Virus record (IMG/VR): IMGVR_UViG_3300025030_000275
Location: 1-37,149 of that record
Direction: 5' to 3' (one strand)
Length of the DNA stretch: 37,149 nucleotides
DNA from: a virus
Shown here: piece by piece, positions 1-37,149 of the stretch
How positions within the stretch are numbered: the stretch's first letter is position 1
How the letters are laid out: every line of letters starts with the position of its first letter
The notes under the pieces: model-generated
What the model was told of the DNA's origin: nothing
The model's input: only the letters and a program-made list of their open reading frames with translations
Databases searched by the model: none
Translations under genes and position numbers: made by a program

Positions 1-43
1 CCAACATTTTTACGCGTGCAAAACTATCGAAAGGGGGTAGGCC

Positions 44-481
44 ATGGGCCGACCACGAAAGCCGACGCAACTGAAACTGATCCAGGGGACCGCGCAACCG
101 TGCCGGATCAACCCTGACGAGCCGAAGCCGGACATTGACATCCCCGAAATCCCTCATCACCTCTCGAAGCCGGCCCGCGATGAGTGGCGCCGGATCACGC
201 CGATCCTGAAGAGTATGGGGCTGATCTCCCACATGGATCTGGCCGAGCTCACCATGTACTGCGGGGCCTGGGGGAACTATATCGCAGCGGAGAACGCGAT
301 GAGGCGCAACGGGGGCATGGTGGTAGACGGCAAGGTCTCTCCCTGGGTGAAGATCAGCAAGGAGAGCAAGCTGCTGGCTCACAAGTTCTTGGTGGAGTTC
401 GGGCTTACCCCTGCGAGCCGCACCCGGGTCAGCGGTAAGAAGCAGGAACCCATGAAAAAGAAAAGGCTGGACTTCCTATGA
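44..481 (+). CDS. terS: Terminase small subunit, P27 family
   Basis: This 145-residue protein is the likely small, DNA-recognising subunit of the packaging motor. It starts with the basic MGRPRKPT segment typical of P27-type small terminases. The middle part (about residues 35-120) is helical and contains the family-like pattern of L-x-x-P-A-R-D-E-W near residue 45. A strong ribosome binding site (AAGGGGG) lies 8-9 bases before the ATG. The stop overlaps the start of the large terminase by four bases (ATGA), which fits translational coupling and the usual terS-terL order. The length is normal for the family. The identification rests on the N-terminal signature and the neighbour; no DNA site for packaging start is visible in the 43 bases upstream. 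Confidence 0.88.
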   Translation: MGRPRKPTQLKLIQGTAQPCRINPDEPKPDIDIPEIPHHLSKPARDEWRRITPILKSMGLISHMDLAELTMYCGAWGNYIAAENAMRRNGGMVVDGKVSPWVKISKESKLLAHKFLVEFGLTPASRTRVSGKKQEPMKKKRLDFL

Positions 482-2148
482 CCCACGTCGAAGCAGCAAA
501 CCAGTACATCACCGATGTGCTTAACGGAACCATCCCTGCCTGTCAATTCGTCAAACTCGCCTGCCAGCGCCAGGTGGATGACCTGAATGCGTCGAAGTTG
601 GCGCCTTTCATTTACCGATTTGATGAGGCCGCAGCGGAGCGGGTCTGCAAATTTATCGAAGTGACTCCACATACTAAGGGGATTTGGGCTGCCAGGGGGG
701 AGACAGTCAAACTGGGGCACTGGCAATCATTCCACCTCACAACCGCCTTCGGGTGGCTCAATAAGACCACCGGGTTCCGACGCTTCCGGTTGGTCTACAT
801 CGAGGTGCCGCGTAAGAATGGAAAGTCGGCCGAGACTTCCCCCGTGGGCTTATACCTGGCTTTCGCTGATGGTGAATTCGGAGCAGAGGTCTACAGTGGG
901 GCGTCCACCGAAAAGCAGGCATGGGAGGTTTTTAGACCAGCCAGGCTGATCATGGAGAGGGACGTGGAGCTCCGCGAGCACCTAGGAGTGACCGTCAACG
1001 CAAAGACTCTCAATAGGGCTTCAGACATGAGCCGGTTTGAACCCATAGTTGGCAAGCCTGGCGATGGATCCAGCCCCCACGGTGCGCTTATTGACGAGTT
1101 CCACGAACACGATACTGATGCTCTCTTTAGCACCATGATCACCGGCATGGGTGCCCGCTCGCAGCCGATGGCGTGGATCATAACAACCTCAGGCGTAAAT
1201 CTTGGCGGGCCCTGTTATGCCCTTCGGAATGACATCATCAAAATTCTTGAGAAGACCTACGACGCGCCCGACACCTTCGGGATCATCTACACCATCGACC
1301 CGGGAATAGACTGGACCTCGCCCGAAGCCCTGCAGATGGCAAACCCGAACTACGGCATCTCCGTCTCCGAAGAGTTCCTTCTTGCTGAGCAACGCAAAGC
1401 GATCCAGTCGGCGCACCTCCAGAACAATTTCAAAACGAAGCACCTCAATATCTGGTGCAGTTCGTCGGCCGCCTTCTTCAACATGCAGAGCCTGGAGGCC
1501 TGCGCTGATCCTTCTCTCTCAATCGAAGACTTCCACGGCGAGCGGGCCATGGTCGCGCTGGACGTAGGTTCAAAGATCGATATGGCTGGTCTGGTGGCAC
1601 TCTTCCGGAAAGATATTGACGGTAAAACTCACTATTACGCTTTCGCAAAGCCGTACATCCCCGAAGAAACAGCCTGGGATCCGAAGAATAAGCAGTATCA
1701 ATCCTGGGCGAATGCCGGTCTCCTGACAGTGACGAGCGGTAACATGATCGACTACGAGCAGATCGAAGTGGATAATTTGGAGTGGGCGGGGAAGTTTGAG
1801 ATAGTGGAGGAGGCGTTTGACCCTTGGAATGCCGCCCAATTTGCCCTCAGGATGGCGAACGAGGGCTTGACAATGGTAGAGGTGCCTCAGAATGTGCGCA
1901 GCCATTCAGCGCCAATGAAGGAGCTTGCGGCCCTTATCGGTGCCGGTCGCTTCCACTATGACGGGAATCCGGTCTTAAAGTGGATGTTTTCGAACGTGGT
2001 TGCGAAGGTCGACGCCAACGACAATGTGTTTCCGAGGAAGGAGCGGAATGAATCGAAAATTGACCTAGTTGTTGGAATAATTATGGCACTAGGAAGATGG
2101 ATAGTGCAAGAGGACGATGTGTGTGAAACTAGGATAAGATTTTTATGA
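478..2148 (+). CDS. terL: Terminase large subunit (ATPase and nuclease)
   Basis: This 556-residue protein is the motor ATPase and headful or cos nuclease that packages DNA into the prohead. The N-terminal ATPase shows a deviant Walker A motif, PRKNGKS (residues 111-117), and Walker B, HGALIDEFHEH (201-211, DE at 206-207), followed by the coupling-type motif IITTSG (235-239). The C-terminal RNase H-like nuclease has acidic residues at D362 (ALDVGSKID), D448 (FDPWNA) and D529 (ESKIDL). The last 30 or so codons (from about 2050) switch to AT-rich codon use (agg ata aga ttt tta), unlike the GC-rich body. A second copy of the same C-terminal peptide follows the next two genes at 3297-3341. The tail of this gene therefore appears to have been supplied by an inserted HNH element while keeping the frame intact. 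The length is normal. Confidence 0.93.
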   Translation: MTHVEAANQYITDVLNGTIPACQFVKLACQRQVDDLNASKLAPFIYRFDEAAAERVCKFIEVTPHTKGIWAARGETVKLGHWQSFHLTTAFGWLNKTTGFRRFRLVYIEVPRKNGKSAETSPVGLYLAFADGEFGAEVYSGASTEKQAWEVFRPARLIMERDVELREHLGVTVNAKTLNRASDMSRFEPIVGKPGDGSSPHGALIDEFHEHDTDALFSTMITGMGARSQPMAWIITTSGVNLGGPCYALRNDIIKILEKTYDAPDTFGIIYTIDPGIDWTSPEALQMANPNYGISVSEEFLLAEQRKAIQSAHLQNNFKTKHLNIWCSSSAAFFNMQSLEACADPSLSIEDFHGERAMVALDVGSKIDMAGLVALFRKDIDGKTHYYAFAKPYIPEETAWDPKNKQYQSWANAGLLTVTSGNMIDYEQIEVDNLEWAGKFEIVEEAFDPWNAAQFALRMANEGLTMVEVPQNVRSHSAPMKELAALIGAGRFHYDGNPVLKWMFSNVVAKVDANDNVFPRKERNESKIDLVVGIIMALGRWIVQEDDVCETRIRFL

Positions 2149-2160
2149 CAGTCATTGTGG

Positions 2161-2189
2161 TTGCTTTGAGACAAAACAGATAGTATAGT
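2161..2189 (+). promoter_or_regulatory. Candidate promoter of the HNH gene, possibly leaderless
   Basis: TTGCTT at 2161-2166 and TATAGT at 2184-2189 are separated by 17 bases. The -10 matches the sigma-70 consensus at five of six positions; the -35 is poor. Transcription would start about seven bases later, at or next to the ATG at 2196. No Shine-Dalgarno sequence precedes that ATG, so the message may be leaderless. This is a pattern-based proposal only. Confidence 0.3.
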
Positions 2190-2195
2190 AGCGGC

Positions 2196-3026
2196 ATGAA
2201 AACAAAAAAATGCACGCTATGCCAATTAGAAATGCCAGCCACTGCAGAATTTTTCTATAGAAAGCCTGGGACTGAAGATAAACTTTTGAGCAGATGTATC
2301 AAGTGCATCTGTGCGGGCATGAAGGCCATATATTTAACAGACAGGGATTCACTGTTGGCAAAGAATCTTGCTTATAGAAATGCTAACCGTGAAAATTACA
2401 ACGCCGCCGCAGCAGCGAGAAGAAAGGCGAATCCAGAGCGCACGAAGCAAATAGCCAAAAGAAGCCATGATAAGAACAAAGAAAGAAGAAATGCAGATTC
2501 CCGTGACCAGTGGGTCAGAAACAAGGATAAATACAAGGCCAGCGCGTTAGTACGAATTGCAGAAATGAGGGAGGTTTATAACGCAACTCGTCGTAAAAAG
2601 GATAGGGCAAACCCGGATACAAACATAAAACAAAAGGCTTATCGCCTTGCCAATATCGAAAAACATAAGGCCAATGCGAGAGCAAGATGGGCTAAGGCAA
2701 CGCCTCAGGTGAGATTGAGGACGGGGATAGGCGCAGCAATAGCCCATTCCTTGAAAGGTAGAACTAAGGGCGGCAACGGCTGGCAGACTATCTTGGGCTA
2801 CACTATTCACGACCTCGTGAAACATCTTGAATCCAAATTCCAAGAAGGGATGTCGTGGGAAAATTACGGGCTGTTTGGTTGGCACGTTGACCACGTTAAG
2901 CCTGTATCTATGCACTCCTATGAAGAGGTGACGGATCAAGAATTTTTAGACTGCTGGGCCATTACGAACCTTCAGCCACTATGGGCGGCAGAAAATATGG
3001 CAAAGGGTAATAGGTGGATCGGATGA
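2196..3026 (+). CDS. HNH homing-type endonuclease
   Basis: This 276-residue protein is most likely a free-standing homing endonuclease. The N-terminus has a CxxC pair (CTLC near residue 7) and a second pair about 27 residues later (CIKC), a likely zinc knuckle. The middle (about residues 50-180) is made of repeating basic, helical units of the kind RxANxExxxAxxR, as in DNA-binding arms of phage HNH enzymes. The C-terminus holds the nuclease: GWHVDHVKPVS (catalytic His-Asp-His) followed by NLQPLWAAENMAKGNR, the classic NLQ...N..K end. It is much more AT-rich than its neighbours and has no ribosome binding site. It sits between two copies of the end of terL, which argues for insertion. HNH proteins that help packaging also sit near terminases, but the duplicated terL tail favours a mobile gene. 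Confidence 0.85.
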   Translation: MKTKKCTLCQLEMPATAEFFYRKPGTEDKLLSRCIKCICAGMKAIYLTDRDSLLAKNLAYRNANRENYNAAAAARRKANPERTKQIAKRSHDKNKERRNADSRDQWVRNKDKYKASALVRIAEMREVYNATRRKKDRANPDTNIKQKAYRLANIEKHKANARARWAKATPQVRLRTGIGAAIAHSLKGRTKGGNGWQTILGYTIHDLVKHLESKFQEGMSWENYGLFGWHVDHVKPVSMHSYEEVTDQEFLDCWAITNLQPLWAAENMAKGNRWIG

Positions 3027-3262
3027 GAATCGAAAGCGTCAAGTGGGACAAAGACTTTGAAGGCGTGGGTATTTTGGCATCAACCGCCGAATACACCTTT
3101 ATCGACCGCGAGGATTGGGAACATCAAGGCGAAGAATCCGCAGAGACCGTCTTTCTTTGCCAGGCTTGCGGATGGGAAGGCGATGAGCTTTATATGACGA
3201 ATGATTGCTGGTCGGTTTGCCCTGAATGCGCATCAGGTTTTCAGATCAAGCGGCGTTTCTAG
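3023..3262 (+). CDS. Small zinc-ribbon protein carried with the HNH gene
   Basis: This 79-residue protein starts at the ATG that overlaps the HNH stop (ATGA); another ATG three codons upstream is possible but would sit deeper in the HNH gene. The C-terminal half has two CxxC pairs, CQAC and CPEC, about 20 residues apart, a zinc-ribbon pattern. The N-terminal half is acidic and aromatic-rich, with no recognisable domain. Tight coupling to the HNH gene, and its position inside the segment bounded by the two terL tails, suggest that it is cargo or a partner of the mobile endonuclease. The function is not known. Confidence 0.6.
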   Translation: MRIESVKWDKDFEGVGILASTAEYTFIDREDWEHQGEESAETVFLCQACGWEGDELYMTNDCWSVCPECASGFQIKRRF

Positions 3263-3275
3263 CCCCCCACAACTA

Positions 3276-3341
3276 GCGCTACGAGGGCTGAGTGGGTGGA
3301 CCAAGGATGACGTCACCGAAACCCGCATCCGCTTCCTATAA
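3276..3341 (+). pseudogene. Orphaned original 3' end of terL
   Basis: Read in the frame that ends at TAA 3339-3341, this stretch encodes ...GWTKDDVTETRIRFL and stop. The intact terL ends in WIVQEDDVCETRIRFL. Ten of the last eleven residues agree, yet the codons differ at almost every third position (cgc atc cgc ttc cta here against agg ata aga ttt tta upstream). Upstream of about 3276 the frame no longer resembles TerL, and it lacks a start. The GC-rich codons match the rest of terL, so this looks like the original gene end displaced by the HNH insertion. Confidence 0.8.
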
Positions 3342-3442
3342 GAAAACATTTGACATCCACGCAAATCAAGCGTAGTTGAGTAGCCTACTGAGTAACGAGT
3401 GAGTATCATTTGTGCTCACTGGACCACCGCGAGGTAGGCCCG
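3342..3442 (+). other. Non-coding gap with small palindrome and weak promoter-like site
   Basis: This gap follows the terL remnant. It holds TTGACA at 3350-3355 with a poor -10 candidate (TAGTTG, 3373-3378, 17-base spacer) and an 11-base palindrome, AGTAG-C-CTACT, at 3379-3389. The promoter match is weak at -10. An internal promoter here would make sense for restoring downstream expression after the insertion, but this is a guess. Confidence 0.25.
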
Positions 3443-3607
3443 TTGAAAAAGCTCCTTTCTTCCTTCGATCTGCAAGACCTCCAGCTCGTATCCGGCATTG
3501 CCATGCTCGGGTACGGGCTCTTTCTCGTTTATCCCCCTGCTGCTTTTATTGTTGTTGGTTCGCTGCTGCTATCGCCCTTCCTGCTCTCAGCGTGGAGGGC
3601 TAAATAA
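3443..3607 (+). CDS. Small membrane protein between terminase and portal
   Basis: The likely start is TTG at 3443, preceded by GAGG about nine bases upstream; a TTG at 3410 in the same frame would add 11 residues. The 54-residue product is mostly hydrophobic, with two predicted membrane segments (roughly residues 14-30 and 33-48) joined by a short YPP turn, and ends in the basic WRAK. The stop overlaps the portal start by one base (TAATG), so the two are translationally coupled. No family is recognised. A small two-pass protein could be a holin by shape, but the location in the head module is not typical for lysis genes, so the role is left open. Confidence 0.5.
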   Translation: MKKLLSSFDLQDLQLVSGIAMLGYGLFLVYPPAAFIVVGSLLLSPFLLSAWRAK

Positions 3608-4848
3608 TGGGCGTCCTCACCCGCTTATTCCAGCCGCAAGCGTCCCTTTCCTCTGACGATATCCGCAAGGCGCTGTCCGATGGTGGCTATGGAGGTTACG
3701 GCGGGACTTCCGGCAGTGGGGTTACGGTTTCTCCACAGACGGCCATGTGCGTCTCAGCATTCTTCGCCTGCGTGCTGGTCATCTCCCAGACAGTCGGGAA
3801 GTTGCCGCTGGATCTTTACCGAAGGGTCGGCCGCAGCGGCAAACCTGGCGGCAAGGAACTCGCCACAGATCACCCGCTTTATTCTCTCGTTGGCGCAAGG
3901 CCCAACAAGTTCAATAACTCCCAATCTTTCCGAGAAATGCTGACGGCGCACACCTGCCTGCGTGGTAACGCTTTCGCCTTCAAGAACAAGGTCGGCGGCG
4001 GGCGGCTCTACGAATTGCTGCCGCTGGAGTCGAACGCAGTCGGCATCAACCGCGACCCGCGCACATGGGAAATCACCTACACGGTGAGCCAGAAGGACGG
4101 CATCAACGGCATCTACGGGCCGGATCAGATATTTCACCTGATGGACATGACGCTGAACGGATACCAGGGACTCACCCGTATATCCTACGCCCGCGAGACG
4201 GTCGGGCTGACTGCGGCGGCTGAAATGTTTGGCGCGAAGTCCTTCAAGAACGGTGCGAAGCCTTCAGGCGTCTATTCTTCATCCAAAACGCTGAAAGATG
4301 GAGCGTTTGAGCGGCTGAAAAAGGAGCTAAACGAGGGCTTTTCCGGGGAAAATGCCAATAACGCCATGATCGTGGAGAACGGCGACACATGGACACCCTC
4401 GCAGATGTCTAACGACGATCTGCAATATATGGCCTTGAGACAGTTCCAGATTCCTGAAATCGCCCGCTTTTTCAACATGCCGCTGCATAAAATTCAGGAC
4501 ATGAGCGCCAGCACGAACAATAACATCGAGCAGATGGCGCTGGAGTTCTACACAGACTGCATGATGCCATGGCTGGTCAGGTGGGAGTCGGCGCTTAATA
4601 CCCAACTGCTGAGCGCTCAGGAGCAGAAAGAGTATTTTTTCAAGTTCGACGTTGACGAAATACTTCGCGCTGACATGAAGAGCCGCTTTGAAGCCTACGC
4701 TTCCGGTATTTCATCCGAGATCCTGAACCCGAACGAGTGCAGGGAGTGGGAAGACCTCAACCCTTACGAGGGTGGAGAGGTTTATCTGAACAGGAACACG
4801 AAGCCCGCGCCAGTTGCCGGGCAAGGAGGCAAAAATGGCGCGGAGTAA
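3607..4848 (+). CDS. Portal protein, HK97 family
   Basis: This 413-residue protein forms the dodecameric ring at the capsid vertex through which DNA enters and leaves. It shows the HK97 portal pattern: a Gly-rich N-terminus, then SPQTAMCVSAFFACVLVISQ (about residues 40-60) leading into the clip and stem region, KLPLDLYRR, and later ALRQFQIPEIARFFNMPLHK (about 275-300) followed by NNIEQMALEFYTD. The length is typical. It lies between terL and the ClpP-like protease, the standard order for this head type. The stop overlaps the protease gene by 14 bases. Confidence 0.92.
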   Translation: MGVLTRLFQPQASLSSDDIRKALSDGGYGGYGGTSGSGVTVSPQTAMCVSAFFACVLVISQTVGKLPLDLYRRVGRSGKPGGKELATDHPLYSLVGARPNKFNNSQSFREMLTAHTCLRGNAFAFKNKVGGGRLYELLPLESNAVGINRDPRTWEITYTVSQKDGINGIYGPDQIFHLMDMTLNGYQGLTRISYARETVGLTAAAEMFGAKSFKNGAKPSGVYSSSKTLKDGAFERLKKELNEGFSGENANNAMIVENGDTWTPSQMSNDDLQYMALRQFQIPEIARFFNMPLHKIQDMSASTNNNIEQMALEFYTDCMMPWLVRWESALNTQLLSAQEQKEYFFKFDVDEILRADMKSRFEAYASGISSEILNPNECREWEDLNPYEGGEVYLNRNTKPAPVAGQGGKNGAE

Positions 4849-5632
4849 AAGCTGGTTCAACTTCGATTGCAAGGCTCCCGACAATCCGACCATCTACATT
4901 TACGGGACCATCGGGGCTTACGACATCGGCGCCAAGGATTTCGTCAAGGAACTGAACGGGATCAAGGCCAAAGAGGCCACTTTGCGGATGCACTCCCCCG
5001 GCGGCAACGTTTTTGAGGGCATGACCATCTTCAATGCCATCGAAGAACACCCGGCCACCATCAAAGGGCAGGTTGACGGCATGTGTGGCTCCATCTGCTC
5101 CGTTATCTCCATGGCATGTAGCAATCTGACAATGGCCAAGGGCTCCATGATGATGATCCACAACGCATCCGGCGTCTCCATGGGCAACTCCAAGGAAATG
5201 AGAAAGACTGCCGACGTCCTCGACCAGATCGACGTGATCCAGGCAAAGGCATACCAGGCCAAAACCGGCATGTCGCTGAGGGATCTCAAGGAATTGATGG
5301 ACAAAGAGACCTACATGAACGCCGACAAAGCCAAATCCCTCGGCTTTTGCGATGCAGTAGGCAACCAGAATGCCATCAAAGCAGAGGTTGACTTCTCCTG
5401 CCTCGGCAGCGTTCCCGATGAAATCAAGGCGCTTTTCAGCGAAAAGCAGGTTGAACCCGCCACCGAGCGCGAATTAGAGCAAATCCTGCGGGATGCAGGC
5501 GTATCAAATAGCAGAGCCAAGGCGGCTGTTGCCGCGATCAAGGGCGATCATCGGGACGATGAAACCTTGGAAGGCGAGAAGTTGAAAGCGTACATGCAAA
5601 CCGAGCTGCTTAAATCCATTCTTTCCCGATAA
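4835..5632 (+). CDS. Head maturation protease, ClpP-like
   Basis: This 265-residue serine protease should cleave the N-terminal scaffold domain from the major capsid protein during prohead maturation. The start at 4835 is chosen because AAGGAGG lies about seven bases upstream; an ATG at 4814 lacks such a site. Family features are the oxyanion-side SPGGNVFEG (54-62), the nucleophile region DGMCGSICS (81-89, S86 likely catalytic, where relatives usually have AAS) and MMIHNASG (107-113, H109 likely catalytic). The last 80 residues are an acidic and basic helical tail absent from cellular ClpP and common in phage versions. Its position between portal and capsid gene supports the assignment. Confidence 0.92.
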   Translation: MARSKSWFNFDCKAPDNPTIYIYGTIGAYDIGAKDFVKELNGIKAKEATLRMHSPGGNVFEGMTIFNAIEEHPATIKGQVDGMCGSICSVISMACSNLTMAKGSMMMIHNASGVSMGNSKEMRKTADVLDQIDVIQAKAYQAKTGMSLRDLKELMDKETYMNADKAKSLGFCDAVGNQNAIKAEVDFSCLGSVPDEIKALFSEKQVEPATERELEQILRDAGVSNSRAKAAVAAIKGDHRDDETLEGEKLKAYMQTELLKSILSR

Positions 5633-5645
5633 AAGGAGATCCACC

Positions 5646-6857
5646 ATGTTTGAAGAACTGAAAGCGCTTTTTGAGCAGTTCAAGAAAGCCAACGACGAAG
5701 AGCTTGCGCAGATAAAAGCCAAGGGCCACGCCGACCCGCTGCTGACCGCCCAGGTTAACGCGATGAGCACCGCAATGGCTGAGATGGAAGCCAAAATTCA
5801 GGCCCGCGTCGACGAGATTGAAGCCAAGGCCAACCGCCCCGGCGCAGGGCTGTCGGCAGAGGACAAGGCAAAAGCCGAGTACCGCAGCGCCTTCAACGCC
5901 TTCGCCCGTACCGGCGACCGCATGGCCGACAACTTCCGCGCCGCGCTCTCTGTCGGCTCCGATCCGGACGGCGGATACTCGGTCCCCATCGAGGTTGACA
6001 CCAACATCCTCCAGTTGGAGCGCAACGCCGTCACCATGCGCCGGCTGGCCAATGTTGTCACTCTCGGCACCCCGAATTACACCAAGCTCGTCAATAAGGG
6101 CGGCGCTTCCTCGGGATGGGTGGGCGAAACCGACTCAAGGCCGGAAACCACCGGCCCGCAACTCGCTGCGCTCACTCCTTTCTGGGGCGAAATCTATGCG
6201 AACCTGGGTACCTCGCAGCAGATGCTCGACGACAGCGTTTTGAACGTTGAATCGTGGCTTACCGAAGCGGGGGTCGTGGAGTTCTCGGAGCAGGAAAATG
6301 CCGTATTCGTCGACGGCAACGGCATACTGAAACCGAAAGGGTTTCTGGCCTACACCGCCGTCTTGACCGCCGACGCAACCCGCGCCTTCGGCCAACTCCA
6401 GTACATCAAAACCACGGAAGCCGCCGCCTTCAAAGCGTCCTCGGCCACCTTCAACCCGACCGACAACCTCATCGACATGCAGACCGCACTCAAGCCCGGA
6501 TTCGCCGGTCCTGCGACCTGGCTGATGAATTCCGGCACCCTCGGCACCATTCGCAAGTTTAAGGACGCAGTGAACGGGATTTACATCTACCAGCCCTCCA
6601 TGGTCCTCGGTACCCCGGCAACCATCTTGGGCAAGCCGGTGGAGATCGACGAGAATATGCCCGCCATCGGTGCCAATGCCTTCCCCGTCGCATACGGGGA
6701 TTTCAAACGCGGGTATACCATCTGCGACCGCATCGGCACCCGCGTACTCCGAGACCCCTACACCAGTAAGCCGAACGTCATGTTTTACATGACCAAGCGA
6801 ATTGGCGGGATGTTGACCGACTCAAACGCCATCAAGCTCCTTAAAATGGAAGCCTAA
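5646..6857 (+). CDS. Major capsid protein, HK97 fold
   Basis: This 403-residue protein builds the icosahedral shell. Residues 1 to about 65 are a heptad-rich, charged coiled coil, the delta or scaffold domain that the upstream protease removes. The mature part begins near residue 95, before SDPDGGYSVPIEVDTNI, the usual start of the N-arm and E-loop region of HK97 capsids. Later come GWVGETDSRPETTGPQL and the C-terminal TSKPNVMFYMTKRIGG (about residues 375-390) typical of the P domain. A strong ribosome binding site (AAAAGGAG) precedes the ATG. A stable hairpin with a short T run directly follows the gene. Confidence 0.93.
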   Translation: MFEELKALFEQFKKANDEELAQIKAKGHADPLLTAQVNAMSTAMAEMEAKIQARVDEIEAKANRPGAGLSAEDKAKAEYRSAFNAFARTGDRMADNFRAALSVGSDPDGGYSVPIEVDTNILQLERNAVTMRRLANVVTLGTPNYTKLVNKGGASSGWVGETDSRPETTGPQLAALTPFWGEIYANLGTSQQMLDDSVLNVESWLTEAGVVEFSEQENAVFVDGNGILKPKGFLAYTAVLTADATRAFGQLQYIKTTEAAAFKASSATFNPTDNLIDMQTALKPGFAGPATWLMNSGTLGTIRKFKDAVNGIYIYQPSMVLGTPATILGKPVEIDENMPAIGANAFPVAYGDFKRGYTICDRIGTRVLRDPYTSKPNVMFYMTKRIGGMLTDSNAIKLLKMEA

Positions 6858-6869
6858 ACCACCAACCAC

Positions 6870-6891
6870 GGAGGGCTCCGGCCCTCCTTTT
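6870..6891 (+). terminator. Stem-loop after the capsid gene (terminator or mRNA-stabilising)
   Basis: GGAGGGC-TCCG-GCCCTCC is a perfect 7-bp stem with a four-base UNCG-type loop, followed by TTTT. The T run is short, so it may end only part of the transcripts or protect the 3' end of the capsid message. The next gene starts 12 bases later with its own ribosome binding site. Confidence 0.6.
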
Positions 6892-6902
6892 AGGAGACAA
6901 AT

Positions 6903-7340
6903 ATGCTTCTCGACAACGTGAAAATTGATCAAATCCTCGGCTACTACGCCGCAGGGGTCACCAAGAGGGTGTCCGACATCCTCGACATGTCCGGCTATGA
7001 CGGCGTCCTCTTCGTCGCCAGCCTCGGCACCACCATCGAAAACGGCACCGTCGACGTGTTCGTGGAGCAGGACGTGGCTAATGCTACCACCAATATGGCC
7101 CGCCTCGCCACGACCACCGTTCACACCGTCACCGCCGCAAACGCTGCCCTGGGCAAGTCGGCCATCGTGGTCGACGTGTACAAGCCCCGCGAGCGTTACC
7201 TCCAATGCAACATCACCCCGGCTGTTTCGAACGCCGTCATTCTCGGCATCGTGGCGATCCGCTACAAGGGCCACCTGGCGCCGGAAGTCAACGCCTCGCT
7301 GGTCAAGGCCACCAAGTTGATCTCCCCGGCTGAAGCATAA
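6903..7340 (+). CDS. Conserved virion-like protein next to the capsid gene, function unknown
   Basis: This 145-residue protein has a good ribosome binding site (TAGGAGAC) and codon use like the capsid gene. The sequence is rich in small and beta-branched residues (for example TATTNMARLATTTVHTVTAA-type stretches) and looks like a compact beta protein with no signal peptide or membrane segment. Its place directly after the major capsid gene, flanked on both sides by UNCG hairpins, suggests a structural protein made in large amounts, such as a head decoration protein. I do not recognise a named family, so the decoration role is inferred from position only. Confidence 0.6.
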   Translation: MLLDNVKIDQILGYYAAGVTKRVSDILDMSGYDGVLFVASLGTTIENGTVDVFVEQDVANATTNMARLATTTVHTVTAANAALGKSAIVVDVYKPRERYLQCNITPAVSNAVILGIVAIRYKGHLAPEVNASLVKATKLISPAEA

Positions 7341-7347
7341 ACCAACA

Positions 7348-7367
7348 GGGGATGCTCCGGCATCCCC
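7348..7367 (+). terminator. Stem-loop with UNCG-type loop
   Basis: GGGGATGC-TCCG-GCATCCCC forms a perfect 8-bp stem with the same TCCG loop as the hairpin after the capsid gene. It is followed by TTAACTTT, not a clean T run, so RNA stabilisation or processing is as likely as termination. Confidence 0.5.
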
Positions 7368-7385
7368 TTAACTTTGAGGCCCGAA

Positions 7386-7736
7386 ATGAAAAAACTTTTG
7401 CTGATAATCTTGCTGATTTGCTGCGCGGCTTCGGCGTTTGCGGCAAAAGCCAATCTCCCTGTTGACGGCCTCGGCATCCGAATTAACGACTTCGCCCCCT
7501 CGGGCAGGAAGTCCGCGGAACTCACGGTCAGCTCCGTCACCGTCGACGCGACCGACGATCTGCGCTACAGCATCTACAGCCCGACCGCCTGCGCGTTCCG
7601 GCTAATGAGCACTGCGACCGTGGCCGGTATTAAGCACACGCTGCCGGCCAACGCGATCACGTCCCGCGCAGTCAACCCGGCGACCCCATTTCTCAACTTC
7701 AGCGGCTGCGCTTCCGGCGAACTACAGGTGCAATAA
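7386..7736 (+). CDS. Small exported protein in the head module
   Basis: The ATG at 7386 starts a textbook Sec signal peptide: MKK, a hydrophobic core LLLIILLICC, then AASAFA and a cleavage site near residue 19-20. The pattern before the cysteines does not fit a lipobox. The mature part is about 97 residues with two further cysteines (SPTACAF and FSGCASG) that could form a disulfide after export. The stop overlaps the next start (TAATG), so it is part of the structural operon. No family is recognised. An exported protein between capsid and connector genes is unusual; it could be a superinfection or surface-acting accessory protein, but nothing in the sequence proves a role. Confidence 0.6.
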   Translation: MKKLLLIILLICCAASAFAAKANLPVDGLGIRINDFAPSGRKSAELTVSSVTVDATDDLRYSIYSPTACAFRLMSTATVAGIKHTLPANAITSRAVNPATPFLNFSGCASGELQVQ

Positions 7737-8473
7737 TGGCGCTCAAAATCGTCACCCCACCGCTGACCGAGCCGATCACGATCTCAGACGTCGAGGCGCA
7801 GATCCAATTCGCCCTCCCTGATGACCAGGAGACTCTCGTCGAGGGGTACATCGTGGCCGTGCGGCAGAAGGTCGAGCTCGCACTTCGCCGGGCGCTGGTG
7901 ACCCAGACCCACGACCTGACGATGCACGAGTTCCCGGCGCCCCATGCGCGCAACCCGTTTGCAGCCATCGAGATCCCCCTTCCCCCGCTGCAATCGGTGA
8001 CCATCACCTATCTCTCAACAGCCGGCACGATGACCGCTCTCGATGCCGCCGATTACGTTGTGGATACCGACAGTACGCCGGGGAGGGTGACGCCTGCCTA
8101 TGGCAAGACATGGCCCGCAACGCTCGATTACCCGGGCGCCGTGCGGGTGCAATTCGTGGCGGGCTATGGTGGCCCATTGGCATGGGACGCGGCTCGGGTC
8201 TACCTGGTTGACGAGCGCATGCTCTACACCAACGGGACCACGTACCGCAAAACGGCCACCTCTGCCGCGGGAGTCCTGCCGACCGACGCGACGAAATGGG
8301 TGGTTGATCATCCCGGCTATGCCGTGCCGCAGTGCATCCGCAATTGGATGCTGCTGAACACGGCGAACCTGTACGAGAACAGGGAAACCATTATCATCGG
8401 GTCCATCAATTCCGAACTCGACACGCTTGCCGACTCGCTGCTCGATCCGGAGAGATGGGAGGTAAGGGTTTGA
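7736..8473 (+). CDS. Head-tail connector, gp6-like adaptor with an inserted domain
   Basis: This 245-residue protein resembles the gp6 or phiE125 gp8 type adaptor that binds below the portal. The N-terminal EPITISDVEAQI (12-23) and VEGYIVAVRQKVELALRRAL (35-54) match the family helices, and PQCIRNWMLLNTANLYENRE (198-217) matches the usual C-terminal helix ending in YENRE. Between VQFVAGYG (138-145) and that helix lies about 40 extra residues (149-190) with the pattern W-x5-YLVDERMLYTNGTTYRKT-x12-PTDATKW. This looks like a small carbohydrate-binding-type beta module. The usual family is around 45 residues shorter. The stop overlaps the next start as TTGA. Confidence 0.78.
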   Translation: MALKIVTPPLTEPITISDVEAQIQFALPDDQETLVEGYIVAVRQKVELALRRALVTQTHDLTMHEFPAPHARNPFAAIEIPLPPLQSVTITYLSTAGTMTALDAADYVVDTDSTPGRVTPAYGKTWPATLDYPGAVRVQFVAGYGGPLAWDAARVYLVDERMLYTNGTTYRKTATSAAGVLPTDATKWVVDHPGYAVPQCIRNWMLLNTANLYENRETIIIGSINSELDTLADSLLDPERWEVRV

Positions 8474-8676
8474 GCGTTCAAGGAGTTTTATGTTTCATGG
8501 GGTTCCATCGCTGGTCCCATCGTTCGATCCATCAAGAATGGTTCTTTGGCGATGACGGATATGCCATTGCAGCGGTCCTGGACAGATGTGGGTGTGGGAA
8601 AACTCGGATTGCACCTGGCGGAGAGTCCAGGCTTACGCGATGGGTAGTGCTGGAACAATACGGCGGGCGGAATTAA
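8470..8676 (+). CDS. Small Cys-containing protein between connector genes
   Basis: The reading frame starts either at TTG 8470 (overlapping the adaptor stop, GGAGG about eight bases upstream; 68 residues) or at ATG 8497 (AAGGAG about 11 bases upstream; 59 residues). The product has GFHRWSHRS near its start, an aromatic middle (HQEWFFGDD) and RCGCGKTR, like small single zinc-knuckle proteins. The stop overlaps the next gene start (TAATG), which supports translation of this frame. The function is unknown. Confidence 0.5.
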   Translation: MSVQGVLCFMGFHRWSHRSIHQEWFFGDDGYAIAAVLDRCGCGKTRIAPGGESRLTRWVVLEQYGGRN

Positions 8677-9020
8677 TGCGCGCCGGAAAACTTCGCCACC
8701 GCATCAAACTTCAGACCAAATCCGCCGGCACTGCGGACGGCTACGGCGGACAGGCCGACGTTTGGGCGGACACCTACACCAATATTGCCGCATCCGTGGA
8801 TCCTCTTTCCGGCCGCGAGCTGCTGGCGGCGCAGGCGGTCCAGAACGAAAGCCGGTTCAAAATCACCACGCGGTTCATCGCCGGGTTCAACCCGATAACG
8901 GCACCCGCCATGCGGATCGTCTTCGGAACCAGAGTCTTCAACATCGTCGACGCGACGAACATCGAAGAGCGTAGCCGTCAAATCGAATTCATTTGCTCGG
9001 AAGGGCTCGCACAGGGGTAA
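8676..9020 (+). CDS. Head closure / head-tail joining protein
   Basis: The start at 8676 overlaps the preceding stop by one base; the protein is 114 residues. It begins MRAGKLRHRIKLQ and continues with DGYGGQADVWADTYTNIAASV and LSGRELLAAQAV, the recognisable pattern of SPP1 gp16-like head closure proteins. These form a ring that closes the connector after DNA packaging. The size and the position after the gp6-like adaptor are as expected. Confidence 0.85.
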   Translation: MRAGKLRHRIKLQTKSAGTADGYGGQADVWADTYTNIAASVDPLSGRELLAAQAVQNESRFKITTRFIAGFNPITAPAMRIVFGTRVFNIVDATNIEERSRQIEFICSEGLAQG

Positions 9021-9023
9021 GCG

Positions 9024-9368
9024 ATGGCAGTTGAAGGAGACATTCATACGATCCTTGCCGCGCTTGTTTCCAACCGGTGCTATGCGCTGGTTGCTCCAGA
9101 ATCGGCGGCGCGCCCGTACATCGTTTTCCAGGTCATAAGCAACCCGACGCTGAACGATCTGGATGGTGACGTGGGGATCAGTAACCGCCGCTTCCAGGTC
9201 GACGTGTGGGCCGACACCTACGGCGCAGCCAAGGCCCTCGGCAAAACCGCCGCAACCTCATTGACCGCCGCCGGACACTTGAAGCTGGGGGATAACCCCG
9301 ACCAGCGCGACGCGGAAACGAAAACTTTTTGTGCCAGCTCGGATTATAGCGTTTGGGGGGAGTCGTGA
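9024..9368 (+). CDS. Tail terminator-like protein, DUF3168 type
   Basis: This 114-residue protein has the DUF3168-like pattern: an N-terminal helix with DIHTILAAL, then RPYIVFQVIS, a short acidic turn, and RRFQVDVWADTYGAAKAL, with a final strand around the cysteine near the C-terminus. Proteins of this type cap the tail tube and join it to the head. It follows the head closure gene by three bases and overlaps the next start (GTGA). Confidence 0.8.
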   Translation: MAVEGDIHTILAALVSNRCYALVAPESAARPYIVFQVISNPTLNDLDGDVGISNRRFQVDVWADTYGAAKALGKTAATSLTAAGHLKLGDNPDQRDAETKTFCASSDYSVWGES

Positions 9369-9622
9369 CAGAGCGCAAACAGCGGATGCTGACGGATGCC
9401 GACGTGGAGGCAATAGCCGACGCGCTGAAGACCCATTCGGCCTGCAACATGGGCCTGACGCCGGCAGAAGTCACCACGCTCAAGCGGTTCCTTGGCGCTT
9501 TTAACAAGGCGGCGGGGATCGTCGGGACGCTGGTGTTGACGGCCATCGTTGCCGGAATGATCGCCATGTTCACTAAAGGATTTTGGACCACACTGATTAC
9601 CGGCGCCAAGGCTGCAAAATAA
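9365..9622 (+). CDS. Single-pass membrane protein in the tail operon
   Basis: The likely start is GTG 9365, overlapping the previous stop. The 85-residue product has an acidic soluble N-terminus (LTDADVEAIADALKTH), a lone cysteine, then a membrane segment (about residues 50-72, GIVGTLVLTAIVAGMIAMFT) and a short basic tail. Similar small proteins are common in phage tail operons and usually have no assigned role. A holin role is conceivable from the shape but not supported by its location. Confidence 0.6.
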   Translation: MTERKQRMLTDADVEAIADALKTHSACNMGLTPAEVTTLKRFLGAFNKAAGIVGTLVLTAIVAGMIAMFTKGFWTTLITGAKAAK

Positions 9623-9642
9623 CTTCTCAAGGAGACATCACA

Positions 9643-10344
9643 ATGAAACGATTTACCGCTTTCCTCAGCTTCATCCTCCGCGCGCCGCTCATGCTCATGT
9701 TGTCGGTCGGCGCAGGCGCGCAGCTCGCCAAAAACACCAAGCATTACATCGCCACCGGCACCGGTGCTGCTATCACCGTCACCGCTATCAGCAAGGCGTT
9801 TCGCGCCGAGGTGACCGGGACACATGCACTTGCCAAGGGCGACCGGGTGACGTTTGCATCAGTTGCCGGAATGACCGAGATGAACGGGCTGACCGGCACC
9901 GTCATGGCCGTGACCGGCACCACGGCTTTCGTGGTTGATATCGATTCCCGCGCCTTCACCACCTACACCTCAGCCGGGACCGCGACGCCGGTCACATGGA
10001 CCCAGATCAAGGGTATCAAAGGTGTCAACCCTTCCGGCGCATCCATCGCCACAAACGACATTTCCGACCTCGAAAGCGACAGCGCGGAATTCAATTTTGG
10101 CCTGCCCGATGCGGGCACCTGGACCGAGGATATCCACATCCTAGAATCCGACCCCGGCCAGATCGCCGCGCTCGCATCCTATGATGCCGGGTTGGTCAAG
10201 GACCACAAGATCGTCACCACCACAAAAACCCGCACGTTTAGCGCTGGCGTCACCAAGTGGCCGAACATCCCGACCGCGACAGTTGGCGGCGTTCAGACCG
10301 GCAGCGCAGAATACAAGATCTCTGGCGTGGTTGTTGTCTCTTAA
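9643..10344 (+). CDS. Major tail tube protein with an inserted beta domain
   Basis: The start at 9643 has a good ribosome binding site (CAAGGAGAC) and gives 233 residues. After about residue 118 the protein reads like a lambda gpV-type tube subunit (WTQIKGIKGVNPSG, ISDLESDSAEF, GLPDAGTWTEDIHI). Residues 40-116 contain VTGTHALAKGDRVTFASVAG and a later TYTSAGTATP, which look like the small beta domain annotated as FCCH-like in many phage proteins. The first 26 residues are basic then strongly hydrophobic (FLSFILRAPLMLMLSVGAGA), like a signal sequence. That is odd for a cytoplasmically assembled tube. A UUCG hairpin follows the gene, as expected for a very highly expressed gene. Confidence 0.8.
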   Translation: MKRFTAFLSFILRAPLMLMLSVGAGAQLAKNTKHYIATGTGAAITVTAISKAFRAEVTGTHALAKGDRVTFASVAGMTEMNGLTGTVMAVTGTTAFVVDIDSRAFTTYTSAGTATPVTWTQIKGIKGVNPSGASIATNDISDLESDSAEFNFGLPDAGTWTEDIHILESDPGQIAALASYDAGLVKDHKIVTTTKTRTFSAGVTKWPNIPTATVGGVQTGSAEYKISGVVVVS

Positions 10345-10349
10345 CCTCT

Positions 10350-10365
10350 CCCGCCTTCGGGCGGG
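10350..10365 (+). terminator. UUCG hairpin after the tail tube gene
   Basis: CCCGCC-TTCG-GGCGGG is a perfect 6-bp stem closed by the very stable C(UUCG)G tetraloop. No T run follows, so it more likely stabilises the 3' end of the tube message or marks a processing point than stops transcription. Confidence 0.5.
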
Positions 10366-10388
10366 GACTTCCTCTTAAAGGATCGAAA

Positions 10389-10736
10389 ATGGCACATCTT
10401 GACAAGGCATCAATATTGGCGGCACCGGACCTCAAGCGCGAGATCGTCCCGGTTCCCGAGTGGGGCGAGGATGCAACCGTCATCATCGGCGAGCTTTCCG
10501 CAACCGACCGCGTGGCGTTTTCCGAGTGTGTCGGTGCGAAGGAAAACGAGCATCGGCATTACACCGCGCTTGGCTTGACCTATTTCATTATCAACGAGGA
10601 CGGTACGAGGACTTTTGAAGATTCCGAAGCTGAGCTTCTAGCTGGGAAAAATGTCAACGTGCTGCTCCGGCTTTTCGAAGTGGCAAAAAAGCTCAACGGG
10701 CTCCACGCGGCCGTCGAGGATGTTGAAAAAAACTAA
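10389..10736 (+). CDS. Tail assembly chaperone, G-like (zero-frame product)
   Basis: This 115-residue protein fits the lambda gpG position: after the tube gene and before the tape measure, where such chaperones coat and load the tape measure protein. The start at 10389 follows AAAGGATCG. The protein is acidic with the helical pattern ATDRVAFSECVGAKE and NVLLRLFEVAKKLNG. It ends with the codons gaA AAA AAC TAA, placing a canonical slippery heptamer on the last two sense codons. A minority of ribosomes should shift back one base and continue into the following frame (10733-11050), giving a 220-residue G-T type fusion. Confidence 0.85.
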   Translation: MAHLDKASILAAPDLKREIVPVPEWGEDATVIIGELSATDRVAFSECVGAKENEHRHYTALGLTYFIINEDGTRTFEDSEAELLAGKNVNVLLRLFEVAKKLNGLHAAVEDVEKN

Positions 10737-10774
10737 GGGGCCAGCCTGAGCGATTGTTTGCTTTTCGGCTGGCC
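10727..10774 (+). promoter_or_regulatory. Programmed -1 ribosomal frameshift signal
   Basis: The heptamer A AAA AAC lies at 10727-10733 in the correct phase (codons AAA at 10728 and AAC at 10731). Five bases downstream a perfect inverted repeat begins, GGCCAGCC (10739-10746) and GGCTGGCC (10767-10774), with a 20-base loop. Slippage places the ribosome on CTA at 10733, which opens the downstream frame without any stop until 11048. Slippery site, spacing, stem and gene context all match the G/GT-type system of long-tailed phages. Confidence 0.93.
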
Positions 10775-11050
10775 AGGCAGTGCGGCTACCCTCACCCGCG
10801 CATGATGCTGGCGCAGATGACCAGTTCTGAGTTTGGCGAGGCGTTGGCTTACGACAGGATCGACCCTTGCGGCGAGTACCGCAACGAGAGAAGGCACGGA
10901 CAGCACATGGCCATGCTCGCCAATTTCAACCTCAACCTTGACGAGCCTGCCAAGCCGGTTGAGTTTATGAATTTCATGAACCAGCCGGAAGAACCAGATC
11001 TGACTCCGGAGCAAATCGAGGCGCGGTTAGACAGGATTTTCGGGGGCTGA
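10733..11050 (+). CDS. Tail assembly chaperone, T-like extension made by frameshifting
   Basis: This frame has no good start of its own near its beginning; a TTG at 10754 lacks a ribosome binding site. It is entered from the upstream chaperone by a -1 shift and adds 105 residues to the 115 encoded upstream. The segment contains RLARQCGYPHPRMMLAQMTS, ALAYDRIDPCGE and a C-terminal LTPEQIEARLDRIFGG, similar to the T domains that bind the tape measure and tube protein. Stop at 11048-11050; the next gene starts one base later. Confidence 0.88.
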   Translation, partial: LRGQPERLFAFRLARQCGYPHPRMMLAQMTSSEFGEALAYDRIDPCGEYRNERRHGQHMAMLANFNLNLDEPAKPVEFMNFMNQPEEPDLTPEQIEARLDRIFGG

Positions 11051-11051
11051 C

Positions 11052-11519
11052 GTGGGCGACATCAAGACGGGGAACATCCAAATCACCGGCCTCGCCGATC
11101 TCGAAAAGAGGTTGCTGGCGTTCAGCGACAAGCTGGCGCGGAATGTGATGGGCGGGGCGATCCGCGCCGGTGCCGTGGTCATCCAGAAGGAAGCTCGGGC
11201 GAAGTGCCCGGTAGGCGCTGACGCTCACTGGCTGGGGAAAAAGGGGCAGAAGGGCCGCGTGCTGATCCAGCCGGGCGAGCTTAAAAGGAAAGGTATCCGT
11301 GTACGATCGGCGCCCCGGAAGAAAAGGTCAGTGCCGATTGAATACTGGGTCTACGTTTCAAAGCGGTATTGGTACTGGAAGTTTCAGGAATTCGGGACTG
11401 CGAAGATGGCAGCTCAACCGTTCCTGAGGCCGGCATTTGACGAGACGAAAGAGAAAGCGACCGAGGCAGTGCGCGATTACCTGGCGAAACGGATAGAGAA
11501 AGAGGCGGCTAAATTATGA
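11052..11519 (+). CDS. HK97 gp10-like tail protein
   Basis: This 155-residue protein starts with GTG. It has the gp10-like pattern: an N-terminal ITGLADLEKRLLAF, then RAGAVVIQKEARAKCPVG, a basic middle, and the diagnostic FQEFGTAKMAAQPFLRPAFD (about residues 115-135). Such proteins act in head-tail or tail completion. In HK97-type maps the gene usually lies before the tube gene. Here it sits after the frameshifted chaperones and directly before the tape measure, a small rearrangement. The stop overlaps the tape measure start (ATGA). Confidence 0.82.
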   Translation: MGDIKTGNIQITGLADLEKRLLAFSDKLARNVMGGAIRAGAVVIQKEARAKCPVGADAHWLGKKGQKGRVLIQPGELKRKGIRVRSAPRKKRSVPIEYWVYVSKRYWYWKFQEFGTAKMAAQPFLRPAFDETKEKATEAVRDYLAKRIEKEAAKL

Positions 11520-13678
11520 GCGGACAGTTGGGCGAACTCGTCATATCTCTAAAAGCCGACATGGCGCGATTTCAAAACGACATGGGCAAGGCGAACAGGA
11601 CCGCCCAGGACAACGCCAAGGCGATCTCCGGCCACTTCGACGCCATGGGCAACACCATCAAATCCGTCACTGAGCTACTCGTTGGCTTCGCGGGCGCGGC
11701 GTCCTTCGGCGCCCTCATAAAATCATCCATCGACGCAGCCGACAGCATGAGCAAGATGAGTCAGAAAGTCGGCGTCAACATTCAAGAGCTTTCCGGTATG
11801 GCCTACGCCGGAAGTCTTGCGGACGTTTCTGTCGAGCAGCTCGCCAAGGGCATGGGCAAGCTGAACAAAGCGATGTACGACGCGCAGCAGGGCGGCAAGG
11901 CTTCTGTTGACACCTTCAAGGCGCTCGGTGTCTCCGTTGTCGATGCGTCCGGCAAGCTCCGCAAGTCCGATGAAGTCATGTTTGATGTCGCGGATCGGTT
12001 CGCCGGGATGGAGGACGGCGCGGCAAAGACGGCGCTTGCGATGGAGGTATTCGGCAAGGCTGGCGCTGACATGATCCCCCTCCTTAATGGCGGGTCCAGA
12101 GGGTTGAGAGATGCGACCGACGAGGCGCGGCGGTTCGGGCTGGTGCTGGATGCCGAAGCCGGGAAGCAGGCCGAAGCGTTCAACGACAATCTCACCCGGC
12201 TAAAGTCGCAGGCGCAGGGCGCAGCGCTGGCGTTTTCCAACGAGATGTTGCCGTCGCTGATATCCGTGAGCGATGCCATGGTGAAGAACGGCGCAGGCGG
12301 GGCCGCCATATTCGGAAAGGCGATCTCTGAGACGGTGCGCTCGATCCAAGAAGCCACCGTGTACTGGTCCGTGTTCGCTGACAAGATCGGCGCATGGAAT
12401 GATACCGGGGGGCTCCTTGGTCACGCCTTCAGCAGCAAGAAAGCTGCAGATTACAAAAAGCAACTTCAGGATATTGCCATAGCAGAGGCGCAGCAACTAG
12501 CCGAGATTGCGGCGGCGCACAGCAAGGCCGTTGCGCCCGTTATACCCGGCAGTGGTGGCGGTCAAGGGCCGGATATGGCGGCCGCCGCCAGGGCCGCCGC
12601 TGATGCCCGCGCAAGGGAAGAGGCTGTTAGGCAGTCGAAGGTTGCAGGGTCTCGGATCAAAGATCAGAAGGATTTAGCCGCCGCGGCAAAGCTGGCAAAC
12701 GACCAGCTAAGAGAAATGTCCCGACTGCTGGAAGGAGATGCGCGGAGGGATGGCGACCTTGCCGGGTTCGGTTCCGGCTTGCTCGATAACCAGCTCATCG
12801 CGCCCGCCCCGCAGGATGCCAAGTTCAGCTTACTCGGGAAAAGCGAGACGATGGGGTACGCCGGGAATGCCACGGACCTGGGAGCGCCGCCGGTAGCCGA
12901 CCCCGCAATCGCCAAAGCTCAGTACGCCGCAATCATGGCACAGGGTGACGCGCAGAAAGAACAGCTGCTCCAGCTGGAAACTTGGCGAGCTGAAGACCTG
13001 GCTATTATCGAATCTTGGGACAACAAGACCCTCGATGCAGCGGAAAGGGTCAAGAAGGCAAAGCTCAAAATCGACCGCGACTATGCCGAGGCCAAAAAGA
13101 AGATCGATTCCGCATCCACCGAGGCCTCCGCGAACTCGCTACAAAGCAGCATGGGCCAGATCGGCAACATGCTGATGCAGGGCGGCAAGCAGCAATTCAA
13201 GGCCGGGAAAGAGATCGGCAAAATGATGATCGCCATTGACACGGCCAAGGCGGCCTCTGCGGCGTTTGCAGGGGCCGCGGCGGCAGGCGGTCCTTGGGGC
13301 GTTGCGATGGGCGTTGCGGCAGGCATCGCGGCAATGGGTGTCGGCACGATGAACATGGCGCGGCTTGACTCCATCCCCTACACACCGAGTGCGGCGGGCG
13401 GCTACGACATTCCTTCTGGAGTCAACCCGCTCACCCAGCTCCATGAGGAGGAAATGGTTCTTCCGAAGGGCTACGCGAACGTCATCCGCGACATGGCGAA
13501 GAATGGCGGGGGCGGGTCACGTCAGGCCGTGGAGGTGACGCAGGTGTTCCAGATCTCCCCCGGCCTAAACGGGGCCGTTCAAGCGGAGATCCAGAGGGCC
13601 GCGCCGATGTTGATGAGGATGTCCGTCCAGGGCGTAAAGAACGCCATGCGTAGCGGTGACTTCCAGGGAGTGAATTAA
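11516..13678 (+). CDS. Tail tape measure protein
   Basis: This 720-residue protein sets tail length. The N-terminus (GELVISLKADMARFQNDM) and the following helical stretch with KMSQKVGVNIQELSGMAYAG (about residues 80-100) match tape measure proteins of lambda-like siphoviruses. Coiled-coil stretches (about 350-410 and 470-540), an Ala/Gly-rich hydrophobic patch (about 575-620) and a short C-terminal domain with HEEEMVLP follow. With the commonly used ratio of about 0.15 nm per residue, the tail would be roughly 105-110 nm long. No peptidase or lysozyme insert is seen. The overlapping stop and start codons on both sides show tight coupling. Confidence 0.92.
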   Translation: MSGQLGELVISLKADMARFQNDMGKANRTAQDNAKAISGHFDAMGNTIKSVTELLVGFAGAASFGALIKSSIDAADSMSKMSQKVGVNIQELSGMAYAGSLADVSVEQLAKGMGKLNKAMYDAQQGGKASVDTFKALGVSVVDASGKLRKSDEVMFDVADRFAGMEDGAAKTALAMEVFGKAGADMIPLLNGGSRGLRDATDEARRFGLVLDAEAGKQAEAFNDNLTRLKSQAQGAALAFSNEMLPSLISVSDAMVKNGAGGAAIFGKAISETVRSIQEATVYWSVFADKIGAWNDTGGLLGHAFSSKKAADYKKQLQDIAIAEAQQLAEIAAAHSKAVAPVIPGSGGGQGPDMAAAARAAADARAREEAVRQSKVAGSRIKDQKDLAAAAKLANDQLREMSRLLEGDARRDGDLAGFGSGLLDNQLIAPAPQDAKFSLLGKSETMGYAGNATDLGAPPVADPAIAKAQYAAIMAQGDAQKEQLLQLETWRAEDLAIIESWDNKTLDAAERVKKAKLKIDRDYAEAKKKIDSASTEASANSLQSSMGQIGNMLMQGGKQQFKAGKEIGKMMIAIDTAKAASAAFAGAAAAGGPWGVAMGVAAGIAAMGVGTMNMARLDSIPYTPSAAGGYDIPSGVNPLTQLHEEEMVLPKGYANVIRDMAKNGGGGSRQAVEVTQVFQISPGLNGAVQAEIQRAAPMLMRMSVQGVKNAMRSGDFQGVN

Positions 13679-14322
13679 TGATTTTCGACTTCCCCGCAAT
13701 AATCCCGAACGCCGCGACATGGGGGCTGGTCGCCAACACGACGAGCTCCCGAAGCGAGCTGAACGGCGTCGGACAGGACTTCGCGCTTCCGGGTGATTTC
13801 TGGAAAGGGACGCTCACCTTCACCAACGTCAAGCCGCCACGGTCAAATGTGCTGTGCGCGTTCATAGCAAGCCTTCGCGGCAAGTCTGGCCGGTTCACCA
13901 TGACGCCCCCCGGATATCGCGGTCCCGCATCCGGCGAGCTCGGCGACATTTCCGCGTTGTGGGCATCGGGCGGATCGATCACAACTTACTCGCCTGCGGT
14001 AAAAGCGGACTCGACCATCATCACCGCCGACTCGACGTTGACGGCAGACGCTACCCGTTACTGGCTGTCTATCGGGGATTACATCGAGGTGCTGGGCGAG
14101 CTCAAGATGGTCACCGCGTCAGTGACAGACCCCGGTGCCGGGACCTGTGCAATATCCTTCGTGCCGCCGCTTCGCCAGGCCGTTCCCTCCGGAACGCCAA
14201 TCATCACCGCCCAGCCAAAATGCCGGATGAAGCTGTCGGACAATAACCAGGCGCAATGGCCCGTTCAGCCGGGGAAAATCTATGCGTTTTCCATGGGCAT
14301 CGAGGAGGCGATTGATTTATGA
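13678..14322 (+). CDS. Minor tail / tail-tip protein
   Basis: This 214-residue protein follows the tape measure with a one-base overlap (TAATG), where distal tail proteins are encoded. The N-terminal FPAIIPNAATWGLVANTTSS and LTFTNVKPPR look like the start of a distal tail beta-sandwich. The second half has repeated strands (DSTIITADSTLTADATRYWL) and ends with QWPVQPGKIYAFSMGIEEA. No enzyme motif is seen. The identification is by position and general beta-rich character. Confidence 0.68.
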   Translation: MIFDFPAIIPNAATWGLVANTTSSRSELNGVGQDFALPGDFWKGTLTFTNVKPPRSNVLCAFIASLRGKSGRFTMTPPGYRGPASGELGDISALWASGGSITTYSPAVKADSTIITADSTLTADATRYWLSIGDYIEVLGELKMVTASVTDPGAGTCAISFVPPLRQAVPSGTPIITAQPKCRMKLSDNNQAQWPVQPGKIYAFSMGIEEAIDL

Positions 14323-14900
14323 GATCGGTCGACGCAGCCATACTAGCCGCCCTCTCGGCCCCCTCAGTCCGGTGCATCTATTTCGTCCGGCTTCACTTCG
14401 ATTCCGATACCGTCGCATGGCACAGCGGATTCGGGATCATCGCGCTGGACGGCTACAACTACGTTGGCACGGGCATTCTCAGCAGCGTTTCCGTTATCAA
14501 CGAAGATCCCGGCGTGAGGGCGGCGTCCGTCAACGTTGGCCTCTCCGGGGTCCCCGAATCGATAGTTACTGCGATGCTCAACGAGAAGTATCTGAACCGC
14601 GCGGGCTACGTTCATTTCGTCCCGCTCGATGATGGAGACCGCCCGGTCTCGGCCAGCCCCGTCTTGCTGTTCCGGGGATCGATGGATTCGATCAGCGGCA
14701 GGATCGGTAGTGAGTCGAGCTTTGTCGTGGCGCTAAAGTCGCGGCTGGCCGATTGGGACCGGCCACGGAAAATCCTTTACACCGATTCCCAGCAGCAAAA
14801 GCTCCACCCGGGCGATAAGGGGATGGAGTTCATCCCGCAAATCTCCAAGTCGAAAATCATCTGGCCGCGCGCAGCAGCCATGCTCGACCCGAGGGATTAG
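14319..14900 (+). CDS. Minor tail / hub protein (DUF2163-like)
   Basis: This 193-residue protein begins with RSVDAAILAALSAPSVRCIY and continues VRLHFDSDTVAWHSGFGII, followed by NYVGTGILSSVS. This pattern resembles tail hub proteins of the DUF2163 or similar type that lie between the tape measure and the fibre or tip protein. Its C-terminal third (FRGSMDSISGRIG, then LKSRLADWDRPRKILYTDS) fits that group. It overlaps the preceding gene by four bases (ATGA) and is followed after three bases by the large tip gene. Confidence 0.65.
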   Translation: MRSVDAAILAALSAPSVRCIYFVRLHFDSDTVAWHSGFGIIALDGYNYVGTGILSSVSVINEDPGVRAASVNVGLSGVPESIVTAMLNEKYLNRAGYVHFVPLDDGDRPVSASPVLLFRGSMDSISGRIGSESSFVVALKSRLADWDRPRKILYTDSQQQKLHPGDKGMEFIPQISKSKIIWPRAAAMLDPRD

Positions 14901-14903
14901 GAT

Positions 14904-17900
14904 ATGGGATTCTGGAGTGACATTTACCACGGCCTAGTGGATGTCGGCAAAGACATTCACGATAAATACAGCGACCCGTTCACCTTCGACGGTGCGATGG
15001 CCATATTGACCGGCGGCGGGGCCCCGGCGATTGAGTTTTCCATCGAGGGCACCAAGGACAATTGGAGTGTTCTCAAGCACCACTTGATTCCTGACATGCG
15101 CCGGGACCGCGAGCTAATGGTGAGCTCGTCGGTAACCTCCCGCAAGCTGATCTACGGCCGGACTCGGGTAGGCGGCCAGCTTGCATATTTCGAGAGTTCC
15201 GGCGCTGACTCTACTGAGCTGCACGTCCTCATGATTTTCGCTGGCCATGCGATAGATGCCTATGAGGAAATCTGGCTGGACGACAAGCTCGCGGCGACGG
15301 TCTCCGGCGGCGTGATTACCATGCTCGCTCCGTACCAGACCAACACCGTGATTGAGCTTTTCGACGGCACGCAAACGGTGGCCTGCGCGTCGATGGTTGC
15401 GGCATCTGGCGGCATCTGGACCGCTGATCATAAATTGCTCGGCCTCGCTTACGGGTATCTCAAATTCACCTACACCGAGGGCGCATTTCCTGCCGGGATG
15501 CCAAGCGTCAAAGCGACGATCAGGGGCAAGCGGATATACGATCAGCGCACCGGCCTGACGGTGTGGAGCGACAACGCCGCGCTCTGTATCCAGGATTACA
15601 TGCTGATGCCTGCGGAGCTGGGCGGCATGGGATGCGATGCCAGCGAGATATCAAGCGCAACGTTCACCGCCGGCGCGAATATCTCGGATCAGCTGGTAGC
15701 ATCGGACGATGCCGGTGGCACGGAAAAACGGTACACGATAAACGGGATAATCGGGCTAGAGGGAAAGCCGTCAGGGTTCGTCGGTTCCATGCTCTCGGCC
15801 TGTTCCGGATCTGCGGTCTACTCGGGCGCGGAGTGGAGGCTGCACGTCGGCGCTCCGTCCTCGTCGGTGGCAACGATAGACGAATCCTGGCTCAACGGCG
15901 GGATGACTTTTACTGTCGGGTCGAACAAGGGCGAGCTGGTCAACACCGTTAAAGGGATTTTTACCGACCCGACAGCGTTTTGGGCCGATACGGAGTTCCC
16001 GGTGGTTTCGTCATCAGCATATGTTGCCGAGGACGAAGAAGAGTTGACCGCCGATATCTCACTCCCGTTCACTACCTCATCCGCGACAGCCCAGCGCCTG
16101 GCACGGATCGTCATGGAGAAGTCCCGGCAGGGATTCAGCATCTCCATGGGCTGCAACATGCAAGCGTTTCCGCTGGACGCCCTGGACGTCATTTCGCTCA
16201 ACAACTCCCAGCTAGGGTTCGATGAGGCGCAGTTTGAAATCAGCCATTGGGATTTCGCGACGATGGGCGGTGTCAATCTGGCACTGAAAAAATATGATCC
16301 CGCTGTTTACGATTGGGCCGGGTCAGACATCGTTACTGCCGTTACAACAGAACCCCTCGTCTTGCCGGACCCGTGGACAGTCGGAGCGCCAACGGGGTTG
16401 GCAGTTGTTGATGCACCGGTCGAGTACGAGGGGTCGCTTAGCCGGTCGCAAACCACATTTTCGTGGGTCAGTCCTTCGGCGCTGGCGACCAGGTATATCG
16501 TGCAGCTTGACGGCGTCGATTACGCGCTGTCGGTCACCACGCAATATGTTTTCTCGGATCTTATCCCAGGCATGTACACGTTCGGGGTTATCGCTCTCAA
16601 CGCATCCGATGTCCGGTCACCGGTAGCGACCATCGAGTACGAGGTCACCACTCCCAGCGGGACCGGGGCAATACTGCTGGCCGGTTTCGCGGGAGGACAG
16701 ACGGCCTACGGAGGGACAGAGGCCGGTGAAAATTTAACGCTTGGATCAACAGCGCATGAAACCAAAGGGAAGATTCTTTTTGGTACGTCTGCTTACGATG
16801 AATCCAGTAACCAGTTAGGGCTTGGCACGGATACCCCTACAGCCGTAATCCATCTGCCCGCTGGAACGGCGGCGTCGGGAACGGCACCGGCGAAAATGAC
16901 CGCGGGAACGCTCATGGACACGCCAGAAGCGGGGGCTATTGAGTGGGACGGGAACAAACTTTATGCCACGTCAGGATCGACCAGGGAAACCGTAGCCTAC
17001 GACTCAGATGCGCTCGGCTACCTTCTATTGGCAGGCCGCGCAGGGGGTCAGACGGCGTATGGTGGCACAGCAGCAGGGGAAAACCTGACGCTCGGGTCTA
17101 CCTCTGATGCGACAAAGGGTAAGATCCTTTTTGGCACATCCGCTTATGACGAGGTCAACCAACGGCTAGGCTTAGGGGTTGATGCGCCCACGGCAACGGT
17201 CCACCTGAAAGCGGGGGCGGCTACGGCATCCTCTGCACCGGTAAAGCTGGCAGCCGGCACGCTCATGACGACACCGGAGGCCGGGGCAATCGAGTGGGAT
17301 GCCAACAGGCTGTACGTCACAGCAGGGTCGACGCGGCAAACCATCGCCTATGCCTTAGACGTGCAAAACGCAGATGCCAAGGTGACGCCTGCCGATGCTG
17401 ATGTTGTGGGACTGGCTGACTCTACAGCCAGCGGATTGATCCGGAAGTTAAGCTGGGCGAATATTAAAATCACGCTGAAAAACTATTTTGACCTGCTGTA
17501 TCCGCCGATCATTTCCCCTACGTTCGTCACACAAGTTATATCGCCAAAGTTTGTGACTACCAGCACAGGCGCAACCTCGTACAACCCTAACGGGTATAAC
17601 GGAGCATCAGCAGGCCATCAACTGTCTGCCACTAACGGCACCGGGGCAATGGCCGTAACTCGTTACACCGCTGGCGGATCAAACGAGTGCATATTCGGGG
17701 TAGTTCAAGAAGCTGCAGGGGCGGGTGCTTTCGTTTGGCAAGGGTACTCAGGGGCCGCGTATTATGAACGTATGCGGCTATCATCTGCAGGAGTTTTGTT
17801 TCTCAATACCACAGACAACGGTTCCGGCGCGGTATTGCAAATCGGTGGAAGATTCACGGCTAGCGACAGCATTGTTGCGGGCGCTGGTTTTGGTTGTAAC

Positions 17901-18017
17901 GGGAAAACCGCACAGGTGGCCGTGACCGCACCCGCAGACGCGACAGACTTGGCATCTGCCATCGATCTCATCAATAACATCAAAGCCACGCTGATTGCTA
18001 ACGGGATATCAGCATGA
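14904..18017 (+). CDS. Tail tip / host-specificity protein J-like with fibre repeats
   Basis: This 1037-residue protein combines a J-like tip part with a fibre part. Residues 1 to about 490 are the tip body (for example PDMRRDRELMVSSSVTSRKLIYGRTRVGG near residues 60-95, in pieces shared with J-like proteins). Residues about 495-585 look like a fibronectin type III domain (GAPTGLAVVDAP through VATIEYEV). Residues 590-817 hold two tandem copies of a unit of about 115 residues, each starting LLAGxAGGQTAYGGTxAGEN. The C-terminal 200 residues are Gly/Thr-rich with a final helix (DLASAIDLINNIKATLIANG), probably a trimeric fibre end. It should contact the host receptor together with the following tailspike. 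Confidence 0.82.
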   Translation: MGFWSDIYHGLVDVGKDIHDKYSDPFTFDGAMAILTGGGAPAIEFSIEGTKDNWSVLKHHLIPDMRRDRELMVSSSVTSRKLIYGRTRVGGQLAYFESSGADSTELHVLMIFAGHAIDAYEEIWLDDKLAATVSGGVITMLAPYQTNTVIELFDGTQTVACASMVAASGGIWTADHKLLGLAYGYLKFTYTEGAFPAGMPSVKATIRGKRIYDQRTGLTVWSDNAALCIQDYMLMPAELGGMGCDASEISSATFTAGANISDQLVASDDAGGTEKRYTINGIIGLEGKPSGFVGSMLSACSGSAVYSGAEWRLHVGAPSSSVATIDESWLNGGMTFTVGSNKGELVNTVKGIFTDPTAFWADTEFPVVSSSAYVAEDEEELTADISLPFTTSSATAQRLARIVMEKSRQGFSISMGCNMQAFPLDALDVISLNNSQLGFDEAQFEISHWDFATMGGVNLALKKYDPAVYDWAGSDIVTAVTTEPLVLPDPWTVGAPTGLAVVDAPVEYEGSLSRSQTTFSWVSPSALATRYIVQLDGVDYALSVTTQYVFSDLIPGMYTFGVIALNASDVRSPVATIEYEVTTPSGTGAILLAGFAGGQTAYGGTEAGENLTLGSTAHETKGKILFGTSAYDESSNQLGLGTDTPTAVIHLPAGTAASGTAPAKMTAGTLMDTPEAGAIEWDGNKLYATSGSTRETVAYDSDALGYLLLAGRAGGQTAYGGTAAGENLTLGSTSDATKGKILFGTSAYDEVNQRLGLGVDAPTATVHLKAGAATASSAPVKLAAGTLMTTPEAGAIEWDANRLYVTAGSTRQTIAYALDVQNADAKVTPADADVVGLADSTASGLIRKLSWANIKITLKNYFDLLYPPIISPTFVTQVISPKFVTTSTGATSYNPNGYNGASAGHQLSATNGTGAMAVTRYTAGGSNECIFGVVQEAAGAGAFVWQGYSGAAYYERMRLSSAGVLFLNTTDNGSGAVLQIGGRFTASDSIVAGAGFGCNGKTAQVAVTAPADATDLASAIDLINNIKATLIANGISA
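16671..17350 (+). repeat. Two tandem repeats inside the fibre gene
   Basis: Two units of about 340 bases (from 16671 and from 17022) encode near-identical protein segments. Shared blocks are AGGQTAYGGT, AGENLTLGST, KGKILFGTSAYDE, PEAGAIEWD and GSTRxTxAY. The DNA of the copies differs at many third positions, so the duplication is old or has been homogenised only at the protein level. Confidence 0.85.
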
Positions 18018-18047
18018 CCGTAAATACTCAGCAAAATAGGGGATACC

Positions 18048-20246
18048 ATGGAAGTGATTAACACAGGCATTGCGGCAGATGACGGCAGCGGCGACCCGCT
18101 CCGTACCGCTTTCAGCAAAACCAACGCGAACTTTGCCGAGATACTCGCAGCCATCTCGGGCGGACTTGGGGCGACAGTCACGCTCAATTTTGAGGCCATG
18201 GTTGAGATTTTAGCAAACATGCCGGACGTGGCCAGCAATTATGCGTCACTTAACGCCGCCGTCGCTGCTATCGGGAGCACGCCGGCAACGCTACAGTATG
18301 GGGCTGACGTCACAGTAACCGGGGACATTGTCATCCCTGCCACGCTGGAGCTGATGCCGCTCAACGGCGCAGTGATCAATCATGGCACGTATACTATCAG
18401 TTACGCGGGCAGCACGGCGCAATGGCTACTGGCGCAGATATTCAACGGCACAGGGGCGGTTACTGGGCTTAAGATTTCCCGGCCCGCATGGTTCGGTGCA
18501 AAAGGCGACGGTACGACTGACGACACGGCAGCTATGCAGCGCGCAATGGCAGCATTGAGCGGCGGAGGCGATTACATGATCAGCCCTGCCGCATCTTACT
18601 GCAAGATAACAGCAGCGATCAGTGGATTAAGCAATGTTCGGGTCATTGGGTGCGGCACATCCGGAGAAATACGAAACGTAGACCCCTCGCCCTCTACCGA
18701 CATAAACGTTTTTTCGTTTGTCGGTAAAACAAATTTCAGTATCAAGGGAGTTGCAATTAGGGGCAGCGGTAAATCCGTCGCGATGGCAGCGGACCAGGGC
18801 GCAGGGGTATATCTTTTTGGATGTTCCAACTTCGCCGTTGCTGACAACAGAATATCCTACTGCTCGAAACACTCGATCATGGGGCGTAACGTTTCTTTTG
18901 GATCTATTAGCCGCAACACGATGACCAACGTCCAGTCCGAGATCAACTCTCTCGATATAGAGCTTTATGCCAGCGACAACGAAAGCGTCACATATGTAAC
19001 GGTTGACAACAACCATTGTCTGAGTAATTCCGGCCTTGGCATTGGCATTTCCATGGCGGGAACGGCTGTCACTGGTAACGCTGCAGCGTCTCACATTAAA
19101 GTGATCGATAACTATGTTTATAACAAGCTGCGGCATGGGATTTACTTTTACCAGCACGTCACACCAATTACCGATGTCATCTGTTCGGGTAATCACGTTG
19201 AAGACGTCGGCTGGATTGGTATTTACGCTGTAGGGTCTACGCGTAAAATGACGATCACAAATAACAGTCTCAAGAACTGCTGTACCAATATAGGGACTTC
19301 TCTTCCGTTTGCAGCCATAGGTCTTTCTTCCGGCTCGCCGGATACTCCGATTACGCACCCCCCCATGCAGGCTATTATCATCTCAGATAACAACATCCAG
19401 GGGACCAACGGCTGCAATGGCATAGAGTTGACGGGAGCGGCCAACTCTACAATCGCGGGCAATACCATCGTTGGAGATAATGTATTTGCGGCAGAGGGTG
19501 CTAATTCAGGCGCAATTTTGGCATATTACGTCAGCAACAGTGTCATTTCCAGCAACACCGTCAGGTATAACGGCGCTGAGGGGTACGGGATTCTTGTCTA
19601 TGGCACATCGGCCACGCCTCAGAAAGAGAATGTTGTAGCCAATAATAATGTTTATGGTGCGCTCGACTTCGGCATTATTGCACAGTACCAGACCGCGACC
19701 AGCATTAACAACAATGTGGTTTCCACCACAAAGACCGGAATACATATTGCGGCTTCAACCTCTGTAGACGTGAAAAACAACCAGATTTCCAATGGGACCG
19801 CTGGATACGCTGATATTCAGACAAATGGAACATGCAGCAATATTTCCATCATCGGCAACACGCTTTCGGGGGCAAAAGCAACAGGCTATGGTGTTTTGGT
19901 TGACGGAGCGGGCCAAACCGGAACAGCCGTGGATTCCAACAATATGGCGAAGCTGACGGCATTAAGTGTGTTGGGAAAAATCACAGACAACGGAACCACA
20001 ACGAGCGTGAGCCGAAACAAGATGTCAACGGCCTCAATGAGCGGGACTTTCACGGCAACCGCTGGCACCTCCTCAACGGTTATGAACGGCAATGCTACAA
20101 GTTTTTCGAAGATCGTGATTATCCCGACTAACGCGTCGGCTGGGGCTTTGATTACAAACATATCCAGCGTCAATACAGGAGTCAGCTTTACAGTAGCCAC
20201 CGGGACCGCGGCTGGTACAGAAGTTTTTAGCTACATCATCTATTAA
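18048..20246 (+). CDS. Tailspike with parallel beta-helix (putative polysaccharide depolymerase)
   Basis: This 732-residue protein likely binds or degrades a surface polysaccharide. Residues 1-31 (INTGIAADDGSGDPLRTAFSK and NANFAE) are the small anchor motif found on many tail fibres and spikes. WFGAKGDGTTDDTAAMQRA (148-166) is the typical opening of the pectate lyase-like beta-helix. From about 200 to 620 there are repeating rungs with Asn-rich turns of the kind xxxNxIxxxxxxGI (for example DNNIQGTNGCNGIELTG). The last 100 residues form a separate Thr/Ser-rich domain, probably for trimerisation. No catalytic acid pair can be assigned by eye. A ribosome binding site (AGGGGAT) precedes the ATG. 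Confidence 0.82.
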   Translation: MEVINTGIAADDGSGDPLRTAFSKTNANFAEILAAISGGLGATVTLNFEAMVEILANMPDVASNYASLNAAVAAIGSTPATLQYGADVTVTGDIVIPATLELMPLNGAVINHGTYTISYAGSTAQWLLAQIFNGTGAVTGLKISRPAWFGAKGDGTTDDTAAMQRAMAALSGGGDYMISPAASYCKITAAISGLSNVRVIGCGTSGEIRNVDPSPSTDINVFSFVGKTNFSIKGVAIRGSGKSVAMAADQGAGVYLFGCSNFAVADNRISYCSKHSIMGRNVSFGSISRNTMTNVQSEINSLDIELYASDNESVTYVTVDNNHCLSNSGLGIGISMAGTAVTGNAAASHIKVIDNYVYNKLRHGIYFYQHVTPITDVICSGNHVEDVGWIGIYAVGSTRKMTITNNSLKNCCTNIGTSLPFAAIGLSSGSPDTPITHPPMQAIIISDNNIQGTNGCNGIELTGAANSTIAGNTIVGDNVFAAEGANSGAILAYYVSNSVISSNTVRYNGAEGYGILVYGTSATPQKENVVANNNVYGALDFGIIAQYQTATSINNNVVSTTKTGIHIAASTSVDVKNNQISNGTAGYADIQTNGTCSNISIIGNTLSGAKATGYGVLVDGAGQTGTAVDSNNMAKLTALSVLGKITDNGTTTSVSRNKMSTASMSGTFTATAGTSSTVMNGNATSFSKIVIIPTNASAGALITNISSVNTGVSFTVATGTAAGTEVFSYIIY

Positions 20247-20258
20247 CGTTTACGCCGC

Positions 20259-20274
20259 CCCCGGTTCGCCGGGG
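20259..20274 (+). terminator. UUCG hairpin after the tailspike gene
   Basis: CCCCGG-TTCG-CCGGGG is a perfect 6-bp stem with a UUCG loop, followed by CTAACTC rather than a T run. It separates tail from lysis genes and probably protects or ends the tailspike message in part. Confidence 0.5.
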
Positions 20275-20293
20275 CTAACTCTTGAGGTGAAAG

Positions 20294-20728
20294 ATGACCA
20301 GGGAAGAAGCCTGCAAAAAACTACACGAAGCGGCCCGCGCAGAGCTCGGCGTCCAGGAAGTAGCGGGAGACGGCGACAACCCGCGCATCATCGAGTACCA
20401 CAGCTTTACCACTCTCCGCGCTCGTAAGGACTCCGTGCCGTGGTGCTCAGGATTTGCAAACTGGGTGAACAACGCGGCAGGGTTCAAGGGTACGGGCTTT
20501 GCCAATGCCCGATCCTTCCTCAACTGGGGCGTCAAGCTCGACAAGCCTATCCTCGGCTGCGTCGTAGTTTTGAAGCGCGGCAAGCCTCCTGCTGGCCATG
20601 TGACGTTCTGCGACCATGAGGACATCTCTAACGGGATAGTGAGGTGTGTCGGGGGGAACCAGGGAAACGCCATCAAGGTTTCCCGCTACCCCGTATCGGA
20701 CGTCCTCGGGTACAGAGCGCCGGCATGA
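20294..20728 (+). CDS. Endolysin, TIGR02594/CHAP-like cysteine peptidase
   Basis: This 144-residue enzyme should cut peptidoglycan cross-links during lysis. It has the family pattern of TIGR02594-type or CHAP-related proteins: an N-terminal helix, LGVQEVAGDGDNPRI (19-33), the catalytic Cys in PWCSGFANWV (about residues 49-58), an Ala/Arg-containing SFLNWG, and the catalytic His in PAGHVTFC (about residues 99-106), then GGNQGN. No signal peptide or membrane anchor is seen, so it needs a holin or another export route. GAGGTG eight bases upstream is the ribosome binding site. It overlaps the lipoprotein gene by four bases. Confidence 0.85.
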   Translation: MTREEACKKLHEAARAELGVQEVAGDGDNPRIIEYHSFTTLRARKDSVPWCSGFANWVNNAAGFKGTGFANARSFLNWGVKLDKPILGCVVVLKRGKPPAGHVTFCDHEDISNGIVRCVGGNQGNAIKVSRYPVSDVLGYRAPA

Positions 20729-20964
20729 GGGCGCTCGTCCTCCTGGCTCTCCTCCTCCCCGGCTGCGCCACTCTCGGCCAGCGGGAGTCCAGCGTCACCC
20801 TCCCCTCGGGCGAGGTCTATATGGTCCGGTGCCAGCATGACGCAACGCTGGAGTTCAAGCAGGGAGAGACAGCGATTAAAGTGAACAACCAGGGCAAGTC
20901 CGGGCCGATAGACTCGCTGATTTCGTTGCTGACGCTCGGGATTGTGCGCTCAGCCGAAAAGTAA
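20725..20964 (+). CDS. Small lipoprotein of the lysis cassette
   Basis: The ATG at 20725 overlaps the endolysin stop (ATGA). The 79-residue product begins MRALVLLALLLPGCATLG, a signal peptide with lipobox LPGC and Cys14 as the acylated residue. The mature part (about 65 residues) has one further Cys and a C-terminal hydrophobic stretch (LISLLTLGIV). The position resembles that of outer membrane spanins (Rz1-like). However, it is not proline-rich and no inner membrane Rz-like coiled-coil gene is visible nearby, so the spanin role is uncertain. Confidence 0.7.
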   Translation: MRALVLLALLLPGCATLGQRESSVTLPSGEVYMVRCQHDATLEFKQGETAIKVNNQGKSGPIDSLISLLTLGIVRSAEK

Positions 20965-20973
20965 GGGGGCATC

Positions 20974-21138
20974 GTGGAAGATCATGAAAGGGTAAGGCTG
21001 CTGGAGTCGTACCAGGAGGGCACTTACTGCTCCTACGCGATGGAATACTGCGCTTGCGGTAACAACGTCCGCGAGTGTGCCAAACGTAACCCTGTCGAGT
21101 GCCGCAACTGCCGGCAGAAGAATGAAAGGGGGGGGTGA
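20974..21138 (+). CDS. Cys-rich 54-residue protein
   Basis: A frame starting with GTG 20974, with AAGGGGG about five bases upstream, encodes 54 residues. It has seven cysteines in the order SYQEGTYC, YCACGN, RECAKR, VECRNC, near the pattern of a double zinc knuckle. It lies between the lipoprotein and the phospholipase-like gene with only short gaps (9 and 3 bases). No family is recognised. The abundance of cysteines and the tight gene packing support its being real. Confidence 0.5.
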   Translation: MEDHERVRLLESYQEGTYCSYAMEYCACGNNVRECAKRNPVECRNCRQKNERGG

Positions 21139-21141
21139 GCC

Positions 21142-21537
21142 GTGAGCAAACCACAACTATTCGCATCTGAAAGTTATCTATCCGCATCGCCGGAAGTTCG
21201 CGCCCAGGTGGTGAACGGATGCGGGCCGGGTGGGTGGAAGTTTGACATCATCCCCGACAAGTTGCTTGGGCTGAGCATCGCCGCGACCTGCGACATCCAC
21301 GATTGGGATTATGCCGTGGGACAGACCGTAGCAGACAAGGACGCCGCCGACAGGGTATTCCTCAACAACGCCCTGCGAACCATCGAGGCGGCAAGCGGCT
21401 GGTGGAATCGGCGCTACACCGTCCGGAACGCGCGGCGATGCATGGCATGGGGCTACTACCAGGCCGTTCACTGGTTCGGCGGGCCTGCGTTCTGGCAGGG
21501 GAAGAACTCGCCGGCAAATCTAACCGTAACCGTTTAA
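21142..21537 (+). CDS. Phospholipase A2-like protein in the lysis cassette
   Basis: This 131-residue protein starts with GTG and has no signal peptide. Residues 25-31 (NGCGPGG) resemble the calcium-binding loop of phospholipase A2, and residues 50-57 (CDIHDWDY) resemble its catalytic CxxHDxxY helix with the His-Asp pair at 53-54. ADKDAADRVFLNNAL (64-78) could supply the second catalytic Asp, in the place where secreted enzymes have CDxxAA. A final helix with MAWGYYQAVHWFGGPAFW is aromatic and could touch membranes. It is the last gene before the strong terminator of the late operon. The enzymatic role is inferred from motifs only; small phage proteins with this signature are usually annotated as hypothetical. 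Confidence 0.6.
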   Translation: MSKPQLFASESYLSASPEVRAQVVNGCGPGGWKFDIIPDKLLGLSIAATCDIHDWDYAVGQTVADKDAADRVFLNNALRTIEAASGWWNRRYTVRNARRCMAWGYYQAVHWFGGPAFWQGKNSPANLTVTV

Positions 21538-21561
21538 CAGTCACGCCTCGCCATTTGGCAC

Positions 21562-21600
21562 CCCGCTGCAGGCCCCCTCCCCCTGTAGCGGGCTATTTTT
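21562..21600 (+). terminator. Strong intrinsic terminator of the late operon
   Basis: CCCGCTGCAGG (21562-21572) pairs with CCTGTAGCGGG (21582-21592) over 11 bp with one G-U pair and a 9-base loop. CTATTTTTA follows. It lies 24 bases after the last late gene and 96 bases from the end of the convergent repressor gene, so it ends the rightward late transcript. Confidence 0.9.
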
Positions 21601-21695
21601 ATCAGTTGTCAAAGAACGCGCTCTATGTGAAGCCAGCCGTCAGAGAGGAGCGTCTCACTCTGGCATCCGGCGTTTTTGGCAGTAATCCCCTATTG

Positions 21696-22064
21696 CTACG
21701 CCGCAGCCCTCAACCGGTCCTCAACCCGGCGCCTCAGACCTGTCGCATCCATAGTATTCATCGCCACGGCCTTAGCGTAAAGCGTGGCCTTCCCCGCCCG
21801 ATCCATCTTCCCTATTTCATCCTCTAACAGCTTATCGATACCCTCATGATGGTTACTCTCCAGCTTGAAAAACTCAGACGGCGAGCAAGCGAATATCTCG
21901 CACAGGTGGGTAATCATGGCAGACGATAACCCTCGTCGCCCGTTCTCGATTGCTGAGATGTTTTGCTTCTGCGCTCCCAGTTGCGCGGCTAGTTGCTCCT
22001 GCGTCAATCCCGACTCCTCGCGCATCCTTCGTAGGTTCCGTCCGGTGATTTTTAATAATTCCAT
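21696..22064 (-). CDS. CI-like repressor, XRE family
   Basis: The only clear leftward gene encodes a 122-residue regulator starting at 22064, chosen because GGAGG lies six bases upstream; a TTG at 22076 is less likely. Residues about 4-58 are a helix-turn-helix of the XRE type: NLRRMREESGLTQEQLAAQLG then QNISAIENGRRGLS. The C-terminal part (about 65-120) is helical and basic, with no LexA-like Ser-Lys protease, so induction by RecA-style self-cleavage is not expected. It sits between the late terminator and the divergent control region, the normal site of a lysogeny repressor. The product probably binds the palindromes between 22081 and 22160. Confidence 0.85.
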   Translation of the reverse strand: MELLKITGRNLRRMREESGLTQEQLAAQLGAQKQNISAIENGRRGLSSAMITHLCEIFACSPSEFFKLESNHHEGIDKLLEDEIGKMDRAGKATLYAKAVAMNTMDATGLRRRVEDRLRAAA

Positions 22065-22095
22065 TCGCGCCTCCAAATATGCGTTTTATAGCGAT

Positions 22096-22123
22096 AGTGT
22101 ATCCGCATGATAACGGCTGTCAA
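22096..22123 (-). promoter_or_regulatory. Leftward promoter of the repressor gene
   Basis: On the minus strand TTGACA (plus 22118-22123) is followed after 16 bases by TACACT (plus 22096-22101). The transcript would begin about 25 bases before the repressor ATG. The imperfect repeat GATA-GTG-TATC covers the -10 region and could be an operator for autoregulation. Confidence 0.6.
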
Positions 22124-22159
22124 ATATTTTTCGCATATGATGATAAAAAATCGTTGACA
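22118..22159. promoter_or_regulatory. Palindromic operator region between divergent promoters
   Basis: The two -35 boxes form the ends of a large inverted repeat: TGTCAA (22118-22123) and TTGACA (22154-22159), with AT-rich inner arms ATTTTT and AAAAAAT around a centre near GCATATGATGAT. A repressor bound here would cover both -35 boxes at once. Confidence 0.5.
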
Positions 22160-22182
22160 GGTAATCAGTAAAAGGTTACAAG
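22154..22182 (+). promoter_or_regulatory. Rightward early promoter
   Basis: A perfect TTGACA at 22154-22159 is followed after 17 bases by TACAAG (22177-22182), four of six matches to the -10 consensus. Transcription would start near 22189 and read the early operon from the ribbon-helix-helix gene onward. Confidence 0.65.
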
Positions 22183-22212
22183 TAGCCATCAAGCAAACGG
22201 GGAGGTGGTGGG

Positions 22213-22368
22213 ATGAGTACCAGTGGAGACGCAAGAATCACATTCGTAATACCGATAGACCAGAAAAGGCGGTTGCAGTCTCTGGCGAAGGAAAAAGGCC
22301 TGGACCTGAGCAGTTTTATCCGGAGCAAGATGTTCGAGGCCATCGACGAAAAAGAAAAGGCAGCATAG
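22213..22368 (+). CDS. Ribbon-helix-helix DNA-binding protein, Cro-like position
   Basis: This 51-residue protein is preceded by GGGGAGGTGG. Its sequence matches a ribbon-helix-helix fold: the strand ARITFVIPID (7-16), helix KRRLQSLAKEKG (18-29), turn LDLSS and second helix FIRSKMFEAIDEK. As the first gene of the rightward early transcript it takes the place of Cro in lambda-type switches. It could therefore repress the early or repressor promoter. The fold call is by pattern; its target is not shown. Confidence 0.7.
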   Translation: MSTSGDARITFVIPIDQKRRLQSLAKEKGLDLSSFIRSKMFEAIDEKEKAA

Positions 22369-22411
22369 AAGGCAGGAAGGAAAGTGTAATTCCATATCTA
22401 GGAGGTGTGCA

Positions 22412-22636
22412 ATGACCAAGGAAAGATCGGTGCAGTTCATGTTCTGGTTCACGATTCTCTTCATCATCGGCGGGGTGGGTGCCTGCCAGCTGGCCAAGCC
22501 GCTCCACGCTTACGACGAGCGACGCCTCGCTGCCGACATGGCAGAGGCTTTGGCGCAAGAGGAGGCGGACGCGAAGCTTGCCGCTGAACTCTTTGTGGAG
22601 TGTAACGCCAGGGCGCGCAAGGCGGTGCAACAATGA
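22412..22636 (+). CDS. Small early membrane protein
   Basis: This 74-residue protein follows a strong ribosome binding site (TAGGAGGTG). Residues 10-25 (FWFTILFIIGGVGACQ) form one membrane segment. The rest is an Ala/Glu-rich helix (ADMAEALAQEEADAKLAAEL) that would lie outside the membrane and could self-associate. The N-terminus MTKERS is short and charged. Early membrane proteins of temperate phages often act in superinfection exclusion, but there is no direct sign of that here. The stop overlaps the next start (ATGA). Confidence 0.6.
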   Translation: MTKERSVQFMFWFTILFIIGGVGACQLAKPLHAYDERRLAADMAEALAQEEADAKLAAELFVECNARARKAVQQ

Positions 22637-22800
22637 CCGCCAAGGAGGAATACACCGCGCTTATCCGCCGGCAGGATGAACGCCACGCCGCCGCAGTCGT
22701 GCTCAACTCGCAGCTGAAGGCGGAGGTTGAAGGGCTTACCGGCATCACCGTTCTCCAGCGCCAGACGATGGAGAGTTTCGGAGGGCGCCATGGCATGTGA
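22633..22800 (+). CDS. Small helical protein, unknown
   Basis: This 55-residue frame starts at an ATG overlapping the previous stop and ends 11 bases inside the next gene. The product is charged and helical (TAKEEYTALIRRQDERHAAA), with no cysteines or membrane segment. The tight overlaps on both sides are the main evidence that it is translated. Confidence 0.45.
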   Translation: MTAKEEYTALIRRQDERHAAAVVLNSQLKAEVEGLTGITVLQRQTMESFGGRHGM

Positions 22801-22915
22801 GTGCGGCGGTTCTCAGTATTTCACGGTAGCCGAGCTCGACGGCAGGGAACGGGTAGTCATGAAGTGCTCCGTATGCGGGAAGCTGGCGAGAGATCCGGCG
22901 GGGTCGGACCGGTGA
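22790..22915 (+). CDS. Small zinc-ribbon protein
   Basis: This 41-residue protein starts at ATG 22790 after GGAGGGC. Two cysteine pairs, CECGG at the N-terminus and CSVCGK near residue 27, are separated by a short beta-like segment (SQYFTVAELDGRERVVMK). This gives a minimal zinc ribbon. It overlaps genes on both sides (ATG inside the previous gene, GTGA with the next). No specific role can be assigned. Confidence 0.55.
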   Translation: MACECGGSQYFTVAELDGRERVVMKCSVCGKLARDPAGSDR

Positions 22916-23058
22916 CACCAGAATCTAAAGAGTTTACCCAGTGGCGCCGGGATATGGAGGACGCTGAGGCGTTCAAGGCGAATCCTCATCCGCTGTACCG
23001 GACGCGCTATTGGCAGACGCCGCGGATTATAGAAGCAGATCCCCGCGAGAGAGATTAG
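22912..23058 (+). CDS. Small early protein, unknown
   Basis: This 48-residue frame starts at GTG 22912, overlapping the preceding stop (GTGA). The product is rich in charged and aromatic residues (EFTQWRRDMEDAEAF, PLYRTRYWQTPRI) and has no recognisable domain. A ribosome binding site for the next gene (TAGGAGA) begins at its stop codon, showing compact operon packing. Confidence 0.4.
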   Translation: MTPESKEFTQWRRDMEDAEAFKANPHPLYRTRYWQTPRIIEADPRERD

Positions 23059-23066
23059 GAGAAACC

Positions 23067-23333
23067 ATGAACCGCTTCCCCACAACCATATTCGTCAAGC
23101 AGAACACAATCAACCAGCAAATGCCGGTAATCGCCGGGGAGCTCAAGGAAGTGTATGACGAGTTCATGGAGCCGACCGTCAACTATCACAAAGTGGCTGT
23201 CGAGTTGCTGGACCTGATCCAGGCGGCTGAGACTGGGCTGGAAATACTGAGGGAGCAGGAGGGGGTGGATATCGAGAAGGCTGAGCGGCAGACCTACGAG
23301 AAGAACAGAAAGCGCGGGTATTACCAAATTTAA
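23067..23333 (+). CDS. Small acidic helical protein, unknown
   Basis: The ATG at 23067 has a good ribosome binding site (TAGGAGAAACC). The 88-residue product is mostly helical, with VIAGELKEVYDEFMEPTVNY and VELLDLIQAAETGLEILREQ, and ends in a basic patch (KNRKRGYYQI). No domain is recognised. It could be a small regulator or host-takeover protein, but this is only suggested by the early location. Confidence 0.5.
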   Translation: MNRFPTTIFVKQNTINQQMPVIAGELKEVYDEFMEPTVNYHKVAVELLDLIQAAETGLEILREQEGVDIEKAERQTYEKNRKRGYYQI

Positions 23334-23343
23334 AGGGGGGTTC

Positions 23344-23502
23344 ATGGCTGGTGCAGATTATTACCGATGTGACGTGTGCAACGGAAAGGCTCTTTACGAT
23401 GCAGACATGTACGAACGGTGGGAAGACGTGGACGTGAAAATCATCTGCATCAAATGCAAGGCAACGCATGAAGTAATCGTGCAAGAAAAGGCAGTGAAGT
23501 AA
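23344..23502 (+). CDS. Small zinc-ribbon protein
   Basis: This 52-residue protein starts after AAAGGGGGG. It has CDVC (residues 9-12) and CIKC (about 36-39), a two-knuckle zinc ribbon separated by an acidic, aromatic segment (LYDADMYERWEDVDVK). No role can be assigned. It is followed by a short stem-loop. Confidence 0.5.
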   Translation: MAGADYYRCDVCNGKALYDADMYERWEDVDVKIICIKCKATHEVIVQEKAVK

Positions 23503-23520
23503 AGGGCGCGGGAACGCCCT
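23503..23520 (+). other. Intergenic stem-loop
   Basis: AGGGCG and CGCCCT form a perfect 6-bp stem with a 6-base loop directly after the stop codon at 23502. No T run follows, so it is more likely an RNA structure between operon genes than a terminator. Confidence 0.35.
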
Positions 23521-23546
23521 CAACCTTAAACACGAACGGAGGAATT

Positions 23547-23624
23547 ATGCAGAAACAGCAAACAGTTGTCAAGGTGTGGGTGATGCTCCCCAATCCGTTG
23601 ACCAAGGAGAGGCGCGATGAGTAA
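23547..23624 (+). CDS. Possible 25-residue peptide
   Basis: An ATG at 23547 with AACGGAGGAATT directly upstream opens a 25-codon frame that ends inside the next gene, overlapping it by eight bases. The peptide (QKQQTVVKVWVMLPNPLTKE) has no known domain. The strong ribosome binding site suggests translation, perhaps to couple ribosomes into the following gene, as in a leader peptide. Confidence 0.4.
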   Translation: MQKQQTVVKVWVMLPNPLTKERRDE

Positions 23625-24483
23625 AGCAGTGGCCATCAGACAGACCGGAGAAATGCAACTTGCCGACTACAAGCCCAAGAGCTTGATCGACCTGGCTCAG
23701 TCTACGGCGATTATGCAGCGCCTGCTTAAGGGGATCATGAAGGTCGACGTGCACTTTGGCACGATCCCCGGGACTCCAAAGCCGACGCTTTTCAAGGCGG
23801 GCGCCGAGAAAATCCTTTCCACGTTCCTGATCAGCGCGGAACCGATTGTCGAAGACCTCTCAACTGACGACTGCAGCCGGTACCGCGTCAAGGTGATCGG
23901 TTGCACGCCTGACGGAACGATCATCGGGTATGGCATCGGCGAGTGCTCGACGGACGAGGAAAAGTACAAGTGGCGCGCCTCGGTGTGTGATCAGGAGTTC
24001 GAAGCCACAATGCAGGACCGGCGCCGGGAGAAATGGAGCAAGGGATGTCAGAACTCGCCGCCAAAGTCGGTAAAGCAGATCCGCACCAATCACGCCGACC
24101 TCAGCAACACGGCGCTGAAGATGGCAAAGAAGCGCGGGATGATCGACATGGTGCTGACGGCTACTGCAGCATCAGACCTCTTCAGCCAGGACCTTGAGGA
24201 TCTGAAGGACATCATCGACATCACCGACTACCAGAAGCCGACAGGCGGGAAGCCGGAAGTCAAGACGCCGCAGTCCACTCAGGAGCAGGGCGGCGATCAG
24301 AAAGACCCTGCGGCGAAAATCTCGGCTGGCGGTGCGGTCTACCTCACCAAGCAGCTCGACACCAAGAAGATCCCGCACGCCGACTTTTGCGCCTACATGA
24401 AGGTGGCCGCTATCGGCGACATCACCAACTCGGATTTCAACGCGGCGTGCGCGGCCGTCAAGAAGTGGGAAGCACAGCCTTGA
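23617..24483 (+). CDS. Putative single-strand annealing / recombination protein
   Basis: This 288-residue protein belongs to a widespread phage group recognisable by VDVHFGTIPGTPKPTLFKAG (about residues 43-62), AEKILSTF, GYGIGECSTDEEKYKWR (about 104-120) and RTNHADLSNTALKMAKKRG (about 146-164). Such genes normally sit next to a PD-(D/E)XK exonuclease, as here. They are suspected to be annealing proteins that pair with it for recombination. The C-terminal quarter (after about residue 200) is a separate linker plus small helical domain. The function is inferred from gene pairing rather than from a proven fold; HHpred comparison with Rad52, RecT and ERF groups would decide it. The stop overlaps the exonuclease start (TTGA). 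Confidence 0.6.
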   Translation: MSKAVAIRQTGEMQLADYKPKSLIDLAQSTAIMQRLLKGIMKVDVHFGTIPGTPKPTLFKAGAEKILSTFLISAEPIVEDLSTDDCSRYRVKVIGCTPDGTIIGYGIGECSTDEEKYKWRASVCDQEFEATMQDRRREKWSKGCQNSPPKSVKQIRTNHADLSNTALKMAKKRGMIDMVLTATAASDLFSQDLEDLKDIIDITDYQKPTGGKPEVKTPQSTQEQGGDQKDPAAKISAGGAVYLTKQLDTKKIPHADFCAYMKVAAIGDITNSDFNAACAAVKKWEAQP

Positions 24484-25109
24484 CAACCCTTGATCTCACC
24501 TTCGATCCGATAGCGCACCATTACTTCCTCAACAAGGAGCGCTTGCCCTCGGTGTCGGAGATCAAGGATCCGCTTACCGATTTCAGCATGGTTGCTCCGG
24601 ACGTAATGAAGAGGGCACAGGATTTCGGCACGGCCCTGCACTCCATGGTGCAATTCTGCCTGGAAGAGACATTAGACTTTGGCTCTCTCGATGACGAGCT
24701 GTTCGGATGCCTACAGGCTTTTGAACTCTGGCTATCAGAAGTCAAACCCTTCCAGTCCGGACCAGCACTGATCGACGTGAAGTCCCGCAAGTTCGACAGG
24801 GTAGCCGATCCGGTTCAGCTTGCAGCGTATCACCAGCTTTACCTGGAGAACGGGATCGAAGAGGTGGCCGTCGAGCGCCCTATGGCGAGCATCATTCACC
24901 GCTACGCCGGGACGCCTGACATCATCATACCCGCAGAGGCCGGCGGCCCGATCCTGAACCACCGGATTCTCTACCTTGGCCGGGATGGAAGATACCAGTA
25001 CACCCCCTGCTATGACCGCAACGCTTGGCCGATGTTTGGCCGACTCCTGGGCGATTACTACCGCGTCCAGGAAACTCAAAAATTAATTCACTCTTGGAGG
25101 AATAGATGA
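24480..25109 (+). CDS. PD-(D/E)XK exonuclease with permuted motif order
   Basis: The start is TTG 24480, overlapping the previous stop; the product is 209 residues. It contains the pieces of a RecB-type nuclease: FGTALHSMVQ (49-58), LIDVKS (97-102, D99 and K101), QLAAYHQL (113-120), ERPMASIIHRYAGTPDII (132-149, D147) and a final GRDGRYQYTPCY (167-178). In usual family members the YAGTPD segment comes before the DxK and QLAAY segments. Here the order is reversed, as if two blocks of about 30 residues had swapped. The enzyme likely resects DNA ends for the partner annealing protein. Activity depends on whether the permuted strands still fold together. Confidence 0.72.
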   Translation: MTTLDLTFDPIAHHYFLNKERLPSVSEIKDPLTDFSMVAPDVMKRAQDFGTALHSMVQFCLEETLDFGSLDDELFGCLQAFELWLSEVKPFQSGPALIDVKSRKFDRVADPVQLAAYHQLYLENGIEEVAVERPMASIIHRYAGTPDIIIPAEAGGPILNHRILYLGRDGRYQYTPCYDRNAWPMFGRLLGDYYRVQETQKLIHSWRNR

Positions 25110-25843
25110 ACACGGAAGAAACTGAAGTACCGACCGGCGCAGCAATGGAGGTGTATCGGGAGATCCTGATGCTCACCATCACGGACCAGGATACCTGCGG
25201 CCAGATGGTCACCCATGTTAAGCAGATGAAGGATGCCGTCAAGGGTATCGAGCTTTGGTTCAAGCCGATGCTGGGCGAGGCGAAGACCGTTGTCGACGCG
25301 GCCAAGGTGGCATTCGACGGCGTGAAGGCCAAGCAGACCGAGGCGACCGCACCATTCATCGAGGCATCCACCACCGGGCAGACAGCTATCAACTCCTTCC
25401 TCACGGCTGAGCGGAACCGGGCGGCAGCGGAACAGCAGCGCCTCCAGGTCGAGGCAGCACAGAAGAAGCAGCGGGAGCAGGAAGAGCTACAGGCTTCCGC
25501 AAAGGCGCTAGATGCAGCAGGCAGCACTACGGCAGCAACGGCTCTCAGGCAGGAGGCCGAGCGCGTCATTGAGGCCCCGGTATTCGTGCCGACCGTTGAC
25601 AAGACTCTTCGCGTCGACGGTGGCCGGGCGGCTGGCGGGGCTACTATGTCTCAGGTCGTGAAGGTTTCCGCTCAGGTGACCGACGTTAAAGCGTTCCTGA
25701 AATACCTCGTTGAGCAGGGCAGCGCGGCGACCTTTATCGAGTTCCCCGCCGCCAAGCTCGCCGCCTGGGTGAAAGCCAACGGGATCAAGGCCGGGGAAGT
25801 GCCAGGGCTCGCTATCGAAGAGACTGTTTCGTCGAGGATCTAA
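25106..25843 (+). CDS. Coiled-coil protein of the recombination block, unknown
   Basis: This 245-residue protein starts with CTTGGAGGAATAG before the ATG, overlapping the exonuclease stop. Residues about 20-150 are helical, with a strong coiled coil of Glu, Gln and Ala (RNRAAAEQQRLQVEAAQKKQ). The C-terminal part (about 185-245) forms a small globular domain (VSAQVTDVKAFLKYLVEQG, FPAAKLAAWVKANG, PGLAIEE). Proteins of this layout are frequent beside phage annealing and exonuclease genes, but I know of no proven role. A scaffold for the recombination proteins is a guess. Confidence 0.6.
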   Translation: MNTEETEVPTGAAMEVYREILMLTITDQDTCGQMVTHVKQMKDAVKGIELWFKPMLGEAKTVVDAAKVAFDGVKAKQTEATAPFIEASTTGQTAINSFLTAERNRAAAEQQRLQVEAAQKKQREQEELQASAKALDAAGSTTAATALRQEAERVIEAPVFVPTVDKTLRVDGGRAAGGATMSQVVKVSAQVTDVKAFLKYLVEQGSAATFIEFPAAKLAAWVKANGIKAGEVPGLAIEETVSSRI

Positions 25844-25879
25844 AAGCCTCACCACTATTTTAGTTTTTGGAGGAAATCC

Positions 25880-28285
25880 ATGACCATAACATCCCAAATC
25901 ATAGGCATCGCCGCCGACTTCGCCGAGATAGAAAAGCTCCGGTCGCTCGGCAGAGTGCTACACCGGCAGATTGCCGAGAATGACGAACAGCTCCAGGTTC
26001 TCAACGAGGACAAGGCGCACCTTGAGGCAGCATACGACGCGAACAATCTGCAGATCATCGCGGCGACCGAGCGCGTTCATTCCTTCCTGGCGGGGTATCG
26101 GGCCGCTCCGGTCGAGGAAAAGAAGCCCCGCGCCAAGAAGGTGACATCAGAATCGCCCCCGGCCGCTGAAAAGCACCCTTGCACCACGTGCGGCGATGTC
26201 TTTTACAGCAAGGTCGATCTCGCCAAGCATCTGCGGGCTGAGCACAAGATTTCGCTGGAAGAGGCGGTTGTACCGGTGCCGGAAGGCCAAAAAGAGGAAA
26301 ACGATTTCCTTTCCCTCTGCGCCGATTGTTTGGGCGAGTGCGGCGAGTACCCGCCGACAAATACCAAGGTTGGCTGCAACAGGTACAGCAGTAAGCCCAA
26401 TGCCGACCAGACCACCTGGCGCGAATCGGTCTGCCTGGAGTGGAGGGGGTGCCCCTTCACCGCCAAGTGCTTCGGCCCCTCCAACGAAGAGAACCCGACC
26501 TGCTTCAAGGAAGACGAGATCCGGAGGCGCGGGGAGGCTTCGCTTGTTGCCGACATGGCCGCTTTTCATATCGACTCGGCCAGCAACAGAAACAACGTCC
26601 CCTGCTGGAATTCCTCCTGCGCATGGGCCGACCTCGCCCAAGCCGATCACTGCGACGCCGATGAGCAATTCCGCGCTGGTCGTCCGGTTCACGAGTGCGG
26701 TTGTCTGGTTACCGGAGACGCCCCGGCCAAAGGTCAAGACGGCGCAGGCTGCATCAACTTTGAGTGCGATGATAACCGCTGCCAGCTAGGGTGCAACGCT
26801 TTAGAAGAACCCTGGACCTGTGAGAAATATCACTCAGCGGGGTGGGGTCCGACTAAAGAAGAGACGGCAGAGGTTTTCATCGGGAACGATGATGTTGCCC
26901 CAACCGACGCGGAAATTCTGAGCCAGCACGAACCGGCAGACAAGATCCTTCCTCGCGGCGAGTTCCGCACAGAGGACATTCCGAAGGGTAAGAAGAAACG
27001 GGCGGACTTGCTGGAAGCGCGCAGAAAGGATGTGGCCGATCTTGTCGCGCGGCGCATCGACTACTTCACCCGAGGGAGTGCGGTGGTATCCGCTTACGAC
27101 AAGAGCATGGGCTATGATCTCCATTTCGGCCTGAAGCAAAACGCAACGCAGCTTTCCTATGCCCTGACGCAGTTCAACGGACTGAACGAATTGCTGAATC
27201 CTTCCACTCCCGGCCCCTCAAAAGAAGACGCAAAACAGGAACCTGCACAGCCAGCGGACGAATCGCCCGCGCAGGCCTCGGAAGTCGTCCGGTGCCGCAA
27301 TAACAGCTGCGATTACTTCGACAGCTTCCTCCCTGACAACTGCAGCAGGCTAGCCCTGGGCGAACCGGAGCCGGTCACTGCCTGCAAGAACTATCGGGCT
27401 GAGTTCGGGCTTAAGGAGGCAGCGCCTCAGCAGCACGTTCCCGATGATTGTGACAACTGCGGTAACCGCGGCATCATCGACGGGACCGACGATTACTGCA
27501 ACTGCTTTCACGGAGTCCGCGCAAGGAAAGGGGATCAGGCGGAACTGGAGCGGCGCAAACTCAGAAAGGAGGCTCTTAATGCGACAGCTACGCCGGAACC
27601 GGAGACGGAAAGCGAAGAAGCGGCTACTGAAGGCGCTGGTGATTCTGCTGATAGTGGCGATGGTCAGGTAAGCCGGACCTATGCACCGCTTGACGAGCTG
27701 CTAGGTGACTGCGAACTGTGTCACGGAAGCGGCGTGGTCGACGGCGAACTCTTCGGAGATTTCGCCCTGATCCCTTGTATCTGCGAGGCAGGGGCCAAGG
27801 TTGCCGGGGAAAAGTGGGCGCCGGTCAAAAACCTCACCCGCAAAGCCTGCTGCAACGACTGCACGATTGACGATCCGGATTGCCACAGCTGCGAACTGCT
27901 CGACCAGGCTGACCCCGCCGAACTCCCCAAATGCGCCAACGGCTCTTGCACCGCCACCGGGAAGGACGCAAAAGACGCCTGCCTGCGCGTCCAGGGCGCG
28001 TCTTGTCCAAGCTTCGTCGACGTCAAGGATTGCAAGCACCACATGCTGAAACGCTCAGACGTGAACGGTGCGACCGTCTGCGACCTCTGCGGGTTTGTGC
28101 TGAGGACTGCGGAGCGAGAGGCCGAACGTATTGCCGCACTAGAGAAGGAGGCGGCCTTGACCGCTCCGACCGCGCTGCAACTCAAATGCCCTCACCCGAA
28201 ACCGTTCCGCATCCAGACCGTCGAGGGCGAGATGTGTAAGGTTTGCAAGCTGGTGTTGGGCGGGCAATCGGGGCAATCGTTATGA
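25880..28285 (+). CDS. Giant Cys-rich multi-zinc-knuckle protein (801 residues, 47 Cys)
   Basis: A strong ribosome binding site (TTGGAGGAAATCC) precedes the ATG. Residues 1-73 form a coiled coil. Residues 101-122 are a classical C2H2 finger (C101, C104, F108, L114, H117, H122). Further cysteine groups follow at 147-166, 185-208, 242-275 and 291-314, then a Cys-free helical middle (about 320-465). After that come groups at 472-502, 524-542 (CDNCGNRG), 611-635 (CELCHGSG, like a DnaJ-type knuckle), 657-671, 685-718, 734-737 and 786-789. Several groups share the module CxNxSC...C...C, which suggests internal duplication. No enzyme motif is seen. The protein may be a zinc-loaded scaffold or nucleic-acid binder, but its role is unknown. 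The stop overlaps the helicase start. Confidence 0.75.
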   Translation: MTITSQIIGIAADFAEIEKLRSLGRVLHRQIAENDEQLQVLNEDKAHLEAAYDANNLQIIAATERVHSFLAGYRAAPVEEKKPRAKKVTSESPPAAEKHPCTTCGDVFYSKVDLAKHLRAEHKISLEEAVVPVPEGQKEENDFLSLCADCLGECGEYPPTNTKVGCNRYSSKPNADQTTWRESVCLEWRGCPFTAKCFGPSNEENPTCFKEDEIRRRGEASLVADMAAFHIDSASNRNNVPCWNSSCAWADLAQADHCDADEQFRAGRPVHECGCLVTGDAPAKGQDGAGCINFECDDNRCQLGCNALEEPWTCEKYHSAGWGPTKEETAEVFIGNDDVAPTDAEILSQHEPADKILPRGEFRTEDIPKGKKKRADLLEARRKDVADLVARRIDYFTRGSAVVSAYDKSMGYDLHFGLKQNATQLSYALTQFNGLNELLNPSTPGPSKEDAKQEPAQPADESPAQASEVVRCRNNSCDYFDSFLPDNCSRLALGEPEPVTACKNYRAEFGLKEAAPQQHVPDDCDNCGNRGIIDGTDDYCNCFHGVRARKGDQAELERRKLRKEALNATATPEPETESEEAATEGAGDSADSGDGQVSRTYAPLDELLGDCELCHGSGVVDGELFGDFALIPCICEAGAKVAGEKWAPVKNLTRKACCNDCTIDDPDCHSCELLDQADPAELPKCANGSCTATGKDAKDACLRVQGASCPSFVDVKDCKHHMLKRSDVNGATVCDLCGFVLRTAEREAERIAALEKEAALTAPTALQLKCPHPKPFRIQTVEGEMCKVCKLVLGGQSGQSL
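27579..27671 (+). CDS. Possible 30-residue basic membrane peptide encoded inside the Cys-rich gene
   Basis: In another frame, ATG 27579 is preceded six bases upstream by AAAGGAGG, a near-perfect ribosome binding site. The 30-residue product starts with nine Arg or Lys residues within the first 16 positions (QLRRNRRRKAKKR) and ends in a hydrophobic segment (ALVILLIVAMV), shaped like a small membrane peptide. The host gene is a low-complexity linker in this stretch (residues 567-597), which would tolerate an overlapping frame. It may be chance, but the site is stronger than those of many real genes here. Confidence 0.35.
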   Translation: MRQLRRNRRRKAKKRLLKALVILLIVAMVR

Positions 28286-29667
28286 CATACGACGAGTTCC
28301 TGCAATCTAAACTCATAACATCTGCGCCATCAGGATTCGATATCGACAGGGATACACTTCCCGCCAAGATGTACGAGTATCAGAAGGACCTCGTACAGTG
28401 GGGGTGCAAGAGGGGCAAGGCTGCGATGTTCACCATGACCGGCACCGGCAAAACGGTCATGGGTGGATCATGGGCGCATCAGGTGGCAAGCCACACCAAT
28501 GGCGCAGTCTTGTGGCTGGCACCGCTGGCAGTATCGAAGCAGACCGTGAGCGAGTGTGCCAAGTTCGGCATAGTTGTCAACCCTTGTAGATCGCAGACTG
28601 ATGTACGGCACGGCATCAACATTGCCAACTACCAAATGTTGCATCATTTCGACGCGGCAGCGTTCGCCGGCATCGTTCTAGATGAATCCAGCATCATCAA
28701 ATCGTACTCCGGCAAAGTGCGGGCACAGATCATCGAATTTGCTCGCACCATCAGTTATCGTCTGGCGTGCACTGCAACGCCGTCACCCAACGACTACATG
28801 GAGCTTGGCAGCCATGCCGAGTTCCTGGGGGTGATGAACTACACCGAAATGCTGGCGACGTACTTTGTCCACGATGGCGGCGAAACGTCGAAGTGGAGAT
28901 TGAAGGGCCATGCGGCGGATAGGTTCTGGGAGTGGCTGGCGTCATGGGGGGTCTTCCTTGTGAAGCCCTCAGATCTCGGGTATTCGGACGAAGGGTTTGA
29001 TCTGCCGCCACTACTCACCCATCAGCACGTCGTGGAGTCGGCACCGACCGAAGGCAGTCTGTTCGTGGTCGAAGCGTCAAGCCTCACGGAAAGGCGTGCG
29101 GCCCGGAAGGAATCACTCGAAAGACGCGTAGATAGGTGCGCAGAGATTGTCGCGCAGAGTCGGAAGCCGTTTCTCGTATGGTGCGACCTCAACGCAGAGT
29201 CGGAAATGCTTACAAAGGCCATACTCGGTGCCGTCGAAGTGACTGGCAGTGACAGCGATGAGCATAAAGAGAAATGCATGATGGATTTTGCGGCGGGGCT
29301 AATCCCAGTAATGGTTACCAAGCCGTCGATATGCGGGTTTGGTATGAACTGGCAAGCTTGCGCGGACACTGCCTTTGTCGGCATGTCCGATTCATTTGAG
29401 GCTCTTTTCCAGTCGACAAAGCGTTTCCATCGTCATGGGCAGACCCGCGAAGTCAACCGCCACCTGATAATTTCCGAGGCGGAGGGGGCGGTACTTGCCA
29501 ACGTCCGTCGCAAGGAAAAAGAGTTCGAATCTATGATCATGGGCATGGTGGAACATACCAAAAAAATGAGCATCAACAACGTCCACATGCTCGCCAACCA
29601 GAAGGACAACTACAACGCAGATAAGCCTATCTCAATTCCTGAATGGCTGGTGGCGGGAGGTTTTTAA
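28282..29667 (+). CDS. SNF2-like superfamily 2 helicase / DNA translocase
   Basis: The ATG at 28282 overlaps the stop of the Cys-rich gene (ATGA). The 461-residue protein shows Walker A MTGTGKT (52-58), motif Ia WLAPLAV, motif II LDESS (133-137, a DESS variant of DEAD/DEAH), motif III ACTATPSPND (162-170) and motif VI QSTKRFHRHGQ. This is the usual compact phage form of SNF2-like helicase. In many siphophages this gene is directly followed by a DNA methyltransferase, as it is here, so the two may act together on phage or host DNA. The direct role is not known. Confidence 0.85.
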   Translation: MTYDEFLQSKLITSAPSGFDIDRDTLPAKMYEYQKDLVQWGCKRGKAAMFTMTGTGKTVMGGSWAHQVASHTNGAVLWLAPLAVSKQTVSECAKFGIVVNPCRSQTDVRHGINIANYQMLHHFDAAAFAGIVLDESSIIKSYSGKVRAQIIEFARTISYRLACTATPSPNDYMELGSHAEFLGVMNYTEMLATYFVHDGGETSKWRLKGHAADRFWEWLASWGVFLVKPSDLGYSDEGFDLPPLLTHQHVVESAPTEGSLFVVEASSLTERRAARKESLERRVDRCAEIVAQSRKPFLVWCDLNAESEMLTKAILGAVEVTGSDSDEHKEKCMMDFAAGLIPVMVTKPSICGFGMNWQACADTAFVGMSDSFEALFQSTKRFHRHGQTREVNRHLIISEAEGAVLANVRRKEKEFESMIMGMVEHTKKMSINNVHMLANQKDNYNADKPISIPEWLVAGGF

Positions 29668-29668
29668 C

Positions 29669-30589
29669 GTGGTCAAAGATCAAGAAATAAATGAGCGGTT
29701 CGCCGTCTACTGCGGGGACTGTGTTGAAGTGGCTCGGCAGTTCCCTGCCGACAGCGTTCACTATTCCATCAGCAGTATCCCCTTCGCCAGTCTCTACACA
29801 TAATCGAACAGCGAGCGGGATCTTGGCAACTGCCGCACCTATCAGGAATTCCAGTCACACTTTGACTTCATGATCTACGAATGGCACCGCGTCATGATGC
29901 CGGGGCGTCTCGTGTCCATTCACTGCATGAACCTGCCGACCAGCAAACAGCACCACGGCTATATCGGGCTGCAAGATTTCCGTGGCGATATCATCCGCAT
30001 GATGCAGAGTGCCGGGTTCATTTACCACTCGGAAGTCTGCATTTGGAAAGATCCCGTTATCGCCATGCAGCGCACCAAGGCACTCGGGCTGCTCCACAAG
30101 CAGATCAAGAAAAACAGTGCCATGAGTCGCCAGGGGATTCCAGATTACCTTGTCACGTTTAGAAAACCGGGGGAAAACCCCGAGCCGATCACTCATACAA
30201 ACGAGTCATTCCCCATTCCAACGTGGCAGCGGTACGCCGATCCTATTTGGGTGACTTGCAACAATGCCGAGGACGACGGGTTCTACAAGCTCACACAAGA
30301 CATCAACCCAAGTGACACGTTGCAAAAGAAAAGCGCCCGCGAAGAGAAGGACGAGCGCCACATATGCCCGCTACAACTCCAGGTGATTGAGCGCGGCATT
30401 GAGCTTTGGAGTAACCCCGGCGATGTGGTCTATGACCCGTTCGGGGGGATTGGCAGCACCGGATGCGTGGCTATCAAAAAGGGCCGGTACGCGCTCATGT
30501 CGGAACTGAAAGAGAGCTATTACAATCAGCTCTCACTCAACTGTCATAACGCCGTTGATCACCGTGACTCGGGGCAATTGTTCCAGTGA
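29669..30589 (+). pseudogene. DNA methyltransferase interrupted by one in-frame stop
   Basis: The frame starts at GTG 29669 after GGAGG and reads VYCGDCVEVARQFP and a motif IV-like SSIPFASLYT. It then meets TAA at 29801-29803 (codon 45) and continues as SNSERDLGNC and PGRLVSIHCMN, through DPFGGIGSTG (motif I) to the end at 30589. Relatives have Tyr at the stop position (LYTYSNSE), so one base change of TAT or TAC to TAA explains it. The motif order IV then I fits beta-class N4-cytosine or N6-adenine methyltransferases. An internal start at 29870 would lack the catalytic motif. Thus the gene is inactive unless the stop is read through. The neighbouring helicase and KTSC genes are intact. Confidence 0.85.
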
Positions 30590-31125
30590 CCGCCCTAGAA
30601 ACCCAACTCACCGCCGCCCTCCACCTCATCGGCAACCTACCCCTTGAGTTCAACGGCCGAGCGCGCGCAATCGCACAGAATAGCGTCACGCCTCCGAAAG
30701 GGGGCTGGCGCGACCCCTTCACCCCGGATCAGGTCGGCAAGATGCTGAAATGGACACCGGCACAAATTAATCGATCGAAGGAGGATGCAATGGCATTTCA
30801 CGAATCAGCAAAAACTAAGGCGATCGCCGCCGAGACTGTCACCAGTAGCGGCCCGGCAACGGTCACCGAAGAACCGCTTTTCCCGGTCAATCCGGCCACC
30901 TACCTTCCCCCAGCCATCGAGATGATCCCGGTGGAGAGCTCCAACCTCCTCGGCTTCGGTCACGACAGCGTCAAGACCTTGCGCGTCTGGTTCAAGAACG
31001 GGACCCGCTACGATTACATTGGCCTGCCGGAGAGCGATTTCTTCGACCTGGTCAACGCGGAGTCGGCAGGTAAGGCCTATAACGCACTGATGAAGGAGCG
31101 GGGCATCAAGGGGGTCAAGCTGTGA
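30586..31125 (+). CDS. KTSC-domain protein
   Basis: GTG 30586 overlaps the preceding stop (GTGA). The 179-residue protein ends in a KTSC domain (about residues 117-178): ESSNLLGFGHDSVKTLRVWF, NGTRYDYIGLP, SAGKAYNALMKERGIKG. The N-terminal part is a helical region with TPDQVGKMLKWTPAQINRSK that may bind a partner. KTSC domains occur alone or fused to nucleic-acid enzymes; their exact job is not established. The position after the helicase and methyltransferase suggests an accessory role in DNA processing. Confidence 0.72.
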   Translation: MTALETQLTAALHLIGNLPLEFNGRARAIAQNSVTPPKGGWRDPFTPDQVGKMLKWTPAQINRSKEDAMAFHESAKTKAIAAETVTSSGPATVTEEPLFPVNPATYLPPAIEMIPVESSNLLGFGHDSVKTLRVWFKNGTRYDYIGLPESDFFDLVNAESAGKAYNALMKERGIKGVKL

Positions 31126-31280
31126 AAAGCCAAGCCAAACTCCCGCGCTTCATCGCTGGCAACTGTGCAAGCTGCGCGCTCTTTAAGGCGAGAATGCACC
31201 CTGACTGCAAGGAATGCCTGCGCCTCACTTGCTCTTTTAACCCTAAACCGATGTGGCGAGAGGCCACTGAAGGAGAATGA
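31122..31280 (+). CDS. Small Cys-rich protein
   Basis: GTG 31122 overlaps the KTSC stop (GTGA). The 52-residue product has cysteines as CASC, then CKEC and a further Cys in LTCSFNP, a two-knuckle zinc pattern. The arrangement recalls modules of the 47-Cys protein. A ribosome binding site for the next gene (AAGGAG) lies at its end. Confidence 0.5.
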   Translation: MKSQAKLPRFIAGNCASCALFKARMHPDCKECLRLTCSFNPKPMWREATEGE

Positions 31281-31281
31281 G

Positions 31282-31551
31282 ATGGCCGGAACAGTTGAAG
31301 CAGCAACCTTCTACGATGAAATGATAGCCTATGAAGACACTATCAAGGCCATCAAAGAGGAGGTCAAAGACGCAATCGCCGCTTTCGCCTCTTCCAACGG
31401 CGTCACCGTCAAGGGCGTGGTCCGCGCCATAAAGGACCGGAAAGAGTTTCTGAAGGACAAGGCCGAGTTCCTGCTGACCAGCTCCGACAGCGACAAGGTT
31501 TTTGACCTGTTCGATTACGATCCTAACTTCAACCTTTTTGAAGAAAGCTGA
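31282..31551 (+). CDS. Small helical protein, possibly DUF2312/GapR-like
   Basis: The ATG at 31282 is preceded by AAGGAGAATGAG. The 89-residue protein has two helices, YEDTIKAIKEEVKDAIAAFA and then VTVKGVVRAIKDRKEFLKDK, resembling the helical pattern of DUF2312/GapR-like DNA-binding proteins. The C-terminus is acidic (DLFDYDPNFNLFEES). The similarity is loose and could be a general coiled-coil feature, so the family is only suggested. It overlaps the DUF1064 gene by one base (TGATG). Confidence 0.45.
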   Translation: MAGTVEAATFYDEMIAYEDTIKAIKEEVKDAIAAFASSNGVTVKGVVRAIKDRKEFLKDKAEFLLTSSDSDKVFDLFDYDPNFNLFEES

Positions 31552-31973
31552 TGCGTTGGACCGAGGACCGGCTAGAGGAATATCGGCGCAAACACTGTAT
31601 TTCTAACCCTCTCCCCCAAGGGGAGGGTGCAGCACCGAAGCCCGGTAAATTCGGCAACCACAAGGTGAAGACCGACGAAGGAACCTTTGACAGCAAATGG
31701 GAGTTCGATTGCTGGTGCAAGCTCAAAATGGAATTACGCGCAGGGCTCATATCGGGCCTACGGAGGCAAGTTCCATTTGAACTCATACCGGCTGCCACGT
31801 TGGACACCCGGAAGCTTCCCCCGGTGCGGTACGTTGCCGATTTTGTCTATGTCCGAGACGGCAAACAGGTCGTTGAGGATGCAAAAGGGATGGAGTCGCT
31901 GCCGGATTACAAAATCAAGCGGCGGCTGATGTGGTGGATACATCAAATCCGAGTTGTTGAGGTGAGGAAATGA
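31551..31973 (+). CDS. DUF1064 endonuclease
   Basis: This 140-residue protein has the DUF1064 pattern of small phage PD-(D/E)XK nucleases: FGNHKVKTDEGTFDSKWEFD (about residues 34-53, with the E of WEFD), LISGLRRQVPFEL (about 66-78), RYVADFVYVRDGKQVVEDAK (about 93-112) with D, E-D and K as catalytic candidates, and a final helix. Such enzymes are thought to resolve DNA junctions or trim ends in phage replication. An extra short palindromic stretch lies near the N-terminus, encoding NPLPQGEGAAPKPG. The next gene overlaps by four bases (ATGA). Confidence 0.78.
   Translation: MRWTEDRLEEYRRKHCISNPLPQGEGAAPKPGKFGNHKVKTDEGTFDSKWEFDCWCKLKMELRAGLISGLRRQVPFELIPAATLDTRKLPPVRYVADFVYVRDGKQVVEDAKGMESLPDYKIKRRLMWWIHQIRVVEVRK
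31606..31628 (+). repeat. REP-like short palindrome inside the DUF1064 gene
   Basis: ACCCTCTCCC, CCAA and GGGGAGGGT form an imperfect stem. It is read in frame as NPLPQGEG, a peptide typical of small palindromic repeats scattered in bacterial genomes. It lies in a part of the protein (residues about 19-26) that is not conserved in the family, so it may be a later insertion. Confidence 0.55.
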
Positions 31974-32095
31974 ACTGCAACATTTGCAATCGCCCCAGAG
32001 TCAGCATGAGGGTGACACACAGGCGGGGCCAGTGGGCGGCAGTTGAGGTTGTCTGCCGAAAGTGCCAGCGGTGGGCGAGGAGGCTGGTGAAATGA
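31970..32095 (+). CDS. Small zinc-ribbon protein
   Basis: ATG 31970 overlaps the previous stop. The 41-residue product has CNIC (3-6) and CRKC (about 29-32) around a basic middle (RPRVSMRVTHRRGQ), then a basic tail (RWARRLVK). It is a minimal zinc ribbon with a strongly basic surface and probably binds nucleic acid. The stop overlaps the next start (ATGA). Confidence 0.5.
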   Translation: MNCNICNRPRVSMRVTHRRGQWAAVEVVCRKCQRWARRLVK

Positions 32096-32868
32096 GCCAC
32101 CTCAACCAAGCCCTTTTCAACCAACGAATGATGCGCGGGGCCTTAACCGGCCCTGATGCTGAGGAGAAGATAGCGATGAGACGATGCAATGGAGTTATGG
32201 AAAATGGCAGGAGGTGTAGCGTCGTGCCGCTGACTGAACACGAATACTGCAAAGCCTGCAAGGTCAAGGAGGCACGAGGGGAGATGCCTGAGTTAAAACC
32301 TACAGTGATGCCGGTGGAGCCTGTTAAGCGCGGGAGGCCGAAAGGTGTTGTGAAGGGTAGCTTGTCTGCTGTGCCGAAAAACCTTTGCGACAACTGCGCG
32401 GGGTTTGGCGCCTGCGGAGACCGCGATGATAGCCAGGGATGCGTTGCTTATTCGCCTGCCGAAACTGTCACATCTGAAGCCGGTCATGATGGGTCACCGG
32501 TTGAGCTGGACACCTCCACTGCCATGGGTATGGGTGATGATACGGAGAACCTGCTACACGCACCGGCAACCGTCAAGGAATCTTTGACAGTTGAGCTTTT
32601 CGCTGAAACCGAAAACGTCCAAATTCCCCACGTAGCGCCCGACCCCCCCCAAGAGCAAGCAGAGGCCTTAGTCAAACTCAGTTCGCCCCTTGCCGCCCTA
32701 GTGGCCACACCAGAACCGCCATTGCCGGACACGGCCATAGTGCTCGACCTCGGATCGATGCACGAAACGCTGGTCGATCAGGGTGTGGGGACTGTGACGA
32801 TCCTGGAGCTGCTTGACGCGCTGTTCGTCATCAAAACGTACAGGCTGGTGCGGCATGCTGCTGGTTAA
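32092..32868 (+). CDS. Cys-rich protein with AT-hook-like motif
   Basis: This 258-residue protein starts at ATG 32092. An N-terminal Cys group (RRCNGVMENGRRCSV, YCKAC) is followed by a KRGRPKG motif (about residue 78), like an AT-hook that binds the minor groove of AT-rich DNA. A further group, LCDNCAGFGACGDRDDSQGC, resembles a module in the 47-Cys protein. The second half is a Pro-rich, acidic linker with a small C-terminal helix pair (VTILELLDALFVIKTYRLV). The role is unknown; DNA binding is likely from the motif. The next gene starts inside this one, 14 bases before its end. Confidence 0.5.
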   Translation: MSHLNQALFNQRMMRGALTGPDAEEKIAMRRCNGVMENGRRCSVVPLTEHEYCKACKVKEARGEMPELKPTVMPVEPVKRGRPKGVVKGSLSAVPKNLCDNCAGFGACGDRDDSQGCVAYSPAETVTSEAGHDGSPVELDTSTAMGMGDDTENLLHAPATVKESLTVELFAETENVQIPHVAPDPPQEQAEALVKLSSPLAALVATPEPPLPDTAIVLDLGSMHETLVDQGVGTVTILELLDALFVIKTYRLVRHAAG

Positions 32869-33025
32869 GCCGGAGATCTACAAACAAGATCCCGGCCGCT
32901 CCCTCCCTCCTGACGAGTTCATCCAGGCTGCGAGGGAGGTGACGCCGATCCTGGAGATCAAGCGGAAATATTGCGCGGCGAACTGCGATAATGCGAAGTA
33001 TCGACCTGGTAGGCGAGGGCGGTAA
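32855..33025 (+). CDS. Small basic protein with a Cys pair
   Basis: The ATG at 32855 opens a 56-residue frame. The product has a Pro-rich start, a helix (DEFIQAAREVTPILEIKRK) and a C-terminal YCAANC with a basic tail (RPGRRGR). The two cysteines are three residues apart, so a single knuckle is possible but not complete. It is the last gene before the non-coding leader region. Confidence 0.45.
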   Translation: MLLVKPEIYKQDPGRSLPPDEFIQAAREVTPILEIKRKYCAANCDNAKYRPGRRGR

Positions 33026-33075
33026 ATGCTGAGTAACTTTTATACTCAACATCGGACAATATACTGAATTATTTA

Positions 33076-33103
33076 TTGACAGGGCCACTCATGAGAGTAA
33101 TAT
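33076..33103 (+). promoter_or_regulatory. Promoter of the replication block
   Basis: TTGACA at 33076-33081 and TAATAT at 33098-33103 are 16 bases apart. The surrounding DNA is AT-rich. The transcript would start near 33110, which gives a 5' leader of about 145 bases before the next gene. Confidence 0.6.
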
Positions 33104-33109
33104 GCGCTA

Positions 33110-33253
33110 CACATATTGAGAAGTTGACTGAGATGCGGGTCTCGGGTAACATAGTCTCCGGTTTGGCTCACCCCTGTGGTGAGAAAACCCCTAGATCCTC
33201 ATCGAGTGCGCCCGCACGCCTCGGTGGGGATTTTTGTTTTTCCGAGGTGCGCT
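33110..33253 (+). promoter_or_regulatory. Structured leader RNA, attenuator-like
   Basis: Three stems are visible: CTCACC/GGTGAG (33167-33172 with 33178-33183); a terminator-like stem CCCC, CGA and GTGCG with CGCAC, TCG and GGGG (33188-33229), followed by T runs (33231-33241); and CCTCGG/CCGAGG (33219-33224 with 33242-33247). The last cannot coexist with the terminator stem, and its 3' arm contains the GAGG that would be the ribosome binding site of the next gene. This is the layout of an attenuator or a switch controlled by a ligand or protein. Confidence 0.5.
33188..33241 (+). terminator. Intrinsic terminator inside the leader
   Basis: CCCC (33188-33191) pairs with GGGG (33226-33229). The inner stem is CGA-GTGCG (33203-33210) with CGCAC (33213-33217) and TCG (33221-33223, after a GCC bulge), followed by ATTTTTGTTTTT. 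It would end most transcripts from the promoter at 33076 and produce a short RNA of about 130 bases unless the alternative stem forms. Confidence 0.6.
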
Positions 33254-33430
33254 ATGGAGTGTTGTGAAATACGCCTGTTTGCCCAGCTACATGATGATGA
33301 AACTGACGCTGATTATTTGGCGCCAATTGAGCCGGTGGCCTGCCCTTTTTGCGGGAAGAATTTACATGCGGTGAACGCGGATTTCATCGGCCACCCGTCA
33401 CAAGATTTATGGCAAGGGGGCTGCGAGTAA
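33254..33430 (+). CDS. Small zinc-binding protein
   Basis: ATG 33254 opens a 58-residue frame. Cysteines occur as ECCE at the N-terminus, CPFCGK in the middle and a final Cys (GGCE). The middle segment (PVACPFCGKNLHAVNADF) resembles small phage proteins with one CxxC knuckle. Its stop overlaps the initiator start by one base (TAATG). It is the first gene after the attenuator-like leader, so it would be under its control. Confidence 0.5.
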   Translation: MECCEIRLFAQLHDDETDADYLAPIEPVACPFCGKNLHAVNADFIGHPSQDLWQGGCE

Positions 33431-34146
33431 TGGCGACCCCCTGGTGCAGATTATGGGCAGATCTACCTAATGACCCGAAGTGGAGAACAATCTCCAAGGT
33501 ATCGTCACAGCCAATCTCCGCAGTGGTTGCAGTCTACGTCCACCTTCTTATTTGTGCATCGAACGCAAACGAACGCGGGCGAACGCAAGGATGGAGCGAT
33601 GAGGACGTTGCGAGCGCACTCGACCTTGACACGGACCAAGTTAAGGCAATTTGCGACGCAATGCAGGGCCGCGTGCTTGAAGGTGATCAGCTTTCAGGAT
33701 GGAATAAGCGCCAACCCGCGAGGGAAGATGGGGCGGCAGAACGTTCCAAGTCGTGGAGAAATAACAAGAAGCAAAAAGAGACAGAAGGTAGCGAACGCAA
33801 CCGAACGCAACCGAACGCAGATAAACGCCCAGAAGTAGAAGTAGAAGTAGAAGTAGATAAGAATAAAGATAAGAAAAAGGTCGATAAAATTCCTTTTGCC
33901 CAAAACGTCCTCCTTAAGCAAGCCGAGTACGAAACGTTGGTGGATAAACACGGTGAGCAGTTCGTTGATGCCTGCATTGAAAAGCTGGATAGCTACAAAG
34001 AAGCTAAGGGTAAAAAATACGCCAGCGATTACGGAGCCATCAGGTCATGGGTAATAGACGAGGTGGCAAAGAACGCGCCGCCGCAGAAAGCCACAAGCTA
34101 CGGTCAGACAGATGAAGAATTAAGGGAAAAGGGATTAATCGAATGA
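33430..34146 (+). CDS. Phage replication initiator / replisome organiser
   Basis: This 238-residue protein fits phage O-like replisome organisers. The N-terminal part (about residues 1-95) is a winged-helix type domain with WCRLWADLPNDPKWRTIS, an ERG...WSDEDVASAL helix and DLDTDQVKAICDAMQGRVLE. The middle (100-150) is a polar linker, and the C-terminal part (about 165-235) is a helical domain (QAEYETLVDKHGEQFVDACI) that could recruit the helicase. It lies directly upstream of a DnaB-like helicase with a four-base overlap. The gene carries two clusters of 10-base iterons, as in lambda gene O, so it likely binds its own coding sequence as the origin. Confidence 0.78.
   Translation: MATPWCRLWADLPNDPKWRTISKVSSQPISAVVAVYVHLLICASNANERGRTQGWSDEDVASALDLDTDQVKAICDAMQGRVLEGDQLSGWNKRQPAREDGAAERSKSWRNNKKQKETEGSERNRTQPNADKRPEVEVEVEVDKNKDKKKVDKIPFAQNVLLKQAEYETLVDKHGEQFVDACIEKLDSYKEAKGKKYASDYGAIRSWVIDEVAKNAPPQKATSYGQTDEELREKGLIE
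33560..33589 (+). repeat. Iteron cluster 1 (three 10-base repeats)
   Basis: CGAACGCAAA, CGAACGCGGG and CGAACGCAAG follow one another exactly, each 10 bases long. The period does not fit codons, so the three copies encode different residues. That points to a DNA-level function such as initiator binding. Confidence 0.7.
33792..33831 (+). repeat. Iteron cluster 2 with adjacent AT-rich stretch (candidate origin)
   Basis: CGAACGCAAC, CGAACGCAAC and CGAACGCAGA are followed by a degenerate fourth copy (TAAACGCCCA). Immediately downstream come four GAAGTA units (33832-33855) and the AT-rich stretch 33856-33900, which could open as the unwinding element. Initiator gene, iterons and AT-rich DNA in this order match lambda-type origins. 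Confidence 0.7.
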
Positions 34147-35432
34147 GCCAGTTTACCGACCATCACACTGAAAAGGAAATCATCGGCAACATCCTGAACG
34201 ACCATTCGGCCTACATGGACGTGTTTGACATCCTCAGGCCCGATCATTTCAGCAGTGACCTGGGCAGTGTCTACCGTGCCTATGGTGAGCAGATCCACAA
34301 GAAAGAAGCAACCGACATTGCGACCCTTGCTAAACTATCGAAGGTGAGCGGGGCAGCACTGGCCGAGTGCATGGATCAAGGGTGGATGTCGGCAAACGTC
34401 AAGATGAAGGCGCGGAAGATCATTTCCTTCTCTCACAAGCGTGAAACTTACAGCCAGTGCCGCAAACTGGTTGCTGAGATGGAGACGCTGACCTCGGCCG
34501 ATATATCCAAAAGGCTGTCCGATATGGCGGCAGCCGTGGCAATGAATAGCCAGAGCAAAAATATCTACAACGGCGCCGACCTGGCAATGCGCTTGACGAA
34601 GATGATGGAGAGAAGGCACAGCAACAAGGGGAAGATGGAAGGCGTGATGACCGGCTACTACTGCCTGGATCAGATCTTGAGAGGGTTGAGGCCTAAACGT
34701 ATGACGGTCATTGCGGCGGCCACCGGATTCGGTAAGAGTACCTTAGCCCTCAACCTCCTTGCCAATATCACCAGTGCCGGACATAAAGCTCTTTTTATCT
34801 CCAACGAGAATGACGTTGATGACAATCTGGACCGGCTGCATGGGATCAGGTCAGGGCTGAAGTTGAAGGACATCGAAGAGGCCAAGGAAGATATCTGGGG
34901 GCCAACGGCAGCATTTTCGTCGGAGCTTTTCACCTCGGGGTTGTTCATGTCCGACAACTCCCCCCGGACGATTGACGAGGTGGTAGGGACGATTAACCGT
35001 TACGTGGTCCAGTATGGCGTCGAGGTTGTCTTTGTCGATTACATCGGGGAAATTTCTGTTGATGCCGAAACGAGGGAGGTTGAAGAGGCAAGGTTGGCAA
35101 GGTTCGCACAACGGCTAGTGGATTGCTCTAAAGCGATGGGTATCCACATTATCGTCATGGCGCAACTCAATCGGCAAGGTAACAGCAAAGGTAGGCCGAC
35201 CAAATCGGAGCTGGCAAGCTGCTTCAAGATCGTCATGAAGGCCCATTCCCTGCTGATCTTCTGGCAGGATGAACACAAGAGGGACGTGCTGACCATCGAC
35301 AAGAACCGGCAGGGACCGCCAAACGTGGACCTGTTGACGAACTATGACCGGGCCACGCAGAAGATCGAAGTGCGGGAATACTTACGGGAATTGCCGAAGC
35401 TGGAAGAGGAAAAGAAGCAATGGCGGAAGTAA
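34143..35432 (+). CDS. dnaB: Replicative DNA helicase, DnaB-like
   Basis: This 429-residue protein has a DnaB N-terminal domain (EKEIIGNILNDHSAYMDVFD, PDHFSSDLGSVYRAYGE) and the RecA-like C-terminal ATPase. Walker A is ATGFGKSTL, Walker B VVFVDYIG and the arginine-finger region DKNRQGPPN. The order and residues match phage replicative helicases. It overlaps the initiator stop (ATGA), which implies coupled expression; the initiator probably loads it onto the origin. The length is slightly shorter than that of bacterial DnaB, as is common for phage versions. Confidence 0.9.
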   Translation: MSQFTDHHTEKEIIGNILNDHSAYMDVFDILRPDHFSSDLGSVYRAYGEQIHKKEATDIATLAKLSKVSGAALAECMDQGWMSANVKMKARKIISFSHKRETYSQCRKLVAEMETLTSADISKRLSDMAAAVAMNSQSKNIYNGADLAMRLTKMMERRHSNKGKMEGVMTGYYCLDQILRGLRPKRMTVIAAATGFGKSTLALNLLANITSAGHKALFISNENDVDDNLDRLHGIRSGLKLKDIEEAKEDIWGPTAAFSSELFTSGLFMSDNSPRTIDEVVGTINRYVVQYGVEVVFVDYIGEISVDAETREVEEARLARFAQRLVDCSKAMGIHIIVMAQLNRQGNSKGRPTKSELASCFKIVMKAHSLLIFWQDEHKRDVLTIDKNRQGPPNVDLLTNYDRATQKIEVREYLRELPKLEEEKKQWRK

Positions 35433-35568
35433 CTAGGGGAAGCTTCGCCGCAGTTCCAGCGGAGTTATCAGATGGAGAGGGAGCGGAAGGGTTTGGTGTA
35501 GGTTTAACGGTTTGGAGTTCTGGCCGGCGGGACAGGAACGACTTGTTATAGTGCAAAAGGGGAGTGAC

Positions 35569-36336
35569 ATGAAATTCGATGCTGATAGGGAAGGAACGGG
35601 TACAGCAGAGTGGGCCGAAGTGACAGAGAACATCTGTCGCGGCTGTGCGAATAACTGCCTGTACTGCTATGCCGCCCACAATGCCAACCGCTTCAACCTG
35701 CGGAAACGTGACGATTGGGCAAGAGAAGAACTGACGAAGCGTTCTCTGATTAAGTCCTACCCTGCCAAGAACGGCATTGTCATGTTCCCGAGCAGTCACG
35801 ACATCACGCCTTTCAACCTGGAGTCGTGCATCAGGGTGCTGACGCTCATGCTGAAAAAGGGCAATCAAGTCCTGATCGTTACCAAGCCCCGCGCAAGTTG
35901 CATTGAGGCGTTACTGAATGACCTCGCACCATGGAAGGACCAGATTCTTTTCAGGTTCACTATTGGCAGTATGAACGATGCAACGTGCTTCTTCTGGGAA
36001 CCGGGGGCGCCTTCCCCTTTCGAGCGGTTGGGCTGCTTGAGGGATGCTTTTGAAGCTGGGTTTAAGACCTCCGTTTCCATCGAGCCGATGCTTGCCGGTG
36101 TGGATTCAACGCTTCATGTGGTTGACCATGTTCAAGACTACGTGACGGACACCATCTGGATCGGGAAGATGAACAAGACGAACCTGCGAGTTGACAAGGC
36201 ATTCCGTGCCGAGGTTGCCAATATCGAAAAGTTACAGGCAGATGACGAGATCATGAGGTTGCATCGCTACCTTGATGCTCACCCTCTGGTCCGCTGGAAG
36301 GACAGCATCAAGGAAGTCTTAGCCAGAGCACTATAA
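35569..36336 (+). CDS. Radical SAM protein, phage Gp37/Gp68-like (DUF5131 type)
   Basis: The ATG at 35569 has AAAAGGGGAG upstream and gives 255 residues. NICRGCANNCLYCYA (21-35) holds the CX3CX2C cluster motif (C26, C30, C33) of radical SAM enzymes that bind a 4Fe-4S cluster, plus an additional C23. The rest fits a TIM-barrel-like order: PSSHDITPFN, QVLIVTKPR, FRFTIGSMND and SIEPMLAGVDST. The Gp37/Gp68 group is common in phages and its substrate is not established; repair or modification of DNA or a small molecule is possible. It follows the replication genes with a 136-base gap. Confidence 0.82.
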   Translation: MKFDADREGTGTAEWAEVTENICRGCANNCLYCYAAHNANRFNLRKRDDWAREELTKRSLIKSYPAKNGIVMFPSSHDITPFNLESCIRVLTLMLKKGNQVLIVTKPRASCIEALLNDLAPWKDQILFRFTIGSMNDATCFFWEPGAPSPFERLGCLRDAFEAGFKTSVSIEPMLAGVDSTLHVVDHVQDYVTDTIWIGKMNKTNLRVDKAFRAEVANIEKLQADDEIMRLHRYLDAHPLVRWKDSIKEVLARAL

Positions 36337-36432
36337 CGATTCGCATGTGAGGCGCGGAAATTCCCGCCCACTTGCTACAACATTTACCAGCTCAGTCGCC
36401 TCGACATGCTGGTTAAACCCTGGGAGGGGATG

Positions 36433-36675
36433 ATGGAGATCCAGAGATACAGAACCAGGATAGATGCCGTAAGCGGAGAGGCTACGGTTTACCCTGACGA
36501 TCAAGGCAATTTGGTCGGATATGGGACACACATCGCCGAGGTGGAGCGGCTGGCGGCCGAGAATGTCCGGCTGAGGGGGGCGCTGACACGTATCCGTGAT
36601 GGAGAGTACGAATTCGTGAAATATCACGCTAGGCAATTAGCTAGCAAGGCACTGGCAGAGGCGGTGCGGCCATGA
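36433..36675 (+). CDS. Small phage protein with coiled-coil end
   Basis: The start at ATG 36433 is chosen because GGAGG lies at 36423-36427, about five bases upstream; the ATG at 36430 would touch it. The 80-residue product has YRTRIDAVSGEATVYPDDQG, a small beta segment often seen in short phage proteins, and then a coiled coil (HIAEVERLAAENVRLRGALT). The stop overlaps the next start (ATGA). The function is unknown. Confidence 0.5.
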   Translation: MEIQRYRTRIDAVSGEATVYPDDQGNLVGYGTHIAEVERLAAENVRLRGALTRIRDGEYEFVKYHARQLASKALAEAVRP

Positions 36676-36905
36676 GCGTGGAGATCGAGAAGGTCGTGGG
36701 AGTAGTGGTCTCTGCCAAGGATTTTGTCCACGGGCTCAAGCCGTGGGATGTTGCCGAATTCGCTAACGCTGTGGCAGAACGCTTTGACCAAGAATATGGT
36801 ACTCGTGCCGATATTGCTGATTCGTTTGCTGACGCTTTGAGCGAGCAGGCAGTAAGATTTCTGGCTGAAGTTGTTACTAGCTACCACGGGCGGAACCCGC
36901 GCTAG
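36672..36905 (+). CDS. Small phage protein, unknown
   Basis: ATG 36672 overlaps the previous stop. The 77-residue product is helical and acidic (KPWDVAEFANAVAERFDQEY, DIADSFADALSEQAVRFLAE). No domain is recognised. The overlap and normal base composition support translation. Confidence 0.5.
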   Translation: MSVEIEKVVGVVVSAKDFVHGLKPWDVAEFANAVAERFDQEYGTRADIADSFADALSEQAVRFLAEVVTSYHGRNPR

Positions 36906-36969
36906 AGTCGGTTTAACGGAACCAAGCTCTGCGGAGCAGCAGCGCCGGGTTAGGCGCAAGGAGGAGTAG

Positions 36970-37149
36970 ATGGATATGAAGGCGTGGGAACCGATTGATG
37001 AACTCCAGGTTCAAGCCCTGGCCAGCGACTGCAACTACTTGAAGCCGGTGGAGGATCTTGAACCCGGCGAAAGTCAGCGGTACGGGTGCACCGTTATCGG
37101 GTTCTGTCTGGACGATCCCGAAGGGTGCCGCAGCATCATGGATATCACG
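36970..37149 (+). CDS. Partial CDS at the right edge
   Basis: An ATG at 36970 with AAGGAGGAGTAG directly upstream opens a frame that runs off the window after 60 codons. The visible part begins MDMKAWEPIDELQVQALASD and continues acidic, with two cysteines (YGCTVIGFC) and a third (EGCRSI). No family is recognised. The strong ribosome binding site and the absence of stops support a real gene. Confidence 0.6.
   Translation, partial: MDMKAWEPIDELQVQALASDCNYLKPVEDLEPGESQRYGCTVIGFCLDDPEGCRSIMDIT

Follow-up and report, generated by a model that had tools for sequence, protein, structure and literature searches.

In a viral DNA stretch of 37,149 nt (IMG/VR record IMGVR_UViG_3300025030_000275, positions 1 to 37,149; hereafter the window), the terminase gene terL ends in a peptide that is encoded a second time, with different codons, downstream of an HNH endonuclease gene. 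We interpret the insert as a free-standing HNH homing cassette, lacking both intron and intein, that probably consists of a replacement 3' end for terL plus the endonuclease gene and so rescues the gene it enters; we put the probability of this reading at roughly three in four (0.77). Sequence comparison establishes the layout of the two tails, the compositional switch inside terL, the position of the insert with respect to relatives, and the recurrence of the arrangement with the same nuclease family. A preliminary description of this DNA had proposed that an HNH gene was inserted into terL with a replacement end and left the old end behind, which is supported by synteny and by two further cases. 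The features of the locus are listed in Table 1.

Table 1. Features at the terL-portal locus of the window
Feature	Coordinates	Strand	Remarks
terS	44-481		Left end of the window, before terL
terL body (ATPase and most of nuclease domain)	478..2046	+	Phage-like codon usage, GC3 0.68
Putative replacement tail of terL (codons 524-556 plus stop)	2047..2148	+	AT-rich, HNH-like codon choice
AT-rich spacer, terL to HNH gene	2149..2195	+	GC 0.35-0.38
HNH endonuclease gene, 276 aa	2196..3026	+	PHROG 1035 'endonuclease VII', 5.3e-11
Zinc-ribbon ORF, 82 aa (CxxC x2)	3014..3262	+	Weak zinc-ribbon matches
Orphan ALRGLSGWTKDDVTETRIRFL-stop, putative former end of terL	3279..3341	+	No start codon of its own; GC3 about 0.7
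Small membrane protein gene	3443..3607	+	Start codon inferred; homologues directly after terL in L001 and L212
Portal gene	3607..4848	+	Right-hand synteny anchor; Pfam Phage_portal 9.1e-97

The terL gene (478-2148) is full length and contiguous. Its body matches the Pfam families TerL_ATPase (3.6e-24) and TerL_nuclease (1.7e-45), and its C-terminus reads ...KIDLVVGIIMALGRWIVQEDDVCETRIRFL followed by the stop, the final residues being DDVCETRIRFL. Composition changes abruptly near the 3' end: GC3 is 0.27 over the last 33 codons compared with 0.68 before them, and these codons form the lowest-GC3 33-codon stretch in the gene (permutation 11/20000). The best change point fell at codon 524 (nt 2047), with codons 522-530 nearly equal in fit, and the earlier placement of the switch 'around D529' was about right. 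The codon choice of the tail is HNH-like, with a log-likelihood ratio of +18.8, and segments of the terL body reached at most +1.1. The resemblance between tail and HNH gene claimed earlier thus holds for codon choice but not for the degree of AT-richness, in which the tail exceeds the HNH gene (GC3 0.27 vs 0.47). The tail presumably came in together with the HNH gene.

The frame at 3276-3341, downstream of the HNH gene and the zinc-ribbon ORF, translates to LALRGLSGWTKDDVTETRIRFL and ends in a stop codon. In a gapped local alignment, the in-gene tail and this orphan share 11 identical degenerate residues, 10 of which are encoded by different codons, and their nucleotide identity is 30/60 (50%), confirming the in-frame, synonymously recoded duplication that had been noted from the sequence. 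The duplication itself is real, but its extent had to be revised, because the orphan begins at about 3279, right after the codon matching M536, and not at DDV. Among 187 terL loci, the window gave the best match between a terL C-terminus and an in-frame, stop-terminated peptide downstream of it, with a score of 51 (next 39). When compared with 119 stretches downstream of HNH genes, the window tail reached 51 in its own stretch but no more than 37 in any of the other 118, and none of 3000 shuffles gave 51. The composition of the orphan is phage-like, unlike that of the in-gene tail (codon log-likelihood ratio -14). An exact-peptide scan of viral contigs for VxETRIRFL-stop gave no match outside the window. 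Up to codon 545, the terL of the closest relative, L001, is closer to the in-gene tail than to the orphan; this counts against a simple 'foreign tail' history, from which it would not be expected.

The HNH gene is a separate ORF that follows the terL stop. The protein is composed of an N-terminal zinc-binding region (CxxC...CxxC), a long helical middle and a C-terminal HNH domain. The catalytic motif (DH ... N ... N/H) is present, and residues D232, H233, P236, N258, N267, and K270 are invariant in a 17-sequence alignment. The AlphaFold2 model (pLDDT 73, pTM 0.38) places helices at residues 35-186, and its HNH-domain part was too weak to support a fold search. A PDB sequence search returned weak matches to the helical middle only, which were taken as chance, and a search of three bacterial genomes gave no match for the HNH protein. 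The zinc-ribbon ORF (3014-3262) is not AT-rich, its codon usage is not HNH-like, and a search for its phage homologues found none. It may be a passenger or a phage gene, and may lie outside the element; that it separates the HNH gene from the orphan in the window counts against the cassette. An inverted repeat, CTAGTTGTTGG / CCCACAACTAG (2065-2075 and 3266-3276), lies near both edges of the putative cassette and could be due to chance, several repeats as long occurring within the same 1.8 kb.

Relatives of the window were compared across the terL-portal interval. The gap between the two genes is shorter than 300 nt in 174 of 180 relatives, compared with 1459 nt in the window, and the HNH gene is sporadic at this site, nearly all relatives lacking it in the terL-portal interval. 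Two empty loci, L001 and L212, allow a direct comparison. The stop codon of the orphan lies 265 nt from the portal gene, and the terL stop lies 271 nt from it in L001 and 282 nt in L212, indicating that the orphan occupies the position of a terL stop and that about 1.1-1.2 kb has been placed before it. L001 (IMGVR 3300034091_000652) has the closest terL, 80% identical to that of the window. Its terL ends in ordinary codons with no AT-rich end, and as the sole close relative it gave no sign of the situation named in the preliminary description as contrary evidence, namely an HNH-less relative carrying the AT-rich tail. L212 has a portal 65% identical to that of the window, the same small membrane protein before the portal, and a terL ending in VNIRFI-stop. 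No HNH-less relative with the orphan's own tail in terL was found among the relatives examined. Portal-based relatives gave no exact empty site, the L211 contig being too short and L214 and L215 carrying an extra gene. That gene, at about 2280-2730 in L214/L215, is a small ORF for a MerR-like DNA-binding protein and separates terL from the membrane-protein gene, indicating that the terL-portal gap takes different insertions. A TerL search of 395 genomes of the phylum of L081 gave best matches reaching only 55% identity. Dating of the tail by codon comparison with L001 was uninformative, since synonymous sites are near saturation along the whole terL.

Two side observations concern the same relatives. 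In L001, the Walker A region of terL (...PRKNGK / S...) is interrupted near residue 120 by a LAGLIDADG-like intein (L001:3001-4020), which is a second kind of homing element in terL. The tails found beside related portals are RIRFL (window 3291-3341) and VNIRFI (L212:4680-4718), with terL bodies of different subfamilies; the terL tail may match the portal.

HNH-gene relatives were gathered from viral contigs and phage records, and 115 loci were screened for a second copy, at the downstream HNH-gene edge, of the C-terminus encoded by the immediately upstream gene. The top three loci were the window, the IMG/VR contig L282, and Verrucomicrobia phage P8625, and the upstream gene was terL in all of them. 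Mismatched pairs reached the scores of 50-52 in 2 of 2848 null comparisons, so the score alone is not decisive. The three loci are distinguished by the upstream ORF, in each case a terminase gene of more than 500 codons, and by a tail that in each case fits its own locus best of 119. Thus, the search for other insertions with a second tail, suggested earlier as a source of support, yielded two, both with related HNH genes.

In L282, terL ends in KVDGIVALIMALDGYIRHGNMLSVYNRRGIVSL, the HNH gene begins on the terL stop (TAATG) and its product is 45% identical to that of the window, and the HNH gene and the orphan MALDRAVRNEHVSPYSQRGVIAI-stop overlap at the HNH stop codon. The L282 terL is AT-rich throughout, so that composition cannot separate tail from body there. 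P8625 is an isolated, cultured phage with a GpA-type terminase, a family other than that of the window. Its terL ends in HYFDAEKMAMVCASMCKNLGIERVEKG (tail copy KMAMVCASMCKNLGI), and the orphan RMNAVCAAMCKNLAVAVDET-stop (copy RMNAVCAAMCKNLAV) starts at, and overlaps, the HNH stop. GC3 in P8625 is 0.605 in the terL body, 0.44 in the last 25 terL codons, 0.29 in the HNH gene, 0.70 in the orphan, and 0.67 in the portal gene; here again the orphan is phage-like in composition and the HNH gene AT-rich. The window and L282 are metagenomic contigs, and the recurrence of the layout in the cultured phage makes an assembly artefact unlikely.

A pattern scan of viral contigs for an HNH end followed by MA(L/I/V) gave 43 matches, among which L282 alone was such a case. 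No obvious orphan tail is seen at L226, L266 (723-2914), L347, and L355 despite a related HNH gene directly downstream of terL, and the tail is thus not universal; these loci are possibly older insertions whose tail was lost, or insertions outside coding sequence. Homologues of the window HNH gene are scattered over phage genomes, by helicase, polymerase, recombination, tail, and head genes. In Aeromonas phage 4_D05 and Acinetobacter phage YMC11/12/R2315 (L345:2950-4838 and L348:2932-4805), a related HNH gene immediately precedes terL and overlaps its start.

In all three cases the start of the orphan falls at or beside an ATG, 3-8 codons 3' of the codon for a conserved aspartate in the nuclease domain. 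The insertion points are KIDLVVGIIM|AL in the window, KVDGIVALI|MAL in L282, and HYFDAEK|MA in P8625. The aspartate at the P8625 site is presumably the corresponding catalytic residue in the GpA family. These positions fit the earlier proposal that the element targets nuclease-motif codons. The ATG-GC core shared by the three sites, a small sample, may form part of the nuclease target.

These observations suggest a working model for the element. The cassette would sit inside terL at the M codon of ...D(x)nIM|AL, just 3' of the conserved nuclease aspartate codons. The HNH protein would cleave an uninserted terL at this conserved site, and the break would be repaired by copying the cassette from a phage that already carries it. 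The terL body would provide the left homology arm, the donor's tail being co-converted, and the donor's stranded tail, homologous to the end of the recipient gene, would provide the right arm. The recipient's own terL end would then become the new stranded tail beside the HNH stop. With the reading frame completed by the supplied tail, the essential packaging enzyme would be kept whole. The different spelling of the tail would block re-cutting and would also protect the element from deletion by recombination of one tail with the other. Cutting, mobility, direction of transfer, and immunity of the recoded site are all inferred here from the arrangement of the DNA. We give about even odds to the broader view that this phage HNH family comprises natural 'rescue' homing drives, which bring along an essential gene's 3' end in recoded form, insert at conserved catalytic codons in unrelated terminase families, and retain a stranded end that would serve as right arm for the next round of homing.

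The arrangement might instead be the scar of a module junction, at which illegitimate recombination joined terL to a foreign head module (stranded terL end, membrane protein, and portal) and caught an HNH gene, with neither homing nor rescue. The window is mosaic, its terL being near that of L001 but its portal near those of L211 and L212; the L212 terL, of another subfamily, has an end resembling the RIRFL of the orphan; and nucleases are known at exchange boundaries (PMC10448857). We nevertheless consider this explanation unlikely, since it leaves three findings unexplained: the change in composition within terL at codon 524, the close similarity of the two tails where conservation is otherwise poor, and the reappearance of the layout at equivalent sites of two unrelated phages whose orphans adjoin the HNH stop codon.

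HNH genes such as HK97 gp74 and skunavirus HrdP adjoin terL, and one lies between terL and portal in 89/89 skunaviruses (PMC12724721). The window gene could likewise be a packaging factor that belongs beside terL, the tail duplication being incidental, and a search of the window for further genes with the DH(I/V/L)xP HNH motif gave none. However, the window begins at terS, so an upstream packaging HNH gene could have been cut off, and the absence of the HNH gene at this site from nearly all relatives, together with the scatter of its homologues, makes such a role very improbable. Least credible of all is an unrecognised intron holding the HNH gene, in which case splicing would connect terL with the downstream tail, and its upstream counterpart would be a read-through end. 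Phage group I introns commonly hold HNH genes, and phage ICP1 has a spliced terL (PMC10448857). No Rfam match was obtained at E<=5, the unspliced terL already encodes a full-length protein, and the overlap of the HNH stop with the orphan in P8625 and L282 leaves no space for a 3' intron core. A group I or group II intron or an intein interrupting the window terL was rejected on the same grounds, the gene being contiguous and full length.

The homing cassette favoured here resembles mobile ORFs of fungal mitochondria, which carry foreign C-termini and leave the native ones stranded, as in atp6 of Allomyces macrogynus and atp6, atp9, cox2, and nad3 of Glomus sp. (PMC3630166). In both settings an endonuclease ORF lies in an essential gene, a differently spelled C-terminus is supplied, the native one is stranded downstream, and the two ends are high in protein but low in DNA identity (91% and 63.5%, respectively, for Glomus atp6; PMC3630166). 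The supplied and stranded tails are present in the window, L282, and P8625. The Glomus elements encode LAGLIDADG or GIY-YIG nucleases in mitochondria, whereas the phage elements encode HNH proteins, reside in a terminase gene, and recur in unrelated terminase families. For the fungal ORFs, hybrid transcripts have been reported, as has biochemical support for mobility driven by the endonuclease (PMC3630166); the phage cases come from sequence analysis. We therefore file the phage cassette as working like a fungal mitochondrial mobile ORF, not as a member of that class. The rescue logic, which the preliminary description had noted as discussed for other mobile elements, is consequently not unprecedented.

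Free-standing homing endonucleases in or beside essential phage genes include T4 Seg/Mob, mobE in nrdA of Aeh1, and mobA in gene 60 of T4 (PMC2988022). Insertion of mobE or mobA breaks the target gene into pieces that have to reassemble, whereas in the window terL would stay whole through the supplied tail. In collaborative homing, exemplified by F-CphI with the psbA intron (PMC6083498) and by the ICP1 terL intron with a T5orf172 gene (PMC10448857), the free-standing nuclease's own target is likewise protected by altered sequence; there an intron gives the protection, and in the window presumably the recoded coding tail. HK97 gp74 and HrdP share the location of the HNH gene beside terminase genes (HrdP between terL and portal; PMC12724721), but they are conserved within their phage group, whereas the window HNH gene is sporadic and belongs to another HNH subfamily. 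The paper describing P8625 mentions neither the HNH gene nor the duplication (PMC4642752). A literature search, with most subscription papers outside reach, found no phage description of such a cassette; priority is not established.

Through such a cassette, a selfish nuclease could invade the coding region of an essential phage gene while leaving that gene in one piece and with no need of an intron or intein. The same solution appears in fungal mitochondria, and engineered rescue gene drives use it as well. Since a cultured phage is among the three cases and their related HNH proteins are found at equivalent sites, direct tests are feasible of target specificity, of protection by recoding, and of homing. 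As terL is a standard phylogenetic marker, the finding also means that the 3' end of this marker can be foreign.

Follow-up and report, generated by a model that had tools for sequence, protein, structure and literature searches.

A phospholipase A2-like protein at the end of a phage lysis cassette: a candidate for the outer-membrane step of lysis

How do phages without a recognisable spanin open the outer membrane of their hosts? Spanins have not been identified in 91 of 677 phage genomes (PMC6139136), and the exchange of a phospholipase A2 (PLA2)-like protein for a structurally unrelated lipase among sister phages, described below, makes this question directly testable. The locus that raises it lies in a virus genome or near-genome of 37,149 bases (IMG/VR record IMGVR_UViG_3300025030_000275), a stretch of DNA that we refer to as the window. 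The interval 20725-21537 holds three plus-strand genes, coding for a small lipoprotein, a Cys-rich protein of 54 aa and a PLA2-like protein, and the original prediction was that the last of these could replace or assist spanins in lysis. We consider it fairly probable that the window protein is a calcium-dependent PLA2 of the lysis cassette, which would carry out the outer-membrane step in place of spanins or together with them.

The plus strand of the window runs from terminase, head and tail genes to a tail-fibre-like gene, which is followed by the genes for the endolysin, the lipoprotein, the Cys-rich protein and the PLA2-like protein. The predicted endolysin (20294-20728, plus strand) belongs to the family TIGR02594 (NCBIfam, E 5e-34), which we take to be of the papain-like peptidase/amidase type. 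Its stop codon overlaps the start codon of the small lipoprotein, family A (20725-20964, plus strand), in the sequence ATGA; the lipoprotein has the lipobox LLLPGC and was recognised by a membrane scan and by homologues in related cassettes. The soluble Cys-rich protein (20974-21138, plus strand) has homologues of 58-76% identity in the lipase cassette of L094 and the DUF1353-like cassettes of L101/L103, and the PLA2-superfamily protein of 131 aa (21142-21537, plus strand), assigned by motif, profiles and predicted fold, begins with a GTG start codon. An intrinsic-terminator-like stem-loop followed by TATTTTT (21562-21592, plus strand; 11-bp stem, folded at -20.5 kcal/mol) and a repressor gene on the opposite strand beyond it agree with the claim that the PLA2-like gene is the last late gene. 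A clear holin was not found in the window; two ORFs with membrane segments, 9353-9622 and 3410-3607, are located in the midst of head and tail genes. The window's final 245 bases (36905-37149) are 99.2% identical to positions 252-496 of a Mu-like PLA2 phage contig (L009) from metagenome 3300025030, which reflects either recent exchange or assembly overlap.

The motif residues of the protein are N25-GCGPGG-31, C50-D-I-H53-D54-W-D-Y57 and a second aspartate, D70, of which N25-G31 would form the calcium loop and H53/D54 the catalytic pair, with C27, C50, Y57 and D70 as further predicted key positions. On re-reading, the GCGPGG and CDIHDWDY motifs with their PLA2 spacing, the candidate second Asp and the numbering given for them all proved correct. 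When the window was codon-shuffled 200 times and all six frames were read, the full motif occurred 0 times and C..HD..Y alone 0.055 times per shuffle; the PLA2 motif is beyond chance. Relatives were collected from viral (55) and cellular (18) sources, and the family alignment and profile comprise 45 sequences. Invariant in these are G26, C27, G28, D70, N76 and V109, none of which was part of the search pattern; C50, H53, D54 and Y57 are also invariant, but the search pattern demanded these four residues, which inflates their conservation between loci. C27 and C50 presumably occupy the position of the C29-C45 disulphide of animal secreted PLA2s, three residues before the catalytic His. At the N-terminus (MSKPQLFASESYLS), neither a hydrophobic segment nor a signal peptide was found by membrane scan. 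In Prevotella-type elements (L060-L062, L077-L080), a divergent relative has the motifs GCGCQG and CCIHDDDY.

Searched as a single sequence, the protein matched the Streptomyces PLA2 1faz at E 0.005, and the 45-sequence profile matched 1faz at E 2.1e-7 and 4aup at E 7e-5 in the PDB. When the 45 members were scanned singly, 41 matched DUF1353 (best 2.9e-5), 34 matched PF09056 (best 1.4e-4) and four matched group XII PLA2. The AlphaFold2 model calculated from the 45-sequence alignment (pLDDT 92.1, pTM 0.85) places H53/D54 in helix 47-59 and D70 in helix 63-83, two consecutive long helices. The group XIV PLA2s 4aup, 7ygk, 1faz and 8k1w lead its PDB matches (Z 9.9, 8.3, 7.8 and 7.8), and a clear gap lies between these and the next, unrelated match (Z 5.6). 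Foldseek gave a probability of 1.00 for 4aup and 1faz with modest E-values (best 1.3e-3), and weak fold matches to densovirus VP1 were also obtained. The comparison with PLA2 folds that had been proposed as a check thus returned the PLA2 helix pair and PLA2s as the top four matches, and the sequence profiles, the conservation and the predicted fold all bear out the suggested PLA2-like identity.

Membership of an existing Pfam family was rejected, as the protein scores 13.9 bits against the curated cut-off of 29.4 for PF09056 and 12.8 bits against that of 22.5 for DUF1353 (PF07087). An alignment of nine phage DUF1353 proteins does match the window family (hhalign 96.2%, E 2.1e-9), and this link matters because the DUF1353 protein TtaP has demonstrated PLA2 activity, which was shown in 2024 and is lost with D85A (PMC11525133). 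Profile, fold, invariant residues and the link to DUF1353 and TtaP together argue that the window protein is best called a PLA2-superfamily enzyme of its own separate family near DUF1353 and that, judging from sequence and model, it is very probably enzymatically active. PHROG matches were to phrog_6098, a family without function, and to phrog_1158, labelled 'tail assembly chaperone' and matched by 38 of the 45 members. We rejected this label, as phrog_1158 appears to be a misnamed DUF1353; Campylobacter phage CPX gp47 bears both labels. Proteins of phrog_1158 (e.g., L115 2857-3297) hence appear to be PLA2-related, and many phage records may hold the same misannotation.

The genomic neighbourhoods of the relatives connect the family with lysis. 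An endolysin of a recognised class lies within 1.5 kb of the PLA2 gene in 29 of 75 loci, a set that is only partly de-replicated, and five classes are represented (GH108, amidase_2, amidase_3, M15 peptidase and TIGR02594). The endolysin gene is mostly found directly 5' of the PLA2 gene, often with a 4-base ATGA overlap, and small lipoproteins are frequent neighbours. Six further loci have an unclassified protein at the endolysin position. The 'FRKII' protein of L008-L010, L018, L020 and L041 was rejected as a counted endolysin, and these loci were left out of the endolysin-linked count, because a PHROG scan of a single member gave no match. The protein L008 3963-4556, which had no PHROG match, and its relatives show the motif FSDPDG.RSGKSGWSFG.SQFD at the endolysin position of Mu-like phages, possibly marking an undescribed endolysin family. 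PLA2 members without a nearby recognised endolysin occur in Halodesulfovibrio prophages (L049, L051, L073, L075) and in L048, where the gene lies between tail-fibre and sheath-type genes; in L001 and a Thiohalocapsa phage the member lies amid tail genes. On Vibrio chromosomes (L071, L072; 7971-8417), a PLA2-family gene stands between RidA-like and LysE-like genes with no adjoining phage genes.

A search with the window endolysin retrieved three phages with 88-89% identical endolysins (L084-L086; metagenome series 3300025030 and 3300025010), each with a different enzyme type from the window's at the same place. In L085 and L086, a class-3 lipase with an intact GHSLGG (PF01764, E 1.8e-16) follows the endolysin and overlaps its stop codon; in L084, a DUF1353-like protein does so, the family of which aligns with DUF1353 (hhalign 96.0%, E 4e-9). 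The DNA of L084 and L085 can be aligned to the window in the endolysin and repressor flanks, but not in the intervening segment. Lipoprotein A and the Cys-rich protein also precede the lipase (L094, L096) and the DUF1353-like protein (L103), and a lipoprotein A homologue is present in a cassette that ends in PLA2 (L009). Likewise, lipoprotein B precedes PLA2 (L008, L009) and lipase (L097), and lipoprotein C accompanies PLA2 in L008, lipase in L097 and a DUF1353-like protein in L102. In a more distant endolysin relative (L090), the endolysin is followed by an Rz gene (DUF2514, E 3.9e-24), which we take to be Rz-like, with an Rz1-like lipoprotein ORF inside. The last cassette slot is taken either by spanins or by one of three proteins of lipid-hydrolase type, and this is the strongest argument for a shared envelope-breaking role.

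Together with the endolysin-linked loci, this exchange in one slot supports the proposed membership in a lysis cassette. It also bears on the small lipoprotein, which had been described as not Rz1-like: its composition is indeed not Rz1-like, but a mere annotation gap does not account for it, as the lipoprotein recurs across such cassettes. The single further viral locus obtained by searching with lipoprotein A (L083) has an endolysin and lipoprotein A without a recognisable lipid enzyme. The Cys-rich protein (20974-21138) is kept beside lipoprotein A in PLA2, lipase and DUF1353-like cassettes. We do not claim the L084-family protein as an active PLA2, since the position of the second Asp appears to be Ser and only its DUF1353 link is significant; its model (pLDDT 77) had no match in the PDB and the protein had no direct match to the window family.

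Does a spanin nevertheless exist in these phages? All plus-strand ORFs of the window with 40-260 aa and a membrane segment were scanned, and no Rz-like/Rz1-like pair, overlapping or embedded, was found, in line with the earlier remark that no Rz-like coiled-coil gene is visible. The window protein, being soluble, is itself no two-component spanin. A membrane segment and a coiled coil in Rz-like shape are combined in one scanned ORF only, which lies in the early operon (22412-22636, 74 aa) and has an N-terminal membrane segment, a possible lipobox, a coiled-coil-like tail and no PHROG function; it might code for an inner-membrane spanin that has escaped recognition. Downstream of the PLA2 gene, about 20 Mu-like loci have homologues of Mu gp25, gp26 or gp27 (profile E 4e-9, 8e-38 and 1e-31; gp24 weak, 0.0045), which places PLA2 between the endolysin position and the gp24-gp27 homologues, that is, in the slot of Mu gp23. 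Mu gp23 and gp23.1 are proven spanins and gp25 is a proven endolysin-release factor (PMC9239132).

These observations leave room for a different division of labour, in which the PLA2 merely speeds or completes lysis by clearing debris, freeing virions or reducing re-adsorption, and the outer membrane gives way to osmotic pressure alone or to a spanin-like protein that has escaped recognition. Spanins are divergent and readily overlooked (compare the 91 genomes mentioned above; PMC6139136), and the ORF 22412-22636 would suit such a role. In a Helicobacter prophage, moreover, a DUF1353 gene adjoins the lysozyme gene and Rz-like and lipoprotein genes are also present, so that PLA2-type proteins can coexist with spanins and replacement is not universal. 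We nonetheless regard a helper function of this kind as unlikely, as the Mu-like PLA2 loci have no homologue of Mu gp23, L012 has only a two-TM holin-like ORF and PLA2 between its M15 endolysin and the gp24-like gene, and a spanin PHROG was matched, weakly, by just two of 84 neighbouring membrane proteins. What speaks against a lysis PLA2 for the outer-membrane step are the members away from recognised endolysins, the Helicobacter coexistence, L083, the ORF 22412-22636 and TtaP, the deletion of which left the envelope of its bacterium without a phenotype (PMC11525133); the members among tail genes and the Helicobacter prophage count against full replacement in particular. The suggestion that the enzyme could replace or assist spanins is supported by position, through the Mu gp23 slot and the Rz/Rz1-like genes of L090, and replacement is a putative function.

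Two further readings place the enzyme outside lysis. Parvoviruses use viral PLA2 domains for entry, and the window protein could likewise be part of the virion or its tail and, similar to the PLA2 of parvovirus VP1, cut the outer or inner membrane when the DNA is delivered. The members amid tail genes in L001, L048, the Halodesulfovibrio loci and the Thiohalocapsa phage and the weak fold matches to densovirus VP1 are compatible with this; many placed members, however, overlap or adjoin endolysins and not baseplate genes, and a lipase replacing PLA2 in a lysis cassette with the same lipoproteins fits lysis better, which makes an entry enzyme highly improbable. Least probable of all appears a moron or defence gene that hitch-hikes beside the lysis genes and remodels the membranes of the infected cell or lysogen, be it for superinfection block, competitor killing or signalling. 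Cargo genes are commonly located at the end of a late operon, and the Vibrio copies lie outside recognisable phage genes. TtaP, too, serves a non-phage locus (PMC11525133). Cargo would hardly explain why the same slot is filled by other lipid enzymes or spanins, nor the recurring coupling to several endolysin classes with ATGA overlaps.

Returning to the preferred reading of a lysis PLA2, the computed motif, fold, cassette position and enzyme swap are the basis from which we infer catalysis, its switching by calcium and redox state, the site of action and the replacement of spanins. Lacking a signal peptide, the enzyme would be synthesised late and stay in the cytoplasm, where its two key cysteines would be reduced, and it should for this reason be idle or harmless before lysis. 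Once the membrane is opened at lysis by holin release, it would reach the periplasm together with the endolysin; there calcium would be available and C27-C50 could oxidise. PLA2 would then split the phospholipids on the inner side of the outer membrane bilayer, its inner leaflet, to yield lysophospholipid and fatty acid, and phospholipids of the already depolarised inner membrane would probably be digested as well. This cleavage would destabilise the last barrier after the peptidoglycan has been cut. In the sister phages, a class-3 lipase or a DUF1353-like protein would have the same job, and the lipoprotein may anchor or guide PLA2 to the outer membrane, a guess from their co-occurrence. More generally, we tentatively entertain the idea, which is somewhat less likely to be true than not, that interchangeable lipid hydrolases (the PLA2 family, class-3 lipases and DUF1353-like proteins) with a small lipoprotein stand in place of spanins. 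If true, this would explain part of the Gram-negative phages without a findable spanin. The PLA2-type protein as last gene of the lysis operon, and a different lipid-splitting enzyme at its place in close relatives, hint that in some phages the host's outer membrane may be digested instead of being fused by spanins.

Three other lipid-splitting enzymes assigned to phage lysis have folds unrelated to PLA2, namely alpha/beta in LysB, GDSL in the GDSL lipase and patatin in phage WO. LysB of mycobacteriophages is a lipolytic lysis protein (PMC5707550), which resembles the window PLA2 as a lipid-splitting enzyme of phage lysis and differs in its target, mycolyl-arabinogalactan. A GDSL lipase is found in the lysis cassette of a Pseudomonas syringae phage (PMC12173070), and a lysis cassette with a patatin-type phospholipase was proposed from genomics for phage WO (PMC9203015). 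In Pseudomonas phage Cygsa01 (L114 2872-3704), a DUF1353 gene overlaps the endolysin gene, and a GDSL lipase gene lies two genes upstream. The earlier remark that no established lysis pathway is known to use the PLA2 class can stand, yet TtaP, phage WO and LysB are precedents for the idea. Already known are the PLA2 annotation of a phage homologue, DUF1353 as a PLA2 and lipid enzymes known or proposed in phage lysis; new here is that, within a single cassette, PLA2 and lipase exchange positions with one another and with spanins. Neither this exchange nor a proposal of PLA2 for spanin was found among the listed hits in the literature searched, which lay mostly outside subscription journals and bioRxiv.

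Among the known systems, group XIV secreted PLA2s (Streptomyces 1faz, Tuber 4aup; PF09056) share with the window protein the fold, the catalytic His-Asp, the second Asp and the C-terminal YYxAV..FG helix, whereas the window protein lacks a signal peptide, has a different calcium-loop sequence and stays below the Pfam cut-off. The direct homologue in Vibrio phage 1.097.O (Schitoviridae; 36% identity) is called 'phospholipase A2 domain protein' after an InterPro domain; it differs in position, being preceded by a lipoprotein-like coil gene and flanked by terminase and head-completion genes, and its record proposes no role. Spanins (Rz/Rz1, Mu gp23/gp23.1) share the post-endolysin slot with PLA2 in Mu-like and window-like phages, but they act as a periplasm-spanning membrane-fusion complex, in contrast to the soluble enzyme of the window. 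TtaP and DUF1353 (PF07087) are, like the window protein, small and cytoplasmic-looking with an HD...Y...AD signature and a profile-profile match; they differ in a TDxAS-P type motif where the window family has NGCGPGG, and in lacking the C27/C50 pair. TtaP is related to prophage proteins and its locus includes a phage-type muramidase (PMC11525133), a place for which a lysis PLA2 would offer a working model.

Follow-up and report, generated by a model that had tools for sequence, protein, structure and literature searches.

A cysteine-rich protein with about twelve metal-binding-type modules encoded in the recombination operon of a tailed phage

As judged from codons and alignments, the frame 25880..28285 of a tailed-phage DNA encodes one real, translated protein under selection, built of repeated metal-binding-type modules. 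It belongs to a family whose members differ by whole modules, which are gained and lost module by module. A plausible, although still tentative, reading of this architecture is that the protein is a beads-on-a-string hub of the recombination/replication operon, which would gather its partners through independent zinc modules.

The window, i.e., the whole stretch of DNA that was analysed, is the 37,149-base IMG/VR virus record IMGVR_UViG_3300025030_000275. Genes for terminase, portal and HK97-type capsid lie on its left and a recombination/replication cluster on its right; the Cys-rich gene, its parts and its neighbours up to the methyltransferase gene, as described below, are on the + strand. 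The gene is preceded by a GGAGG sequence (25869..25873), read as a ribosome-binding site, 6 nt 5' of the ATG. Its product is a protein of 801 aa (87 kDa, pI 4.9) with 47 cysteines; the frame, coordinates, length and cysteine count given in the first-pass annotation were all exact on recount. Cysteine makes up 5.9 % of the residues as against 1.3 % across the 32 other genes of the window (binomial P ~4e-17).

Homologues were found in five IMG/VR contigs, all with recognizable modules: P0002 (605 aa, contig L014), P0003 (399 aa, L015), P0004 (876 aa, L016), P0005 (834 aa, L026:8284-10788), and a partial frame of 516 residues, L063:1-1551, which is 5'-truncated by the contig end. The first two were obtained via synteny with the upstream neighbour and the third via their alignment, while the fourth came from its annealing-protein neighbour and the fifth from an alignment of the core. 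All use the same reading frame. Codon comparison gave dN values of ~0.3-0.6 and dS values of ~1.1-1.7, and thus a dN/dS of roughly 0.2-0.5, which is only rough because dS is near saturation. Synonymous TGC/TGT switches were seen at 4-9 of the 20-38 cysteines shared per pair. From these codons, the family is under purifying selection, and the homologue alignment together with the codon comparison rules out that unrelated frames were fused in this gene. Among the fully aligned columns of a four-way alignment, cysteine is conserved much better than any other residue (20 of 28 cysteine-containing columns invariant, some of the others reflecting a misaligned finger in P0003), glycine coming next (12 of 40). 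Cysteine content is 5.3-5.9 % in the window protein (P0001) through P0004; it is lowest in P0005 (4.4 %) and highest in the partial frame of L063 (6.6 %). The complete members range from 399 to 876 aa.

The 47 cysteines of the window protein can be arranged in ~12 four-ligand sets, with three cysteines left over. Among the sets are one C2H2 finger, several modules of the CxNxxC type, two knuckles (CxxC...CxC), one CCxxC...CxxC module, two CxH...CxxC ribbons and a pair assigned with less certainty, and each set presumably holds one zinc ion; if zinc-bound, this module anatomy is secure. The N-terminal coiled coil proposed earlier is predicted by AlphaFold2 as an antiparallel helical hairpin (residues 3-71, 25886..26092; helices 3-36 and 42-71, block pLDDT 57-73). 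It is followed by the finger and then by M2a (CxxC...C...C, residues 147-166, 26318..26377), which is missing from the other homologues read, and M2b (C-x5-C-x5-C-x10-C, residues 185-208, 26432..26503). The split of M2 into two sites is a reading of the spacing and is the least certain assignment. Next come M3 (CxNxSC...C...CxC, residues 242-275, 26603..26704) and the degenerate CxNxxC-type module M4 (residues 291-314, 26750..26821). A Cys-free helical middle domain (residues 332-441, 26873..27202), which is 69-72 % identical in two homologues and replaced or absent in the others, separates these from M5 (CxNxSC...C...C, residues 472-502, 27293..27385). The knuckles M6 (CxxCGxxG...CxC, residues 524-542, 27449..27505) and M7 (CxxCxGxG...CxC, residues 611-635, 27710..27784) are joined by an acidic linker. 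The C-terminal part consists of M8a (CCxxC...CxxC, residues 657-671, 27848..27892), M8b (CANGSC...C...C, residues 685-709, 27932..28006), and the ribbons M9 (residues 718-737, 28031..28090; alignment and AlphaFold2) and M10 (residues 770-789, 28187..28246).

The repetition of a CxNxSC...C...C module noticed in the first-pass annotation holds up: the window protein has four C-x-N-x-x-C...C...C modules, starting at residues 242, 291, 472, and 685, and the family has 17. In a held-out test of common descent against Cys-fixed shuffles, the 95th percentile was exceeded by M3, by a single copy each of M5 and M8b and by two additional copies. M4 was not significant, and the outcome for the modules apart from M4 was mixed. 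M9 and M10 are mutual duplicates in P0002, P0003, and P0004, the support for this being weak in the window protein and in P0005. The AlphaFold2 model, made from a shallow alignment of four sequences, has a mean pLDDT of 40.6; order is predicted only in the coil, the finger, the middle helices and the C-terminal ribbons, most modules are without a confident fold, and the linkers, with their low pLDDT, are read as largely disordered. In fold searches with the full model, residues 1-78 matched helical hairpins of a generic kind, such as the seryl-tRNA synthetase arm, Smc and prefoldin (Z up to 9.6), and residues 337-446 matched helical bundles. A separate model of the middle domain (pLDDT 60) had no match at E <= 0.001. 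Neither comparison was taken as informative.

The C-terminal core M7-M8a-M10 is common to all six family members. The shortest homologue, P0003, consists of the coil, the finger and M7-M10 only. P0002 has these parts together with M3, M4 and the middle domain, and it carries a short cluster of cysteines where M2b would lie. In P0004, a different second M2-type cluster is present, M6 is lacking and an extra CxNxxC module lies between M9 and M10; a CCDTC stretch in this protein was considered as a copy of M8a and is not a clear one. P0005 is without the finger; it has a pair of CxNxxC modules in the interval from M7 to M8a and, beyond M10, additional ribbons of the CxH type. Its residues ~690-834 appear to form two copies of a ~65-residue domain (KAGFxxxR...) that is absent in the other homologues and has weak PHROG matches. 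In L063, M8b, which is present in the five other members, is absent and another, non-Cys domain (residues ~70-170) replaces the middle domain, without a match in Pfam or PHROG.

One module, M6, is clearly related to part of a named phage protein: it matches the knuckle at the N terminus of SPP1 gp41 (PHROG 35666) with an E-value of 2.3e-5 over profile positions 12-66, and none of 2000 Cys-fixed shuffles scored as high. The two proteins share the knuckle CxxCGxxGII.G....CxC..G as well as a location in a replication cluster, the gp41 gene lying directly 3' of that of the replicative helicase G40P. SPP1 gp41 differs in being a 175-aa protein with one knuckle, of which the N-terminal third alone is held in common with the window protein; the match stops at position 66 of the 183 profile positions, so that the full-length architecture of PHROG 35666 is not present. 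PHROGs gives the role of gp41 as unknown. Stretches of M7, the finger and the M4 type weakly matched further PHROG families, which are likewise small and orphan. Two DnaJ-like CxxCxGxG knuckles had been proposed; the one at residue 611 (M7) indeed has this motif, whereas that at residue 524 (M6) reads CxxCGxxG. Both are followed by a CxC and not by further CxxCxGxG repeats and thus do not form a DnaJ zinc centre, which has four repeats; a J domain is also lacking, and the likeness is confined to the single motif in M7. The small phage zinc-ribbon activators P2 Ogr and Mu Com are single-module proteins of under about 80 aa, and resemble the protein by general description, as phage regulatory proteins with short Cys4-type modules.

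No match to the whole protein was present in Pfam, PHROGs, NCBIfam, PADLOC, PDB, phage records (E up to 0.01), or plasmids, and phage searches with P0004 and P0005 as queries, at E up to 1, were likewise without a match. Short-module tblastn searches gave matches at chance level only, SPP1 gp41 excepted. Two scans of genome contigs and a first scan of viral contigs yielded no relative; they used short exact peptide patterns and are weak evidence of absence. A literature search found no account of a protein of such a multi-module kind. In general kind, all the module types are familiar; the novelty lies in their assembly and their module-wise evolution.

The neighbourhood had been described as one of recombination genes, and a recombination/replication cluster is indeed present. 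At each of the five loci for which upstream sequence is available, the Cys-rich gene is preceded by genes for an annealing protein, a nuclease and a coil protein, in that order. In the window, these neighbours are a probable single-strand annealing protein (phrog_10048, 23617..24483), a phrog_298 exonuclease (24387..25109, exact start uncertain) and, directly 5' of the Cys-rich gene, a coil protein with a weak match to phrog_10477 (25106..25843). Downstream are an SNF2-like helicase (phrog_62, 28282..29667) and an N6/N4 DNA methyltransferase (PF01555 in Pfam, 29870..30589); the cluster also holds a resolvase-type nuclease, a replication initiator and DnaB. Translational coupling to the helicase had been proposed from the overlap of the two genes. 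The ATGA overlap is real in the window (28282..28285, ATG at 28282 and TGA at 28283-28285) but is not conserved in the relatives. A link to the helicase is not borne out, as three of six loci are without it downstream (L016, L063, and L026, within the downstream sequence covered) and the constant neighbours are upstream. L014 has a different helicase, fused to a methyltransferase, whose gene overlaps that of the Cys-rich protein at its end; in L015, a gene of that type lies further off. Of the 37 loci to which the annealing protein led, only three carry the Cys-rich gene, which is thus an accessory of the operon.

Several other features of these loci may be mentioned. In L015, the annealing slot is occupied by a RecT-like protein (L015:495-1346; RecT-like as judged from its sequence rather than from a family match), the last ~110-130 residues of which share homology with the tail of the otherwise unrelated-looking 23617-24483 product (33 % identity); by this comparison, the slot is the site of an annealing-domain swap in which the tail was kept. 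An HNH-endonuclease-like frame (L015:7243-7800) inside the long helicase-methyltransferase gene of the same contig (6204-9368) seems, on inspection by eye, to have been inserted between parts of the helicase. In the window, a Radical SAM/DUF5131-like protein (35512-36336) adjoins the DnaB helicase gene. Another operon protein, encoded at 32062-32868 in the window and at L014:16162-16725, has two small Cys clusters and no match in Pfam or PHROG; one cluster of the window gene weakly resembles M2a, at a score reached by 134 of 5000 Cys-fixed shuffles.

The hub proposed here builds on the observed single protein and its family, on gain and loss by module, on cysteine conservation and on operon context. 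The mosaic movement of modules, purifying selection, the likeness of M6 to SPP1 gp41 and the acidity of all homologues also count in its favour. The N-terminal coiled-coil hairpin would probably oligomerize the protein or dock it on a coil-bearing partner. Along acidic and largely disordered linkers would follow ~12 small, independently folding modules of the Cys4, Cys3His, and Cys2His2 kinds, each with one zinc ion. Contact with DNA would be likeliest at the lone C2H2 finger and the basic arm ahead of it, and the other modules would most likely bind one protein partner each. Candidate partners are the phage annealing protein, the nuclease, the coil protein and host replication or recombination factors, which the hub may gather at recombination intermediates. 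Modules could then be gained, lost and exchanged one by one because each works alone, and the repertoire would be tuned to partner and host. A farther-reaching variant, which is rather unlikely, is that of a customizable multi-partner docking string, the modules of which would each capture a different protein of phage or host, possibly one of defence, so that the set of modules in a phage would record the partners to be recruited or blocked.

The main rival casts the protein as a modular inhibitor directed against host or defence functions, its modules mimicking or capturing zinc or defence proteins of the host or of competing phages and their turnover being the trace of an arms race. The adjacent coil protein is 77-79 % identical to its counterparts in L014 and L015 (58 % to that in L016), as against 36-55 % over the whole length of the Cys-rich protein, which thus changes faster. 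Moreover, DNA identity to L063 is uneven (M6, 87 %; M2b, 84 %; the M7-M8a stretch, 72 %) and, on this pattern, indicates an exchange of pieces between relatives. This faster divergence, the turnover and mosaic exchange of modules and the acidic charge, reminiscent of nucleic-acid mimics, would all suit an inhibitor. However, the gene is always located in the recombination operon and not in an anti-defence cluster, and M7, M8a, and M10 are retained in all six members, unlike what a purely variable set of decoys would show. No PADLOC model was matched, although that library covers defence rather than anti-defence proteins. On balance, an inhibitor is considered unlikely.

The C2H2 finger (residues 101-122, 26180..26245; CTTCGDVFYSKVDLAKHLRAEH) bears on a second rival, in which the finger, the basic arm and some of the ribbons recognize a site on the phage DNA and the protein serves as a regulator or origin-binding organizer. 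The ligands C101-C104-H117-H122 (CX2CX12HX4H) and an F/L core agree with the pattern CX2-4CX12HX3-5H with an aromatic/Leu core, which is also present in P0002, P0003, and P0004, the ligands being retained in all four. AlphaFold2 predicts strands near residues 99-108 and a helix at 111-122 (block pLDDT 75-82). The earlier assignment as a C2H2 finger is thus upheld by ligands, core and predicted strand-strand-helix, even though the score against PF00096 (zf-C2H2) is below the curated Pfam cut-off (14.8 vs 25.2 bits). By alignment and charges, the basic cluster KKPRAKK (residues 81-87, 26120..26140) lies N-terminal to the finger, and a similar K/R cluster precedes it in all four finger-bearing homologues. 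Bacterial C2H2 fingers are rare, 489 examples having been counted in UniProt, and the archaeal-virus C2H2 protein AFV1p06 binds DNA (PMC3541406). Spacing, hydrophobic core, predicted fold and basic flank are as in PF00096 and AFV1p06, from which the window protein differs in that its lone, sub-cut-off finger sits in a large, acidic multi-module chain. In members that have a finger, this finger and its upstream arm could, by their residues, serve as a DNA anchor, and the AFV1p06 precedent and the early-type location of the operon would also agree with a DNA-binding regulator. Nevertheless, the chain is strongly acidic overall, a single finger is present and P0005 is without one, so that DNA recognition is not the family-wide function (the N-terminal part of the L063 protein lies outside the contig). 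A regulator of this kind is therefore improbable.

A scaffold on nucleic acid had also been put forward in the first-pass annotation, and a protein that coats single strands with knuckles acting like those of retroviruses would agree with the recombination operon, as single-strand binding is common among zinc knuckles. Every homologue is strongly acidic, however (pI 4.6-5.0, net charge -24 to -44), the modules are mostly neutral or acidic, the only locally basic parts of the 801-aa protein are the C2H2 arm, M10, and the end of M6, and an annealing protein is already encoded in the operon; the idea is not supported and is held to be quite improbable. Storage or sequestration of zinc, also suggested earlier, is scarcely credible, since a capacity of ~12 metal ions per 87-kDa chain (by ligand count) could be surpassed by a small protein at less cost, and since the cysteines, at 5-6 % (4.4-6.6 % over the family), occur in ordered four-ligand sets with conserved non-Cys residues and type-specific module sequences that storage does not need, unlike those of metallothioneins, which are small and very rich in cysteine.

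Acidity, largely disordered linkers, autonomous modules and constant recombination neighbours thus speak more for a multivalent hub that docks proteins than for a coat on nucleic acid or a store of zinc; operon context alone cannot tell a hub from another early function. Prokaryotic viruses usually have zinc modules singly, in small proteins. If the hub proposal is true, a family with up to ~12 of them, next to a constant recombination operon, would amount to a naturally occurring kit of exchangeable binding modules, and several orphan families of small phage zinc proteins would be tied to one role. The series of variants, from 399 to 876 residues, makes the roles of single modules directly testable.
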